A DNA stretch of 54,677 nt, from positions 1 to 54,677 of the forward strand of contig DYFK01000009.1 in NCBI GenBank assembly GCA_020725265.1, given 5' to 3'. This document shows positions 1 to 54,677 of this stretch, piece after piece. The translations under genes and the position numbers were made by a program. The notes under the pieces were generated by a model. That model did no database searches, was not told the DNA's origin, and worked only from the letters and a program-made list of their open reading frames with translations. Position 1 is the first letter of the stretch. Each line of letters opens with the position of its first letter. This DNA comes from Hydrogenophilus sp. Its GTDB lineage: Bacteria; Pseudomonadota; Gammaproteobacteria; Burkholderiales; Thiobacillaceae.

Positions 1-23
1 ATCGCCAGACACCCCAACTCCTA

Positions 24-48
24 AACGCCCACCTCCAAGGTGGGCGTT
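24..48 (+). terminator. Candidate intrinsic terminator
   Basis: A perfect 10-bp inverted repeat, AACGCCCACC and GGTGGGCGTT with a 5-base loop, is followed by GCTATTTA. The stem is strong but the T-run is short. It would end a plus-strand gene lying before the window; xseA ends convergently at 119, so it could also serve that gene from the other side. Confidence 0.6.
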
Positions 49-118
49 GCTATTTACGGTATCTCGTCGAGAACAGGATGCTCCAGGCCTGTTGCCGGTC
101 CATGCTTGGCGGCCATCG

Positions 119-1456
119 TCACTGATGCGTGCATTGGCGATCTGCCATCTTTCCGATAATCCTTGCATCCAGGATGCCGTCGGCCAGAGTGATGGTGACG
201 ATGTCGGAAATCGCCACATCATTTTCCGAAATGATGATGTGTCCGTGGGAGTCTCGGATGAGGCCGTAGCCTCTGGCTAGTACCGATGCCGGATTTAAAT
301 GGGCCAAGCTGGATTCCAGCGATTGAAGTCGCTGGTGACATGTGGAAGTTGTCCGATGCCAGGAGTCCGCGAGTTTCCTCTCGAGTCTGCTCAAGTTGCT
401 GTTCAGTTGGAGGACGTCGGGTCCGCGTACCCTTTGGATCAGTCGCGAGGCAATGGCCTGCGAGCGCGAGATCCGCGTGCCAAGGGCGGACCTCATGCGT
501 AACGTTGTAAACCCGAGATGGCGTCTTTGTCTGTCCAGGCGTTCATCGGGGTGAGGGAGGCGCATGCTCCATGAATCCAGCTGTTGCGTCGCTAGCTCGA
601 TCCTGCGCATCGTCGACTGTTTCAACCGGCCATTAAGATTGGCGATCAGGCGTGTGACTTCACCCAATTCGGGGGATGCCAGCTGAGCCGCGCCGGTTGG
701 CGTCGGTCCGCGTGCATCCACGACAAAATCCACGATGGTGAAGTCGGTTTCGTGCCCAATGCCGGCAATTGTCGGTATCGGTGAAGCCGCGATGGCTCTA
801 GCGACTTGTTCGTCATTGAACGCCTGAAAATCCTCTAGAGACCCACCCCCACGAACGATGAGCAGCATCTGGCACAAGCCATGCTGCTCGGCGGCGCGGA
901 GTGCTTGCGGAATTCGCGAGATGGCTTCCATGCCTTGCACCGGGGTGGGATATAGCACCAAGGTCGCGGAAGGCCAGCGGCTGCCAAGCGTTTTCAGGGT
1001 ATCCCATAGCGCGGCGCCTCGCTCGGAAGTCAGGATACCGATATGGGTCGGGTATTTGGGAATCGGTCGTTTGCGTGCCGGATCGAACAGACCCTCCCGC
1101 TCCAGCCTGGCCTTGATTTCCAGAAACGCCTCATAAAGCCGTCCCCGACCCACGGGTCTCATGGCGTCGACAACCAGCTGCAAGTCTCCACGGGGTTCAT
1201 AGAGGGTCGGTTGGGCGCGGACCTCCACGTGGTTACCATCCCGTGGTGACCAGTCAACGAATTGCGCGCGTGTCCGAAACATTACGCAACGGATCGAAGC
1301 ACTGGAATCCTTCAATGTGAAATACCAGTGGCCGGAGGCGGCACGGGTGAAATTCGAAATTTCCCCGGAGACCCAGCAAATAGGCAGATTGCGTTCCAGA
1401 GTCTGGCGGACCAGGAGGTTGAGCTCGCCAATGGAAAGAATGGCTTGGATGGACAT
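119..1456 (-). CDS. xseA: Exodeoxyribonuclease VII large subunit
   Basis: The 445-residue product is the large subunit of ExoVII, which with XseB degrades single-stranded DNA in the cytoplasm during repair. The N-terminal OB-fold (about residues 5-100, beginning SIQAILSIGELN) is followed by the catalytic core with GILTSERGAALWDTL and the family motif RGGGSLEDFQAFNDE, then a coiled-coil region and a short C-terminal tail with ARGYGLI. Length is normal for the family. I start at the ATG at 1456 because the family begins just before SIQAILS; the reading frame stays open to 1540 but those extra residues do not look like XseA. It lies downstream of nifE on the same strand with a 381-base gap, so it probably has its own promoter. 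It is a housekeeping gene marking the edge of the nif block. Confidence 0.95.
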   Translation of the reverse strand: MSIQAILSIGELNLLVRQTLERNLPICWVSGEISNFTRAASGHWYFTLKDSSASIRCVMFRTRAQFVDWSPRDGNHVEVRAQPTLYEPRGDLQLVVDAMRPVGRGRLYEAFLEIKARLEREGLFDPARKRPIPKYPTHIGILTSERGAALWDTLKTLGSRWPSATLVLYPTPVQGMEAISRIPQALRAAEQHGLCQMLLIVRGGGSLEDFQAFNDEQVARAIAASPIPTIAGIGHETDFTIVDFVVDARGPTPTGAAQLASPELGEVTRLIANLNGRLKQSTMRRIELATQQLDSWSMRLPHPDERLDRQRRHLGFTTLRMRSALGTRISRSQAIASRLIQRVRGPDVLQLNSNLSRLERKLADSWHRTTSTCHQRLQSLESSLAHLNPASVLARGYGLIRDSHGHIIISENDVAISDIVTITLADGILDARIIGKMADRQCTHQ

Positions 1457-1837
1457 GGAGCGCGGCTGGTGGATGAAGGGAAATGCTGAGCTTGGGCTGA
1501 ATGATATCCACAGCCTTGCGATCATGAATGGAAAATTCATGATGTCACCGGACTGTCAGGGCGGCGCCATAACATATTGATCGATTGGTGGGATTTGGCG
1601 GAGCAGGCTGACATCGCATCGTGTTTGATCGCGATGTCATCATGCAATGCTCAATATGGGAATAAGTTATGCACAGGGTTATGCACAGGTTGGAATGGAC
1701 ATGGCTGACTGGCCATGCAAACCGGGGCCCCGGTCTGATCAACCTGGAATCCCGCTTATTCCAGCTGAGGCGCGATCCTAGTGCCGGGCGGCGCGAATAC
1801 GATGCGCAAGCCTGGGTGACAGCGTATGACGGTGAGG
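1457..1837. other. 381-base gap between nifE and xseA
   Basis: No convincing gene is present; a 111-codon open frame on the minus strand (1545-1880) overlaps the nifE end and resembles nothing I know. The gap holds an 8-bp inverted repeat GACATCGC/GCGATGTC (1610-1617 and 1631-1638) and two tandem DnaA-box-like 9-mers. The xseA promoter must lie here but no clear -35/-10 pair stands out. Confidence 0.5.
1667..1687 (+). promoter_or_regulatory. Pair of DnaA-box-like 9-mers
   Basis: TTATGCACA occurs at 1667-1675 and again at 1679-1687, both exact matches to the DnaA-box pattern TTATNCACA, in the same orientation and 12 bases apart, each followed by GG. Two exact matches this close are unlikely by chance in GC-rich DNA. 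They lie about 210-230 bases upstream of xseA, so DnaA-linked control of xseA or a DnaA titration site is conceivable; function is inference. Confidence 0.45.
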
Positions 1838-3241
1838 TCAGCTCACCAGTTCGACGCCGGTGACATCGCTCTTTCGCCATGGCGCGGGTTTGCGCACGGA
1901 GGCCCAGATGGGACTTTCCATGGTCAGGGCGAGTTGTCGGGCGAGTTCCGGCATGCCGGTGTAACCGGCATAGGCGAATTCGCGTTCCTGGTTGATGTCG
2001 AGGAAGGGGATGCGGGCTTTCAGCGCGGTGTACATGTTGCGGCCGCCGGCGATCAGGATGTCGGCACGGTATTCCTCGACGATGCCGATAAGCGCCTTGG
2101 GGCTACCGTCGGTGATCATTTTCGTTTTCTCGCCCATCAGTTCGCGGATGCGCTGCTTGTCTTCCTCGGTGGACTTGCCGGTGCCTGTGGCAACCACTTC
2201 CATGCCCAGATCCTGGAGGGCCGAGACGATGGACCACGATTTCACGCCGCCGGTATACAGCAAAACGCGCTTGCCCTTGAGACGGGCGCGCCAGGGGGCC
2301 AGCGCGGCATTCGCCCTGGCTTCCTCGCGGGCGATCATGGCCTCGGTGCGCGCGCCGAGGTCGGGGTCACCGATCAGACGGGCGAATTCGCGGAAGGCGT
2401 TGGAAGTGTCGGTGACGCCATAGAAGCTGCCCTCGAAGAAGGGCACGCCGAAGTTGGTTTGCAACTTGCGCGCGACGTTGAGCAGCGCCTTTGCGCATAC
2501 CACCATGTTGGCCCGCGCGCGATGAATGGTCTGGATGTCGCGGAAACGGGCGTCACCGGACAGATTGCCGAGGATGCGCAAGCCCAGTTCGTCGAACAGG
2601 GGCGCCACATGCCAGAACTCGCCGGCGATGTTGTATTCACCGACCAGACAGACATCATGGGTCTTGATGCCATCGGCGCGGGCTGGCGCCGGGTCGGGTT
2701 CGCGGGTACCGATGACGTGCTTGAACATGGCCTCGCCGGCCAAGCGGTTACCCATGTTCTTGGTGCCGTAAAAGCCCGCGGCGTCGACCGGGATCACTGG
2801 TACGCCGGTCTTCTCCGAAGCTGCCTTGCAGACCGCGTCGACATCGTCACCGGACAGGGCCGGTACGCAGGTGTTGTAGACGAACACGGCGGGCGGCGCG
2901 TATTCCTCCACCGCCTGCCTGATGGCGTGGAACAGGCGCTTTTCACCACGGCCCATGATCACGTCCTGTTCGGTCAGATCCGTGGTCATGCCAATCTTGT
3001 AGAGCGTGGGGCCGGACGAGCGGGTGCCCCGGTTATCCCAGCTGGAGCCGGCGCAGGCGATCGGACCGTGCACGATGTGGGCCACGTCCGCGATCGGCAG
3101 CAGGGCGATCTGCGCGCCATCGAAGGCGCAACCACCGGCGGTGGCGCCAGGCTTGGTCTTGGCGCAGCCGGATTTTTCCTTGGCGTTGTGCGCGCAGGAT
3201 GGTTCGTTGAGGAGCTCGGCGATCTGTCTGGTGGTTTGCAT
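1838..3241 (-). CDS. nifE: Nitrogenase FeMo-cofactor scaffold protein NifE
   Basis: The 467-residue product is the alpha-like half of the NifEN scaffold on which the NifB product is matured to FeMo-co. It has the NifE N-terminus with [17 protein letters not shown], then [37 protein letters not shown], where cluster-ligand cysteines sit (quoted here only as a landmark split across [23 protein letters not shown]), followed by [18 protein letters not shown] and SGDAR. Length and motifs favour NifE over NifD. It has its own sigma-54 promoter at 3275-3289 and a NifA site at 3330-3345. Odd point: nifN, normally directly downstream and co-transcribed, is missing; the next gene is xseA. NifN must be encoded elsewhere. 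Confidence 0.95.
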
Positions 3242-3274
3242 GGCATCGTCATCCGGTGGTCATGACCACATTCC

Positions 3275-3289
3275 GCAAGGCGCGTGCCA
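3275..3289 (-). promoter_or_regulatory. Sigma-54 promoter of nifE
   Basis: On the minus strand the sequence reads TGGCACGCGCCTTGC, a full match to the TGGCACG-N4-TTGC consensus with GG and GC ten bases apart. Predicted transcription start is near 3263, about 22 bases before the nifE ATG. Confidence 0.9.
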
Positions 3290-3329
3290 GAACGTAAGTC
3301 TTTGATTCATTGTGGTTGGTGGTCCGTTT

Positions 3330-3345
3330 TGTCGCCAAGCCGACA
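3330..3345 (-). promoter_or_regulatory. NifA upstream activator site for nifE
   Basis: TGTCGCCAAGCCGACA fits TGT-N10-ACA, with outer TGTCG/CGACA symmetry. Its centre is about 75 bases upstream of the predicted nifE start, a usable distance for NifA. Confidence 0.85.
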
Positions 3346-3374
3346 AAAAATGGCGCGAACTGTCGTCGGAGGGC

Positions 3375-4340
3375 TCAGATCGAATAAGGCGCCCGCAACC
3401 AGGCTTCCAGCAGTTTCCGTTCGGCGTCGGGCAGATAGCGAAAGCCGTCGTCCAGATCGTGGCCGGCCGCGAAGGCGATATCGCGCGGCGTCAGCGCGCC
3501 GGCGACCAGATGGAAATACCAGGAGGCGGGATAGCCGGCGGCGCGGTCGAAGGCGTGCAGCTGCTCGGACAGGGCGACGCCGCGCGCATCGGCGCGCCAG
3601 GGGAAGTGGCGCAGCTCGCGGGCGTGTCGAGAGACCGGCGTGGCGCTGATCTGGAGGTTGCGGTAGCGATCCTGGTGCTCGCGCAGCGCGATGATCCAGT
3701 GGTCGCAGAAATGGCCGCGCGTGCCGGCACTGCTGGCACGCCAGTCATCCAGGAAGCGACTGAGCGGGGCCTGGTCCCCGATCCGGGCCGGCTGCCGGGC
3801 GACGATCTGGCGCATGTCGACCAGCCGGCGGAAGCGGTAGCGGGGCCGTCCCACGGCTTGCGGCGTTACCGACAGCGGCGCGAGCGGATCCAGCAGTTCG
3901 GCCGGATCCTCTGGCGGCCGCTCCGGGTCGATCAGCAGCCGGCAGAGGGTTTCACGAAGTTCCTCGATTTCCAGTTGCTGGAAGGCGGCGGGGTCCGGGC
4001 CCAGCGCCAGCACGAAGTAGTGGCTGTGGCCTTCATGGCGGGTGGCGATCAATCCGGCATCGGCATGACGGTCGAGAAAAAGTTCGAAATCCTCGTCGCA
4101 ATCCGCCATCTCGGTTTCCAGCCAACTCAGCAGATCGTCGTCAAGACGCTCCCCATCGGCGCGTACCACGCCACCGGGCCGATGCCAGCCGCCCCGGCTG
4201 AGCGCGTGGCGGAATTCGCGACGAGGCAACAGTCGGCCGAGGGTGGCGAGCAAGGCTGCATGGTGCGGGCGCGGGGGGGTGTGCTCGATCTCGAGGGTCA
4301 GACGACGCAGGGTTTCGTCATCCAGGGCGCTTTCGATCAT
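3375..4340 (-). CDS. Uncharacterised nif-associated protein (321 aa)
   Basis: I do not recognise a family. The product is soluble-looking, acidic and arginine-rich, with no signal peptide, membrane segment or cysteine-cluster motif. Recognisable stretches are an N-terminal helical part (ETLRRLTLEIEHT), an acidic middle (LETEMADCDEDFELFLDRH), SHYFVLALG near residue 110 and an aromatic C-terminal part (GYPASWYFHLVAGALTPRDI). The ATG at 4340 overlaps the TGA of the upstream LRV gene (ATGA), so the two are translationally coupled and share its sigma-54 promoter. nifE follows after 133 bases. The position between two nif genes under NifA-type control implies a role in nitrogenase maturation or protection, but nothing in the sequence shows an enzymatic activity. 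Confidence 0.8.
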   Translation of the reverse strand: MIESALDDETLRRLTLEIEHTPPRPHHAALLATLGRLLPRREFRHALSRGGWHRPGGVVRADGERLDDDLLSWLETEMADCDEDFELFLDRHADAGLIATRHEGHSHYFVLALGPDPAAFQQLEIEELRETLCRLLIDPERPPEDPAELLDPLAPLSVTPQAVGRPRYRFRRLVDMRQIVARQPARIGDQAPLSRFLDDWRASSAGTRGHFCDHWIIALREHQDRYRNLQISATPVSRHARELRHFPWRADARGVALSEQLHAFDRAAGYPASWYFHLVAGALTPRDIAFAAGHDLDDGFRYLPDAERKLLEAWLRAPYSI

Positions 4341-5095
4341 CTTGGTTCCTCGTGTGTCGTGATGGCTTGCAGGCGTTCGCGCGCGAGATCGCGAACGTCC
4401 ACCTCGGGGTCGTCGAGCAAGACGGTCAACGCCGTTGGTTCGGCTCGGCGCGCCGCTTCCAGTCGCACCAGCCAGTCCTCGTCGGCGAGCATGCGCGCGG
4501 CGTCGGCCGGCAGCATGCGGCTGGCGGCGATACGCCGGACCTCGGCGTCGGCATCGTCGGCCAGTCTGCCGAGCGCGAAGGCCGGCAGCCGGCGTGCCAC
4601 AGCCTTGCGTACTTCCCGGTCCGGGTCTCGCACCATGGCCGACAGACGGCCGTGCGGCAGGCGTTCGGCGACAGTCTGGCGGACCAGGTAATCGGGATCG
4701 CCCATCAGCGTTCCCAGTCGTTCCGGCGGCAGCCGCGCCGCCACCGTGATCCGGACCTCCCGGTCACCGTCACGCGACAGAGCATCCAGCTCATCGGCCG
4801 GCAGGCGTAACGCCACCGCCCTGCGCACCACCTCGTCGCTGTCGTGGATCCGTGCTCGGACATCCGCCAGCGGCGCATAGCGGGCGGCGATGGCGCGCCG
4901 TTCCCAGAAACCGTCGGTCAGGTAGTCGGCGGCCAGCTCCGGGTGGCGGCGCAGGAACCGGTCGATCTGGCGGCCGCTGTGGGCGCGCGCGCAGATATCG
5001 CCCGGTACGCATTGCCGGTCGATCCGCAATGCATGGTGCGGGCAGGTGGCGCAGTCCGGCGCGGGTCGGCTGGCCAGGGTCAGAGGCGTGCGCAT
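4337..5095 (-). CDS. 4Fe-4S leucine-rich-repeat-variant (LRV) protein
   Basis: The 252-residue product resembles the LRV protein of Azotobacter vinelandii, an Fe-S protein with a right-handed superhelix whose gene also lies among nif genes; its function is not established. Near the N-terminus are cysteines in CATC-x8-9-C-x4-C spacing (PDCATCPHHALRIDRQ then CVPGDIC), fit for one [4Fe-4S] cluster. From about residue 60 on there are repeated units of some 24 residues of the type DPDREVRKAVARRLP (DGDREVRITVAARLP, DPDYLVRQTVAERLP, DADAEVRRIAASRML). I chose the ATG at 5095 because the sigma-54 promoter at 5143-5157 puts the transcript start near 5131, downstream of the other in-frame starts at 5158, 5230 and 5260. 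No strong ribosome site is visible. It overlaps the next gene by ATGA. Confidence 0.85.
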   Translation of the reverse strand: MRTPLTLASRPAPDCATCPHHALRIDRQCVPGDICARAHSGRQIDRFLRRHPELAADYLTDGFWERRAIAARYAPLADVRARIHDSDEVVRRAVALRLPADELDALSRDGDREVRITVAARLPPERLGTLMGDPDYLVRQTVAERLPHGRLSAMVRDPDREVRKAVARRLPAFALGRLADDADAEVRRIAASRMLPADAARMLADEDWLVRLEAARRAEPTALTVLLDDPEVDVRDLARERLQAITTHEEPR

Positions 5096-5142
5096 GCCTG
5101 GCAAGGGGAAATCCTGTGCGGAGTGGCGGTTCGACCGGAACA

Positions 5143-5157
5143 GCAACCCGCGTGCCA
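5143..5157 (-). promoter_or_regulatory. Sigma-54 promoter of the LRV operon
   Basis: The minus strand reads TGGCACGCGGGTTGC, matching TGGCACG-N4-TTGC exactly. Predicted start is near 5131. It faces away from the nifB promoter and probably shares the three NifA sites in between. Confidence 0.88.
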
Positions 5158-5243
5158 TCCCCGGCGCGTCCGCGCCCGGCGCGGGTCCGCGCCCATTCGC
5201 GTGGCCGGTGGCGGGCTGCAAAGCCGACATCCAGAGCTGTTTT

Positions 5244-5259
5244 TGTCGTTTTTCGGACA
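5244..5259. promoter_or_regulatory. NifA activator site 1 (LRV/nifB)
   Basis: TGTCGTTTTTCGGACA fits TGT-N10-ACA. Centre is about 120 bases upstream of the LRV start and 170 upstream of the nifB start. Confidence 0.8.
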
Positions 5260-5280
5260 AACCGGGCCGGTTCCGGAGGT

Positions 5281-5296
5281 TGTCGAATTCGTCACA
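5281..5296. promoter_or_regulatory. NifA activator site 2 (LRV/nifB)
   Basis: TGTCGAATTCGTCACA fits TGT-N10-ACA. Centre is about 157 bases upstream of the LRV start and 133 upstream of the nifB start. Confidence 0.8.
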
Positions 5297-5313
5297 ACGG
5301 GAAAGCCGGGAAA

Positions 5314-5329
5314 TGTGTCGTTCGCGACA
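5314..5329. promoter_or_regulatory. NifA activator site 3 (LRV/nifB)
   Basis: TGTGTCGTTCGCGACA fits TGT-N10-ACA; read on the other strand it begins TGTCG like the other sites. Centre is about 100 bases upstream of the nifB start, the best placed for nifB. Confidence 0.8.
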
Positions 5330-5394
5330 TCGGAAATCCCCGGATGGTTTTTCAAGTCATTGTTTCCAAATGGAATCGTCCGGCCGCGCGGGGT

Positions 5395-5409
5395 CGGCAC
5401 GGGACTTGC
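5395..5409 (+). promoter_or_regulatory. Sigma-54 promoter of nifB
   Basis: CGGCACGGGACTTGC matches TGGCACG-N4-TTGC with one change and keeps GG-N10-GC. Predicted start is near 5421, just before nifB. Confidence 0.85.
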
Positions 5410-5437
5410 GGAACGTCCTCCGCAACTTCTATGGAGG

Positions 5438-6952
5438 ATGATCGTGGACCTGCCCGTACTCAATGCCAGCCAGGAAGGCGCCGCCAAGGGCGGCTGTGCT
5501 TCCCACTCCTGTGGTTCAACCGATGACCAGATGGGCCACCTGCCCGAGCACATCCGGCGGAAGGTTTACAACCATCCCTGCTACTCCGAACAGGCGCACC
5601 ATTATTTCGCCCGAATGCACGTGGCGGTGGCGCCGGCCTGCAACATCCAGTGCAACTACTGCAACCGCAAATACGATTGCGCCAACGAATCGCGGCCCGG
5701 CGTGGTGTCCGAAGTGATGAGCCCGGTACAAGCGGTGAAAAAGGTGATGGCGGTGGCCGCCACCATCCCGCAGATGACGGTGCTCGGCATCGCCGGCCCC
5801 GGCGACCCGCTCGCCAATCCGGAGCGCACTTTCCAGACCTTCCGCGAATTGTCCGAGAAGGCGCCGGACATCAAGCTGTGCGTGTCGACCAATGGTCTGG
5901 CCCTGCCCGACTGCGTCGAGGAATTGTCCAAGCACAACATCGACCACGTCACCATCACCATCAACTGTGTCGACCCGGACGTGGGCGCCAGGATCTATCC
6001 GTGGATCTTCTGGCAGAACCGCCGTATCCGCGGCCGTGAAGCCGCCGAGATCCTGATCGAGCGCCAGCAGCGCGGCCTGGAGATGCTGACCGAGCGCGGC
6101 ATTCTGGTGAAGGTCAACTCGGTGATGATCCCCGGCATCAACGATGAGCATCTCGCCGAGGTGTCGAAGGTGGTCAAGGCCAAGGGTGCCTTCCTGCACA
6201 ACGTCATGCCGCTGATCGCCGAGGCCGAACATGGCACCTACTACGGCGTCATGGGCCAGCGCGGTCCGACCCACGAAGAGTTGCAGAAGCTTCAGGATGC
6301 CTGCGCCGGCGACATGAACATGATGCGCCACTGCCGGCAGTGCCGGGCCGACGCGGTCGGCCTGCTGGGCGAGGATCGCGGCCAGGAGTTCACCATGGAC
6401 AAGATCGAGGACATGGAGATCGACTACGCGGCCGCCATGGTCAAGCGTGCCGAGGTGCATGCCCAGATCGAACGCGAGCTGGAGATCAAGCAGGCCGCCA
6501 GCGCGGCGCGCGCCGAACTGGTCGCCATCCAGGGCGCCAGGACCGATGCGCCCGCCACCCGGCCGGTGCTGATGGCCGTGGCCACCAAGGGTGGCGGTGT
6601 CATCAACGAGCACTTCGGTCATGCCTCGGAATTCCTGATCTACGAGGCTTCGCCCGCCGGCGTCCGCTTCATCGGCCACCGCAAGACCACGCCCTACTGC
6701 GAGGGTGGCGATACCTGCGGCGATGGCGAAAGCGCGCTCGACCAGACCCTGCGCGTGCTCAAGGGCTGCGAAGTGGTGCTCTGTTCCAAGATCGGCTACG
6801 AGCCCTGGCAACCACTGGAAGCCGCCGGCATCGCGCCGAACGGCGAGCACGCCATGGAGCCGATCGAGGACGCGGTCGCGGCCGTGTACCAGGAAATGCG
6901 CGTCGCCGGGAAGCTGGACGCGCAGGCCGTCGCCGAACAGAAAGTCGCCTGA
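5438..6952 (+). CDS. nifB: Nitrogenase cofactor biosynthesis radical SAM protein NifB
   Basis: The 504-residue product makes NifB-co, the 8Fe-9S-carbide core of FeMo-co, by radical SAM chemistry in the cytoplasm. Residues 68-75 carry the CNIQCNYC motif (C68, C72, C75 bind the SAM cluster), preceded by other family cysteines (C20, C25, C48) and followed by GIAGPGDPLANP and MRHCRQCRADAVGLLGED. From about residue 376 a NifX-like domain begins (AVATKGGGVINEHFGHA), giving the common two-domain NifB. Start: ATG at 5438 has GGAGG immediately before it, too close; the GTG at 5444, two codons later, sits 6 bases after GGAGG and may be the true start. It leads a plus-strand operon running to the Rrf2 gene, driven by the sigma-54 promoter at 5395-5409. 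Confidence 0.96.
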   Translation: MIVDLPVLNASQEGAAKGGCASHSCGSTDDQMGHLPEHIRRKVYNHPCYSEQAHHYFARMHVAVAPACNIQCNYCNRKYDCANESRPGVVSEVMSPVQAVKKVMAVAATIPQMTVLGIAGPGDPLANPERTFQTFRELSEKAPDIKLCVSTNGLALPDCVEELSKHNIDHVTITINCVDPDVGARIYPWIFWQNRRIRGREAAEILIERQQRGLEMLTERGILVKVNSVMIPGINDEHLAEVSKVVKAKGAFLHNVMPLIAEAEHGTYYGVMGQRGPTHEELQKLQDACAGDMNMMRHCRQCRADAVGLLGEDRGQEFTMDKIEDMEIDYAAAMVKRAEVHAQIERELEIKQAASAARAELVAIQGARTDAPATRPVLMAVATKGGGVINEHFGHASEFLIYEASPAGVRFIGHRKTTPYCEGGDTCGDGESALDQTLRVLKGCEVVLCSKIGYEPWQPLEAAGIAPNGEHAMEPIEDAVAAVYQEMRVAGKLDAQAVAEQKVA

Positions 6953-6963
6953 GGAGAATCACC

Positions 6964-7248
6964 ATGGCCTTCGAAATCGTCGAAACCTGCGTCAACTGCC
7001 ATGCCTGCGAGCCACTATGCCCGAACCAGGCGATCCATGCCGCCAGCCCGCATTTCCTGATCGACGCCGACAAATGCACCGAGTGCATCGGTGATTACAT
7101 GGACGCCCAGTGCGCGAGCATCTGCCCGATCGAAGGCGCCATCGTCGATGAACTGGGCGTGGCGCTGAACGCGCCCGGATCGCTGACCGGCATTCCCCCG
7201 GAACTGCTGGCGACCATCGATCAGCAGGGCACGGCGGCCGTGCTTTGA
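6964..7248 (+). CDS. fdxN: NifB-associated 2[4Fe-4S] ferredoxin (FdxN type)
   Basis: The 94-residue ferredoxin probably carries electrons to NifB or nitrogenase. Two cluster motifs are visible: CVNCHACEPLCP (residues 10-21) and CTECIGDYMDAQCASICP, the second with the widened spacing between its second and third cysteines typical of the nif/Alvin-type ferredoxins. The C-terminal 30 residues form a cysteine-free tail. It starts 11 bases after the nifB stop with GAGGAG placed well before the ATG. Its position directly behind nifB supports the FdxN name; the exact electron partner is inference. Confidence 0.88.
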   Translation: MAFEIVETCVNCHACEPLCPNQAIHAASPHFLIDADKCTECIGDYMDAQCASICPIEGAIVDELGVALNAPGSLTGIPPELLATIDQQGTAAVL

Positions 7249-7268
7249 CCTTCGGCCGGCTCCGCGTC

Positions 7269-7696
7269 ATGGCTACCGTCGTCTTCCACGAAAAACCGGG
7301 TTGCGCCAACAATACCCGGCAGAAGGTGCTGCTGGCCGCCGCCGGCCATACCGTTTGGGCCCGTAGCCTGCTCACCGAGCGCTGGACGCCGCTCAGGCTG
7401 CGGCCGTTCTTCGGCGATCTGCCGGTCGTCGACTGGTTCAACCTGTCGGCGCCGAGGATCAAGAGCGGCGAGATCGATCCGACCCGGCTCACCGAAACCG
7501 AGGCGCTGCTGCTGATGCAGGCCGATCCGCTGCTGATCCGCCGGCCGCTGATGGAAGTCGACGGAGACTGCCGGGTCGGCTTCGATCCGGTGGCCGTCGA
7601 TGCCTGGATCGGACTCGGCGGCGCGTGGGCCGGCGGCGACCTGGAAACCTGCCCGCGTGGTCCCTCCGCCACGCCGTGCAAGGTGCCGGAGTCGAC

Positions 7697-7700
<4 letters not shown>
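7269..7700 (+). CDS. nifO: Nitrogenase-associated ArsC/Spx-like protein (NifO type)
   Basis: The 143-residue product belongs to the ArsC/Spx thioredoxin-like family, in the branch called nitrogenase-associated protein. The N-terminus shows VVFHEKPGCANNTRQKVLL, where the single cysteine sits at the ArsC active-site position, followed by LLAAAGHTV, VVDWFNLSAPRIKSGEI and LLMQADPLLIRRPLMEV, the usual ArsC-family end motif. In other diazotrophs NifO is linked to molybdenum distribution between nitrogenase and nitrate reductase. I start at the ATG at 7269; a TTG at 7245 overlapping the ferredoxin stop would add 8 residues. Its stop overlaps the flavodiiron start (ATGA). Confidence 0.8.
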
Positions 7701-9308
<1,608 letters not shown>

Positions 9309-9313
9309 TCGGT

Positions 9314-9370
9314 GGGGAGTGGGTAGTAGGTAGTAGGAAAACCCAACCCACTCCCTACCACCCACTCCCC
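9314..9370. repeat. G-rich/C-rich intergenic inverted repeat, copy 1
   Basis: GGGGAGTGGG (9314-9323) pairs with CCCACTCCCC (9361-9370), and the left arm continues TAGTAGGTAGTAGG. The 14-mer GGGTAGTAGGTAGT (9321-9334) recurs at 54037-54050 in a similar hairpin near the nafY-like gene. It separates the two 2Fe-2S ferredoxin genes and could slow or end transcription or stabilise mRNA. Confidence 0.7.
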
Positions 9371-9406
9371 ATTACCCACCCACCCCCACTACTCAAGGAG
9401 CAAGCA

Positions 9407-9772
9407 ATGCCCAACGTCACCTTCACCAGCCCACTGCACAAGGACAAGACCGTCTACGCGGTGGCCGGCAGCCATACCAAGACCCTGCTCACGCTGGCCA
9501 AGGAAAACCACATCCCCATCGATTTCAACTGCCAGGATGGCGAATGCGGCACCTGCGTGGTCAAGGTCACCAACCTGTCGCGCAAGGGGCCGATGGGTGG
9601 GCCGCTGACCGAGCGGGAAATCAAGGTGTTGAAGGAAGTCGGCAAGATCACCCAGGCCGAGATCGACGCCATGGTCGTGGACGATGTTCCGCGCACCGCC
9701 TGGCGCCTGGCCTGCCAGATGGTGCTGCGCGACGAGGACATCGCCGTCGAGTACCCCAGCGCCAACCAGTGA
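9407..9772 (+). CDS. FeSII (Shethna protein II)-like [2Fe-2S] ferredoxin
   Basis: The 121-residue product resembles Azotobacter FeSII, a 2Fe-2S protein that binds nitrogenase during oxygen stress and shields it reversibly (conformational protection). It shares the family layout: AVAGSHTKTLLTLAKEN, the cluster motif NCQDGECGTCVVK, an extra loop KGPMGGPLTEREIKVLKEVG that ordinary 2Fe-2S ferredoxins lack, RTAWRLACQ with the fourth cysteine, and a DEDIAVEY end. AAGGAG sits 6 bases before the ATG. The neighbouring flavodiiron protein strengthens an oxygen-protection role. Homology is from motif memory, so FeSII identity is strong but not proven. Confidence 0.85.
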   Translation: MPNVTFTSPLHKDKTVYAVAGSHTKTLLTLAKENHIPIDFNCQDGECGTCVVKVTNLSRKGPMGGPLTEREIKVLKEVGKITQAEIDAMVVDDVPRTAWRLACQMVLRDEDIAVEYPSANQ

Positions 9773-9780
9773 ACGATCCC

Positions 9781-9821
9781 GCCCCGCTTTCGGCCCGCCC
9801 GCGGGTGGGCGTGGGTGGGGC
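9781..9821. repeat. GC-rich stem-loop before nifQ
   Basis: Nested arms GCCCC/GGGGC (9781-9785, 9817-9821) and GCCCGCCC/GGGTGGGC (9793-9800, 9803-9810) form a long hairpin without a T-run. It lies between the FeSII-like gene and nifQ and may be an mRNA processing or attenuation element. Confidence 0.5.
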
Positions 9822-9855
9822 GAACCCTCCCGATCGATCCGCACAGGAGTCCATC

Positions 9856-10440
9856 ATGACCAGCGCCACCGCCCTGACCGAACGGCCGGAACAACTGGCC
9901 GGCCTTTATGGCCATCTGATGACGCACGCCGCCGGCCTGCCCAACGACGAACTGTTCGCCAAGCTGCTGGCCAGCCAGGCGGCCGGCGTCGGCGCGTTGC
10001 CAGCCGGATTGGGTCTGGATGCCGAATCCTTCGCCCGGCTGCTGGTCCGCCACTTTCCGCGTTGCAGTCCGTTGCTGGAGCTCCACCCCGGCACCGGCGA
10101 CGATGCCGCGCGCATGCTCGAACGCCAGGAATTGCTCGACCTGTTGCTGACGCACCGGAGCGGCGCCGACGAATCGGAAATCTGGATGGCTTCGGTCGTG
10201 GTTGCCGCCTGCATGGGCGGTGACCATCTCTGGCAGGATCTGGGCTTGTGGTCGCGCCGTGACCTGTCGCGCCTGATGACCGACAACTTCAAGCCGTTGG
10301 CGGACAAGAACGTCCACGACATGAAGTGGAAGAAATTCCTCTACAAACAGCTTTGCCAGCAGGAAGGCATCCACGTCTGCCAGGCACCGTCCTGCCAGGT
10401 CTGCGCCGACTACGCCAACTGCTTCGGCCCGGAAGACTGA
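9856..10440 (+). CDS. nifQ: Molybdenum donor protein NifQ
   Basis: The 194-residue product is NifQ, an Fe-S protein that delivers molybdenum for FeMo-co synthesis. The diagnostic cysteine motif C-x4-C-x2-C-x5-C is near the C-terminus (CQAPSCQVCADYANC), preceded by the family motif MKWKKFLYKQLC; a mid-protein ASVVVAACMGGDHLWQDLG is also typical. AGGAG at 9845-9849 precedes the ATG by 6 bases. Being co-located with nifB, and in the same window as modABC, it fits a molybdenum route from uptake to cofactor. Confidence 0.93.
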   Translation: MTSATALTERPEQLAGLYGHLMTHAAGLPNDELFAKLLASQAAGVGALPAGLGLDAESFARLLVRHFPRCSPLLELHPGTGDDAARMLERQELLDLLLTHRSGADESEIWMASVVVAACMGGDHLWQDLGLWSRRDLSRLMTDNFKPLADKNVHDMKWKKFLYKQLCQQEGIHVCQAPSCQVCADYANCFGPED

Positions 10441-10478
10441 CGGAGCCGGTGGTGGGCGGCGGATGGACGGCGACCGCG

Positions 10479-11384
10479 ATGACCGGCGCGCCCGCGCCGG
10501 AATCGTTGAGTCGCGCCATCGCGGCCTATCTCGGCCTGGCCCTGGGCGATGCCCTGGGCGCCACCGTGGAATTCATGACCCCGCGTGAAATCGTCGCCGC
10601 GCATGGCGTCCACGACCGTATCCGCGGCGGTGGCTGGCTGCGACTGCGCGCTGGCCAGGTCACCGACGACACCACCATGAGCCTGGCGCTGGGCGAGGCG
10701 ATCCTGACCGCCGGCACCGTCGACGCCCTCTATGTGGCGCGCGCGTTCGACGCCTGGATGCGCGCCAAGCCGGTGGACATCGGCAACACCGTGCGGCGCG
10801 GCATCATCGGTTTCCGGACCCGTGGCGTGCCGGTGGCGCCGGTCAGCGATCACGACGCCGGCAACGGCGCCGCCATGCGCGTGCTGCCGGTGGCGCTGGC
10901 CGGCCATCGCCGGCCGGAGGCGACGCTGCGCGAATGGTGCCGGACCCAGGCTCGGGTCACCCATCACAACCCGCTGTCGGACGCCGCCTGCGAATGTCTG
11001 GCGCTGATGACGCGCGACGCGCTTGCCGGCGCCGGCCGCGACCAACTGCTGGATCGCCACGCCGAGGCCCTGATCGCCCGCCATCCGGAATTCGAATACC
11101 GCGCGCGCCGACGCGAAAACCCAAGCGGTTACGTGGTGGAAACCCTGCAAGCGGTATTCCAGGCGCTGGCCGCCACCGATGATTTCCGCGCCTGTCTGAT
11201 CGACGTGGTCAACCGTGGCGGCGACGCCGACACCACCGGCGCCATCGCCGGCATGCTCGCCGGCGCCCTGTATGGCCCGGACGCGCTGCCGCCCGCCTGG
11301 CTGAATGCGCTCGACCATGAAACACGCGCCGCCTGCCAGCGCCAGGCGGCCGATCTGATGGGTCTGGATGGGGTGGCCACATGA
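10479..11384 (+). CDS. draG: ADP-ribosyl-[dinitrogen reductase] hydrolase DraG
   Basis: The 301-residue product removes ADP-ribose from an arginine of nitrogenase Fe protein and so reactivates it. Motifs of the ADP-ribosylglycohydrolase fold are GLALGDALGATVEFM (residues 15-29), TDDTTMSLAL with metal-binding T-D-D, DAGNGAAMRVLP and NRGGDADTTGAIAGMLAG with the second metal site. The frame is open further upstream; I use the ATG at 10479 because the family begins a few residues before SRAIAAYLG, though a GTG near 10450 is possible. It follows nifQ by 38 bases and overlaps the Rrf2 gene by ATGA. No draT, which makes the modification, is in the window; family members that act on other proteins exist, but GDALGATVEFM and the nif setting favour DraG. 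Confidence 0.9.
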   Translation: MTGAPAPESLSRAIAAYLGLALGDALGATVEFMTPREIVAAHGVHDRIRGGGWLRLRAGQVTDDTTMSLALGEAILTAGTVDALYVARAFDAWMRAKPVDIGNTVRRGIIGFRTRGVPVAPVSDHDAGNGAAMRVLPVALAGHRRPEATLREWCRTQARVTHHNPLSDAACECLALMTRDALAGAGRDQLLDRHAEALIARHPEFEYRARRRENPSGYVVETLQAVFQALAATDDFRACLIDVVNRGGDADTTGAIAGMLAGALYGPDALPPAWLNALDHETRAACQRQAADLMGLDGVAT

Positions 11385-11875
11385 TTTTCTCGCGCAGCAC
11401 GCAATACGCCATCCAGGCCATGGTGGTGCTGGCCGGACATCCCGGCCGCGATTTCGTGATGAGCCGGGTGCTGGCCGCGCGCCTGAACCTGCCGGAATCG
11501 TATCTGAGCAAGCTGATGCTGCGCTTCACCCAGGCCGGGCTGCTCGAATCCACGCGCGGCCGCGCCGGCGGCTACCGGTTGCGTGGCGATCCCCACGCGA
11601 TCACGCTCCGGCAGGTGGCCGACGTGGTCAGCGCCGGGCGCATGAGCCAGGAATGCCTGCTCGGCCTGAAAACCTGCTCGGACGATACCGCCTGCGCCAT
11701 GCATTGCCAGTGGCAGCCGGTGAAGAAGCGGTTGTTCGACCTGCTCGACGAACAGAATCTCGGCCGTCTGGCCGATGGCATCGCCAGTGGCCGCTACCGG
11801 CTGGAGGAGCTCAATGTCCACGGCCTGACGGCGATCGTCCAGTCCGCGCGCGGCCTGGACACCAGCCAGTCATGA
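11381..11875 (+). CDS. Rrf2-family Fe-S transcriptional regulator
   Basis: The 164-residue product has an N-terminal winged helix typical of Rrf2 ([42 protein letters not shown]) and four cysteines at 92, 99, 105 and 109 in the loop where IscR, NsrR and RirA bind an Fe-S cluster. The three-cysteine pattern C-x6-C-x5-C plus C109 suggests sensing of oxygen, NO or iron. It is coupled to draG by ATGA overlap at the end of the nifB operon, so it would be made under nitrogen-fixing conditions. Its end overlaps the convergent ureG end by 6 bases. Targets cannot be read from the sequence. Confidence 0.9.
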
Positions 11876-12496
11876 GCGTGCCGGGGCGAGCATGCCCTGG
11901 CGGACGATGAACTCGACGATGGCGGCGAGGCCCTGGCCGGTCTTCATGTTGCTGAACACGAACGGCCGCTCGCCGCGCATGCGCCGGGCGTCCGCGTCCA
12001 TCACTTCCAGCGAGGCGCCGACCAGCGGCGCCAGGTCGATCTTGTTGATCACCAGCAGATCGGAACGGGTGATGCCGGGGCCGCCCTTGCGCGGGATCTT
12101 CTCGCCGGCCGCGACGTCGATGACGTAGATCGTCAGGTCGGACAGTTCCGGGCTGAAGGTGGCGGCGAGGTTGTCGCCGCCGCTTTCGACGAAGATCAGG
12201 TCGAGGCCGGGAAAGCGCTTGCTCAAGCGGTCGACCGCCTCCAGGTTGATGCTGGCGTCCTCGCGGATGGCGGTGTGCGGACAGCCGCCGGTCTCCACGC
12301 CGAGGATGCGCGCCGCCTCCAGCGCCTGGTTGCGCACCAGGAATTGCGCGTCTTCCTCGGTGTAGATGTCGTTGGTGACCACGGCGATTTCGTAGCGCTC
12401 GCGCAGCGCCAGGCACAGCGCCAGGGTCAGCGCGGTCTTGCCGGAGCCGACCGGGCCGCCGATGCCGACGCGCAGGGGTTGGGAAGCAGGGCTCAT
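11870..12496 (-). CDS. ureG: Urease accessory GTPase UreG
   Basis: The 208-residue SIMIBI-class GTPase drives nickel delivery to apo-urease. The P-loop [14 protein letters not shown] is near residue 12, followed by [34 protein letters not shown] with the conserved CPH nickel-binding motif, [17 protein letters not shown] and the guanine-specific [10 protein letters not shown] start at the ATG at 12496, where it overlaps ureF by ATGA. It is the last gene of the long minus-strand urt-ure run. Confidence 0.96.
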
Positions 12497-13161
12497 GAGC
12501 GGAATATCCGGGTGTACTGGGTTTCGTGCAGGCTGCTGGCGATGGCGAACGCCGGCAGGAAATTGGCGCTGGCCTCGATCGGCGCGGCGACGGCCACGCG
12601 CGCCAGCGCCGGCAGGCGCGCGCCGAGTCGCGCCAGCAGGCGCTGGCCGGCGGTCTGGCCGAGCGGCACCGCCCTGAGCGCGGCTATCACCTGGTTTTCC
12701 AGCCAGGCCCACAGGTAGCCGGCTACCGCGTCCTCGCCGGCGATGCCCCAGGCGGCGGCGGCACGGCTCCAGGCCAGCGGGAAGCTGATTTCATCACGGT
12801 CGAGCGCGGCGTCGGCGGGAAAATCCGCCAGCTCGCGCAGCAAGCGCGCCAGGGAATGGCCCATTTGCAGCGTCTCCGCGCGCAGTTCGGCGGTCTCGCG
12901 GCTGGCGAGAAAGTCCGCGTCGAGCGCCGCCAGCCGCGTCGCGTCGCCGTCGCCCCAGGCGGCCAGCATGTGCGCGAGGTAGACCGCCTCGCAGCGCGTG
13001 ACGCCCCATTCCAGACAGTCGCCGATCCAGCGCGCGGCGCCGGCCTCGTCGCGCACCGCGCCACATTCCACCGCCCATTCCAGACCCTGCGAATAGGTGT
13101 AGGCGCCCACCGGCAGGGTCGGGCTGGCCAGATGCAGCAGGCGGATCAGCGACGGGTTCAT
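12493..13161 (-). CDS. ureF: Urease accessory protein UreF
   Basis: The 222-residue all-helical protein is the UreG-activating component of the urease maturation complex. It starts [20 protein letters not shown], with the [16 protein letters not shown] signature, and keeps TRIF near the C-terminus. I use the ATG at 13161; the upstream frame is open but unlike UreF. It lies 7 bases after ureE and overlaps ureG. Confidence 0.94.
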
Positions 13162-13168
13162 CGGCGTT

Positions 13169-13693
13169 TCATCGGCGGCCGGCGCGCAGCATGTCGTGGA
13201 TGCGCGGCCCGCGCCCCTCGCCGTCCGGACTGTGGCCGTGCGGATGGGCATGACCGCCATGACCGCCGTAGGCGCCGCTTTCCGGCTGGAACGGCGCCTC
13301 GGCCTCGCTCACCCGCAGACCGAGTCCGCGCGCCATCTCGCCGAGCACGTGGTCGCGGCCGAAGCGCAGCAGGCCGCCGGCCGCGTCCATTTCCACCTGC
13401 ACCGGCACGTGGCGGTTGCCGAGATGGTAGGCGGCGCGCGCCAGCAGCAAGGCATCGTCGGTGCGTGCCTCCATCACCGCTTCCGGCGCGGCGGCCACCT
13501 CGACCACCCGGCCATCGTTGCCGAGCAGGCGGTCACCGGCGCGCAGCAGCGTGCCGCGCTCCAGGAACAGACCGACCTCCTCGCCGGAATCCAGACGGGT
13601 GCGCAAACGCGCCTTGCAGCGCAGCTCGAAGGACAGCGTCAGCCGTTCGCTGGCGGCGGCGTCGGCGGGCGCGGGGTGTTCGATCAGCAGCAT
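13169..13693 (-). CDS. ureE: Urease nickel metallochaperone UreE
   Basis: The 174-residue UreE binds and delivers nickel. An N-terminal peptide-binding domain (SFELRCKARLRTRLDSGEEVGLFL is its hallmark, here read as LRTRLDSGEEVGLFLERG) is followed by the metal-binding domain with LGNRHVPVQVE and DHVLGEMARGLG, and a histidine-rich tail (GGHGGHAHPHGHS) that stores nickel. The ATG at 13693 lies 2 bases after the ureC stop. The same frame is open far upstream through ureC antiphase sequence, which is not coding. Confidence 0.94.
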   Translation of the reverse strand: MLLIEHPAPADAAASERLTLSFELRCKARLRTRLDSGEEVGLFLERGTLLRAGDRLLGNDGRVVEVAAAPEAVMEARTDDALLLARAAYHLGNRHVPVQVEMDAAGGLLRFGRDHVLGEMARGLGLRVSEAEAPFQPESGAYGGHGGHAHPHGHSPDGEGRGPRIHDMLRAGRR

Positions 13694-13695
13694 GC

Positions 13696-15392
<1,697 letters not shown>

Positions 15393-15396
<4 letters not shown>

Positions 15397-16886
15397 GGTG
15401 TTACTCCTTGCTGGGTCGCGTCGCGTTCGCGGCGCAGGAAGGCCGCGACTTCCTGGTGGAATTCGGCGGCGAACGGCCAGGCTTCACCGTTGCGCGGCGC
15501 CAGGATCTTGGCGTGGTGGCGGATGTTGAAATCGGCGCAGTCGATCAGGCGCAATTTCAACTCCGGCCAATACGCGCTTTCGATGTCGGTGAAATGGACC
15601 GGTGGGGTTTCCACGCGCGCCAACAGCAGCCGGGCCGGCGTCGGCGTGTCGGCGCAGAGCGCGCGGGCGCGTGGCGCGTCGGCCGGCTCGTTCCAGAGCG
15701 TGTCGAACGCGGCGGCATCGAGATGCAACGCGTGCGCGGCCATGCCCAGACCTTCGGCGCCAAGCCGCGCCAGCGCGTCGTCGATGCGCTGGCTGTATCC
15801 GGCGCGATTTTCCCCGCTCCAGAACGCGCGGTAGGTCGGTACGCCGATGCCGGCATGGGCCAGAACCGGGCGGCGTGGTGCCGTGGTCATGGCGGCGGTC
15901 GGCACTGGCCCGGTCGGCGCCTCCGTCGCCGGGGCAACCGGAGTGAGCACCACCGGCGGCGGACGGGGGGCCGGAACGGAAGCCGGTACCGGTGCCGGCG
16001 GCGTGACGTCGAGCGGCAGGAAATGCGCGGGCTTCGGCACGAAGTAGTACTCGCCGAGCACCTGGTCATACATGGCCGGAAACTGGTTGTGATGGTGCTT
16101 TTTCGCGCGGGCGTGGACAGCCCGGCGTACTTCCTGCATGGCCTGGCGCACGCTGACGCCGGGCTGGTCGAGCCAGGGCAGCAGTTCGCGGGTGAACAGG
16201 CCGTTGGGATCGGGATCGTCGTCGTACAGCTTGTCCAGCGCCTGCTGGTTGGCGCCGGCCGAGAACAGGATCATCTGGCCTTCCGCCGAACCGGCAAGCG
16301 CCAGACCGCGCGTGGCGCCGAGCGCGCGGCCGGCCCGGCGCGGCAATGGATTGTCGCGACAGGCGTCGACGATCAGCAGGGTGAAACGCGGATGCGCGCG
16401 CGCGATCTTGTCCTGAATGCCTTGCAGGCTGATGGCCTGGTCGTCGATGTCCGCCTCGCCGCGCGGACTTTCGATGTCGGCCGGCAACAGGTAGTTCTGG
16501 TTGTTGATCTGCACGCCATGGCCGGCGAAGAACAGCACGCCCTCGCCGCCGCCGGCGATGCGTTCGACGAAATCGTTGACGGCCGTGTTGATCTGGCGGC
16601 GGTTGGCATCGATCAGCAGGGTGGTCTGGAAACCGATGCGTTCCAGCTTGGCGCCGACCGCGCGGGCGTCGTTGCCGGCCTTTTCCAGCTTGTCGATGGT
16701 GCGGTAGTCATCGATGCCGATGACCAGGGCGTGACGCGGGCTGGCATCGTCCACGCGCAGGACGCGGGTGTTCTGCGCGTGGGCCGTGGCCAGCCCGAGC
16801 AGGGCCATCACGCCGATCAGGAAGCCGCGCCAGGCGATGTGGGTGCCCGGAGACCGACGCGCGCCGACAGCCATCATCGCGATCAC
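15393..16886 (-). CDS. Secreted caspase-like (C14/metacaspase) protease inside the urease operon
   Basis: The 497-residue product begins with a signal peptide (hydrophobic [17 protein letters not shown], likely cut after A37) and a caspase-like p20 domain, residues 50-270: [17 protein letters not shown], catalytic H123 in LFFAGHGVQ and C176 in [10 protein letters not shown], then [10 protein letters not shown]. Both catalytic residues are intact. After a proline-rich linker (about 295-345) comes a C-terminal domain I do not recognise (residues 350-490, with [17 protein letters not shown]). It starts at GTG 16886, overlapping the ureB stop (GTGA), or at ATG 16877, and its stop overlaps the ureC ATG. 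So it is co-translated between two urease structural subunits, which should be made in equal amounts. A periplasmic arginine/lysine-specific protease is the family expectation; its substrate and any urease link are unknown. Confidence 0.9.
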
Positions 16887-17188
16887 AGCGCCCCCATGAC
16901 CTCGCCGGCGAAGCCGAAAACCCGGCGATCGCCGGCCAGGGCGACGAGCCGCACGCTGCGCGTCTGGCCCGGCTCGAAGCGCACGGCGGTGCCGGCGGCG
17001 ATGTCGAGACGATAACCGCGCGCCGCCGCGCGGTCGAAGGTCAGCGCCGTGTTGGTCTCGGCGAAGTGGTAGTGCGAGCCGACCTGGATCGGCCGGTCGC
17101 CGGTGTTGGCGACTTCCAGGGTCAGTGTGGCGCGGCCGGCGTTGAGCTCGATGTCGCCGGGCTGGATGGCGTATTCGCCGGGAATCAT
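16883..17188 (-). CDS. ureB: Urease beta subunit UreB
   Basis: The 101-residue structural subunit starts MIPGEYAI, a hallmark of UreB, and carries [18 protein letters not shown] and [16 protein letters not shown], all conserved. It assembles with UreA and UreC into the urease trimer. Its stop overlaps the GTG start of the caspase-like gene instead of ureC. Upstream lies a 112-base gap with a palindrome separating it from ureA. Confidence 0.97.
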
Positions 17189-17237
17189 GGCATTGCTCCG
17201 CGAAGAATCATGCTTGTCGAGGCGCCCTCTCCCCCAG

Positions 17238-17263
17238 CCCCTCCCCCGCTTGCGGGGGAGGGG
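17238..17263. repeat. Perfect GC palindrome between ureA and ureB
   Basis: CCCCTCCCCCGC and GCGGGGGAGGGG form a 12-bp stem with a TT loop. Such C/G-rich REP-like hairpins often stabilise mRNA or attenuate transcription inside operons. A similar hairpin lies between urtA and urtB. Confidence 0.7.
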
Positions 17264-17300
17264 AGCGCGCGTGGAGATGGCTTGCCTGATTGCATTGGCG

Positions 17301-17603
17301 TTAAACGATGGGGTGATGCACGGTGACCAGCTTGGTGCCGTCCGGGAAGGTGGCTTCCACCTGGATTTCCGGAATCATCTCCGGCACGCCGTCCATGACC
17401 TGGTCGCGGCGCAACAGCGTGGTGCCGTGGCTCATCAGCTCGGCGACGGTGCGGCCGTCGCGCGCGCCTTCCAGGATGCCGGCGCTGATATAGGCCACCG
17501 CTTCCGGGTAATTGAGCCTGAGGCCGCGCGCCAGGCGGCGCTCGGCGAGCAGGCCGGCGGTGAAGATCAGCAGCTTGTCTTTCTCGCGCGGCGTCAGTTC
17601 CAT
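17301..17603 (-). CDS. ureA: Urease gamma subunit UreA
   Basis: The 100-residue structural subunit has the family start [17 protein letters not shown] and the motifs [20 protein letters not shown] and the C-terminal KLVTVHHPI. Length is exactly typical. I use the ATG at 17603; an upstream open stretch runs into a repeat. It lies between ureD and ureB. Confidence 0.97.
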
Positions 17604-17624
17604 GGTGCGTTTCCTTTTCCGTTC

Positions 17625-17652
17625 CGTCATTCCCGCCTTCGCGGGAATGACG
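17625..17652. repeat. REP-like inverted repeat (ATTCCCGC type)
   Basis: CGTCATTCCCGC and GCGGGAATGACG form a perfect 12-bp stem with loop CTTC. This is the widespread proteobacterial GTCATTCCCGC repeat, also seen in a longer nested form at 19221-19330. It lies between ureD and ureA. Confidence 0.85.
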
Positions 17653-17657
17653 TTATT

Positions 17658-18503
17658 TCAAGTGTTCCAGATTCTCGGCATCAGCGCCGCGCGCCCGATC
17701 AACGCCGGGCGCAGCACTTGCCACAACGCCGCGAACCAGGCGCGCGCGGCTTCCGCGGCATGGCCCAGGTAGCGGGCCACCAGCAGGCCGGGCAGCAGGG
17801 TCACCGCCTGGCGCGCGCCGGGCTCCCGGCCGGGCACGGCGCGGCAGGCGGCGAGCAGGCCGGCGTCCAGGCCCGGGCCGCTGGCCAGCAGCGTGCCGCA
17901 GACACTGAAGCCGGCCAGGCCGGCCGGCGATTCCAGCAACGGCCCGCCGCCAGCCAGCGCGCCGCGTTCCAGCCAGAGCGGATGGCCGTCGCGCGCGATG
18001 CGGGTTTCCAGGCGGATGTCGCCACTGGCGAAGCGTTCGCCGGCCGCGCGCCGCCCCAGGCACAGCACCTCCCAGCCGAGATAGCGCGCGTCGCCGGCCA
18101 GTTCGACGCGGCCACTCATGGCCGCGCGCGCGCCATCGAAGACGATGCTCTCCTGCGGCAGCCATTCCAGCGCGCCACCGGCCGCCACCGCGCAGGCCAG
18201 CCGCTGCGTCGCCAACGGCCCGGCGCTGCGATACCACTTGCCGGCACCCGGCGTGGTGAGCAGGGCATGCGCGCCGGCGCCGACCGCGATGTCGATGTCC
18301 AGCGCGTCGCCGCCGACGATGCCGGCGGGCGGATGCAGGACGATGGCGTGGCAGACCGCCGCGCCCTCCGGGTACAGCGCCTTCTGCACGCGCAGCGGGC
18401 CGAGGTGTTCGCGGCGGGCGAGGATCGTCGCGGCGTCGCGGCGTTCGAAACCCAGGGCAAGGCGGGCCTGCCAGGCGGCGGTGACGGGTTCGGCGAGATT
18501 CAT
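17658..18503 (-). CDS. ureD: Urease accessory protein UreD (UreH)
   Basis: The 281-residue scaffold protein forms the UreDFG complex that carries nickel into apo-urease. Landmarks are LRVQKALYPEG, HPPAGIVGGDALDID, TTPGAGKWYRS and LEWLPQESIVFDGA, all conserved in UreD. It follows urtE by 7 bases, so transport and enzyme genes are joined in one run. Confidence 0.94.
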   Translation of the reverse strand: MNLAEPVTAAWQARLALGFERRDAATILARREHLGPLRVQKALYPEGAAVCHAIVLHPPAGIVGGDALDIDIAVGAGAHALLTTPGAGKWYRSAGPLATQRLACAVAAGGALEWLPQESIVFDGARAAMSGRVELAGDARYLGWEVLCLGRRAAGERFASGDIRLETRIARDGHPLWLERGALAGGGPLLESPAGLAGFSVCGTLLASGPGLDAGLLAACRAVPGREPGARQAVTLLPGLLVARYLGHAAEAARAWFAALWQVLRPALIGRAALMPRIWNT

Positions 18504-18510
18504 CGGCGCA

Positions 18511-19203
18511 TCATACCGACAGCAGTTCGCGCACCCCGTCCTTGTCCATGTCCGCCCCGGCGCCGCGCTTGATGAACTCGCCGCGCTCCATCAGCAGGTA
18601 CTGGTCCGCCAGCGAGCGGGCGAAGTCGTAATACTGCTCGACCAGCAGGATGGCCATGCTGCCTTCTTCCGCCAGGGTGCGGATGGCGCGTTCGATGTCC
18701 TTGATGATCGACGGCTGGATGCCTTCGGTGGGTTCGTCGAGGATCAGCAGTTTCGGACCGAAGGCCAGCGCGCGGCCGATCGCCAGTTGCTGCTGCTGGC
18801 CGCCGGACAGGTCGCCGCCGCGCCGGTTGAGCATCTGCTTGAGCACCGGGAACATCTCGTAGATGCGTTCCGGGATGGGCGTGCCGCCCGGCTTCGTCGC
18901 CAGGCCCATGCGCAGGTTTTCCTCGACGGTCAGGCGCGGGAAGATCTCGCGTCCCTGCGGCACGTAACCGATGCCGGCCTTCACCCGGGCATGGGAGGGC
19001 GCGCGGGTGAGATCGGCGCCGTCGAAGGTGACCGTGCCGGTCTTCGCCGGCACCAGGCCCATCAGACATTTCAGCAAGGTGGTTTTGCCCACCCCGTTGC
19101 GTCCCAACAGGCAGGTCACCTCGCCGGTGCGGGCCTCGAAGGACAGGTCCCGGAGGATGTGGCTGCCGCCGTAGTACTGGTTGAGGGCGTCGACTTTCAG
19201 CAT
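18511..19203 (-). CDS. urtE: Urea ABC transporter ATPase UrtE
   Basis: The 230-residue ABC ATPase powers urea import. Walker A is LLGRNGVGKTTLLKCLMGLV (about residues 33-52), the signature is LSGGQQQQLAIGRAL and Walker B is LLILDEPTEGIQPSII. Closeness to LivF-type ATPases and its place with UrtABCD and urease identify it as UrtE. A 138-base gap with a repeat separates it from urtD. Confidence 0.93.
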   Translation of the reverse strand: MLKVDALNQYYGGSHILRDLSFEARTGEVTCLLGRNGVGKTTLLKCLMGLVPAKTGTVTFDGADLTRAPSHARVKAGIGYVPQGREIFPRLTVEENLRMGLATKPGGTPIPERIYEMFPVLKQMLNRRGGDLSGGQQQQLAIGRALAFGPKLLILDEPTEGIQPSIIKDIERAIRTLAEEGSMAILLVEQYYDFARSLADQYLLMERGEFIKRGAGADMDKDGVRELLSV

Positions 19204-19220
19204 GGAATCACACTTGAACC

Positions 19221-19330
19221 GTCATTCCCGCGCAGGCGGGAATCCAGGTTGTTGATCAAACCGCATTCAGATTTACGTTCTGGATTCCCGCCGCAGCCTG
19301 CCCTCGACTGTGATCGGGGGCGGGAATGAC
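19221..19330. repeat. Nested four-arm inverted repeat between urtD and urtE
   Basis: Outer arms GTCATTCCCGC (19221-19231) and GCGGGAATGAC (19320-19330) enclose inner arms GGCGGGAATCCAG (19235-19247) and CTGGATTCCCGCC (19280-19292). This is the composite form of the GTCATTCCCGC element, likely a non-autonomous mobile or REP-type repeat that settled within the operon. Confidence 0.8.
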
Positions 19331-19341
19331 GAATGGAAAAG

Positions 19342-20210
<869 letters not shown>

Positions 20211-20214
<4 letters not shown>

Positions 20215-21317
20215 GCCGCCCTCCTGGCACGCAGGCGTTTCCACAGGCCGACCACGCCTTCCGGCAGCCACAGGGTGACGGCCACGAACAGCGCGCCCAG
20301 GAAGAACAACCAGTATTCCGGGAAGGCGACGGTGAAGAAGCTCTTGAACAGGTTGACCAAGCCGGCGCCGATGACCGGGCCGATCAACGTGCCGCGCCCG
20401 CCCACCGCCGTCCAGATCGCGATCTCGATGGAATTGGCCGGCGACATTTCGCCCGGGTTGATGATGCCCACCTGGGGCACGTAGAGCGCGCCGGCGATGC
20501 CGCAGAGCATGGCCGAGACGGTCCAGATGAACAGCTTGTAGTGCAGCGGGTTGTAGCCGATGAACATCACCCGGCTCTCGGCGTCGCGGATCGCCGCCAG
20601 TACCCGGCCGAACTTGGAAGTGGTCAGGTAACGGCCGAGCACCAGGGTGCCCATCAGCGCCAGCGCGGACAGCGCGAACAGCGCGGCGCGCATTTCCGGC
20701 GCGGTGATGTCGTAGCCGAGGATGCGCTTGAAATCGGTGAAGCCGTTGTTGCCGCCAAAGCCGGTCTCGTTGCGGAAGAACAGCAGCATGGCGGCGAAGG
20801 TGAGGGCCTGGGTGATGATCGAGAAATACACGCCCTTGATGCGCGAGCGGAATGCGAACCAGCCGAACACATAGGCCACCAGACCGGGCAGCGCCAGCAC
20901 CAGGAACAGCGACCACAGGATGGAATCCGACCCGGTCCAGTACCAGGGTAGCTCCTTCCAGTCCAGGAAGACCATGAAATCCGGCAGATCGGACTGATAG
21001 GAACCGTCGCGGCCGATCTGGCGCATCAGATACATGCCGAAGGCGTAGCCGCCGAGCGCGAAGAACAGGCCGTGGCCGAGCGACAGGATGCCGGCGTACC
21101 CCCAGATCAGATCCATGGCCACGGCGACGATGGCGTAGCACAGGATCTTGCCGGTCAGCGTGATCACGTAAGTGGAGACGTGGAACGGGCTGTCTTCCGG
21201 CACGAACAGATGCAACGCCGGCATCAGCACCAGCGTGACCGCCGCGAACAGGCCGAGGGCGATCCAGCCGGAACGCGGCGTGGCGTCGAGAAAGCGGACG
21301 ATGAAGGGCGTGCGCAT
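20211..21317 (-). CDS. urtC: Urea ABC transporter permease UrtC
   Basis: The 368-residue inner-membrane permease of the LivM type has about ten hydrophobic segments and the conserved cores MDLIWGYAGILSLGHGLFFALGGYAFGMYL (landmarks WGYAGILSLGHG and ALGGYAFGMYL) and RVLAAIRDAESRVMFIGY, where the ATPase docks. It overlaps urtD by ATGA and follows urtB by one base. Confidence 0.95.
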
Positions 21318-21318
21318 G

Positions 21319-22905
21319 TCAGTTCTCCACGAACCGGCCCTTGAGGGCGAACAGGCCCTGCGGACGCTTCTGGATGAAGACGATGACGATCAGCAGCACC
21401 ACGATCTTGGCGATCACCGCGCCCGACCAGCCTTCCAGGAACTTGGTCACCACGCCCAGGCCGAGCGCCGCCCAGACCGCGCCGGCAAGCTGGCCGACGC
21501 CGCCGAGCACCACCACCAGGAAGGAATCGACGATGTAGCCCTGGCCCATGTCCGGGCCGACGTTGGCGATCTGCGACAGGGCCACGCCACCGAGGCCGGC
21601 GATGCCGGCGCCGAGGCCGAAAGCCAGGGTATCGACGCGGCCGGTGGGCACGCCCACGCAGCCGGCCATCGGCCGGTTCTGGGTGACGGCGCGCACGAAC
21701 AGGCCGAGCCGGGTCTTCTGCATCAGCGCCCACATCAGGCCGAGCACGAACAGCGTGAAACCGATGATGGCGATACGGTTCCAGGGCAGCACCAGACCGG
21801 CCATCAGTTCGACGCCGCCGGACATCCAGGCCGGGTTGGCGACTTCCACGTTCTGCGCGCCGAACAGCACGCGCGCGGCCTGGATCAGGATCAGCGACAG
21901 GCCCCAGGTGGCCAGCAGGGTTTCCAGCGGCCGGCCGTACAGGCGGCGGATGACGGTGCGTTCCAGCAGCATGCCGACCAGGGCGGCGGTGGCGAAGGCG
22001 GCCGGGATGGCGGCCAGCACGTACCAGTCCAGCCATTCCGGCAGATGGGCGCGGAACAGGGTCTGGATGAAATACGTGGTGTAGGCGCCGATCATCAGCA
22101 GCTCGCCATGCGCCATGTTGATGACGCCCATGACGCCGTAGGTGATGGCCAAGCCCAGCGCCGCCAACAGCAGGATGCTGCCGAGCGACAGGCCGGAAAA
22201 GATCTGGCCGAGGAGTTGGCCGATGACCAGATGGGATTCGATGGCGCGGATGGCGTCGGCGGCCGCCTCGCGCACCGCCGGATCGCTTTCCGTGGCGGCG
22301 TCGGTCAGCGGCAGCAGCAGGTTCCTGGTGGCCGGGTTGGCGCTGTCGGCGAGCACGTTCACCGCCGCCAGCCGGATCGCCGGGTCCGGGCTGGCCAGAT
22401 TGGCCTGGGCCAGCGCGAAACCGAGCAGTTTCCTGATCGCGGCATCGTTTTCCAGGGACTGCGCGCGTTCCAGGATCGGCACCAGCTCGATGCCGGTATT
22501 CGATTGCAGTTCGCGCGCGGCGGCCAGACGCGTGGCGCGCTCGGCGCTAAGCAGGCGCAGGCCGGCGATGGCGTTGGCCAGCTCGGCGCGGATGCGGTTG
22601 TTGATGGAAATCGACTCGTATTCCTCCGGCGCCGGATCGATCGCCGCGCCGGTGGCGGCGTCCAGCGCGGTGTCTTCCGGCATCAGGAACACGCGGCCGT
22701 CCGGCGTCGTCAGCAGGGCGTCGTCGGCCAGCGCCTTGAGCAGCGCCAGCGCGTCGGCGTCGCCACTCGCGCCCAGTTGCCGGATCGCGGTGATCTTGTC
22801 GTCGGAATCCTCGGCCGCCAGTTGCCGGACCACGCCCGGATCGAGCGCGGCCAGCGCCGGCAGCGCCAGGAACCAGAGAAGCAGGGAGAACAGCGTCGAT
22901 TTCAT
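21319..22905 (-). CDS. urtB: Urea ABC transporter permease UrtB
   Basis: The 528-residue protein has a signal peptide (LFSLLLWFLALPALAAL), then about 200 extracytoplasmic residues of helical repeat character, and a LivH-type membrane domain from about residue 235 (GLAITYGVMGVINMAHGE, RPLETLLATWGLSLILIQ, VTQNRPMAGCVGVPTGRV). The long N-terminal extension is usual in UrtB and separates it from LivH. I use the ATG at 22905; the open frame upstream overlaps urtA. Confidence 0.94.
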   Translation of the reverse strand: MKSTLFSLLLWFLALPALAALDPGVVRQLAAEDSDDKITAIRQLGASGDADALALLKALADDALLTTPDGRVFLMPEDTALDAATGAAIDPAPEEYESISINNRIRAELANAIAGLRLLSAERATRLAAARELQSNTGIELVPILERAQSLENDAAIRKLLGFALAQANLASPDPAIRLAAVNVLADSANPATRNLLLPLTDAATESDPAVREAAADAIRAIESHLVIGQLLGQIFSGLSLGSILLLAALGLAITYGVMGVINMAHGELLMIGAYTTYFIQTLFRAHLPEWLDWYVLAAIPAAFATAALVGMLLERTVIRRLYGRPLETLLATWGLSLILIQAARVLFGAQNVEVANPAWMSGGVELMAGLVLPWNRIAIIGFTLFVLGLMWALMQKTRLGLFVRAVTQNRPMAGCVGVPTGRVDTLAFGLGAGIAGLGGVALSQIANVGPDMGQGYIVDSFLVVVLGGVGQLAGAVWAALGLGVVTKFLEGWSGAVIAKIVVLLIVIVFIQKRPQGLFALKGRFVEN

Positions 22906-22926
22906 GGGCTTCGCTTCAAATGCGGT

Positions 22927-22948
22927 GCCCCTCCCGGGCGGGAGGGGC
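22927..22948. repeat. Hairpin between urtA and urtB
   Basis: GCCCCTCCC and GGGAGGGGC form a 9-bp stem with loop GGGC. Between a binding-protein gene and its permease such hairpins commonly allow higher expression of the first gene. Confidence 0.65.
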
Positions 22949-22957
22949 GGCGCGGGG

Positions 22958-24226
22958 TCAGGCGCCTTCCGGCACGTCCTTCTTCTTGTCGTTGCCGGGG
23001 ATGAACGGGCTCCACGGTTGCGCGCGGATCGGTCCCTTGGTCTTCCAGACCACGCTGAACTGGCCGTCCGCCCGGACTTCGCCGATGAACACCGGCTTGT
23101 GCAGGTGGTGGTTCTTCTCGTCCATCTTGACCACGAAGCCGGACGGCGCCTTGAAGGTCTGACCGGCCATGGCGGCGATGACCTTGTCGACATCGGTGGT
23201 CTTGGCCTTCTCCACCGCCTGCTTCCACATATGGATGCCGATGTAGGTGGCTTCCATCGGGTCGTTGGTGACCACGGTACTGGCGTTGGGCAGTTTGTTC
23301 TTGCGCGCCCAGTCGCGGTACATCTTGATGAACTTGTCGTTGGTCGGATTCTTGATCGACTGGAAGTAGTTCCACGCCGCCAGGTGGCCGACCAGCGGCT
23401 TGGTATCGACGCCGCGCAGTTCCTCTTCACCCACCGAGAACGCCACCACCGGCACGTCGGTCGCCTTCAGGCCGGCGTTGCCCAGCTCCTTGTAGAACGG
23501 CACGTTGGAATCGCCGTTGATGGTGGACACCACGCAGGTCTTCTTGCCCTCGCCGGCGAAGCGCTTGATCTTGGCGATGATGGTCTGGTAATCGCTGTGA
23601 CCGAACGGCGTGTACTCCTCCATGATGTCGGCGTCGACGATGCCCTTCGACTTCAGGAAGGCGCGCAGGATCTTGTTGGTGGTGCGCGGATAGACGTAGT
23701 CGGTGCCCAGCAGCACGAAGCGCTTGGCCGAACCGCCGTCGCGGCTCATCAGGTACTCCACCGCCGGAATCGCCTGCTGGTTGGGCGCCGCGCCGGTGTA
23801 GAACACGTTCTTCTCCAGTTCCTCGCCCTCGTACTGCACCGGGTAGAACAGCAGGCCGTTCAATTCCTTGAACACCGGCAGCACGGATTTGCGCGACACC
23901 GAAGTCCAGCAGCCGAACACCACCGCCACCTTGTCCTGCGTCAGCAACTGACGCGCGCGCTCGGCGAACAGCGGCCAGTTGGAAGCCGGATCGACCACCA
24001 CCGGCTCCAGCTTGCGGCCCATCACGCCACCGGAGCGGTTGATCTCGTCGATGGTCATCAGCGCGGTTTCCTTCAGCGCTGTTTCGGAAATAGCCATGGT
24101 GCCGGACAGCGAATGCAGGATGCCGACCTTGATCGGATCGGCGGCATACACCGGCAGGCTGGTCAGACCGGCGGCGGTCATCGCCAGGGTCAGACCGGAA
24201 AGCTTGAGGAAATCGCGACGTTGCAT
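22958..24226 (-). CDS. urtA: Urea ABC transporter substrate-binding protein UrtA
   Basis: The 422-residue periplasmic binding protein starts with a twin-arginine-like signal (MQRRDFLKLSG, then a hydrophobic run to PVYAAD). The mature part reads IKVGILHSLSGTMAISE, VFGCWTSVSRKSVLPVFKE, LLFYPVQYEGEE and FVLLGTDYVYPRTTNKI, characteristic of UrtA and of the related amide-binding FmdD. It is the first gene of the urea operon, with AAGGAG-like sequence close to the ATG. Confidence 0.95.
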   Translation of the reverse strand: MQRRDFLKLSGLTLAMTAAGLTSLPVYAADPIKVGILHSLSGTMAISETALKETALMTIDEINRSGGVMGRKLEPVVVDPASNWPLFAERARQLLTQDKVAVVFGCWTSVSRKSVLPVFKELNGLLFYPVQYEGEELEKNVFYTGAAPNQQAIPAVEYLMSRDGGSAKRFVLLGTDYVYPRTTNKILRAFLKSKGIVDADIMEEYTPFGHSDYQTIIAKIKRFAGEGKKTCVVSTINGDSNVPFYKELGNAGLKATDVPVVAFSVGEEELRGVDTKPLVGHLAAWNYFQSIKNPTNDKFIKMYRDWARKNKLPNASTVVTNDPMEATYIGIHMWKQAVEKAKTTDVDKVIAAMAGQTFKAPSGFVVKMDEKNHHLHKPVFIGEVRADGQFSVVWKTKGPIRAQPWSPFIPGNDKKKDVPEGA

Positions 24227-24303
24227 AACAGGCTCCTTGGATCGGTGGGGGCGAACGGGTTCGGGTTCGCGACCAGATTACGGAGCCGGCGGGGCGGGGG
24301 GTA

Positions 24304-24319
24304 TACGTCAGATTGCGTA
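24304..24319 (-). promoter_or_regulatory. Candidate regulator dyad upstream of urtA
   Basis: TACGTCAGATTGCGTA is an imperfect palindrome with arms TACG and CGTA, about 80-90 bases upstream of the urtA ATG. That is a usual activator position. The LuxR-type response regulator at 36480-37451 would be one candidate binder; this is inference. Confidence 0.3.
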
Positions 24320-24346
24320 GGGGGGTGGAAAAACCGGAGGGGACGG

Positions 24347-24505
24347 TTACGCGTGTTGGTTAGTGGGGGAGGCTGGCTTATGAGGTGGGGCGTTGGCTGC
24401 GGAACTGATGCCGTGCTCGCGGCAAAGCTTCGGCACCGGGCTGCCGCCCTCGGCTTGCTTCAGGATGCCAATGATCTGGCTGTCCGTGAATCGGGATCGC
24501 TTCAT
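24347..24505 (-). pseudogene. IS3-family transposase orfA fragment
   Basis: Minus-strand codons from 24505 read MKRSRFTDSQIIGILKQAEG followed by KLCREHGISSA, the start of an IS3-type orfA helix-turn-helix (the family continues ATFYNWK). Here similarity ends after about 35 residues and the frame runs into unrelated proline-rich sequence and a stop at 24347. No orfB or terminal repeats are visible. It is a remnant marking an old insertion next to a toxin-antitoxin pair. Confidence 0.75.
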
Positions 24506-24576
24506 GTAAAACTTCCGCGTCCGGTTTGGAGAAAATTCTACTTCTGGCAACGATGGGTTTTAGGAGGGATTACCGG

Positions 24577-24636
24577 ATGTCCATTGCCGCCGCACAAGTC
24601 ATCCACTACGATGCATACCGTCAAGTACACACATGA
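24577..24636 (+). CDS. Possible 19-residue leader ORF before vapB
   Basis: A good ribosome site AGGAGG (24562-24567) lies 9 bases before an ATG encoding MSIAAAQVIHYDAYRQVHT; its TGA overlaps an upstream in-frame ATG of vapB (ATGA at 24633). Neither vapB start has a ribosome site of its own, so translation of vapB may depend on this short frame. It may instead be the remnant of a longer gene. Confidence 0.35.
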   Translation: MSIAAAQVIHYDAYRQVHT

Positions 24637-24644
24637 GTGTCATT

Positions 24645-24899
24645 ATGCGTACTCAAATCAGCCGTGTGTTCATGAACGGCAACAGCCAGGCGGTTCGCAT
24701 TCCTCAGGAATTCAGGCTCGCCAGCAGTCGCGTTGAAATCTCGCGCAATGACGCGGGCGATCTGGTCATTCATCCGCTGCCGTCTGATCGTGGACAGGCC
24801 TTGCTGGAGGCGTTGGAGGGGTTCGACGAGGAATTTATCGACATCCTGGAAAACGACCGTCTTGCACAAGCGCCGGTGCAGGAACGGGAACCGCTATGA
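24645..24899 (+). CDS. vapB: VapB-type antitoxin
   Basis: The 84-residue product has an N-terminal AbrB-like swapped-hairpin DNA-binding domain (RVFMNGNSQAVRIPQEFRL, with the NGNSQAVRIP signature) and an acidic C-terminal tail (LLEALEGFDEEFIDILEND) to wrap the toxin. I start at the ATG at 24645 as families start just before RTQISRVF; the ATG at 24633 adds four residues and is coupled to the short ORF before it. Its stop overlaps the toxin ATG. Confidence 0.88.
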   Translation: MRTQISRVFMNGNSQAVRIPQEFRLASSRVEISRNDAGDLVIHPLPSDRGQALLEALEGFDEEFIDILENDRLAQAPVQEREPL

Positions 24900-25303
24900 A
24901 GTACATGCTCGACACCAACATCGTCATTTACTTCATCAAGAACAAACCCCCGGCTGTGGCCGATCGCATCAACAAGCTGGATGTGGATGATGGTCTTTGC
25001 ATGTCGTTTGTGACTTATGCCGAGTTGCTGAAAGGCGCGGAGCGCAGCACACGCAAGACCGACGTTCTGCGCCGTCTGGATAACCTTACCCGCCAAATCC
25101 CCGTGAGCTACGCCACGCAGCCGGCCATCTGCACGCATTATGCGCACCATGCCACTCAACTGCGCCTGGCCGGGACGCCCATCGGCGGCAACGATTTATG
25201 GATCGCCTGCCACGCGCTGGCCGAAGACAGCGTCCTGGTGACCAACAACATCACCAAGTTCGAGCGGATAGGCGGACTTCGCCTGGAAAAATGGGTGGAC
25301 TGA
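24896..25303 (+). CDS. vapC: VapC-type PIN-domain toxin ribonuclease
   Basis: The 135-residue PIN-domain RNase has the four acidic positions: D6 in MLDTNIVIYFIK, E in TYAELLKGAE, D in GGNDLWIACHALA and the final VTNN in place of the usual VTND/VTRD. It overlaps vapB by ATGA. This VapC type usually cuts tRNA. The pair lies beside an IS remnant, fitting horizontal gain. Confidence 0.92.
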   Translation: MKYMLDTNIVIYFIKNKPPAVADRINKLDVDDGLCMSFVTYAELLKGAERSTRKTDVLRRLDNLTRQIPVSYATQPAICTHYAHHATQLRLAGTPIGGNDLWIACHALAEDSVLVTNNITKFERIGGLRLEKWVD

Positions 25304-25449
25304 AATGCGGGCGCGTAGGTTGGACACGCTATCGGCGCCATTGGAACCATCCTGGGGTCTACGACAAGCGATGTGATTCCGCTCCCAGGCCGCGCACATT
25401 TTTCCGAGTCGGCCGAAGCGGTCAAGGCCAGGGTCGAGATGACTGCCCG

Positions 25450-26457
25450 CTATTTGTCCAACCACACCACCACGCTGCCGTGCTTGTGGCCGCTATCGAC
25501 ACGGGCGTGCGCCTCGCGCAGGGCGGTGAACGCCCATTCGGAATCGATCATTGGCGTGTACTGGCCGGCGCGCCACAAGTCGATCAGGTGGGCGAGGTCA
25601 TCGGCGCGTTCGGCGGCGGGGCCGGCCACGCAGCGGCGGCCCGCGCGCGGGCGCGCCAACAGGTCGGGCAAGCCGCCGTTGATGGCGAGAAAACGGCCAC
25701 CCGCGTCGAGCAGCGGCACGGCCTGGGCGAAGCTCAGCGTGCCGACCGCGTCGGCGATGACCGCATAGCGTTGGTCGAGACGACTGACCGGCTGCGTCTG
25801 ATAATCGATGAACGCCGTCGCGCCCAGGGCGAGCACGCGCGCGCGGTTGGCGGCGCTGGCCACCGCCGTAACATCGGCGCCGGCCGCCGTCGCCAGTTGC
25901 ACCAGCGCGCTGCCCACGGTTCCCGCCGCGCCGATCACCAGCACGCGCTCGCCGGCGCGCAGCCCGGCGCGACGCAGGAAGTCTCGCGCCGTGAGACCGC
26001 CGAAGGCGAAGGCCGCCGCGACGCTCGGCGGCATGTCCGCCGGGCGCGCCGCCAGGGCCGCCGACTCGGGCCAGGCCAGGTACTCGGCGTGTGCGCCCAG
26101 GCGGGTGCCGCACATCCCCAGCACCGCGTCGCCGACGCTGAAGCGGCGCACCCGCGCGCCGACCGCCACCACCTCGCCGGTCATCTCCACGCCCAGCACC
26201 GCGCGCCGGGGGCGACGCAAGCCGAAGACCGCCCGCCCGACCAGACGCAGTCCGGGCGGGAAATCCATCGCCCGGATGCGCCGGTCCGCCGAGGCGACGG
26301 TGGTCGCCCGCACGCGGATCAGCAGCATGCCGGGGCCGGGCTCCGGGCGTGGACGGTCGACCAGCGCCAGCACGTCCGGTCCGCCGTAGGCCTGTGCCAC
26401 CCAGGCCTTCATCGTGTTTTTCATGTGGATTGGTGTGACAAGCTGCGTCTCGCGCAT
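25450..26457 (-). CDS. NADP-dependent MDR-family (quinone oxidoreductase-like) dehydrogenase
   Basis: The 335-residue medium-chain dehydrogenase/reductase has a GroES-like N-terminal domain (MKAWVAQAYGGPDVLALVD, GVEMTGEVVAVGARVRRFSVGD landmarks GVEMTGEVVAVG and FSVGDAVLG) and a Rossmann domain with VLVIGAAGTVGSALVQLA. The catalytic zinc ligands of true alcohol dehydrogenases are not evident, so it is nearer to the zinc-free quinone oxidoreductases. I start at ATG 26457, which has AGGGGA before it; ATG 26424 is another option. It is divergent from a TetR gene with two shared operator-like palindromes. Confidence 0.85.
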   Translation of the reverse strand: MRETQLVTPIHMKNTMKAWVAQAYGGPDVLALVDRPRPEPGPGMLLIRVRATTVASADRRIRAMDFPPGLRLVGRAVFGLRRPRRAVLGVEMTGEVVAVGARVRRFSVGDAVLGMCGTRLGAHAEYLAWPESAALAARPADMPPSVAAAFAFGGLTARDFLRRAGLRAGERVLVIGAAGTVGSALVQLATAAGADVTAVASAANRARVLALGATAFIDYQTQPVSRLDQRYAVIADAVGTLSFAQAVPLLDAGGRFLAINGGLPDLLARPRAGRRCVAGPAAERADDLAHLIDLWRAGQYTPMIDSEWAFTALREAHARVDSGHKHGSVVVWLDK

Positions 26458-26475
26458 GATGTTCCCCTGGTGAAG

Positions 26476-26521
26476 CTTACGCTGTAAGTTGACGCCCGCC
26501 ACTCTGGGCTTACAGTGTAAG
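26476..26521. promoter_or_regulatory. Twin palindromic operators between the dehydrogenase and tetR-type genes
   Basis: CTTACGCTGTAAG (26476-26488) and CTTACAGTGTAAG (26509-26521) share CTTAC-N3-GTAAG and lie 33 bases apart, about three helical turns on the same face of DNA. They sit between the divergent starts (26457 and 26544), the classic position for a TetR repressor acting on both genes. Confidence 0.8.
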
Positions 26522-26543
26522 TCCGTCAATCCCCGGGACTGTC

Positions 26544-27257
26544 ATGCCACCCGCAAACCGCCCTACCCCGCGCCCCGCGCTGACCCGCGAGCGCATCGTG
26601 GCGAGCGCGCTCGCGCTGGCCGACAGCGTTGGCTGCGACAAGCTCAGCATGCGCGCGCTGGCCGGCGCGCTGGGGGTCGAGGCGATGTCGCTCTACCATC
26701 ACCTGCGCAACAAGGACGATCTGCTCGATGCCCTGGTCGAGGCGGTGGTGGCCGAGATCGAGCGACCCCGCATCGGGCCGGACTGGCGGGACGAGATGCG
26801 GCGGCGGGCGCTGTCCATGCGCCGGGTGTTTCTCGCCCACCCCTGGGCGCCGCCGCTGATCGTCGGGCGCATCCATACCGGCCCCGCCACGCTGGCCTTG
26901 ATCGACGCCACGCTGGGCTGCCTGGCGCACGCCGGGTTCGACCCGCAAGAGGCCGATCATGTGATGAACGCCATCGACAGCTACGTCTACGGCTTCCACC
27001 TGCTGGAACGCAGCTTTCCGCTCGCCCCGGAGGACTACGCCGAAGCCGCGCGCGGCTTCCTGCCCGGCCTGGACGAACAGCGCTATCCGCACTTCGCGGC
27101 GCTCGGCCGGCGCGTGGCGGCGGGGGAATACGATGGCATCAATCATCTGGAATTCGGCCTGGACCATTTGCTGCGCGGGTTGGCGGCCGGCCGCCAACAT
27201 CGCGTTGATGCCGCCGCGAGCGGTCAGGAGAGAAGCTCTGGGCTTGGCCATGAGTAA
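26544..27257 (+). CDS. TetR/AcrR-family repressor
   Basis: The 237-residue product has an N-terminal helix-turn-helix (LTRERIVASALALAD, LSMRALAGALGVEAMSLYHH, KDDLLDALVEAV) and a TetR_C-type ligand domain (FGLDHLLRGL near the end). It is divergent from the dehydrogenase gene and probably binds the two palindromes between them, controlling itself and that gene. The inducer is unknown. Confidence 0.9.
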   Translation: MPPANRPTPRPALTRERIVASALALADSVGCDKLSMRALAGALGVEAMSLYHHLRNKDDLLDALVEAVVAEIERPRIGPDWRDEMRRRALSMRRVFLAHPWAPPLIVGRIHTGPATLALIDATLGCLAHAGFDPQEADHVMNAIDSYVYGFHLLERSFPLAPEDYAEAARGFLPGLDEQRYPHFAALGRRVAAGEYDGINHLEFGLDHLLRGLAAGRQHRVDAAASGQERSSGLGHE

Positions 27258-27404
27258 GCCACAGGCCGCATGAAATCGCTGAACAACATGGGCTCGTTGG
27301 TTTCCGTCAGGTACACGTGATACAGGCAGGACGGCGGCGCCTGCTTGCGGTAATCGACCAGGGAAGGGCTGGGTCGGGCGACCCAACCAACTGTTCCGCC
27401 GATT

Positions 27405-27420
27405 TGTCGGGCATCACACA
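27405..27420 (+). promoter_or_regulatory. NifA activator site before the AAA+ ATPase gene
   Basis: TGTCGGGCATCACACA fits TGT-N10-ACA and shares TGTCG with the other sites in the window. Centre is about 143 bases upstream of the predicted start, similar to the rnf site. Confidence 0.7.
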
Positions 27421-27529
27421 AAATCCTCCATTCCCACCTGGGGCCGCATCTTGGTGCCGTATCTCCCGAATACGTCGATTCATGGGGTTAGGTTTGAAAC
27501 CGTGCCCGGCGTCCGGGTCGACGGACGCT

Positions 27530-27544
27530 TGGCACCATTCCTGC
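27530..27544 (+). promoter_or_regulatory. Sigma-54-type promoter of the AAA+ ATPase gene
   Basis: TGGCACCATTCCTGC keeps TGGCAC, GG-N10-GC and CTGC in place of TTGC. Predicted start is near 27556, 74 bases before the ATG. Confidence 0.68.
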
Positions 27545-27629
27545 GTGATGGCTGGCAGTCATCCATTACGCGAGGTCCCATGCAAGCCGGCAATCTGGTA
27601 TTCCCTTCGTCCCGCCCGGAGCGGCGGCC

Positions 27630-29330
27630 ATGAAGCTGTCGCTCGAACACGCGCATGCCGAGGGCCTGGCCGAGGCTTTTTCCGATCAGGCCGGGCTGCG
27701 CGAGCAGTTGCGGTTCGGCCATCGCGCCGAGGTGGCGATCGAGCGGCTTTCCGGGCCGGCGCTGGATTGGCTGGAGGCGCGTTTCAACGAGGGCGGTCCG
27801 GAGTCACGGGCGCGGGCGGCGCAGTTGGCGACCCTGCGCCGGGTACTCGCGGATGAAGGGCCGCGCTTCGATCCCGATGATCTGGAATCGCTGGTGCCGG
27901 CACTGGCGCGCTATCTGGCCGAGGCCGCACGCCGGGGCTGGCTGTTTTCCGCCCAGGTGACCGGCAGGCCGCTGGCCTGGGTGGTGACGCGGCTGGATTA
28001 CACGCCGCCGTCGGATGATGAAACCGGCAAGGTGTATATCGAGATCAAGGCCAACTCGCGGGCGCGCATGGCGACGCGGACGATCCGCATCGGCGCCACC
28101 GACATCGCCAACCGCACGGTGGCCGGGATTCTCGCCGCCATGGGCTATGTCAGGGAAACGCCGGAACTGCTGGCGGCCTATGACGAAGCGGCCGGGCGTT
28201 ATTTCGACTGGCGGGCGCGTTACGGCGAGCAGTTTTCCGGTCGGGGCACCGGCATCTACGCGGAGAACCCCAACGCCACGCATCGCGATTCCGACTGGTC
28301 GCGCAAGGACGTGGTGGTGCTGTCGTCGAGCGGCGGCGAAGCTCGCCTGGTCAACGACGAGGGCATCCTGGGCGAGCGCGTGACCACGCTGGATGCCAGC
28401 GGCGACATCCTCGGCAAATACCTGCGCAAGGCGGCCAAGAGCCTGCGCTACAAGGCCGACGACGCGGTGGAGGCGACCCGTGACGGTTTGCCGACCGGTC
28501 TGTTCACCGAGCTGCCGGTGCACTTTTATCTGCTGATGTTCCACCTGGATCTGCACCACTACGTCTGGGTGCACGTCGACGACATGTCGCCCTACCGCTA
28601 TCAGCCTGAGCTGAAGGACAAGCTGGTGCTGCCGCCGGAACAGACCGACCTGATCGACATTCTCACCGCCGAGATGGACGTGCTGATGGACGACATCGTC
28701 GCCGGCAAGTCGGGCGGCACCACGGTGCTGTGCGCCGGCCCCCCCGGCGTGGGCAAGACGCTGACCGCCGAGGTCTACGCCGAGATCATCCGCCGGCCGC
28801 TGTACCGGGTGCATTCCGGCCAGCTCGGGTTGAACGTGGCGGCCATGGAAACGGCGCTGAAGGATGTCCTTACCCGCGCCCAGCGCTGGGGCGCGGTGAT
28901 GTTGATCGACGAGGCCGACGTCTACATCAAGCGGCGCGACGACAACATCACCATGAATGCCGTGGTCGGCGTGTTCCTGCGCGTACTGGAATACTTCAAC
29001 GGCCTGTTGTTCCTGACCACCAACCGGGTCGACGACATCGACGAGGCGATCGTCTCGCGCTGCATCGCGCTGATCCGCTTCCACCCGCCGCACCGCGACG
29101 ACCGGCGCGCCATCTGGCGGGTGATGGCGGAACAGTTCGAGCTGGCGCTGGCGCCGGAACTGGTGGACGAACTGGCCGACACCTTCCCCGGGGCTTCTGG
29201 CCGCGACATCAAGGGCCTGGCCAAGCTGACCGCCAAATACTGCAACCAGAAGCGGGTCGACCCGAGCCTGGAAGTGTTCCGGCGCTGCGCGGTATTCCGC
29301 GGCCTGGACCAGGAGGCGACGGCGGCTTAG
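27630..29330 (+). CDS. AAA+ ATPase of unknown function, probable nif-regulon member
   Basis: The 566-residue soluble protein has an AAA+ module in its C-terminal 40 percent: Walker A AGPPGVGKT (K376), Walker B VMLIDEAD (D427, E428), sensor 1 in LLFLTTNRVDDID and an arginine-finger-like IVSRCIALIRF, then a small lid domain. The first 340 residues match nothing I know; they include YFDWRARYG, an acidic FTELPVHFYLLMFHLDLHHY stretch (split here as HFYLLMFHLDLHHY) and DMSPYRY. No signal peptide or membrane segment is present. It stands alone, with a NifA-type site and sigma-54-type promoter upstream, so it may be made during nitrogen fixation as a remodelling chaperone or MoxR/CbbX-like activase. 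The function is inference only. Confidence 0.85.
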   Translation: MKLSLEHAHAEGLAEAFSDQAGLREQLRFGHRAEVAIERLSGPALDWLEARFNEGGPESRARAAQLATLRRVLADEGPRFDPDDLESLVPALARYLAEAARRGWLFSAQVTGRPLAWVVTRLDYTPPSDDETGKVYIEIKANSRARMATRTIRIGATDIANRTVAGILAAMGYVRETPELLAAYDEAAGRYFDWRARYGEQFSGRGTGIYAENPNATHRDSDWSRKDVVVLSSSGGEARLVNDEGILGERVTTLDASGDILGKYLRKAAKSLRYKADDAVEATRDGLPTGLFTELPVHFYLLMFHLDLHHYVWVHVDDMSPYRYQPELKDKLVLPPEQTDLIDILTAEMDVLMDDIVAGKSGGTTVLCAGPPGVGKTLTAEVYAEIIRRPLYRVHSGQLGLNVAAMETALKDVLTRAQRWGAVMLIDEADVYIKRRDDNITMNAVVGVFLRVLEYFNGLLFLTTNRVDDIDEAIVSRCIALIRFHPPHRDDRRAIWRVMAEQFELALAPELVDELADTFPGASGRDIKGLAKLTAKYCNQKRVDPSLEVFRRCAVFRGLDQEATAA

Positions 29331-29372
29331 TGCCGGTTTCAGCGGGAGAGGGTCGGTCTGGCCGTGGGCCGG

Positions 29373-30452
29373 TCATCCTCGATCCGGCCGGTCAGTTCCA
29401 GTCCCGATGCCCGGTTTTGATTTTGGTATGCCGGGGGATTTCTTGCGCAGGCTCCCCGGCGGATAGCCGAACTTGCGCTTGAAGGCGGCGATGAAGTGGT
29501 TGACGTGCGAATAGCCCAGGCGCGCGGCCAGCACCTTCATCGGCAGGGCGCTCGACGACAGCGAAGCGTGCGCCAGTTCCAGGCGATGGTTGATCACGAA
29601 ACAGAAGATCGACTGGCCGTATTTCGCCGTGAATTCCGCGTTCAGGCGGCGTGCCGGCAAGCCGAATTCGCCGGCCAGATCGCTCAAGGTCGGCATGCGG
29701 CCTTCCAGATGGGTCAGATGGTGATGCAGTGCCTGAATGCGTTCGTGGTGGGGCCGCTCCGCGCGCCCGGCAAGGTCGGCCGAGACGTGGCAGTACAGGC
29801 TCGCGAGGTAGTCCAGCACCCGGGCCTGGGCATAGAGCTTGCGCGCCGCGCCGAGATACTGGTCGGACATGGCTGCCAGCAAGGGGGCGCTGATGTGCGC
29901 CGGCATCGGCCGGACCACGGTCGGACGGGCTTCGCCGAGGCCCAGGCTGTCGAGCAGGTGTTGGCCGGCGGCCTCGCCCAGCAACGACCGCAACATGGCA
30001 TCGGGCATGATCACCGAGCGCATTTCCGAGATCCCGCCGCCTTCCACCAGGATGCGCGCGCGCCATTTTCGATACAGGCGGAAGGTGTCTCGCCCCGGCC
30101 CGGCGACGATTTCCACCGGCGGTCGATGGTTTCCGAGCGGGTACTCGTGGTGGCAGCCAAGGCCGGACAGCCAGATCTGGGCATTGAACATCGGCTCATC
30201 GGCGACGGTATGGGCATCCATGAGGGGCACCAGTTGCCCCGGTGGCGAGGGCGCCAGCGCGTGCACGGCGCGGAACAGGACGATGCCGTCGCGCAGCGCC
30301 AGCGATTCCGCCCAGGCTTCGCCGACTTCCGGCGGCAGGGCGTAAGGCAGCCGGGTGATCTCGGGTCCGGCATCAAGACGGCCGGCTTCCTCATTGTCGG
30401 AGGCCAGCAGCCAGTCCAGCGTGTAGGAAGCGATGCGCGCTCTGGATTGCAT
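29373..30452 (-). CDS. AraC-family transcriptional regulator
   Basis: The 359-residue product has an N-terminal sensing region without a recognised cupin motif and a C-terminal pair of helix-turn-helices from about residue 250 (TLSDLAGEFGLPARRLNAEF and VLAARLGYSHVNHFIAAFKR). It converges on the ATPase gene (43-base gap) and is divergent from the IPTL-CTERM gene. Its target cannot be told; the divergent neighbour is the usual guess. Confidence 0.88.
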   Translation of the reverse strand: MQSRARIASYTLDWLLASDNEEAGRLDAGPEITRLPYALPPEVGEAWAESLALRDGIVLFRAVHALAPSPPGQLVPLMDAHTVADEPMFNAQIWLSGLGCHHEYPLGNHRPPVEIVAGPGRDTFRLYRKWRARILVEGGGISEMRSVIMPDAMLRSLLGEAAGQHLLDSLGLGEARPTVVRPMPAHISAPLLAAMSDQYLGAARKLYAQARVLDYLASLYCHVSADLAGRAERPHHERIQALHHHLTHLEGRMPTLSDLAGEFGLPARRLNAEFTAKYGQSIFCFVINHRLELAHASLSSSALPMKVLAARLGYSHVNHFIAAFKRKFGYPPGSLRKKSPGIPKSKPGIGTGTDRPDRG

Positions 30453-30600
30453 GTCGAAAGTCTACGCGGACCGACGCGCGGCATGATGTGTGTGACATGA
30501 ATTCGTAGATACCGGGACGGAATTCGTGGAACGCGGCCGGCGTGGCGGGCGGCGTGGTTCCTATCATCGGGGTTCACCAAACAGCCACAGGGATATCGGC

Positions 30601-32940
30601 ATGAACACCATCCACGGCCGCCGCGCTTCGTTCGACACTTCGCGCCCGCCGGCCGCGCGCGGCGCGTTGGTGGCCAGCCTGGCCATGATCCTGCTGATTC
30701 TGGTGCTCCAGCCGCTGTCGGCGTGGGCCACCTGGACGCAGGCGACCGGTACTTCCGGCATCCGCTTCGTGTCCATGTCGAAGATCGATACGACGCTCTA
30801 CGCCGGCGCCCTGGCGGGTGGCTTGTACCAGTCCACCGACGATGGCGCGTCCTGGACCACCGCGTTCGGCACGACCTTCGATCTCTGGACGCCGAACGTC
30901 GTGACCCGGATCGGTGGCGTGCTCTATGTCGGCGGCGCGAAGAGCGGTGCCGCGCACCTTGCCTATTCCACCGATTCCGGAAACACCTGGACCGATCTGA
31001 CCGCATGGGGCGGCGCGACGAGCATCCGCGCCATCGCCCTGATGAATGGCGCCACCTTCGTGGCGGCCGGCGGCAGGGGCGTCTACAAGAGCACCACGAA
31101 CGACGGCACCGGCTGGACTCTCTCCAATACCGGCATGACCACGCAATCCATTCCGGCAAGATTCGCCCAGATCGGGACCGTCATTTTCGTGGCGGACGCC
31201 AGCAACAACGGCAACGATGGCGTCTTCAAGTCGGAGGACGATGGCGCGAACTGGACGCGCGTGTCGACCGGGCTGCCGGCCACCGGCAGCGCCGTCAGCG
31301 GATTGCTCCACTACGACGGCGCGCTGTATTTCGCCATGGGCGGCGGCCTCTGGCGGTCCTTCGACAGCGGCGAGAGCTGGACGCTGGCGCGTTCGGGCGG
31401 TTCCTACGATTTCGTCAACAACAACGCCACCCTCTACCTGAGCGGCACATCCGGCCTGTCCCTGAATACCTCCACGGACGGCACGACCTGGACGTCCCAA
31501 TCCCTGACTGGGCTGACGGCGCCCTACCTTCAGCCCGGCATCGTGCTCAGTGGCGGCAAGCTGCTGCTGGCTTCCGGCGACGGCATCTGGCGCGAGGACG
31601 ATCCCGAGCCTTCCTATGCCCTGACGATCACGCCTCCGGTCAACGGCTCGGTGGCGAGCGACATTGGCGGGATCGCTTGTGGCGCGAGCTGTTCCGGCTA
31701 CTACGTCGCCAACGCCTCGGTCACGCTGACCGCGACGGCCGACAGCGGCCAGGTCTTCTCCGGCTGGGGCGGCGATTGCTCGGGAACCAGCAATCCTCTG
31801 GTGCTCGTCATGACCGCCGACATGGCCTGTGGCGCGACCTTCGCGCTCGCCAACACCGCTCCCGTTTTTGTCGGCGCGACCACCACCCTGACCGTGGCCC
31901 CGAGCGCCGGCGCCACCGGCATCGCCGGCCTGCTGCATGTCAGCGATGAAGACGCCGCCCAGACCCTCACCTGGACGGAGGCCGATGCCCCCGGTCACGG
32001 CACCCTGGCCATCGTCGGCGCGACCGCCGGCAGCGGCGGCACCGACATCGCCCCGGGCGGCACGCTCACCTACACGCCAACCCCCGGCTACGTTGGCCCC
32101 GACAGCTTCACCGTCCAGGTCAGCGACGGCATGGCGAGCGCCAGCCGGAGCATCGGCGTCACGGTAGGCCCGGCGCCCACCGTCAGCGTCGATGCGCTGG
32201 TCCTCAACGCCATGACCGCCGGCGTGCCCTTCGTCAGCCAGAGCTTCGGCGCCAGCGGCGGCCATGGTCCCTACACCTACGCGGTCAGTGCCGGCGCGCT
32301 GCCCGACGGACTCATCCTGGACACCGCCAGCGGTGCCTTGACCGGCACGCCGACGAGCGCCGGCGCGTATGGCTTCACCATCCAGGCCACCGACAGCAGC
32401 ACCGGACCGGATGCACCCTTCGCCGGCACCCGTGCCTTCGCCGGCAACGTGCTGCCCGCGTCGGCGGCCCAGCCCGGCATCGCCACCCTGACCCCAGGCG
32501 TGACCGCCAACCTGGCGGTGGATGGCTGCGCCAACGTCGACAACGCCGTGTTCATCGCCGCGCCGGCGGGTTTGCCCAAGGCCGGCTTTCCGTATGGCCT
32601 GCTCGACTTCACCCTGAGCGGATGCGGCGCCACGGCGACGGTCAGCATCGTCTATTCGCAGGAGCTGCCCGAGGGCGCGGTGTTCTACAAGTTGATGGGC
32701 GGCCAGTACGACCTATATCCGGCAACGATCAGCGGCAACACGGTGACCTTCACCCTGACCGACAACGATCCGGCCGCCGACAGCGACCCGACCGTGGGCA
32801 TCATTCACGATCCGAGCGGGGTGGTCGTGTTCAGCGCGAACGCGCCGATTCCGAGCCTTTCCGGCTGGGGAATGCTGATGCTTGCCGGCCTGATGGCCTT
32901 CCTCGGCCTGCGCCACGCCCGGCAATCTGAACGCACCTGA
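30601..32940 (+). CDS. Large secreted IPTL-CTERM surface protein with beta-propeller and Ig-like domains
   Basis: The 779-residue product starts with a signal peptide (ALVASLAMILLILVLQPLSA). Domains in order: BNR/sialidase-like propeller repeats, residues 30-335 (STDDGASWT, STDSGNTWT, SEDDGANWT, SFDSGESWT); an InlB-B-like repeat about 340-420 with cysteines (GGIACGASCSGYY, GWGGDCSG); a cadherin-like tandem domain about 420-540 (YTPTPGYVGPDSFTVQVSDG); a putative Ig domain (LPDGLILDTASGALTGTPTS); and a C-terminal region ending in IPSLSGWGMLMLAGLMAFLG then RHAR, the IPTL-CTERM sorting signal processed by exosortase XrtH-type systems. I start at ATG 30601, with CAGGGA before it. It is probably exported and attached to the envelope or exopolysaccharide; ligand unknown. 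Confidence 0.87.
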   Translation: MNTIHGRRASFDTSRPPAARGALVASLAMILLILVLQPLSAWATWTQATGTSGIRFVSMSKIDTTLYAGALAGGLYQSTDDGASWTTAFGTTFDLWTPNVVTRIGGVLYVGGAKSGAAHLAYSTDSGNTWTDLTAWGGATSIRAIALMNGATFVAAGGRGVYKSTTNDGTGWTLSNTGMTTQSIPARFAQIGTVIFVADASNNGNDGVFKSEDDGANWTRVSTGLPATGSAVSGLLHYDGALYFAMGGGLWRSFDSGESWTLARSGGSYDFVNNNATLYLSGTSGLSLNTSTDGTTWTSQSLTGLTAPYLQPGIVLSGGKLLLASGDGIWREDDPEPSYALTITPPVNGSVASDIGGIACGASCSGYYVANASVTLTATADSGQVFSGWGGDCSGTSNPLVLVMTADMACGATFALANTAPVFVGATTTLTVAPSAGATGIAGLLHVSDEDAAQTLTWTEADAPGHGTLAIVGATAGSGGTDIAPGGTLTYTPTPGYVGPDSFTVQVSDGMASASRSIGVTVGPAPTVSVDALVLNAMTAGVPFVSQSFGASGGHGPYTYAVSAGALPDGLILDTASGALTGTPTSAGAYGFTIQATDSSTGPDAPFAGTRAFAGNVLPASAAQPGIATLTPGVTANLAVDGCANVDNAVFIAAPAGLPKAGFPYGLLDFTLSGCGATATVSIVYSQELPEGAVFYKLMGGQYDLYPATISGNTVTFTLTDNDPAADSDPTVGIIHDPSGVVVFSANAPIPSLSGWGMLMLAGLMAFLGLRHARQSERT

Positions 32941-33076
32941 GCGCCGGGTCGGCCGGCGCGTGGCCGAGGCCCGGAAGGGTTTGCGGAGGTCTTGATCGGA
33001 CCGTCTGGTTGAATGCCGGCCTTGCCAGCCGGGCTGTCCGGCGCAACCATTCGCCGGTTGCGTTGTTGCCGCCGCC

Positions 33077-36000
33077 ATGCGTCCCGAGCCGATTTCCTCA
33101 GCCGTCACCGAACCCGACGCCGTCCAGCGCGTGGTCAAGGTGCGGCGCGACTACAACACCTGGGTCGCCAACGAGACGCTGGAGGACTACGCGCTGCGTT
33201 TCACGCCGCGCGGCTATCGCAAGTGGAGCGAGGGCCGCGTCGCCAACACCGCGTTCGGTGCCGCCGCCTTTCTGGTGCTGGAGGCGGTGGGGGCGACGCT
33301 GCTGGTGCAGTACGGCTTCGTCAACGCGGCGCTGGCGATCCTGGCCACCGGCCTGATCATCTTCCTGGCCGGCCTGCCGATCAGCGTGTACGCCGCCCGC
33401 CACGGCCTGGACATGGACCTGCTGACGCGGGGCGCCGGCTTCGGCTACCTCGGCTCCACCATCACCTCGCTGATCTACGCGTCGTTCACCTTCATCTTCT
33501 TCGCGCTGGAAGCGGCGATCATGGCCTACGCGCTGGAGCTGGCGTTCGACATCCCGCCGGCCTGGGGCTATCTGCTCTGCGCGCTGGTGGTGATCCCGCT
33601 GGTGACCCACGGCGTCACCGTCATCAGCGCGTTGCAGACGCTGACCCAGCCGGTCTGGCTGGCGATGCTGGTGCTGCCCTACGTGTTCCTGCTTGCCCAG
33701 GAGCCGGATGCCTTCGCCGGCATCACCGGTTACGCCGGCGAAGGCCGCGCGGAGTTCGACATCCATCTGTTCGGCGCCGCCATGGCGGTGGCGCTGGCGC
33801 TGATCACGCAGATGGGCGAGCAGGCCGACTATCTGCGCTTCATGCCCGAGCGTACCCCGGCCAACCGCCGGCGCTGGTGGACCGGCGTGCTGGTCGGCGG
33901 TCCCGGCTGGGTGGTGCCGGGCGTGGTCAAGATGCTGGGCGGGGCGCTGCTGGCGTATCTGGCGATCCGCCACGCGGTGCCGGTCGAGCGCGCGGTCGAT
34001 CCCAACCAGATGTATCTGGCGGCCTGGGAATACGTGTTCCCGGATTACACCTGGGCGGTGGCGGCGACCGCGCTGTTCGTGATCATTTCCCAGCTCAAGA
34101 TCAACGTCACCAACGCCTATGCCGGCTCGCTGGCCTGGTCGAACTTCTTCGCGCGCCTGACCCACAGCCATCCCGGCCGCGTGGTCTGGGTGGTGTTCAA
34201 CACCCTGATCGCGCTGATGTTGATGGAGCTGGACCTGTTCCAGGCGCTGGGCCGGGTGCTCGGGCTGTATTCGATGGTGGCGGTGTCCTGGATGATGGTG
34301 GTGGTGGCGGACCTGGTGATCAACAAGCCGCTCGGCCTGTCGCCGCCCGGCATCGAGTTCCGCCGCGCCTATCTGTACGACATCAATCCGGTCGGCGTCG
34401 GCGCCATGCTGATCGCGTCCGGGCTGTCGGTGGCGGCCTATGTCGGCCTGTTGGGCGCGTCGGTGCAACCGTTCGCGATCTTCATCGCCCTGGGCGCGGC
34501 GCTGGTGGCGTCGCCGCTGATCGCCTGGGCCACGGGCGGCCGTTACTACATCGCCCGGCAACCGGATGCCGCCGCCGTCGGCGGCCGGACCTGCTGCATC
34601 TGCGGCAAGGCGTACGAGGCCGAGGACATGGCGCGTTGCCCGGCCTATCGCGACCACATCTGCTCGCTGTGCTGCACGCTCGATGCCCGTTGCCACGACC
34701 TGTGCAAGCCGACGGCGCGGCTGGCCGGGCAATGGGCCGGGCTGCTGGAACGCCTGCTGCCCCGGCGCGCGCGGCCTTATCTGGAAGCCGGCCTCGGCCA
34801 TTACCTGCTGCTGATGGCCGGCGTGGTGCCGTTCCTGGCCCTGCTCATGGGCCTGCTCTATTACCAGGAGGCGATGGCGCTGACCGATGCCGGCCTGCTC
34901 GATCGCCTGCGCGAATCGCTGCTGCGCGCGTTCGCGGTGCTGCTGCTGGTGTTCGGCGTGGTCGCCTGGTGGCTGGTGCTGACCCACAAGAGCCGGCTGG
35001 TGGCGCAGGAGGAATCCAACCGGCAGACGCGCCTGCTGATGCGCGAGATCGAATCGCACCGGCGCACCGACGAGCAGTTGCAGAAGGCCAAGCAGGCCGC
35101 CGATCAGGCCAACCAGGCCAAGAGCCGCTACATCAGCGCCATCAGCCACGAACTGCGCACGCCGCTCAACAGCATCCTCGGCTATGCCCAGATCCTGGAC
35201 GGCGACCAGGCCATTCCGGCCAACCGGCGCCAGGGCGTGAGCGTCATCCGCGAGAGCGGCGAGCATCTGCTGTCGCTGATCGAGGGCACCCTGGACATCG
35301 CCCGCATCGAGAGCGGCAAGCTGTCGCTGGACGTCAAGCCACTGGCGTTCCCGGAATTCCTCGCCGTGATCGTCGGCATGCTGGAATTGCAGGCGCGCGC
35401 CAAGGGCCTCGCGTTCCATTACCAGCCGATCGGCGAATTGCCGGCGGCGGTGCGCGCCGACCAGCGCCGGCTGCGCCAGATTCTGATCAACATCCTCGGC
35501 AACGCGGTCAAGTTCACGGCGCGCGGCGCGGTGACGCTGCGCGTCAAATATCAGAGCGAGATCGCGCATTTCGAGGTCGAGGACACCGGCCCGGGCATTC
35601 CCGCCGACGAACTGGGGCGCATCTTCGAGCCGTTCTCGCGCGGGCGGACGGCGGCCGGCGCCACCGGCGGCACCGGCCTGGGGCTGACCATCGCCAGGAT
35701 GCTCACCGACCTGATGGGCGGAGAACTCACCGTCGACAGCGCGCCCGGGCGCGGCAGTCGGTTCCGCGTCCGCCTGTTCCTGCCGCATCTGACCGCCGCC
35801 CAGACCATGGACGCGCGGCCGGCCGCGCGTCGCGTCGGCTATGTCGGCGCGCGCCGGCGCATTCTCATCGTCGACAACGAGACGGCCGATCGCGAACTGC
35901 TCGCCAGCGTCCTGGAACCGCTCGGCTTCGATCTGGCGCGGGCCGCGTCCGGCCAGGAATGCCTGGAGCTGGCGCCGGGGTTCCGGCCGCATCTGATCTT

Positions 36001-36493
36001 CATGGATCTGGCCATGCCCGGCCTGGATGGCTGGGAAACCATCCGCCGGCTGCGCGCGGCCGGGTTCGACGACGCTGAAATCGCGATCATTTCCGCCAAC
36101 GCGTTCGACAAGGGTCTGGACAACGAGGTCGGCATCGGCCCCGACGAGTTCTTCACCAAGCCGGTGCGCATGGACGAACTGCTCGACTGGATCGGCCGCC
36201 GGCTGGCGCTGGAATGGGTGTTCGCGACCGCCACCGAAACGCCGCCGGCGCCCCCCCCGGCGGCGCCGGCGCCCTGGACATTGCCGCCCGTCGACCAATT
36301 GCGCGCGCTGGCCGCGCAGGTCGATCTGGGGTTTCCGCGCGGCATCCAGGCCCGGCTCGACGAGATCGAGGCGCTCGACGCCGGCCATCGTGAATTCGTC
36401 GCGGCCATGCGCCAGCTCGCCGGCCGCTTCCAGTTCGATGCCATGCGCGAAATCCTGCGCCAGGGCCTGGAGGGGGCCGATGCCGACGCTTGA
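33077..36493 (+). CDS. NCS1 permease-hybrid histidine kinase fusion
   Basis: The 1138-residue membrane sensor has: an NCS1 (cytosine/purine/allantoin-type) permease, about residues 45-495, with roughly twelve hydrophobic segments and the NCS1 landmark INVTNAYAGSLAWSNFF; a cysteine cluster at about 504-546 (CCIC, ARC, HIC, SLCC, ARC, DLC; nine cysteines); two more hydrophobic segments; a coiled-coil; HisKA with phospho-acceptor H691 in ISHELRTPLNSILGY; HATPase with N box ILINILGNAVKFT and G boxes DTGPGIP and GTGLGLTIA; a receiver with D977 in IFMDLAMPGLDGWE; and a C-terminal helical tail. The permease may be a sensor or a transporting sensor for a nitrogenous base or ureide. Its stop lies within the next gene (14-base overlap), a LuxR-type response regulator. 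Confidence 0.92.
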   Translation: MRPEPISSAVTEPDAVQRVVKVRRDYNTWVANETLEDYALRFTPRGYRKWSEGRVANTAFGAAAFLVLEAVGATLLVQYGFVNAALAILATGLIIFLAGLPISVYAARHGLDMDLLTRGAGFGYLGSTITSLIYASFTFIFFALEAAIMAYALELAFDIPPAWGYLLCALVVIPLVTHGVTVISALQTLTQPVWLAMLVLPYVFLLAQEPDAFAGITGYAGEGRAEFDIHLFGAAMAVALALITQMGEQADYLRFMPERTPANRRRWWTGVLVGGPGWVVPGVVKMLGGALLAYLAIRHAVPVERAVDPNQMYLAAWEYVFPDYTWAVAATALFVIISQLKINVTNAYAGSLAWSNFFARLTHSHPGRVVWVVFNTLIALMLMELDLFQALGRVLGLYSMVAVSWMMVVVADLVINKPLGLSPPGIEFRRAYLYDINPVGVGAMLIASGLSVAAYVGLLGASVQPFAIFIALGAALVASPLIAWATGGRYYIARQPDAAAVGGRTCCICGKAYEAEDMARCPAYRDHICSLCCTLDARCHDLCKPTARLAGQWAGLLERLLPRRARPYLEAGLGHYLLLMAGVVPFLALLMGLLYYQEAMALTDAGLLDRLRESLLRAFAVLLLVFGVVAWWLVLTHKSRLVAQEESNRQTRLLMREIESHRRTDEQLQKAKQAADQANQAKSRYISAISHELRTPLNSILGYAQILDGDQAIPANRRQGVSVIRESGEHLLSLIEGTLDIARIESGKLSLDVKPLAFPEFLAVIVGMLELQARAKGLAFHYQPIGELPAAVRADQRRLRQILINILGNAVKFTARGAVTLRVKYQSEIAHFEVEDTGPGIPADELGRIFEPFSRGRTAAGATGGTGLGLTIARMLTDLMGGELTVDSAPGRGSRFRVRLFLPHLTAAQTMDARPAARRVGYVGARRRILIVDNETADRELLASVLEPLGFDLARAASGQECLELAPGFRPHLIFMDLAMPGLDGWETIRRLRAAGFDDAEIAIISANAFDKGLDNEVGIGPDEFFTKPVRMDELLDWIGRRLALEWVFATATETPPAPPPAAPAPWTLPPVDQLRALAAQVDLGFPRGIQARLDEIEALDAGHREFVAAMRQLAGRFQFDAMREILRQGLEGADADA

Positions 36494-37451
36494 CCACCTG
36501 AACGGCGACATCGTCCTGATCGTCGACGACATCCCGGAAAACCTGGCGTTGCTGCACGACGCGCTCGACGAGGCCGGCTATACCGTGCTGGTGGCCACCA
36601 ATGGCGATGACGCGTTGCGGCTGGCGCGCCAGAGCCGGCCCGACGTGATCCTGCTGGACGCGGTGATGCCCGGCATGGATGGCTTCGAGGTGGCGCGCCG
36701 GCTCAAGGCCGATCCGCTCAGCCAGCCGATCCCGGTCGTCTTCATGACCGGCCTGACCGAGACCGAACACGTGGTCGCCGCCTTCGCCGCCGGTGGCGCC
36801 GATTACGTGACCAAGCCGATCCGGCCGATGGAAGTGCTGGCGCGCATCGCCGCGCACATGGCCAATGCCCGTCAGATGCGGCAGGCGCGCGGCGCGCTCG
36901 ACGCCTTTGGCCAGGCCACGGTGGCGGTGCGCGCGCGCGACGGCCGTCTGCTCTGGCAGACGCCGCTGGCGCGCCGGCTGCTGAAAACCTACTTCGATCT
37001 CGACCCGGCCCTGGAACGGGCCCCCGAAGCGCTGATGACGTGGATTGGCGAGGCGCGCCGGACCGGCATGGAAAATCGCGAGATGCCGCTGGCGGCGCCG
37101 CGCGACGGCCGCCGCCTGCTCGCCAGCCTGCACGACCCGGCCGGCGCCGGGCCGGAAGGCGAGGCCCAGGAGCGGGAATGGCTGCTGGTGCTGCGCGAGG
37201 AAAACCACGCCGCCGCCGTCGATGCGCTGATGGCCGCCTTCCGCCTGACCGCGCGCGAGGCGGAAGTGCTGTACTGGGTCAGCAAGGGCAAGACCAGCAA
37301 GGACATCGGCGACATCCTCGGCTCCAGTCCGCGCACCGTGAACAAGCACCTCGAACACGTGTTCGAGAAGCTTGGCGTGGAGACGCGCACCGCCGCCGCC
37401 AGCCTGGCGCTGAGCCGGATGACGGCGACTGGCGGCGAGCGCGGAACCTGA
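36480..37451 (+). CDS. LuxR/NarL-type response regulator
   Basis: The 323-residue partner of the kinase has a receiver domain (VLIVDDIPENLALLHDALDE, phospho-acceptor D60 in ILLDAVMPGMDG, KPIRP), a middle region of about 130 residues resembling a degenerate PAS domain (QATVAVRARDGRLLWQTPLA) and a C-terminal LuxR helix-turn-helix (LTAREAEVLYWVSKGKTSKD, LGSSPRTVNKHLEHVFEKLG). Start overlaps the kinase end. It is convergent with the rnf operon. The distance to urt-ure is only about 12 kb and both deal with organic nitrogen, so urea/ureide regulation is a reasonable guess. Confidence 0.92.
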   Translation: MPTLDHLNGDIVLIVDDIPENLALLHDALDEAGYTVLVATNGDDALRLARQSRPDVILLDAVMPGMDGFEVARRLKADPLSQPIPVVFMTGLTETEHVVAAFAAGGADYVTKPIRPMEVLARIAAHMANARQMRQARGALDAFGQATVAVRARDGRLLWQTPLARRLLKTYFDLDPALERAPEALMTWIGEARRTGMENREMPLAAPRDGRRLLASLHDPAGAGPEGEAQEREWLLVLREENHAAAVDALMAAFRLTAREAEVLYWVSKGKTSKDIGDILGSSPRTVNKHLEHVFEKLGVETRTAAASLALSRMTATGGERGT

Positions 37452-37467
37452 CGCCGGCGCCGGCCGC

Positions 37468-37746
37468 TCAATCGTCGTCGTCGTCGCCGGTGTTGCGGCG
37501 CGGCACGGTGCGCGGGTCGGCGGTGATGGCGCGGTAGATCTCGATGCGATCGCCGGCCTGGAGGCCGGCATCGAGCTTGGCCAGCTTGCCGAAGATGCCG
37601 ACCTTCTGCTCGGTCAGATCGATGCCCGGAAACTGGCGCAGGATGCCGGACTGGATGATGGCCTGCTCGACCGTGCTGTCCTCGGGGACTTCGATGCGCA
37701 GCCAGAGTTGCTGGCCGGGTTCGGAATAGGCGACGGAGACTTGCAT
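37468..37746 (-). CDS. rnfH: RnfH (RnfH/YfjF ubiquitin-like family)
   Basis: The 92-residue beta-grasp protein is the last gene of the rnf operon, as in Rhodobacter rnfABCDGEH. It shows VSVAYSEPGQQLWLRIEVPE, GIDLTEQKVGIFGKLAK and DRIEIYRAITADPR, the hallmark of RnfH, and ends in a DDDDD tail. Start is at the ATG at 37746, 11 bases after rnfE. Role in the complex is not established. Confidence 0.92.
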   Translation of the reverse strand: MQVSVAYSEPGQQLWLRIEVPEDSTVEQAIIQSGILRQFPGIDLTEQKVGIFGKLAKLDAGLQAGDRIEIYRAITADPRTVPRRNTGDDDDD

Positions 37747-37757
37747 GGCGGCGGTCC

Positions 37758-38432
37758 TCAGGCGGCGGCCGGCGCCGCTTCGACCGGCTCGGCGCGGGCG
37801 GCGCGGCGGCGGTCGAGCACGCGCTTGCCGGCGAGCAGGAAACCCAGGGCCAGGAAGCCGCCGGGCGGCAGGATCATCAGCAGCCAGCCCTTGTAATCGG
37901 GGATCAGGGTCAGTTCCAGGAAGGCGAAGGATTCGCCCAGCAACAGGTGGGCCTGGGCGAACAGGGTGCCGGAACCGAGGATTTCGCGCGCGCCGCCCAG
38001 CGCCACCAGCGCCAGCGTGAAGCCCAGGCCCATCATCAGGCCATCGACCGCCGCCGGCAGCACGCCGTTCTTCGACGCGAACGCCTCGGCGCGGCCGAGG
38101 ATGGCGCAGTTGACCACGATCAGGGCGATGAACAGGCCGAGCACCTTGTACAACTCGTGGACCCAGGCGTTGAGCGCCATGTCCACCAGGGTGACCAGGG
38201 TGGCGATGACCACGATGTAGACCGGAATGCGCACTTCCGGGCTGATCAACTTGCGGATCAGGGAAATCACCACGTTGGAGACGATCAGCACGGCCATGCT
38301 GGCCAGACCCATGCCGAGGCCGTTGGTGGCGGTGCCGGTCACCGCCAGCAGCGGGCACAGGGCCAGCATCTGGGCGAACACGACGTTGTTGTCCCAGAGG
38401 CCGTCGCGGCTGATGCGGGCGTAATCGGTCAT
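37758..38432 (-). CDS. rnfE: Rnf complex membrane subunit RnfE
   Basis: The 224-residue integral membrane subunit has six hydrophobic helices and typical motifs [32 protein letters not shown] and [15 protein letters not shown] with the conserved cysteines near the membrane [2Fe-2S] site. It overlaps rnfG (ATGA). Confidence 0.94.
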
Positions 38433-39145
38433 GATCGGACTCCTTTCGAGGGTTTCGCGGTCGCTGCCTCGGCGGCCGGCGCCTTCGCCGGTGCGCTGGC
38501 CGGGGCGTCCGCGCTCCCGGCCAGCGCGGCCGCCGCCACCGGCAGGTCGAGCAGGCGGGTTTTTTCCCTGGCGAAGAATTCCAGGCCGCCGCGCACCGAG
38601 TCGACCACCGCGCGCGGCGTGATGGTGGCGCCGGCGAACTGGTCGAAATCACCGCCGTCCTTCTTCACCGCGAACCGGGCCGCCGGCGGGTCGCCCAGGG
38701 ATTTGCCCTTGAAGGCGTGGATCCAGGCGTCCTTGGCCGGTTCGATCTTGTCGCCCAGGCCCGGGGTTTCCCGATGCGCGATCACGCGCACGCCGAGCAG
38801 GCGGCCGTCGTGGTCGACGCCGATCACGCTGACGATGGCGCCGGCATAGCCCTTGCCCTGAACCTTGAACACCACCGCGTCGACCTTGCCGTCGCGGCGC
38901 GCGCGGTAAACGGTGACGTTGCCGTCCGGACCCGGCAGGGTCAGGGTGTCGGCGAGCAGGTCGTTGTCGTGACCGCCGGGCAGCACCTGGGCCAGCGACT
39001 GTTTGAGATCCTCGGCGGCGGCGGCCTCGATGGCCGGACCGGTGACCCGGGCGGCCAGGGCCAGGGCGCCGCTGGTGAGCAGGGCGGCGGTGCCGAGCAG
39101 CAGGGTCTGGTAGCTCAGCCGGGCGCGCAGGGTTTCAAGCGTCAT
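38429..39145 (-). CDS. rnfG: Rnf complex FMN-binding subunit RnfG
   Basis: The 238-residue subunit has one N-terminal membrane helix ([20 protein letters not shown]) and an FMN-binding domain with the covalent flavin threonine motif in [20 protein letters not shown]. The C-terminus is an alanine/proline-rich tail. I use the ATG at 39145, 6 bases after GGGAG; an in-frame ATG at 39199 is further from its ribosome site. Start lies 62 bases after rnfD. Confidence 0.92.
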
Positions 39146-39207
39146 GGCGCGCTCCCGGATCGCGGTTCGGCGCGCGCCGGCCGGCACTGTCGCGAACATC
39201 GGCCATC

Positions 39208-40275
39208 TCAGCCCTCCTTCGCCGGCAGTGGCGCGCCCTGGCGGGTGCGGCCGTAGATGCGCGGTTTGACGTAGCGGTCGATCACCGGTGTCGCCGCGTT
39301 CATCAGCAACACCGCGAAGGCGATGCCTTCCGGATAACCGCCGAAGCTCCGGATCACCCAGGTCAGCAGGCCGCAGCCAAGGCCGAACACGAACTGGCCG
39401 GCGCCGGTGTTGGGCGAGGTGACCGGATCGGTGACGATGAAGAAGGCCGCCAGCATCAGACCGCCGGACAGCAGGTGCGGCAGCACGCCGAGGAAGCGGG
39501 CCGGGTCGATGGCGTGCGCGATCAGGGCCGGCAGCGCGACGCCCAGCAGCAGCGCCAACGGCGCCTGCCAGGGAATGACGCGGCGGGCGATCAGGTACAG
39601 GCCGCCGATCAGGATGAACACCGCCGCCGATTCGCCCAGGCTGCCGGCGCGGTAACCCCAGACCGCGTCGGTGGACTGGAACTGGCCGGGCAGGCTGTGC
39701 AGCAGATCGATGCCTCGGCTCAACTCGGTCTTGGCGTGGCCGAGCAGCGTGGCGCTGGCCATGGCGTCGCCGCCGGCGCCGGCGCCGAAGGTGATCGCCA
39801 GGCCGGCCATGAATCCGGGCGCGTGCTCGGCGGTGAGCGGAATCGGCGCGGTCCACTGGGTCATCTCCAGCGGGAACGAGATCAGCAGCATCACCCGCGC
39901 CGCCATGGCCGGGTTGAACACGTTCTGGCCGAGGCCGCCGAATACCTGCTTGACCACCACCACCGCGAACAGGGCGCCGACCACGGCGATCCACCAGGGC
40001 GCGAACGGTGGCAGCGACAGCGCCAGCAGCCAGGCGGTCAGGGCCGCCGAGCCGTCCATCACGGCGCGGCCGGCGGCGCGGCCCTGGAGCCGGACCATCA
40101 GGGCCTCGCCGAGCAGGGCGCTGAGGATGGTGGTCGCCCACAGGAACACGGCCGGCCAGCCATACAGCCAGAAGCCGTACAGCGTCGCCGGAATCAACGC
40201 CACCATGACCGTGGCCATGACCTTGCCGACGCTGACCGGTGCGTGGGCGTGCGGGGAATGCGCGGGCATGTTCAT
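39208..40275 (-). CDS. rnfD: Rnf complex membrane subunit RnfD
   Basis: The 355-residue membrane subunit has about nine hydrophobic helices and carries a covalent FMN at the threonine of SATLLGHAK-like motif (MASATLLGHAKTEL). It also keeps VFGGLGQNVFNPAMAARV and SGGLMLAAFFIVTDPVTSP. It starts at the ATG at 40275 within the rnfC stop (ATGA); a second ATG follows at 40269. Confidence 0.94.
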   Translation of the reverse strand: MNMPAHSPHAHAPVSVGKVMATVMVALIPATLYGFWLYGWPAVFLWATTILSALLGEALMVRLQGRAAGRAVMDGSAALTAWLLALSLPPFAPWWIAVVGALFAVVVVKQVFGGLGQNVFNPAMAARVMLLISFPLEMTQWTAPIPLTAEHAPGFMAGLAITFGAGAGGDAMASATLLGHAKTELSRGIDLLHSLPGQFQSTDAVWGYRAGSLGESAAVFILIGGLYLIARRVIPWQAPLALLLGVALPALIAHAIDPARFLGVLPHLLSGGLMLAAFFIVTDPVTSPNTGAGQFVFGLGCGLLTWVIRSFGGYPEGIAFAVLLMNAATPVIDRYVKPRIYGRTRQGAPLPAKEG

Positions 40276-41780
40276 GCCGTCTCCGTTTCCTGGGTTCCGG
40301 CCTTGGCCGCTTCCGCCGCCGCTTTCTTGGCGGCGTCCTGCGCGGCCTTGCGGGCGGCGCGCTGGCGCGCGGCCTCCTCGCGTTCGCGGGCGATGCGTTC
40401 CATGCGCTCGTTGCGCGCGTCGGCCAGCTTCCTGGTGGCTTCCTGCTTGAGCTTGGCGCGTTCCTTGGCGGCCAGATCGCCCTTGGCGTAGTTGAAGTAA
40501 TGCACCAGCGGGATGTGCGCCGGGCAGGCGTAGGAGCAGGAACCGCAGGCGATGCAGTCCTTGAGGCCGAGATCGACGGCGGCGGCGAGATCGCCGGCCC
40601 GGATGCGCGCCGCCATTTCCAGCGGCAGCAGGCCGATCGGGCAGGCGCGCACGCAGGTCGAGCAACGGATGCAGGGCGCCGGGCTGGGCTGGCCGATTTC
40701 CTTGTGGGTCAGCGCCAGCAAACCACTGGTGCCCTTGATCAGCGGCACGCGCGGGTCGGTCAGTTCCTGGCCCATCATCGGACCGCCCATCACCAGGCGC
40801 GCGGGGGTGTCGAGGAAGCCGCCGCAATAATCGAACAGGGCCTCGGCCGGCGCGCCGATCGGCGCTTCCAGGTTGCGCGGCACGCCGATCGCGCCACCAC
40901 TGACCGTGACGATCCGGCTGACCAGGGGCCGGCCCAGGCTGAGCGCCTGATGCACGGCGAACGCGGTGCCGACGTTGTGCACCAGCACGCCGATGTCGGC
41001 GGCGCGGCCACCGGCCGGCACTTCCTTGCCGATCAGCGCCTGGATGAGCTGCTTTTCCGAGCCCATCGGATACATCGACGGAATCGCCCGGACCTCGACG
41101 CCGGTGCCGGCGGCCGCCGCGCGCATCGCCGCGATCGCCTCGGGTTTGTTGTCCTCGATGCCGACCAGCACGACGGGCGCGCCGACCGCGCGCTGGATCA
41201 GCAGGATGCCGGCCACCACCTCGCCGGCGCGGTCGCGCATCAGGCGGTCGTCGCAGGTCAGGAAGGGTTCGCACTCGCCGCCGTTCATGATCAGCGTGGT
41301 GACGCCGCTGCCGCGCGACAGATTGAGCTTGACCGCCGACGGGAAGGCGGCGCCGCCCAGACCGACGATGCCGGCGGCGTCGACCCGGGCGGCGATGTCC
41401 TCGGGCGCCAGCGCCATCGGATCGGCGGGCGTTTCGAAATCCAGCCAGCGGTCGTCGCCGTCCGACTCGATGGTGATGGTCGGCACCGGCAGGCCGGACG
41501 GGTGCGGCGCGGCGTAGTCGCCGATGGCGATCACGCGGCCGGAGGTGGGTGCGTGCACCGGCGCCGAGACCATGCCGACACGGGTGCCGATCAACTGGCC
41601 CTTGCGCACGTGGTCGCCGACCGCCACGGCCGGGTTGGCCGGCGCGCCGATATGCTGCTGCAAGGAGACGTACAGCCGTTCGGGCAGCGGCAGCGCGCAG
41701 ATCGGCGCCTCGGCGGAAAGCTCCTTGCGGCCGTCGGGATGGACGCCGCCGCGCAGCCGGAGTCGGGCCAGCAGGTTCAT
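40272..41780 (-). CDS. rnfC: Rnf complex NADH-binding Fe-S subunit RnfC
   Basis: The 502-residue subunit has an N-terminal barrel-sandwich domain (GGVHPDGRKELS), an NADH/FMN-binding part (GIVGLGGAAFPSAVKL, IMNGGECEPFLTCDDRLM) and two [4Fe-4S] motifs CIRCSTCVRACP and CIACGSCSYACP. It ends in a lysine/alanine-rich helical tail of about 70 residues (AKERAKLKQEATRK and on), which is common in proteobacterial RnfC. ATGA overlaps on both sides tie it to rnfB and rnfD. Confidence 0.95.
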   Translation of the reverse strand: MNLLARLRLRGGVHPDGRKELSAEAPICALPLPERLYVSLQQHIGAPANPAVAVGDHVRKGQLIGTRVGMVSAPVHAPTSGRVIAIGDYAAPHPSGLPVPTITIESDGDDRWLDFETPADPMALAPEDIAARVDAAGIVGLGGAAFPSAVKLNLSRGSGVTTLIMNGGECEPFLTCDDRLMRDRAGEVVAGILLIQRAVGAPVVLVGIEDNKPEAIAAMRAAAAGTGVEVRAIPSMYPMGSEKQLIQALIGKEVPAGGRAADIGVLVHNVGTAFAVHQALSLGRPLVSRIVTVSGGAIGVPRNLEAPIGAPAEALFDYCGGFLDTPARLVMGGPMMGQELTDPRVPLIKGTSGLLALTHKEIGQPSPAPCIRCSTCVRACPIGLLPLEMAARIRAGDLAAAVDLGLKDCIACGSCSYACPAHIPLVHYFNYAKGDLAAKERAKLKQEATRKLADARNERMERIAREREEAARQRAARKAAQDAAKKAAAEAAKAGTQETETA

Positions 41781-42310
41781 GCCGCCTCCAGCGCCGGTTT
41801 GCCCCAGTACCAGGTCTGCATGGTCACCGGGATCGGCCGCATCAGGATCGCCTCGGTCGGGCAGGCGTCGACGCACTTGCCGCAGGCCGTGCAGGCCTCG
41901 CGGAAAACCGAGTGGATGTGCTTGGCCGAACCGAGGATGGCGTCGGTCGGGCAGACCTTGTAGCAACGCGTGCAGCCGATGCACAGTTCCTCGCGCACCT
42001 CGGCGATGCTCGGCACGCTGTCCTTGACGCCGGACAGATCGGCCTCGACGCCCAGTTTGGCGGCGAGCTGGATGACCAGGTCGCGGCCGCCGGGCGGGCA
42101 CAGCGTTACCGGCGCGCCGCCATCGGCCAGCGCCTGGGCGGCGCCGGTGCAACCCGGATAGCCGCACTGGCCGCACTGGCTGCCGGGCAACAGGGCCTCG
42201 ATTTCGGCGACCAGGGGGTTGCCTTCCACTTTCAGCTTGCGCGCGGCGAAACCGAGCCCGAGCCCGAGCGCGAGGCCGAGCGCGGTGAGACTGGCGATGG
42301 CTGCGATCAT
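41777..42310 (-). CDS. rnfB: Rnf complex ferredoxin-like subunit RnfB
   Basis: The 177-residue subunit has one N-terminal membrane helix, a CFeS domain (LLPGSQCGQCGYPGC, then TLCPPGG) and two [4Fe-4S] motifs CIGCTRCYKVCP and CTACGKCVDACP. It passes electrons to or from the soluble ferredoxin. Length is typical for the short proteobacterial form. Confidence 0.95.
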   Translation of the reverse strand: MIAAIASLTALGLALGLGLGFAARKLKVEGNPLVAEIEALLPGSQCGQCGYPGCTGAAQALADGGAPVTLCPPGGRDLVIQLAAKLGVEADLSGVKDSVPSIAEVREELCIGCTRCYKVCPTDAILGSAKHIHSVFREACTACGKCVDACPTEAILMRPIPVTMQTWYWGKPALEAA

Positions 42311-42322
42311 CGACGTGTTCTC

Positions 42323-42904
42323 CTAGACCAGTCCGGCGAAACCCATGAACGCCAGGCCGAGCAGGCCGGCGGTGACGAAGCCGATCGGCGCGCCGGTGAA
42401 GGCGTCCGGCACGCTGGCCAGCGCCAGGCGTTCGCGCAGGCCGGCGAACAGCAGCAGCACCAGGGTGAAGCCGAGCGCCGAGCCGAAACCGTAGAGCAGG
42501 CTTTCCAGGAAGACGTGATCTTCCTGAAGGTTGAGCAGGGCGACGCCGAGCACCGCGCAGTTGGTGGTGATCAGCGGCAGGTAGATGCCCAGCACCTGGT
42601 AGAGGCCGGGACTGACCTTGCGGATCACCATCTCGGTGAACTGGACGGTGGCGGCGATCACCAGGATGAACGACAGGATGCGCAGGTACTGGATGCCCAG
42701 CGGCGCCAGCAGCCAGTGTTCCAGCATCCAGCCGGCGGCGGTGGCCAGGGTCAGCACGAAAGTGGTGGCCATGCCCATGCCCAGGGCGCTGTCCATCTTG
42801 CGGGACACGCCCATGAACGGACACAGCCCGAGGAACTTGGCCAGAACGACGTTGTTCACCAGGGCGGTCGAGATCAGTAGCAGCAGATATTCGGTCACGG
42901 TCAT
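42323..42904 (-). CDS. rnfA: Rnf complex membrane subunit RnfA
   Basis: The 193-residue subunit has six hydrophobic helices and the signatures [20 protein letters not shown] and [15 protein letters not shown], with the two cysteines that bind the membrane [2Fe-2S] cluster together with RnfE. I use the ATG at 42904 with GGAGG at 42908-42912; the sigma-54 promoter start near 42913 leaves a 9-base leader, which excludes the longer open frame. It heads rnfABCDGEH, which probably drives reverse electron flow from NADH to ferredoxin for nitrogenase. Confidence 0.95.
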
Positions 42905-42924
42905 CAGCCTCCGCCCTGGCCATT

Positions 42925-42939
42925 GCACGTGGCGTGCCA
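42925..42939 (-). promoter_or_regulatory. Sigma-54 promoter of the rnf operon
   Basis: The minus strand reads TGGCACGCCACGTGC with GG-N10-GC. Predicted start is near 42913, leaving a very short leader that contains the GGAGG of rnfA. Confidence 0.85.
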
Positions 42940-43043
42940 TCCCCGCGCACGTCGATGAAGCGCGCGAAATCGCGGCTTCGCGGAAATCGGCACCGGTTTG
43001 GTGCGCCGTGGTCTTGTCGCGGGTGCGCCGAGCCGGGCGCGAC

Positions 43044-43059
43044 TGTCGCGAAACCGACA
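43044..43059. promoter_or_regulatory. NifA activator site shared by rnf and nifLA
   Basis: TGTCGCGAAACCGACA fits TGT-N10-ACA with TGTCG/CGACA symmetry. Centre is about 138 bases upstream of the rnf start and 78 upstream of the predicted nifL start. Confidence 0.82.
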
Positions 43060-43102
43060 AGACACGGGCGCGGCCGTGCCCCGGCCAGGCTTCGCCGGTA
43101 GC

Positions 43103-43118
43103 CGGCATGGGAGTTGCT
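43103..43118 (+). promoter_or_regulatory. Weaker sigma-54-type promoter of nifLA
   Basis: CGGCATGGGAGTTGCT keeps GG-N10-GC and TTGCT but differs at two -24 positions (CGGCAT for TGGCAC). Predicted start is near 43129, at or beside the nifL ATG. It would allow self-activation of nifLA by NifA. Confidence 0.55.
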
Positions 43119-43128
43119 AATCCAGACC

Positions 43129-44663
43129 ATGCCCAACGCGAACCACACTCACATGGACGAGATGCCCGAGCTTCCGGGCGACGTGGAAGTCCCGCCGGAG
43201 GTCTTCCGGCAGGCGGTGGAACAATCGGCCCTGGCCATTTCCATCACCGATCCGCGCGCCCGCATCCTGTACGCCAACCCGGCCTTCGAGCGGGTCACCG
43301 GTTACCGCCGCGAGGAGGTGATCGGCCACAAGGAATCCATCCTGTCCTACCGGGTCACGCCGGCCATCGTCTACGAGACCATGTGGGCGCAGTTGCTGCG
43401 CAACCGGCCCTGGAACGGTCTGCTGGTGAATCGGCGCAAGGACGGCAGCCGTTATCTGGCCGACCTGACCATCACGCCGGTGCTCGACACCGACGGCCGG
43501 CTCAGCCATTACCTGGGCATGCACCGCGACGTCACCGAGGTGCACGGCCTGGAACGGCGGGTGCAGAACCAGAAGAACTTCATCGAATCGGTGGTCGACG
43601 CCGCCGGTGTCGCCATCGCCGTGCTCGACGAGGACGACCGGGTGGTGCTCGACAACCAGGCATACAAGCGCCTGATCGGCGACCTCGGTCCGGAACCGGC
43701 GCATCACGTGCTCGCCGACCTGCGCGCGCGCATGGGTGCCGCCTGGGAACGGGCGCGCGCCAGCGGACGTGGCTTCGGCGGCGAGGAGTGGTCGGTCGAG
43801 TCGCCCGGCCGGGAAACCCGCTGGTTCGCCTGCGCCGGTACCTGGATCGAGGAACTGGACGCCAGCGCGGATGCTTTCTACGAACCGCGCCAGCGCCAGT
43901 ACCTGCTGCTGACCATGCAGGACATCACGCCGGTCAAGGCGCAGCAGGAGGCGATCCGGGTCAATGCCCTGCGCGCGCTGCTGGCCGAACAGGAACGCAT
44001 CCAGAGCCTGCGCGAGGCGTTGTCCGGCGCGGTCTACCAGTTGCAGGGGCCGATCAACCTGCTGGCGGCGGCCATGCGCATCCTGGAGCGGCGTCAGGAA
44101 AACCAGCCGTCCGATTCCCTGCGCGCCAGCCTGGAGGAAGCGCAACGCCGCGCCAGCGAAACCCTCGATACCTTGCGCGCCTGCATTCCCAGTGAAACCA
44201 GCGAACCGGTCGGCCCGGTCGATCTCAACGAATTGCTCGACGACGTGCTGCGCATCGCCACGCCCCGGATGCTGGCCGAGGGCATCGTCGTCGAATGGCT
44301 GCCCAGCCGCGACGCGCCGATCCTGAACGGCCGCGCCCGGCAACTGGCCGGCCTGTTCAAGCAGTTGATCGACAATGCCGTCGAGTCGATCCACGAACTG
44401 CGTGGCGATCGCCGCGAACTCAAGGTGTGCGCCATCGACCACGTCGATCGCCTGGAAGTGCTGATCGAGGACAGCGGTGGCGGCGTGCCCGAGGAATGGC
44501 GTCTGAAGGTGTTCGAGCCGTTCTTCACCACCAAGGGCGCCGACCAGCAACACATCGGCATGGGCCTGACCTCGGCCCAGGAAGTGGTGGCCGGGCATGG
44601 CGGCCTGATCGAAATCGACCCGGCCTGCCGTCAGGGCTGCCGGATACGCGTGCAGTTTCCCAA

Positions 44664-44667
<4 letters not shown>
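43129..44667 (+). CDS. nifL: Nitrogen-fixation redox sensor NifL
   Basis: The 512-residue product is the anti-activator that holds NifA off in oxygen or fixed nitrogen. PAS1 (about residues 22-140) carries the FAD-pocket pattern [20 protein letters not shown] and [23 protein letters not shown]2 follows to about 285; then a helical H-like region and a GHKL ATPase domain ([27 protein letters not shown]). Where Azotobacter NifL has a histidine in the IHRLQGP segment, this protein reads [11 protein letters not shown], with no histidine, in keeping with NifL not being a working kinase. The ATG at 43129 gives an N-terminus of similar length to that of Azotobacter NifL; but ATGs at 43153 and 43162 are possible, and no ribosome site is clear. 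Overlaps nifA by ATGA. Confidence 0.92.
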
Positions 44668-46216
<1,549 letters not shown>

Positions 46217-46220
<4 letters not shown>

Positions 46221-46516
46221 ACGAAGCCCCCGAAGCCGCCGGCGAATGCCGGTATTTCCTGAGCTACACCGGCGTCGCCCTGCCGTTCCGGCTGATCACT
46301 CCGCTGACCGCCGCCGACGTCGAAAACCGCAACACCTACTTCAAGGGCTGGTTTGACGCCGATGGGCGTCTGACCGGCTTCGACAAGATGGTCTATGGCG
46401 AGATCGAACTGGCCCACCGCTACGCCTACCACGCCAGCGGCCGGGTCCGTCGCGTCGAGATCACCGACCTCGACGAGGAGCGCACCGTGATCGACTACCC
46501 GGACGCGGCGGCATGA
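46217..46516 (+). CDS. Small conserved protein downstream of nifA (99 aa)
   Basis: I recognise this only as a small nif-neighbourhood protein, possibly of the DUF6156 type. It is soluble and rich in aromatic residues, with [29 protein letters not shown] and [13 protein letters not shown], and reads like a small beta-sheet domain. It overlaps the nifA stop (ATGA) and the next gene (ATGA), so it is made with NifLA. A modulatory role in nif control or Fe protein handling is inference. Confidence 0.8.
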
Positions 46517-46734
46517 GCGCGTTCGTCGCCTGCAAGGGCCAGACCGCCTGCCGCGATGACGGCCAGACCTGCCTGACCTGTGGCCGTTCGCTCGCGGAGA
46601 TCGAAACCGCCCGCCGTCTGATCGACGAACTCGCCGAACTGGCGCTGGCGCGCGACTACGCCAACGTCGACGAATTCGCCGCCTATGTTGCCGCCAAGGT
46701 GGTCAAGAAGGTGAAACACCGGCGCGCCGCCTGA
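46513..46734 (+). CDS. Small four-cysteine protein downstream of nifA (73 aa)
   Basis: The 73-residue protein has cysteines in C-x5-C-x6-C-x2-C spacing (ACKGQTACRDDGQTCLTCGRS) recalling DUF1289-type small metal-binding proteins, with CGRSLAEIE following the last cysteine, then a helical lysine-rich C-terminus (KVVKKVKHRR). It is coupled to the previous gene by ATGA and ends the nifLA operon; the next gene converges. Zinc or Fe-S binding is likely, function unknown. Confidence 0.8.
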   Translation: MSAFVACKGQTACRDDGQTCLTCGRSLAEIETARRLIDELAELALARDYANVDEFAAYVAAKVVKKVKHRRAA

Positions 46735-46746
46735 GCGGCCGGACGC

Positions 46747-47202
46747 TCACGGCAAGCGTCGGCGCAGCACCCGCATCGCCGAGGGCGTGAAGCCCAGGCG
46801 GGCGTAGAACGCCAGCGCTGGCGCGTTGCCGGCATCGGCGAGCAGCGTCACCCGGGTCATGCCCTCGGCCGCCGCCCAGGCCAGCGCGTGTTCCACCAGC
46901 CGCCGGCCGAGACCGTCGCCGCGCCGCTCGCGGCGCACGATGACATCCTCCAGCAACAGCACCCGGCCGCCTTCGGCGGTGCTCACCGTGATCAGCGCGT
47001 TGACCATGCCCACCACCGCGCCGTCGGCGCGCGCCACGAACAGGCGGCCCAGCGCCGGGTTGTCCAGGATCAGCCGCAGCCCGGCAAGCTGGCGCGCGCG
47101 ATCCGGCTGGAAGTCCGCCTCCAGCGTGAACAGTTCGGCAAGCAGATCGGCCAGCGCCGGCAGGTCGTCGGGCGTGGCGAAGTCGATGCGGGGGTCGGTC
47201 AT
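46747..47202 (-). CDS. GNAT-family N-acetyltransferase
   Basis: The 151-residue product has the GNAT fold with acetyl-CoA loop VRRERRGDGLGRRLVEHAL (R/Q-x-x-G-x-G/A) and the end motif NAPALAFYARLGFTPS. Substrate unknown. It is convergent with the nifLA operon and not evidently related to it. Confidence 0.9.
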   Translation of the reverse strand: MTDPRIDFATPDDLPALADLLAELFTLEADFQPDRARQLAGLRLILDNPALGRLFVARADGAVVGMVNALITVSTAEGGRVLLLEDVIVRRERRGDGLGRRLVEHALAWAAAEGMTRVTLLADAGNAPALAFYARLGFTPSAMRVLRRRLP

Positions 47203-47249
47203 GGCCCGAAAAGATATACACGGAGATCACAATGTAAGCCACCGCGGGA

Positions 47250-47783
47250 TCATGGCTGGGCAGCGCCGGCGGCCGGGAACAGAACGTCGGTGAAGCCGAG
47301 CCGGCTCAGGTCGCGCATGCGCATCGGGTACAGCATGCCGATCAGATGGTCGCATTCGTGCTGGACGACGCGGGCGTGAAAGCCCTCGACGGTCCGGTCG
47401 ATGGCGCCGCCCCGCGGGTCGAAACCCTGGTAGCGGATGCGCCGGAAGCGCGGCACCTCGCCGCGCAGGCCGGGCACCGACAGACAGCCCTCGAAGCCGA
47501 GTTCCTCTTCTTCGGACAAGGGCGTGACGACCGGGTTGAGCAGGATCGTCATCGGCACCGGTTCGGCTTCCGGGTAACGTTCGCTGCTGTCGAAGCCGAA
47601 GATCACCACCTGCAAGCCGACCCCGATCTGCGGCGCCGCCAGGCCCACGCCACCGGCATCGGCCATGGTGTCGAACATGTCGCGGATCAGTTCATCCAGT
47701 TCCGCCGTGCCGAATTCGGCCACCGGCCGGGCGGTTTCAAGCAGGCGTGGATCGCCCATGCGAAGGAGGGTTCTGACGGTCAT
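47250..47783 (-). CDS. def: Peptide deformylase
   Basis: The 177-residue metalloenzyme removes the formyl group from new proteins. All three motifs are intact: [18 protein letters not shown] (metal cysteine) and QHECDHLIG (two metal histidines and catalytic glutamate). The start [15 protein letters not shown] is typical. As this is far from fmt, it may be a second deformylase gene. Confidence 0.95.
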
Positions 47784-47875
47784 GGTTCCCTGAAAGCGGC
47801 TGGATGGGTGGCTGGCCGGGATGGTACTTTGTCGGCCTCCCCGCCCGCCATGCGTCCATCGCCCGGATTCCGCAC

Positions 47876-48109
47876 ATGAACAACCTGAACGGTGTCGCTC
47901 CCCAGGACCTGCTCCTGCTGCTCAGCCGGGAGATGCCCTTCGGCAAATACCAGGGCCGGCGCATCGCCGACCTGCCGGGCAACTATCTCAACTGGTTCGC
48001 CCGCGAAGGCTTCCCGCCCGGCGAAATCGGCCGACTGCTGGCGTTGATGCATGAGATCGATCACAACGGTTTGAAGGAGATCCTTGAACCGTTGCGGCGG
48101 CGAGGGTGA
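47876..48109 (+). CDS. DUF3820-like small protein
   Basis: The 77-residue protein reads [28 protein letters not shown], with the FGKYKG-x-IxxLPxxYLxWF pattern (landmarks [10 protein letters not shown] and LPGNYLNWF) of DUF3820, a family annotated as putative quorum-sensing-regulated factor. I start at ATG 47876. Function unknown. Confidence 0.85.
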
Positions 48110-48168
48110 CCGCCTCGTGGCTACTTGGAAATGCCAGCTTTGGAGACGCTGATTTGTTCAGTCATCGC

Positions 48169-48255
48169 GAGGCACGTAGCGACGTGTCGATCCAGAAGTC
48201 GTTGATTTTCTAGCCAGACTGGATTGCCGCGCTACGCGCGCAATGACACGACACG
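48169..48255. repeat. Imperfect inverted repeat (CGAGG...CAATGAC type)
   Basis: The left arm (GTCATCGCGAGGCACGTAGC, then GATCCAGA) and right arm (CTGGATTGCCGCGCTACGC, then GCAATGACACG) are approximate reverse complements. This is the widespread proteobacterial intergenic repeat of GCGAGG...CAATGAC type. It lies between the DUF3820-like gene and a vapBC pair. Confidence 0.7.
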
Positions 48256-48309
48256 AATAATTCAGCGTTTCCAGAGCTTGCCGACAATGTCGTGGGTGGT
48301 CATGGGCGA

Positions 48310-48714
48310 TCAGTTGTCGCCGAGGGTAGTCCAGTCGAGCACCCGCAGGCCAGGTACCTGGGCGAAGGCGCGGTCGGCGGTGACCAGCATGCAGTGCTCT
48401 GCCAAGGCATGGGTGGCGATAAGCAGGTCCATGGGCGCAAGCGGTGTACCGCGTGTTTCCAATTCATGGCGCAGGGCGGCATAGCGTTCGGCACAGGCCG
48501 AATTCCAGGACAGTATGTCCACGGTGCGCAGGAAGTCTTCCACGATGCGGCGCAGGTCGGCATTCACCGGGCGCCGAACCAGGCCAAATCGCAGTTCCGC
48601 CTCGGTAACCACCGAGATGCAGCCCACCTGCCCGTCGAGGCGGGCCGCCAGGCTGTCCGCCCTGCCCTTGACGAGTGCGGAGACGGCGTTGGTGTCTAGC
48701 ATCAGCACGTCCAT
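48310..48714 (-). CDS. vapC: VapC-type PIN-domain toxin ribonuclease (second)
   Basis: The 134-residue PIN-domain RNase has MLDTNAVSALVKG, TEAELRFGL, APMDLLIATHALA and LVTADRAF with all acidic positions present. The ATG at 48714 shares one base with the antitoxin TGA (TGATG). It is a different subfamily from the pair at 24.6 kb. Confidence 0.92.
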   Translation of the reverse strand: MDVLMLDTNAVSALVKGRADSLAARLDGQVGCISVVTEAELRFGLVRRPVNADLRRIVEDFLRTVDILSWNSACAERYAALRHELETRGTPLAPMDLLIATHALAEHCMLVTADRAFAQVPGLRVLDWTTLGDN

Positions 48715-48971
48715 CACGGCCAGTCCCTCTCCACCGACGGGCCGGCGTCGCGCAGGTTGTCGAGGACGCTAAGCTCTTCCTCGGGGATGCCGGCGAGCAG
48801 TGCGTCGCGCCGCTTCAGCCATTCGGTGAACTTGCGGTTACGGGGACTGAGGATCACGTCGCCGGTGACCGGGTCGCGCCGGATATAGACCTCATCCCCT
48901 TCGAAGCGGAACTCGACCGGCAGGCGCACGGCCTGGCTGCGACCGTTCTTGAATAGTTTGGCGGTTTGCAT
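48714..48971 (-). CDS. vapB: VapB-type antitoxin (second)
   Basis: The 85-residue AbrB-type antitoxin begins [20 protein letters not shown], with the [10 protein letters not shown] signature, and has a helical acidic C-terminus for the toxin. I use the ATG at 48971, with GAGG at 48978-48981, over a GTG at 48983. A promoter with an overlapping palindrome lies upstream. Confidence 0.9.
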
Positions 48972-48990
48972 GGGGTACCTCACCGTTGAT

Positions 48991-49021
48991 GGTATATACC
49001 AGGGTTTATATCATGTAGCAA
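48991..49021 (-). promoter_or_regulatory. vapBC promoter with palindromic operator
   Basis: On the minus strand TTGCTA (49021-49016) and TATATA (48998-48993) are separated by 17 bases, a good sigma-70 promoter. The -10 lies inside the perfect palindrome GGTATATACC (48991-49000), a likely VapBC autoregulatory operator. Confidence 0.7.
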
Positions 49022-49527
49022 CAGGGGCTTCAAGCCGCCTGTTAGATGTAATCGTTGAAGGCGTCCAGGGTTTACGGCAATTGGCCGTCGAAGCTACCTC
49101 CCTGTTGCTGTCAAGGAGAGATGGCCCCTGGATGGCCGGGTCGGTTCAGGCGCGGCCAGTGGTGAGGCCGATCGCAGTTTGCGTGAACGTCAGCAACGGA
49201 GTGACGCCCGCGTCAGGCAGCAGTCCGCCATTCGCGGACATTGCTGGCAGAAATGCTTTTGCATCCTTACCTGTAGGTCGGTTCCAAGGCGGTTGCTGCC
49301 CGATTGCTAGTCAAGGCTACAGACCGCTACGGGTCGGGAGCGGTGATCCACGGGGTGGGGGTGAGCAGTCTTTCCCCAGCGGTCGCTTCCTAGCGTAGGC
49401 GAAAGTCGGCAGCGACCGACGCCGCGACCGCCAAGCGCCTCAAATGGCGGGCAGATAAGTGTCGATAGATGTCGTACAACAAGGCATGCTGCTGCCTCTT
49501 TTTGGATTCCCACACCGCCTGACCGAT
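49022..49527. other. 506-base gap between vapB and modC
   Basis: I see no credible gene. A 149-codon plus-strand frame (48949-49398) has no ribosome site and resembles nothing known. A small hairpin AGGCA/TGCCT followed by CTTTTT (49482-49503) could be a weak plus-strand terminator. Base composition is less GC-rich than the neighbours, which fits degraded or transferred DNA associated with the vapBC module. Confidence 0.4.
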
Positions 49528-50628
49528 TCACCCGATCAGCGCCACCGCCTTGATCTGGGCATAGACGATCTTGCCCGGAGCCAGTCCGAGGTCATGCGCC
49601 GAGCGCCGCGTCAACCGCGCCACCACGCGCGCGCCGCCGACATTGACGCGCACCAGCGCCAGGGCTGGGTGGTTGTCGTCCGCCAGCGTTTCGACCACGC
49701 CGGGCAGGATGTTCTGGATGCTGGTGCCGCTGTGGCGGGTGACCGCCAGGCTGACGTCACGCGCCAGGATGCGGACGCGGACAGGGTGGCCGATGGCGTG
49801 GCCGCCGGGGTTGACACTATCGCGTACCCAGACACCGGCATCGGGGTTGTCGGTGAACGTGGCGCGCGCCAGATACCATTGTTCATCGCGCTCGGTGACG
49901 ACCGCATCCAGCACCACCCCGGCATCCTCGCCCAGGTGGATCGGCAGGTCGAGCCGCGCCAGCGTTTCGCTCAGCGGACCCGCGACGTCGGCGCGACCGG
50001 CCCGCATGAACACGATATGGTCCGCCAGACGCGCGACTTCATCCGGGGCGTGACTGACGTAGAGCACGGGAATATCCAGTTCCTCGTGCAGACGTTCCAG
50101 ATAGGGCAGGATTTCCTGCTTGCGCGCCAGATCGAGCGCGGCCAGGGGTTCGTCCATCAACAACAGGCGCGGTTTCACCGCCAGCGCGCGGGCGATGCCG
50201 ACGCGCTGGCGTTCGCCGCCGGAAAGCTGGTGCGGGCGACGTTCGAGCAGGCCGCCGATGCCGAGCAGGTCGATGACGTGATCGAGGGCGGCGGGGTCGA
50301 GGCGCTCGGCCGCGCGCTTCATGCCGTAGAGCAGGTTGCCGCGCGCCGTGAGGTGCGGGAACAGGCTGGCTTCCTGGAACACGTAGCCCAGTGACCGTTT
50401 GTGCGTGGGTAGAAACGTCCGTCCGTCCTGCCAAACCTCGCCTTTCATCGACAGATGGCCGTCCGGCGCGCGGGTCAGCCCGGCGATCAGGCGCAGCAGC
50501 GTGGTCTTGCCGGAGCCGGAGTGGCCGAACAGCGCGGTGACACCGCGTCCCGGCAGGTCGAGATCGACGTCAAGGGTGAACTCGGGGTAGGCGAGCCGGA
50601 AACGCGCCTGGATAGAGGACGCGCTCAT
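49528..50628 (-). CDS. modC: Molybdate ABC transporter ATPase ModC
   Basis: The 366-residue ATPase has Walker [21 protein letters not shown], signature [17 protein letters not shown] and Walker [13 protein letters not shown], followed by a C-terminal MOP domain (about 295-360, [13 protein letters not shown] and [14 protein letters not shown]). The MOP domain separates it from other ABC ATPases. Start overlaps modB by ATGA. Confidence 0.95.
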
Positions 50629-51311
50629 GGCATGCCCACCCGGGTCTTGCCAGGGTTCCAGGTGTACAGCGCCAGCAGCACGAGGAACGAGAACACCACC
50701 ATGACCGCCGCCAGGCCATGCGCCTGCGCGTATTCCATGGCCTCGACGTGGTCGTAGATCTGCACCGAGACGACGCGCGTTTCACCGGCAATGTTGCCGC
50801 CGATCATCAGCACCACGCCGAATTCACCGACGGTATGCGCGAAGCCGAGGATGCTGGCGGTGACGAAGCCGGGCCGCGCCAGCGGCAGCACCACGCTCCA
50901 GAAGCGGTCCCAGGGGCCGGCGCGCAGGGTCGCGGCCACTTCCAGCGGACGCGGTCCGAGCGATTCGATGGCGTTCTGGATGGGTTGCACGACGAACGGC
51001 ATGGAGTAGAACACCGAGGCCACCACCAGTCCCCAGAAGGTGAACGGCAGGGTGCCGATGCCCAGCCATTGGGTGAACTGGCCGACCGGGCCGTTCGGCC
51101 CCATCGCCAGCAGCAGGTAGAAGCCCAGCACGGTGGGCGGCAGGACCAGCGGCAACGCCACCACGGCGCCGACCGGGCCTTTCCATTTCGATTGGGTATG
51201 CGCCAGCCACCAGGCGATCGGCGTGCCGATGATCAGCAGCAACACGGTGGTGATGCCGGCCAGGCGCAGGGTCAGCCAGATGGCGGCGAGATCGCCTTCG
51301 GACAGGGTCAT
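50625..51311 (-). CDS. modB: Molybdate ABC transporter permease ModB
   Basis: The 228-residue membrane protein has five hydrophobic helices and the motifs [16 protein letters not shown] and [21 protein letters not shown], typical of ModB, with the ATPase-docking region [20 protein letters not shown]. It lies 12 bases after modA. Confidence 0.95.
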
Positions 51312-51323
51312 GCGGCCTCCCGC

Positions 51324-52103
<780 letters not shown>

Positions 52104-52115
52104 TCAGGCGGCGCT

Positions 52116-52904
52116 TTATGCGGATACCGCCAGGATGATGTGCGAGGCCTTGATCAGCGCGCAGGCGCGCACGCCGATCTTGAGGCCGAGCGATTCGATA
52201 CTGTCGTTGGTGATGATCGCGGCGACGGTCTTGCCGCCGGTCAGTTCGACGATGACCTCGCCGTTCACCGCGCCTTCCTGGCAACGCACGACGGTGCCGC
52301 ACAGGCGGTTGCGGGCGCTGGTCCTGAGGCTGTCGTCGGTGGTCAGGATGACCCACGGCGCTTTCACCAGCGCGTAGGCCTCCATGCCGGGTTGCAGCGC
52401 CAGGTGTTCGACGCTGTCGTTGGTGATGATGGCGGCGAGCGAATCGCCGCCGCCGATGTCGAGGATCACCTCGGCGTTGACGGCGCCGGTCTTCACCGAC
52501 TGGACCTTGCCAAGGAACTGGTTGCGGGCGCTGGTTTGCATGTCGAATCTCCGGATCATGCGGTAGTACTGGTCAAAGTCGTCCATGATCCGGCCCAGGT
52601 TGGCGAGCACGCGTTCCCGTTCCTTCTCCAGACGGCGGTAGGCGGCCACCACGCGGCGGCCGTATGGGGTGAGGCTGGTGCCGCCGCCGTGCTTGCCGCC
52701 CGGATGGCGTTCCACCAGCGCTTCCTCGGACAGATTGTTCATCGCCTCCACCGCCTGCCAGGCGGCCTTGTAGCTCATGCCCATGGCGTTGGCGGCGGCG
52801 GAGATCGAGCCGGACGCATCGATGCGTTCCAGCAGTTCCAGATGGTCCCAGCGTTTGCCCCGGCTCAGCGCGGGTAGGACTTGCATGGCGGAGTTCAAGG
52901 TCAT
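52116..52904 (-). CDS. modE: Molybdate-responsive regulator ModE
   Basis: The 262-residue regulator has an N-terminal LysR-like winged helix (LLERIDASGSISAAANAMGM, SYKAAWQAVEAMN, GGTSLTPYG) and two tandem MOP domains that bind molybdate (TSARNQFLGKVQSVKTGAVN and TSARNRLCGTVVRCQEGAVN). It lies first in modEABC and probably represses the operon when molybdate is plentiful. Start: I use the ATG at 52904; the ATG at 52937 lies within the candidate operator and neither has a clear ribosome site; ATG 52886 is a third option. Confidence 0.92.
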   Translation of the reverse strand: MTLNSAMQVLPALSRGKRWDHLELLERIDASGSISAAANAMGMSYKAAWQAVEAMNNLSEEALVERHPGGKHGGGTSLTPYGRRVVAAYRRLEKERERVLANLGRIMDDFDQYYRMIRRFDMQTSARNQFLGKVQSVKTGAVNAEVILDIGGGDSLAAIITNDSVEHLALQPGMEAYALVKAPWVILTTDDSLRTSARNRLCGTVVRCQEGAVNGEVIVELTGGKTVAAIITNDSIESLGLKIGVRACALIKASHIILAVSA

Positions 52905-52916
52905 GGGAGGTTCTTT

Positions 52917-52941
52917 CGATATGTCGCGCAACTGCATAACG
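52917..52941 (-). promoter_or_regulatory. Candidate ModE operator
   Basis: CGATAT (52917-52922) and ATAACG (52936-52941) are 13 bases apart, close to the E. coli ModE site arms CGTTAT and ATAACG (spacing there is 12 as I recall). It lies just before the chosen modE start, fitting autorepression. Confidence 0.4.
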
Positions 52942-52991
52942 GTACGCGAAAAAAAACCGCATGGGGTTGAGGCATGTCAAATCCCGCCGGG

Positions 52992-53294
52992 TCAGTCATC
53001 TTCGGAAACCGTCGCCAGAACCAGACCGGTGGCGGCTTCGAGGTGGTCGGTGAAGGCGACGCAGTGATCGGCGCCGCTGACCAGGTAGAGGTCGTAGCCG
53101 GTGCCCGACGCCGCCGGCTTCAGACGGGCCGGGACGTCGTCTTCCGAGCACAGCGTGAAATGCACGCCCGGGCAGGCCTGACGCAGGGCGGCGACGGTGG
53201 CGTCGCTGGCGCCCTCGGCATTGACCCGGGCGAGGATGCCGGCCAGGAAATCGGCGGTGATCGGACCGGGCGCGGGCGGGGTGGGCGCGCTCAT
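52992..53294 (-). CDS. Small nif-associated protein (DUF6129-like, 100 aa)
   Basis: I recognise this only as a small protein typically next to nafY/nifX-type genes, of DUF6129 kind. It is acidic, with ITADFLAGILARVNAEGASD and a single ALRQACPGVHFTLCSEDDVP segment with two cysteines. Its ATG overlaps the previous gene (ATGA), and it is the last gene in the nifK-nifT-fdx-nafY run. Function unknown. Confidence 0.75.
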   Translation of the reverse strand: MSAPTPPAPGPITADFLAGILARVNAEGASDATVAALRQACPGVHFTLCSEDDVPARLKPAASGTGYDLYLVSGADHCVAFTDHLEAATGLVLATVSEDD

Positions 53295-53995
53295 GATTCT
53301 TCCGCCTCCTCGGCGAAGCGGGCCAGACTGCGCGCCTCGACGCCCATGATCCGAGCCAGCCAGGGCGGCGGGGCGTCGAGCACGGCCTGGAGGCTGACCA
53401 GCGCCTCGCGCGCCGGTCCGGCCTTGGGAATCTTGACCGGATGCACGCCGGCACGCACCACCTTGGCGGCGGCCGGGCCGCCGATCGATTGCACATAGAC
53501 GATCTGGCAATCGTTGATCAGTTCGGAGCGGGCGACGTTCTTGTCCTCGGCCTCGTCGGCGATCAGGGTGGGGCGCACATCGACCAGCCGGGTGGCGTCC
53601 TTGCCGACCTGATAGATCAGGAAGCGCGGCGCCGAGCCGAAATGGCCGTCCAGGTTTTCGCCGGAGTTGGAGGCGACGGCGACGCGCAGGCTGTCGGGGA
53701 TTTCGCCTTCGACATAGGGTTCGGGCTTGGGGACGTCGGAATCGTCGCCGTTCTCGCCCCACAGATAGCGTACGGCCAGCTTGATGGAGGCCATGTCCTG
53801 GTCCGGCTCGACGGTTTCCTCACCGGTGAGCAGTACCTTGATTTCGGCGACGGTGACGGCGGCGAGTTTGTCCTCGGTGATCGGCAGGCCGATTTTCTCG
53901 GCCAGTTTGAGCGTGAAGCCGCGCGGGTCGATGCCTTCCATCGCGCGCGCGGCCAGCGCGATGCGTAACGCGGCGCCCTTGGTGATCGTCGTCAT
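53291..53995 (-). CDS. nafY: NafY/NifX-family FeMo-cofactor-binding protein
   Basis: The 234-residue protein has an N-terminal helical domain (ALRIALAARAMEGIDPRGF, LAAVTVAEIKVLLTG) like the apo-dinitrogenase-binding domain of NafY/NifY and a C-terminal NifX-like domain from about residue 105 (LRVAVASNSGENLDGHFGSA, VRPTLIADEAEDKN, IGGPAAAKVVRAGVHPVKI) that binds FeMo-co. It probably delivers cofactor to apo-NifDK. I use ATG 53995; the frame upstream runs into a repeat. NifY is the alternative name. Confidence 0.85.
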   Translation of the reverse strand: MTTITKGAALRIALAARAMEGIDPRGFTLKLAEKIGLPITEDKLAAVTVAEIKVLLTGEETVEPDQDMASIKLAVRYLWGENGDDSDVPKPEPYVEGEIPDSLRVAVASNSGENLDGHFGSAPRFLIYQVGKDATRLVDVRPTLIADEAEDKNVARSELINDCQIVYVQSIGGPAAAKVVRAGVHPVKIPKAGPAREALVSLQAVLDAPPPWLARIMGVEARSLARFAEEAEES

Positions 53996-54014
53996 GGCAA
54001 GACTCCGTGTCTGG

Positions 54015-54110
54015 GAGAGGATGGGTAGTGGGGAGCGGGTAGTAGGTAGTGGGGGAGGGGGTCGGGTGTGGTTTCCCACTTCCTACTCCCTATTCCCCAC
54101 TCTCCCCTAC
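54015..54110. repeat. G-rich/C-rich intergenic inverted repeat, copy 2
   Basis: A G-rich left half with GGGTAGTAGGTAGT (54037-54050) faces a C-rich right half (CCCACTTCCTACTCCC, then ATTCCCCACTCTCCCC). The 14-mer and the preceding GTGGGGAG match the copy at 9311-9337. It separates nafY from the ferredoxin gene. Confidence 0.65.
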
Positions 54111-54120
54111 ACCCCCGTGC

Positions 54121-54321
54121 TCAGGCCGCCAGCGGCAGGATACAGTTGTCGATCGGGCACAGCTCCACGCACTTGGGCTTGTCGAAATCGCCCTCGCACT
54201 CGGTGCAGGTGTCCGCGTCGATGATGTAAACGCCTTTCTTCGGCTTGATCGATGCGGTCGGACAGTCCGGTTCGCAATCGCCGCAGGCGGTACACAGGTC
54301 GGCAATGATTTTCAGAGCCAT
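54121..54321 (-). CDS. Nif-associated 2[4Fe-4S] ferredoxin
   Basis: The 66-residue ferredoxin has CTACGDCEPDCP and CTECEGDFDKPKCVELCP, again with the widened second motif. I start at ATG 54321 with AAAGGAA before it. Between nifT and nafY, it is likely a nitrogenase electron donor or a maturation electron carrier. Confidence 0.9.
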   Translation of the reverse strand: MALKIIADLCTACGDCEPDCPTASIKPKKGVYIIDADTCTECEGDFDKPKCVELCPIDNCILPLAA

Positions 54322-54349
54322 GATGGTTTCCTTTCGGGTCGTGCCGCGC

Positions 54350-54574
54350 TCATTCGGCGGCATCCAGGCGCTTGGCGCGCACGGAGTAGGGGAGCCGTTC
54401 CGGCTTGGCCTGGGGTTCGATGTAGTACGCGCCGCCGTTGTTGAGCTTGATCTCGCCGCCCCACTTTTCCGGGGTGTCGAACTCCATCGAGGTGATGGTG
54501 TCCTCGAGATCGCGCTTGGGCAGGTAGAACACGTATTCGCCCTTGTCGCCTTGCCGAATCATGATGTTGGCCAT
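54350..54574 (-). CDS. nifT: NifT/FixU protein
   Basis: The 74-residue protein is NifT: IMIRQGDKGEYVFYLPKRDLE and WGGEIKLNNGGAYYIEP are the family hallmarks. Function is not known; deletion in other diazotrophs has little effect. GGAG lies 6 bases before the ATG at 54574. It follows nifK. Confidence 0.93.
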   Translation of the reverse strand: MANIMIRQGDKGEYVFYLPKRDLEDTITSMEFDTPEKWGGEIKLNNGGAYYIEPQAKPERLPYSVRAKRLDAAE

Positions 54575-54591
54575 TTTCAACTCCAGTTGAG

Positions 54592-54638
54592 AGCCGAGAG
54601 CCGTGAGTCGAGAGAGAGGTTACTCTCAACTCTCGGCT
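54592..54638. repeat. Hairpin between nifK and nifT
   Basis: AGCCGAGAG (54592-54600) pairs with CTCTCGGCT (54630-54638); alternatively GTTGAGAG (54586-54593) pairs with CTCTCAAC (54623-54630). It may reduce expression of distal genes relative to nifHDK. Confidence 0.6.
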
Positions 54639-54643
54639 GCGCG

Positions 54644-54677
54644 TCAGCGCACCAGGTCGTAGTTGTAGTCCGTGGTG
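54644..54677 (-). CDS. nifK: NifK C-terminus (partial)
   Basis: Minus-strand codons at the window edge read TTDYNYDLVR followed by TGA (54644-54646). The ending ...DLVR is that of the nitrogenase MoFe protein beta subunit, and nifT follows directly, as usual. Only ten residues are in the window. Confidence 0.75.
   Translation of the reverse strand, partial: TTDYNYDLVR

Follow-up and report, generated by a model that had tools for sequence, protein, structure and literature searches.

The window, by which we mean the whole 54,677-nucleotide stretch analysed (contig DYFK01000009.1 of the Hydrogenophilus sp. assembly GCA_020725265.1, our genome G000), carries a urease operon in which a gene for a caspase-like peptidase of the C14 family lies between ureB and ureC (Table 1). 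The original prediction had placed the gene there, and both the reading frames and the Pfam matches of the neighbors confirmed this: the C14 frame shares 4 nt with ureB and another 4 nt with ureC, and the flanking genes that were scanned against Pfam are all urease subunit or accessory genes. The prediction had also held that the coupling to the flanking genes was perfect, which stood for the overlaps as such and for the 3′ end, where an ATGA overlap is clear and the ribosome site of ureC (AAGGAG) lies within the end of the C14 gene. It did not stand for the 5′ end; here GTG is one possible start, ATG codons 4 and 5 are equally plausible, and because of these codons, and of a homolog in a related genome (G008) whose ATG start probably lies 71 nt beyond the end of ureB, behind a GGGAGGA-type ribosome site, coupling on this side is not established. 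From the anatomy of the gene, co-expression with urease is likely. The GC content of the C14 gene (68.7%) falls among the values for the seven other genes of the comparison (64.5–75.5%), while its GC3 (84.5%) is the lowest of the eight (86.4–94.0% in the other seven).

Table 1. Urease genes of the window and features of the C14 gene and its product
Feature	Position	Strand	Basis and remarks
ureD	17658..18503	-	PF01774 1.3e-57
ureA	17301..17630	-	PF00547 5.5e-47
ureB, urease beta subunit	16883..17188	-	PF00699 (Urease_beta) 1e-45
C14 (orthocaspase-type) gene	15393..16886	-	497 aa from GTG; alternative ATG at codons 4 and 5; Pfam PF00656 3.1e-24
Predicted signal-peptide region, residues 1-36	16779..16886	-	By eye; cleavage after ATA or AHA
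Caspase domain, residues ~50-285, with H123 and C176	16032..16739	-	Pfam; model vs MALT1 paracaspase
Catalytic H123 codon	16518..16520	-	Computed from ORF start
Catalytic C176 codon	16359..16361	-	Computed from ORF start
Pro/Ala-rich linker, residues 286-340	15867..16031	-	Low pLDDT at 289-311, 313-335; GC 78.2%
C-terminal domain, residues 341-497, CsgG/GNA1162-like predicted fold (moderate support)	15396..15866	-	Alignment and model
ureC, urease alpha subunit	13696..15396	-	PF00449 (Urease_alpha) 9.7e-56, PF01979 9.8e-84
ureF	12493..13260	-	Longest frame, true start probably internal; PF01730 8e-42, residues 69-212
ureG	11870..12712	-	Longest frame, true start probably internal; PF02492 1.7e-39, residues 82-252

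A Pfam scan of the C14 protein returned Peptidase_C14 only (PF00656, residues 51–274, 86.4 bits against a cut-off of 21.4, E-value 3.1e-24). The predicted catalytic pair was found at the positions originally given, H123 within FAGHG and C176 within VDACRD, and both residues are conserved in all 11 aligned caspase sequences. A full-length structural model (mean pLDDT 78.2) matched the MALT1 paracaspase by Foldseek (8.2e-15; TM-score by target 0.81 to the caspase-domain chain 3v4o_A), and a sequence search of solved structures with the C14 protein led to MALT1 as well (2e-7). The N-terminus has hydrophobic residues at 21–35 followed by A-x-A motifs, and the model places a helix at 16–39; by hydropathy only, this is consistent with a signal peptide, and the protease is probably exported.

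With its caspase fold, HG...DxC dyad and N-terminal hydrophobic segment the protein shares the features of bacterial orthocaspases, or prokaryotic metacaspases (PF00656), and differs from them in a C-terminal domain with no Pfam match and in the location of its gene between urease subunit genes. In a survey of prokaryotic caspase homologs, predicted operons contained 237 of the 508 metacaspases, and the words "urease" and "periplasm" do not occur in its main text (PMC3501461). Within the one literature library searched there was no relevant report of a caspase gene in a urease operon, the single match concerning a Brucella vaccine. The ureB-C14-ureC arrangement is real, recurs in one further genome and is unreported as far as we searched.

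The ureB/ureC junction in related genomes

The original prediction had proposed a search for the order ureB-C14-ureC elsewhere, leaving room for its being confined to this genome; it is not, as G008 has the order ureD-ureA-ureB-C14-ureC-ureF-ureG with a full-length C14 homolog (58% identity). In G008 a 27-nt gap takes the place of the overlap between C14 and ureC, so that the gene order is conserved between the two genomes and the tight overlaps are not. An assembly chimera, conceivable in a draft genome of 36 contigs, was ruled out by this second case, the same order being kept at 42% protein divergence, and the GC content of the gene also speaks against it; the probability that some assembly or annotation artefact lies behind the gene is in our estimate vanishingly small. 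The suggestion of a recent insertion was likewise weakened by the divergence of the two copies and by the pattern of substitution between them. A simple Nei-Gojobori count gave a dN of 0.18 and a dS of 0.67 (ratio ~0.27) for the caspase part and 0.46 and 0.90 (ratio ~0.5) for the C-terminal part, with ratios of 0.7–0.8 in the linker and leader, which points to constraint on the protease domain; identities were 72.0% for the caspase domains and 48.7% for the C-terminal domains. As a separate observation, the UreC of G008 (L017:2671-4422) is longer than that of the window (583 and 566 residues, respectively) and contains a Gly/Pro-rich insertion, in frame, near residue 391; longer UreC frames also occur in several relatives.

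Matches to the C14 protein at E-values of 1e-10 or less were present in seven of the 23 genomes of the genus, that of the window included, the match in G003 being confined to the C-terminal part. Among the other six genomes with a match, only G008 has the gene beside urease: ureC was not found in G003, G004, G016 or G018, and the junction is cut in G007, where, as a further observation, the ureC pieces on contig C162 (L027, L028) lie in different frames, an assembly error or decay. The caspase homologs of G016 and G018 are close to that of the window (70.8% and 69.1% identity over the caspase domain) and have a signal-like N-terminus, but they carry an FGE-sulfatase domain at the C-terminus and were not seen beside urease; the G016 gene ends ~100 nt before the end of its contig, leaving its downstream side unseen. 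In identity, the G008 caspase domain stands nearer to its counterparts in G016 (80.5%) and G018 (77.1%) than to the one in the window (72.0%).

Across the family, ureC was found in 27 of 117 genomes and ureB in 24. With the window included, 23 junctions could be read, four others being cut by contig ends (G007, G021, G049 and G094), and these held a short gene that we call mini-UreJ (13), a full HupE_UreJ gene (one, G051), the C14 gene (two, G000 and G008) or nothing (seven); in G009, for instance, ureB overlaps ureC. The mini-UreJ gene (~70 aa) matches the N-terminal third of HupE_UreJ, at 23.5 bits against a cut-off of 23 for the one of the 13 that was Pfam-scanned, the remainder being judged by eye. 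The junction is therefore filled in 16 of 23 readable cases. C14 itself, at two of 23 with seven junctions empty, is not a conserved urease-operon gene in this family.

An order-wide sample of 389 genomes (ureB in 151, ureC in 149) yielded 140 junctions, counted as pairs among the matches listed, with two from G266. Of these, again among the matches listed, 119 had a gap of 91 nt or less and 21 a wider one; an identified gene was present in 14, and seven of the 21 wide gaps (107–381 nt) had no identifiable gene. The statement that ureB and ureC normally adjoin thus holds for most of the order sample and fails for the family. The 14 identified occupants among the matches listed were HupE_UreJ (six, of which four were Pfam-scanned and those of G158 and G341 judged by sequence alone), DUF4440 (three, all with a signal-like leader), LysE (two), GAF (one), mini-UreJ (one, that of G092, which is also in the family count) and C14 (one, that of the window); the LysE-type exporter and GAF-domain genes, at L089, L090 and L091, belong to other families of the order. 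Judged by sequence, 13 of these 14 listed occupants look exported or membrane-bound, the exception being the GAF protein. A filled junction is therefore the exception in the order and the rule in the family, the C14 gene is one of several tenants, and the junction as such is a recurrent slot occupied mostly by exported or membrane proteins.

By eye, we also noted a His-Pro pair directly after the likely cleavage site (A|HP) in several exported proteins of the slot, namely mini-UreJ, UreJ and all three DUF4440 proteins (L048-L066, L080, L081, L084). Exported proteins are described in a recent report as binding Ni or Cu through N-terminal histidines (PMC12537917). The recurrence of A|HP across unrelated families of the slot suggests a shared metal-capture role.

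UreJ genes are placed between ureB and ureC in other Betaproteobacteria also. UreJ/HupE (PF04955) resembles the C14 protein in being an exported or membrane accessory protein encoded at this same junction, but the two are unrelated in sequence, the C14 product being a predicted protease and not a permease. In the literature UreJ is a member of urease clusters (PMC3093359, PMC10117971, PMC6342446) and UreJ/HupE is discussed as a nickel transporter (PMC2667541). The C14 gene might stand in for UreJ as a true urease accessory gene, for example by processing an envelope protein on which nickel uptake depends or by removing envelope proteins that are damaged at high ammonia or pH. It does sit exactly where relatives have UreJ or mini-UreJ; in addition, HupE_UreJ was not found in 22 of the 23 genus genomes, that of the window among them, nor was NicO found in the latter. 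However, the C14 protein has no match to PF04955 and thus no Pfam relation to this metal transporter, and G009 and six other relatives with urease have an empty slot and need neither gene there, so that we consider such a replacement improbable.

The C-terminal domain and the history of the fusion

Residues 342–488 matched no Pfam family at E-values up to 1, and the original prediction had taken the C-terminal domain to be unique. This proved wrong: a profile search found the domain in 17 of 117 family genomes, and by sequence it follows a signal peptide and caspase (two genomes), a TIR domain and transmembrane segment (four, with TIR confirmed by Pfam in G003 only and the frame interrupted in G005) or two transmembrane segments (nine), and is present as fragments in two (G031, G087). 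Searches outside the family gave no further member among 399 genomes of the order, where the two matches were the family's own G000 and G092, or among 378 genomes of the phylum, where the one match was G000 itself; with at most nine and ten candidates scored per genome, respectively, weak members could escape these samples. Nor was there a match at an E-value of 1e-3 in 72,556 plasmid records. In an alignment of 13 sequences, which leaves aside L039, L042, L043 and the fragments, C411 and C450 are invariant and may form a disulfide, and a SAYWPEL-like motif shows little or no variation.

The structure prediction proposed for this region gave an AlphaFold2 model with a pLDDT of 88.9, whose best PDB neighbors by Foldseek were CT253 (1.4e-4) and GNA1162 (2.4e-3), with PqiC and CsgG lower. 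Only one match had an E-value below 0.001, TM-scores were ~0.4, and CinA-type and unrelated proteins were interleaved with the CsgG-like ones; the resemblance of the predicted fold to CsgG/GNA1162-type envelope proteins has, therefore, moderate support. The likeness to CsgG, GNA1162 (DUF799) and PqiC is further met by a caspase paralog in the same genome (L004 of G000), fused to a Pfam CsgG domain (1.2e-12), which is a second case of such a pairing; the domain studied here differs from these envelope proteins in having no Pfam match and, by eye, no lipobox. The TIR architecture with its transmembrane segment would put the domain outside the membrane. The domain cannot be assigned to the periplasm in every architecture, the topology of the form with two transmembrane segments being ambiguous.

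This latter form adjoins an upstream gene for a papain-type protease at three of the five loci examined (G079, where the protease was confirmed by Pfam at 1.9e-5, G104 and G069; not G074 or G082). Separately, a conserved four-gene group was seen at L096:1074-5701 and again at L097 and L098, comprising an exported protein, a small membrane protein, a papain-type protease with a further C-terminal region, and a protein with two transmembrane segments and the C-terminal domain. Consecutive TIR-like frames, one of them with the C-terminal domain, lie at L021:5743-9265 in G003 (three by sequence, of which one was confirmed by Pfam) and at L042 in G005.

Such company raises the idea of an immune or stress-death protease parked in the urease operon, the C-terminal domain being an effector-associated module that also occurs behind TIR and beside papain-type proteases, and the PADLOC "caspase" model does match the C14 protein (4.1e-15). 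We hold a defence or cell-death effector to be very unlikely, since the predicted signal peptide would export the protease, the Pfam-scanned flanking genes are urease genes, and the NCBIfam model for EACC1-associated caspases (NF047832) scored 51.6 bits, below its curated cut-off of 140. Described caspase and TIR conflict systems are cytoplasmic.

A tree of UreABC (24 rows; G073, G094 and G049 left out, G007 and G021 with partial UreC only) placed the urease of the window away from that of G008, the latter grouping with those of G007, G009, G021 and G024. Forcing the ureases of G000 and G008 into one group comes at a cost of 27 log units (AU p = 0.049, which is borderline and applies to a group named after the data were seen), and a single group of the five genus ureases was rejected (p = 0.0066). 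The two C14-bearing ureases thus appear, on borderline support, not to be sisters. The window and G008 have sister C-terminal domains (96/94), and their caspase domains were joined with weak support (53/92), the alternative pairing of the window with G016 not being rejected (p = 0.073). Since the G008 caspase is nearer to those of G016 and G018 than to that of the window, the caspase and the C-terminal domain need not have been inherited as one unit. The history is compatible with C14 having moved laterally from one operon to another, with an ancient presence followed by losses, or with a separate assembly of related parts.

These data bear on whether the C14 gene is a passenger, that is, a protease unrelated to urea in a junction that tolerates insertions, which, having landed in a register harmless to the operon, was kept because its removal damages urease expression. 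The site seems permissive, its occupants coming from the unrelated UreJ, DUF4440, LysE, GAF and C14 families; the close caspase homologs of G016 and G018 were not seen beside urease, 13 further genomes of the family have the C-terminal domain joined to different modules (and two more have fragments of it), and the GC3 of C14 is somewhat below that of the urease genes. Set against this, the preponderance of exported or membrane-bound proteins among the listed occupants of the order does not look random, and the presence of the fusion in two non-sister urease operons suggests an association that was retained or moved as a unit, a point that is itself weakened by the borderline AU test and by the lack of a clear pairing of the caspase domains. 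We regard a passenger as possible, yet on the whole unlikely.

A candidate envelope protease, probably co-expressed with urease

The explanation we prefer, and judge about evenly poised between right and wrong, is that the gene encodes an orthocaspase that is exported, carries an envelope domain and shares the expression of urease by way of an accessory slot that is used repeatedly. The protein would be exported by Sec and consist of a signal peptide, a caspase-fold protease with an intact His-Cys dyad, a flexible Pro/Ala linker and the C-terminal domain, which, with its CsgG/GNA1162-like predicted fold, would act outside the cytoplasm as a module for binding a partner or ligand. Its gene would be one occupant of a ureB/ureC slot that is filled with different genes in the family and more rarely in the order, and from this position it would be expressed along with urease, when nitrogen is limiting or urea is present, through read-through and coupled translation. 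The protease would not be part of the cytoplasmic urease enzyme itself; its likeliest job would be a regulated cleavage of envelope proteins during urea use, and like other orthocaspases it would probably cut behind basic residues.

This preferred explanation draws on the dyad and caspase fold, the signal-like N-terminus, the G008 copy, the occupancy of the slot and the low dN/dS of the caspase part, as well as on the TIR form of the C-terminal domain with its transmembrane segment, the CsgG-like structural neighbors and the caspase-CsgG paralog. We counted against it the moderate Foldseek support, the ambiguous topology of the form with two transmembrane segments, the rarity of C14 in the family junctions, the nearness of the G008 caspase to G016 and G018, the low GC3, and the finding that, of the six other genus genomes with a match, G008 alone shows C14 beside urease. 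The C14 gene may have a role in urea metabolism.

A bolder version, which we offer as speculation and rate a little below even the replacement of UreJ, is that the C-terminal domain is a new, family-restricted envelope sensor plugged into several outputs, namely caspase, TIR and an anchor of two transmembrane segments beside a papain-type protease, and that one sensor-protease of this sort became part of the urease operon in this lineage. If so, envelope proteolysis would start when the cell uses urea and produces ammonia, in a urea-linked bacterial protease pathway that is undescribed as far as we searched.

Bacterial caspase homologs are largely without known function, and a recurrent place in a metabolic operon offers a testable condition for one of them (urea, nitrogen limitation or nickel). 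Accessory genes dock repeatedly at the ureB/ureC junction, which is commonly pictured as two structural genes side by side. The C-terminal domain defines a small family, fused to caspase and TIR and found beside a papain-type protease at some loci. Several more C14-like proteins are encoded on contigs C2, C5 and C11 of G000 (L002-L006).
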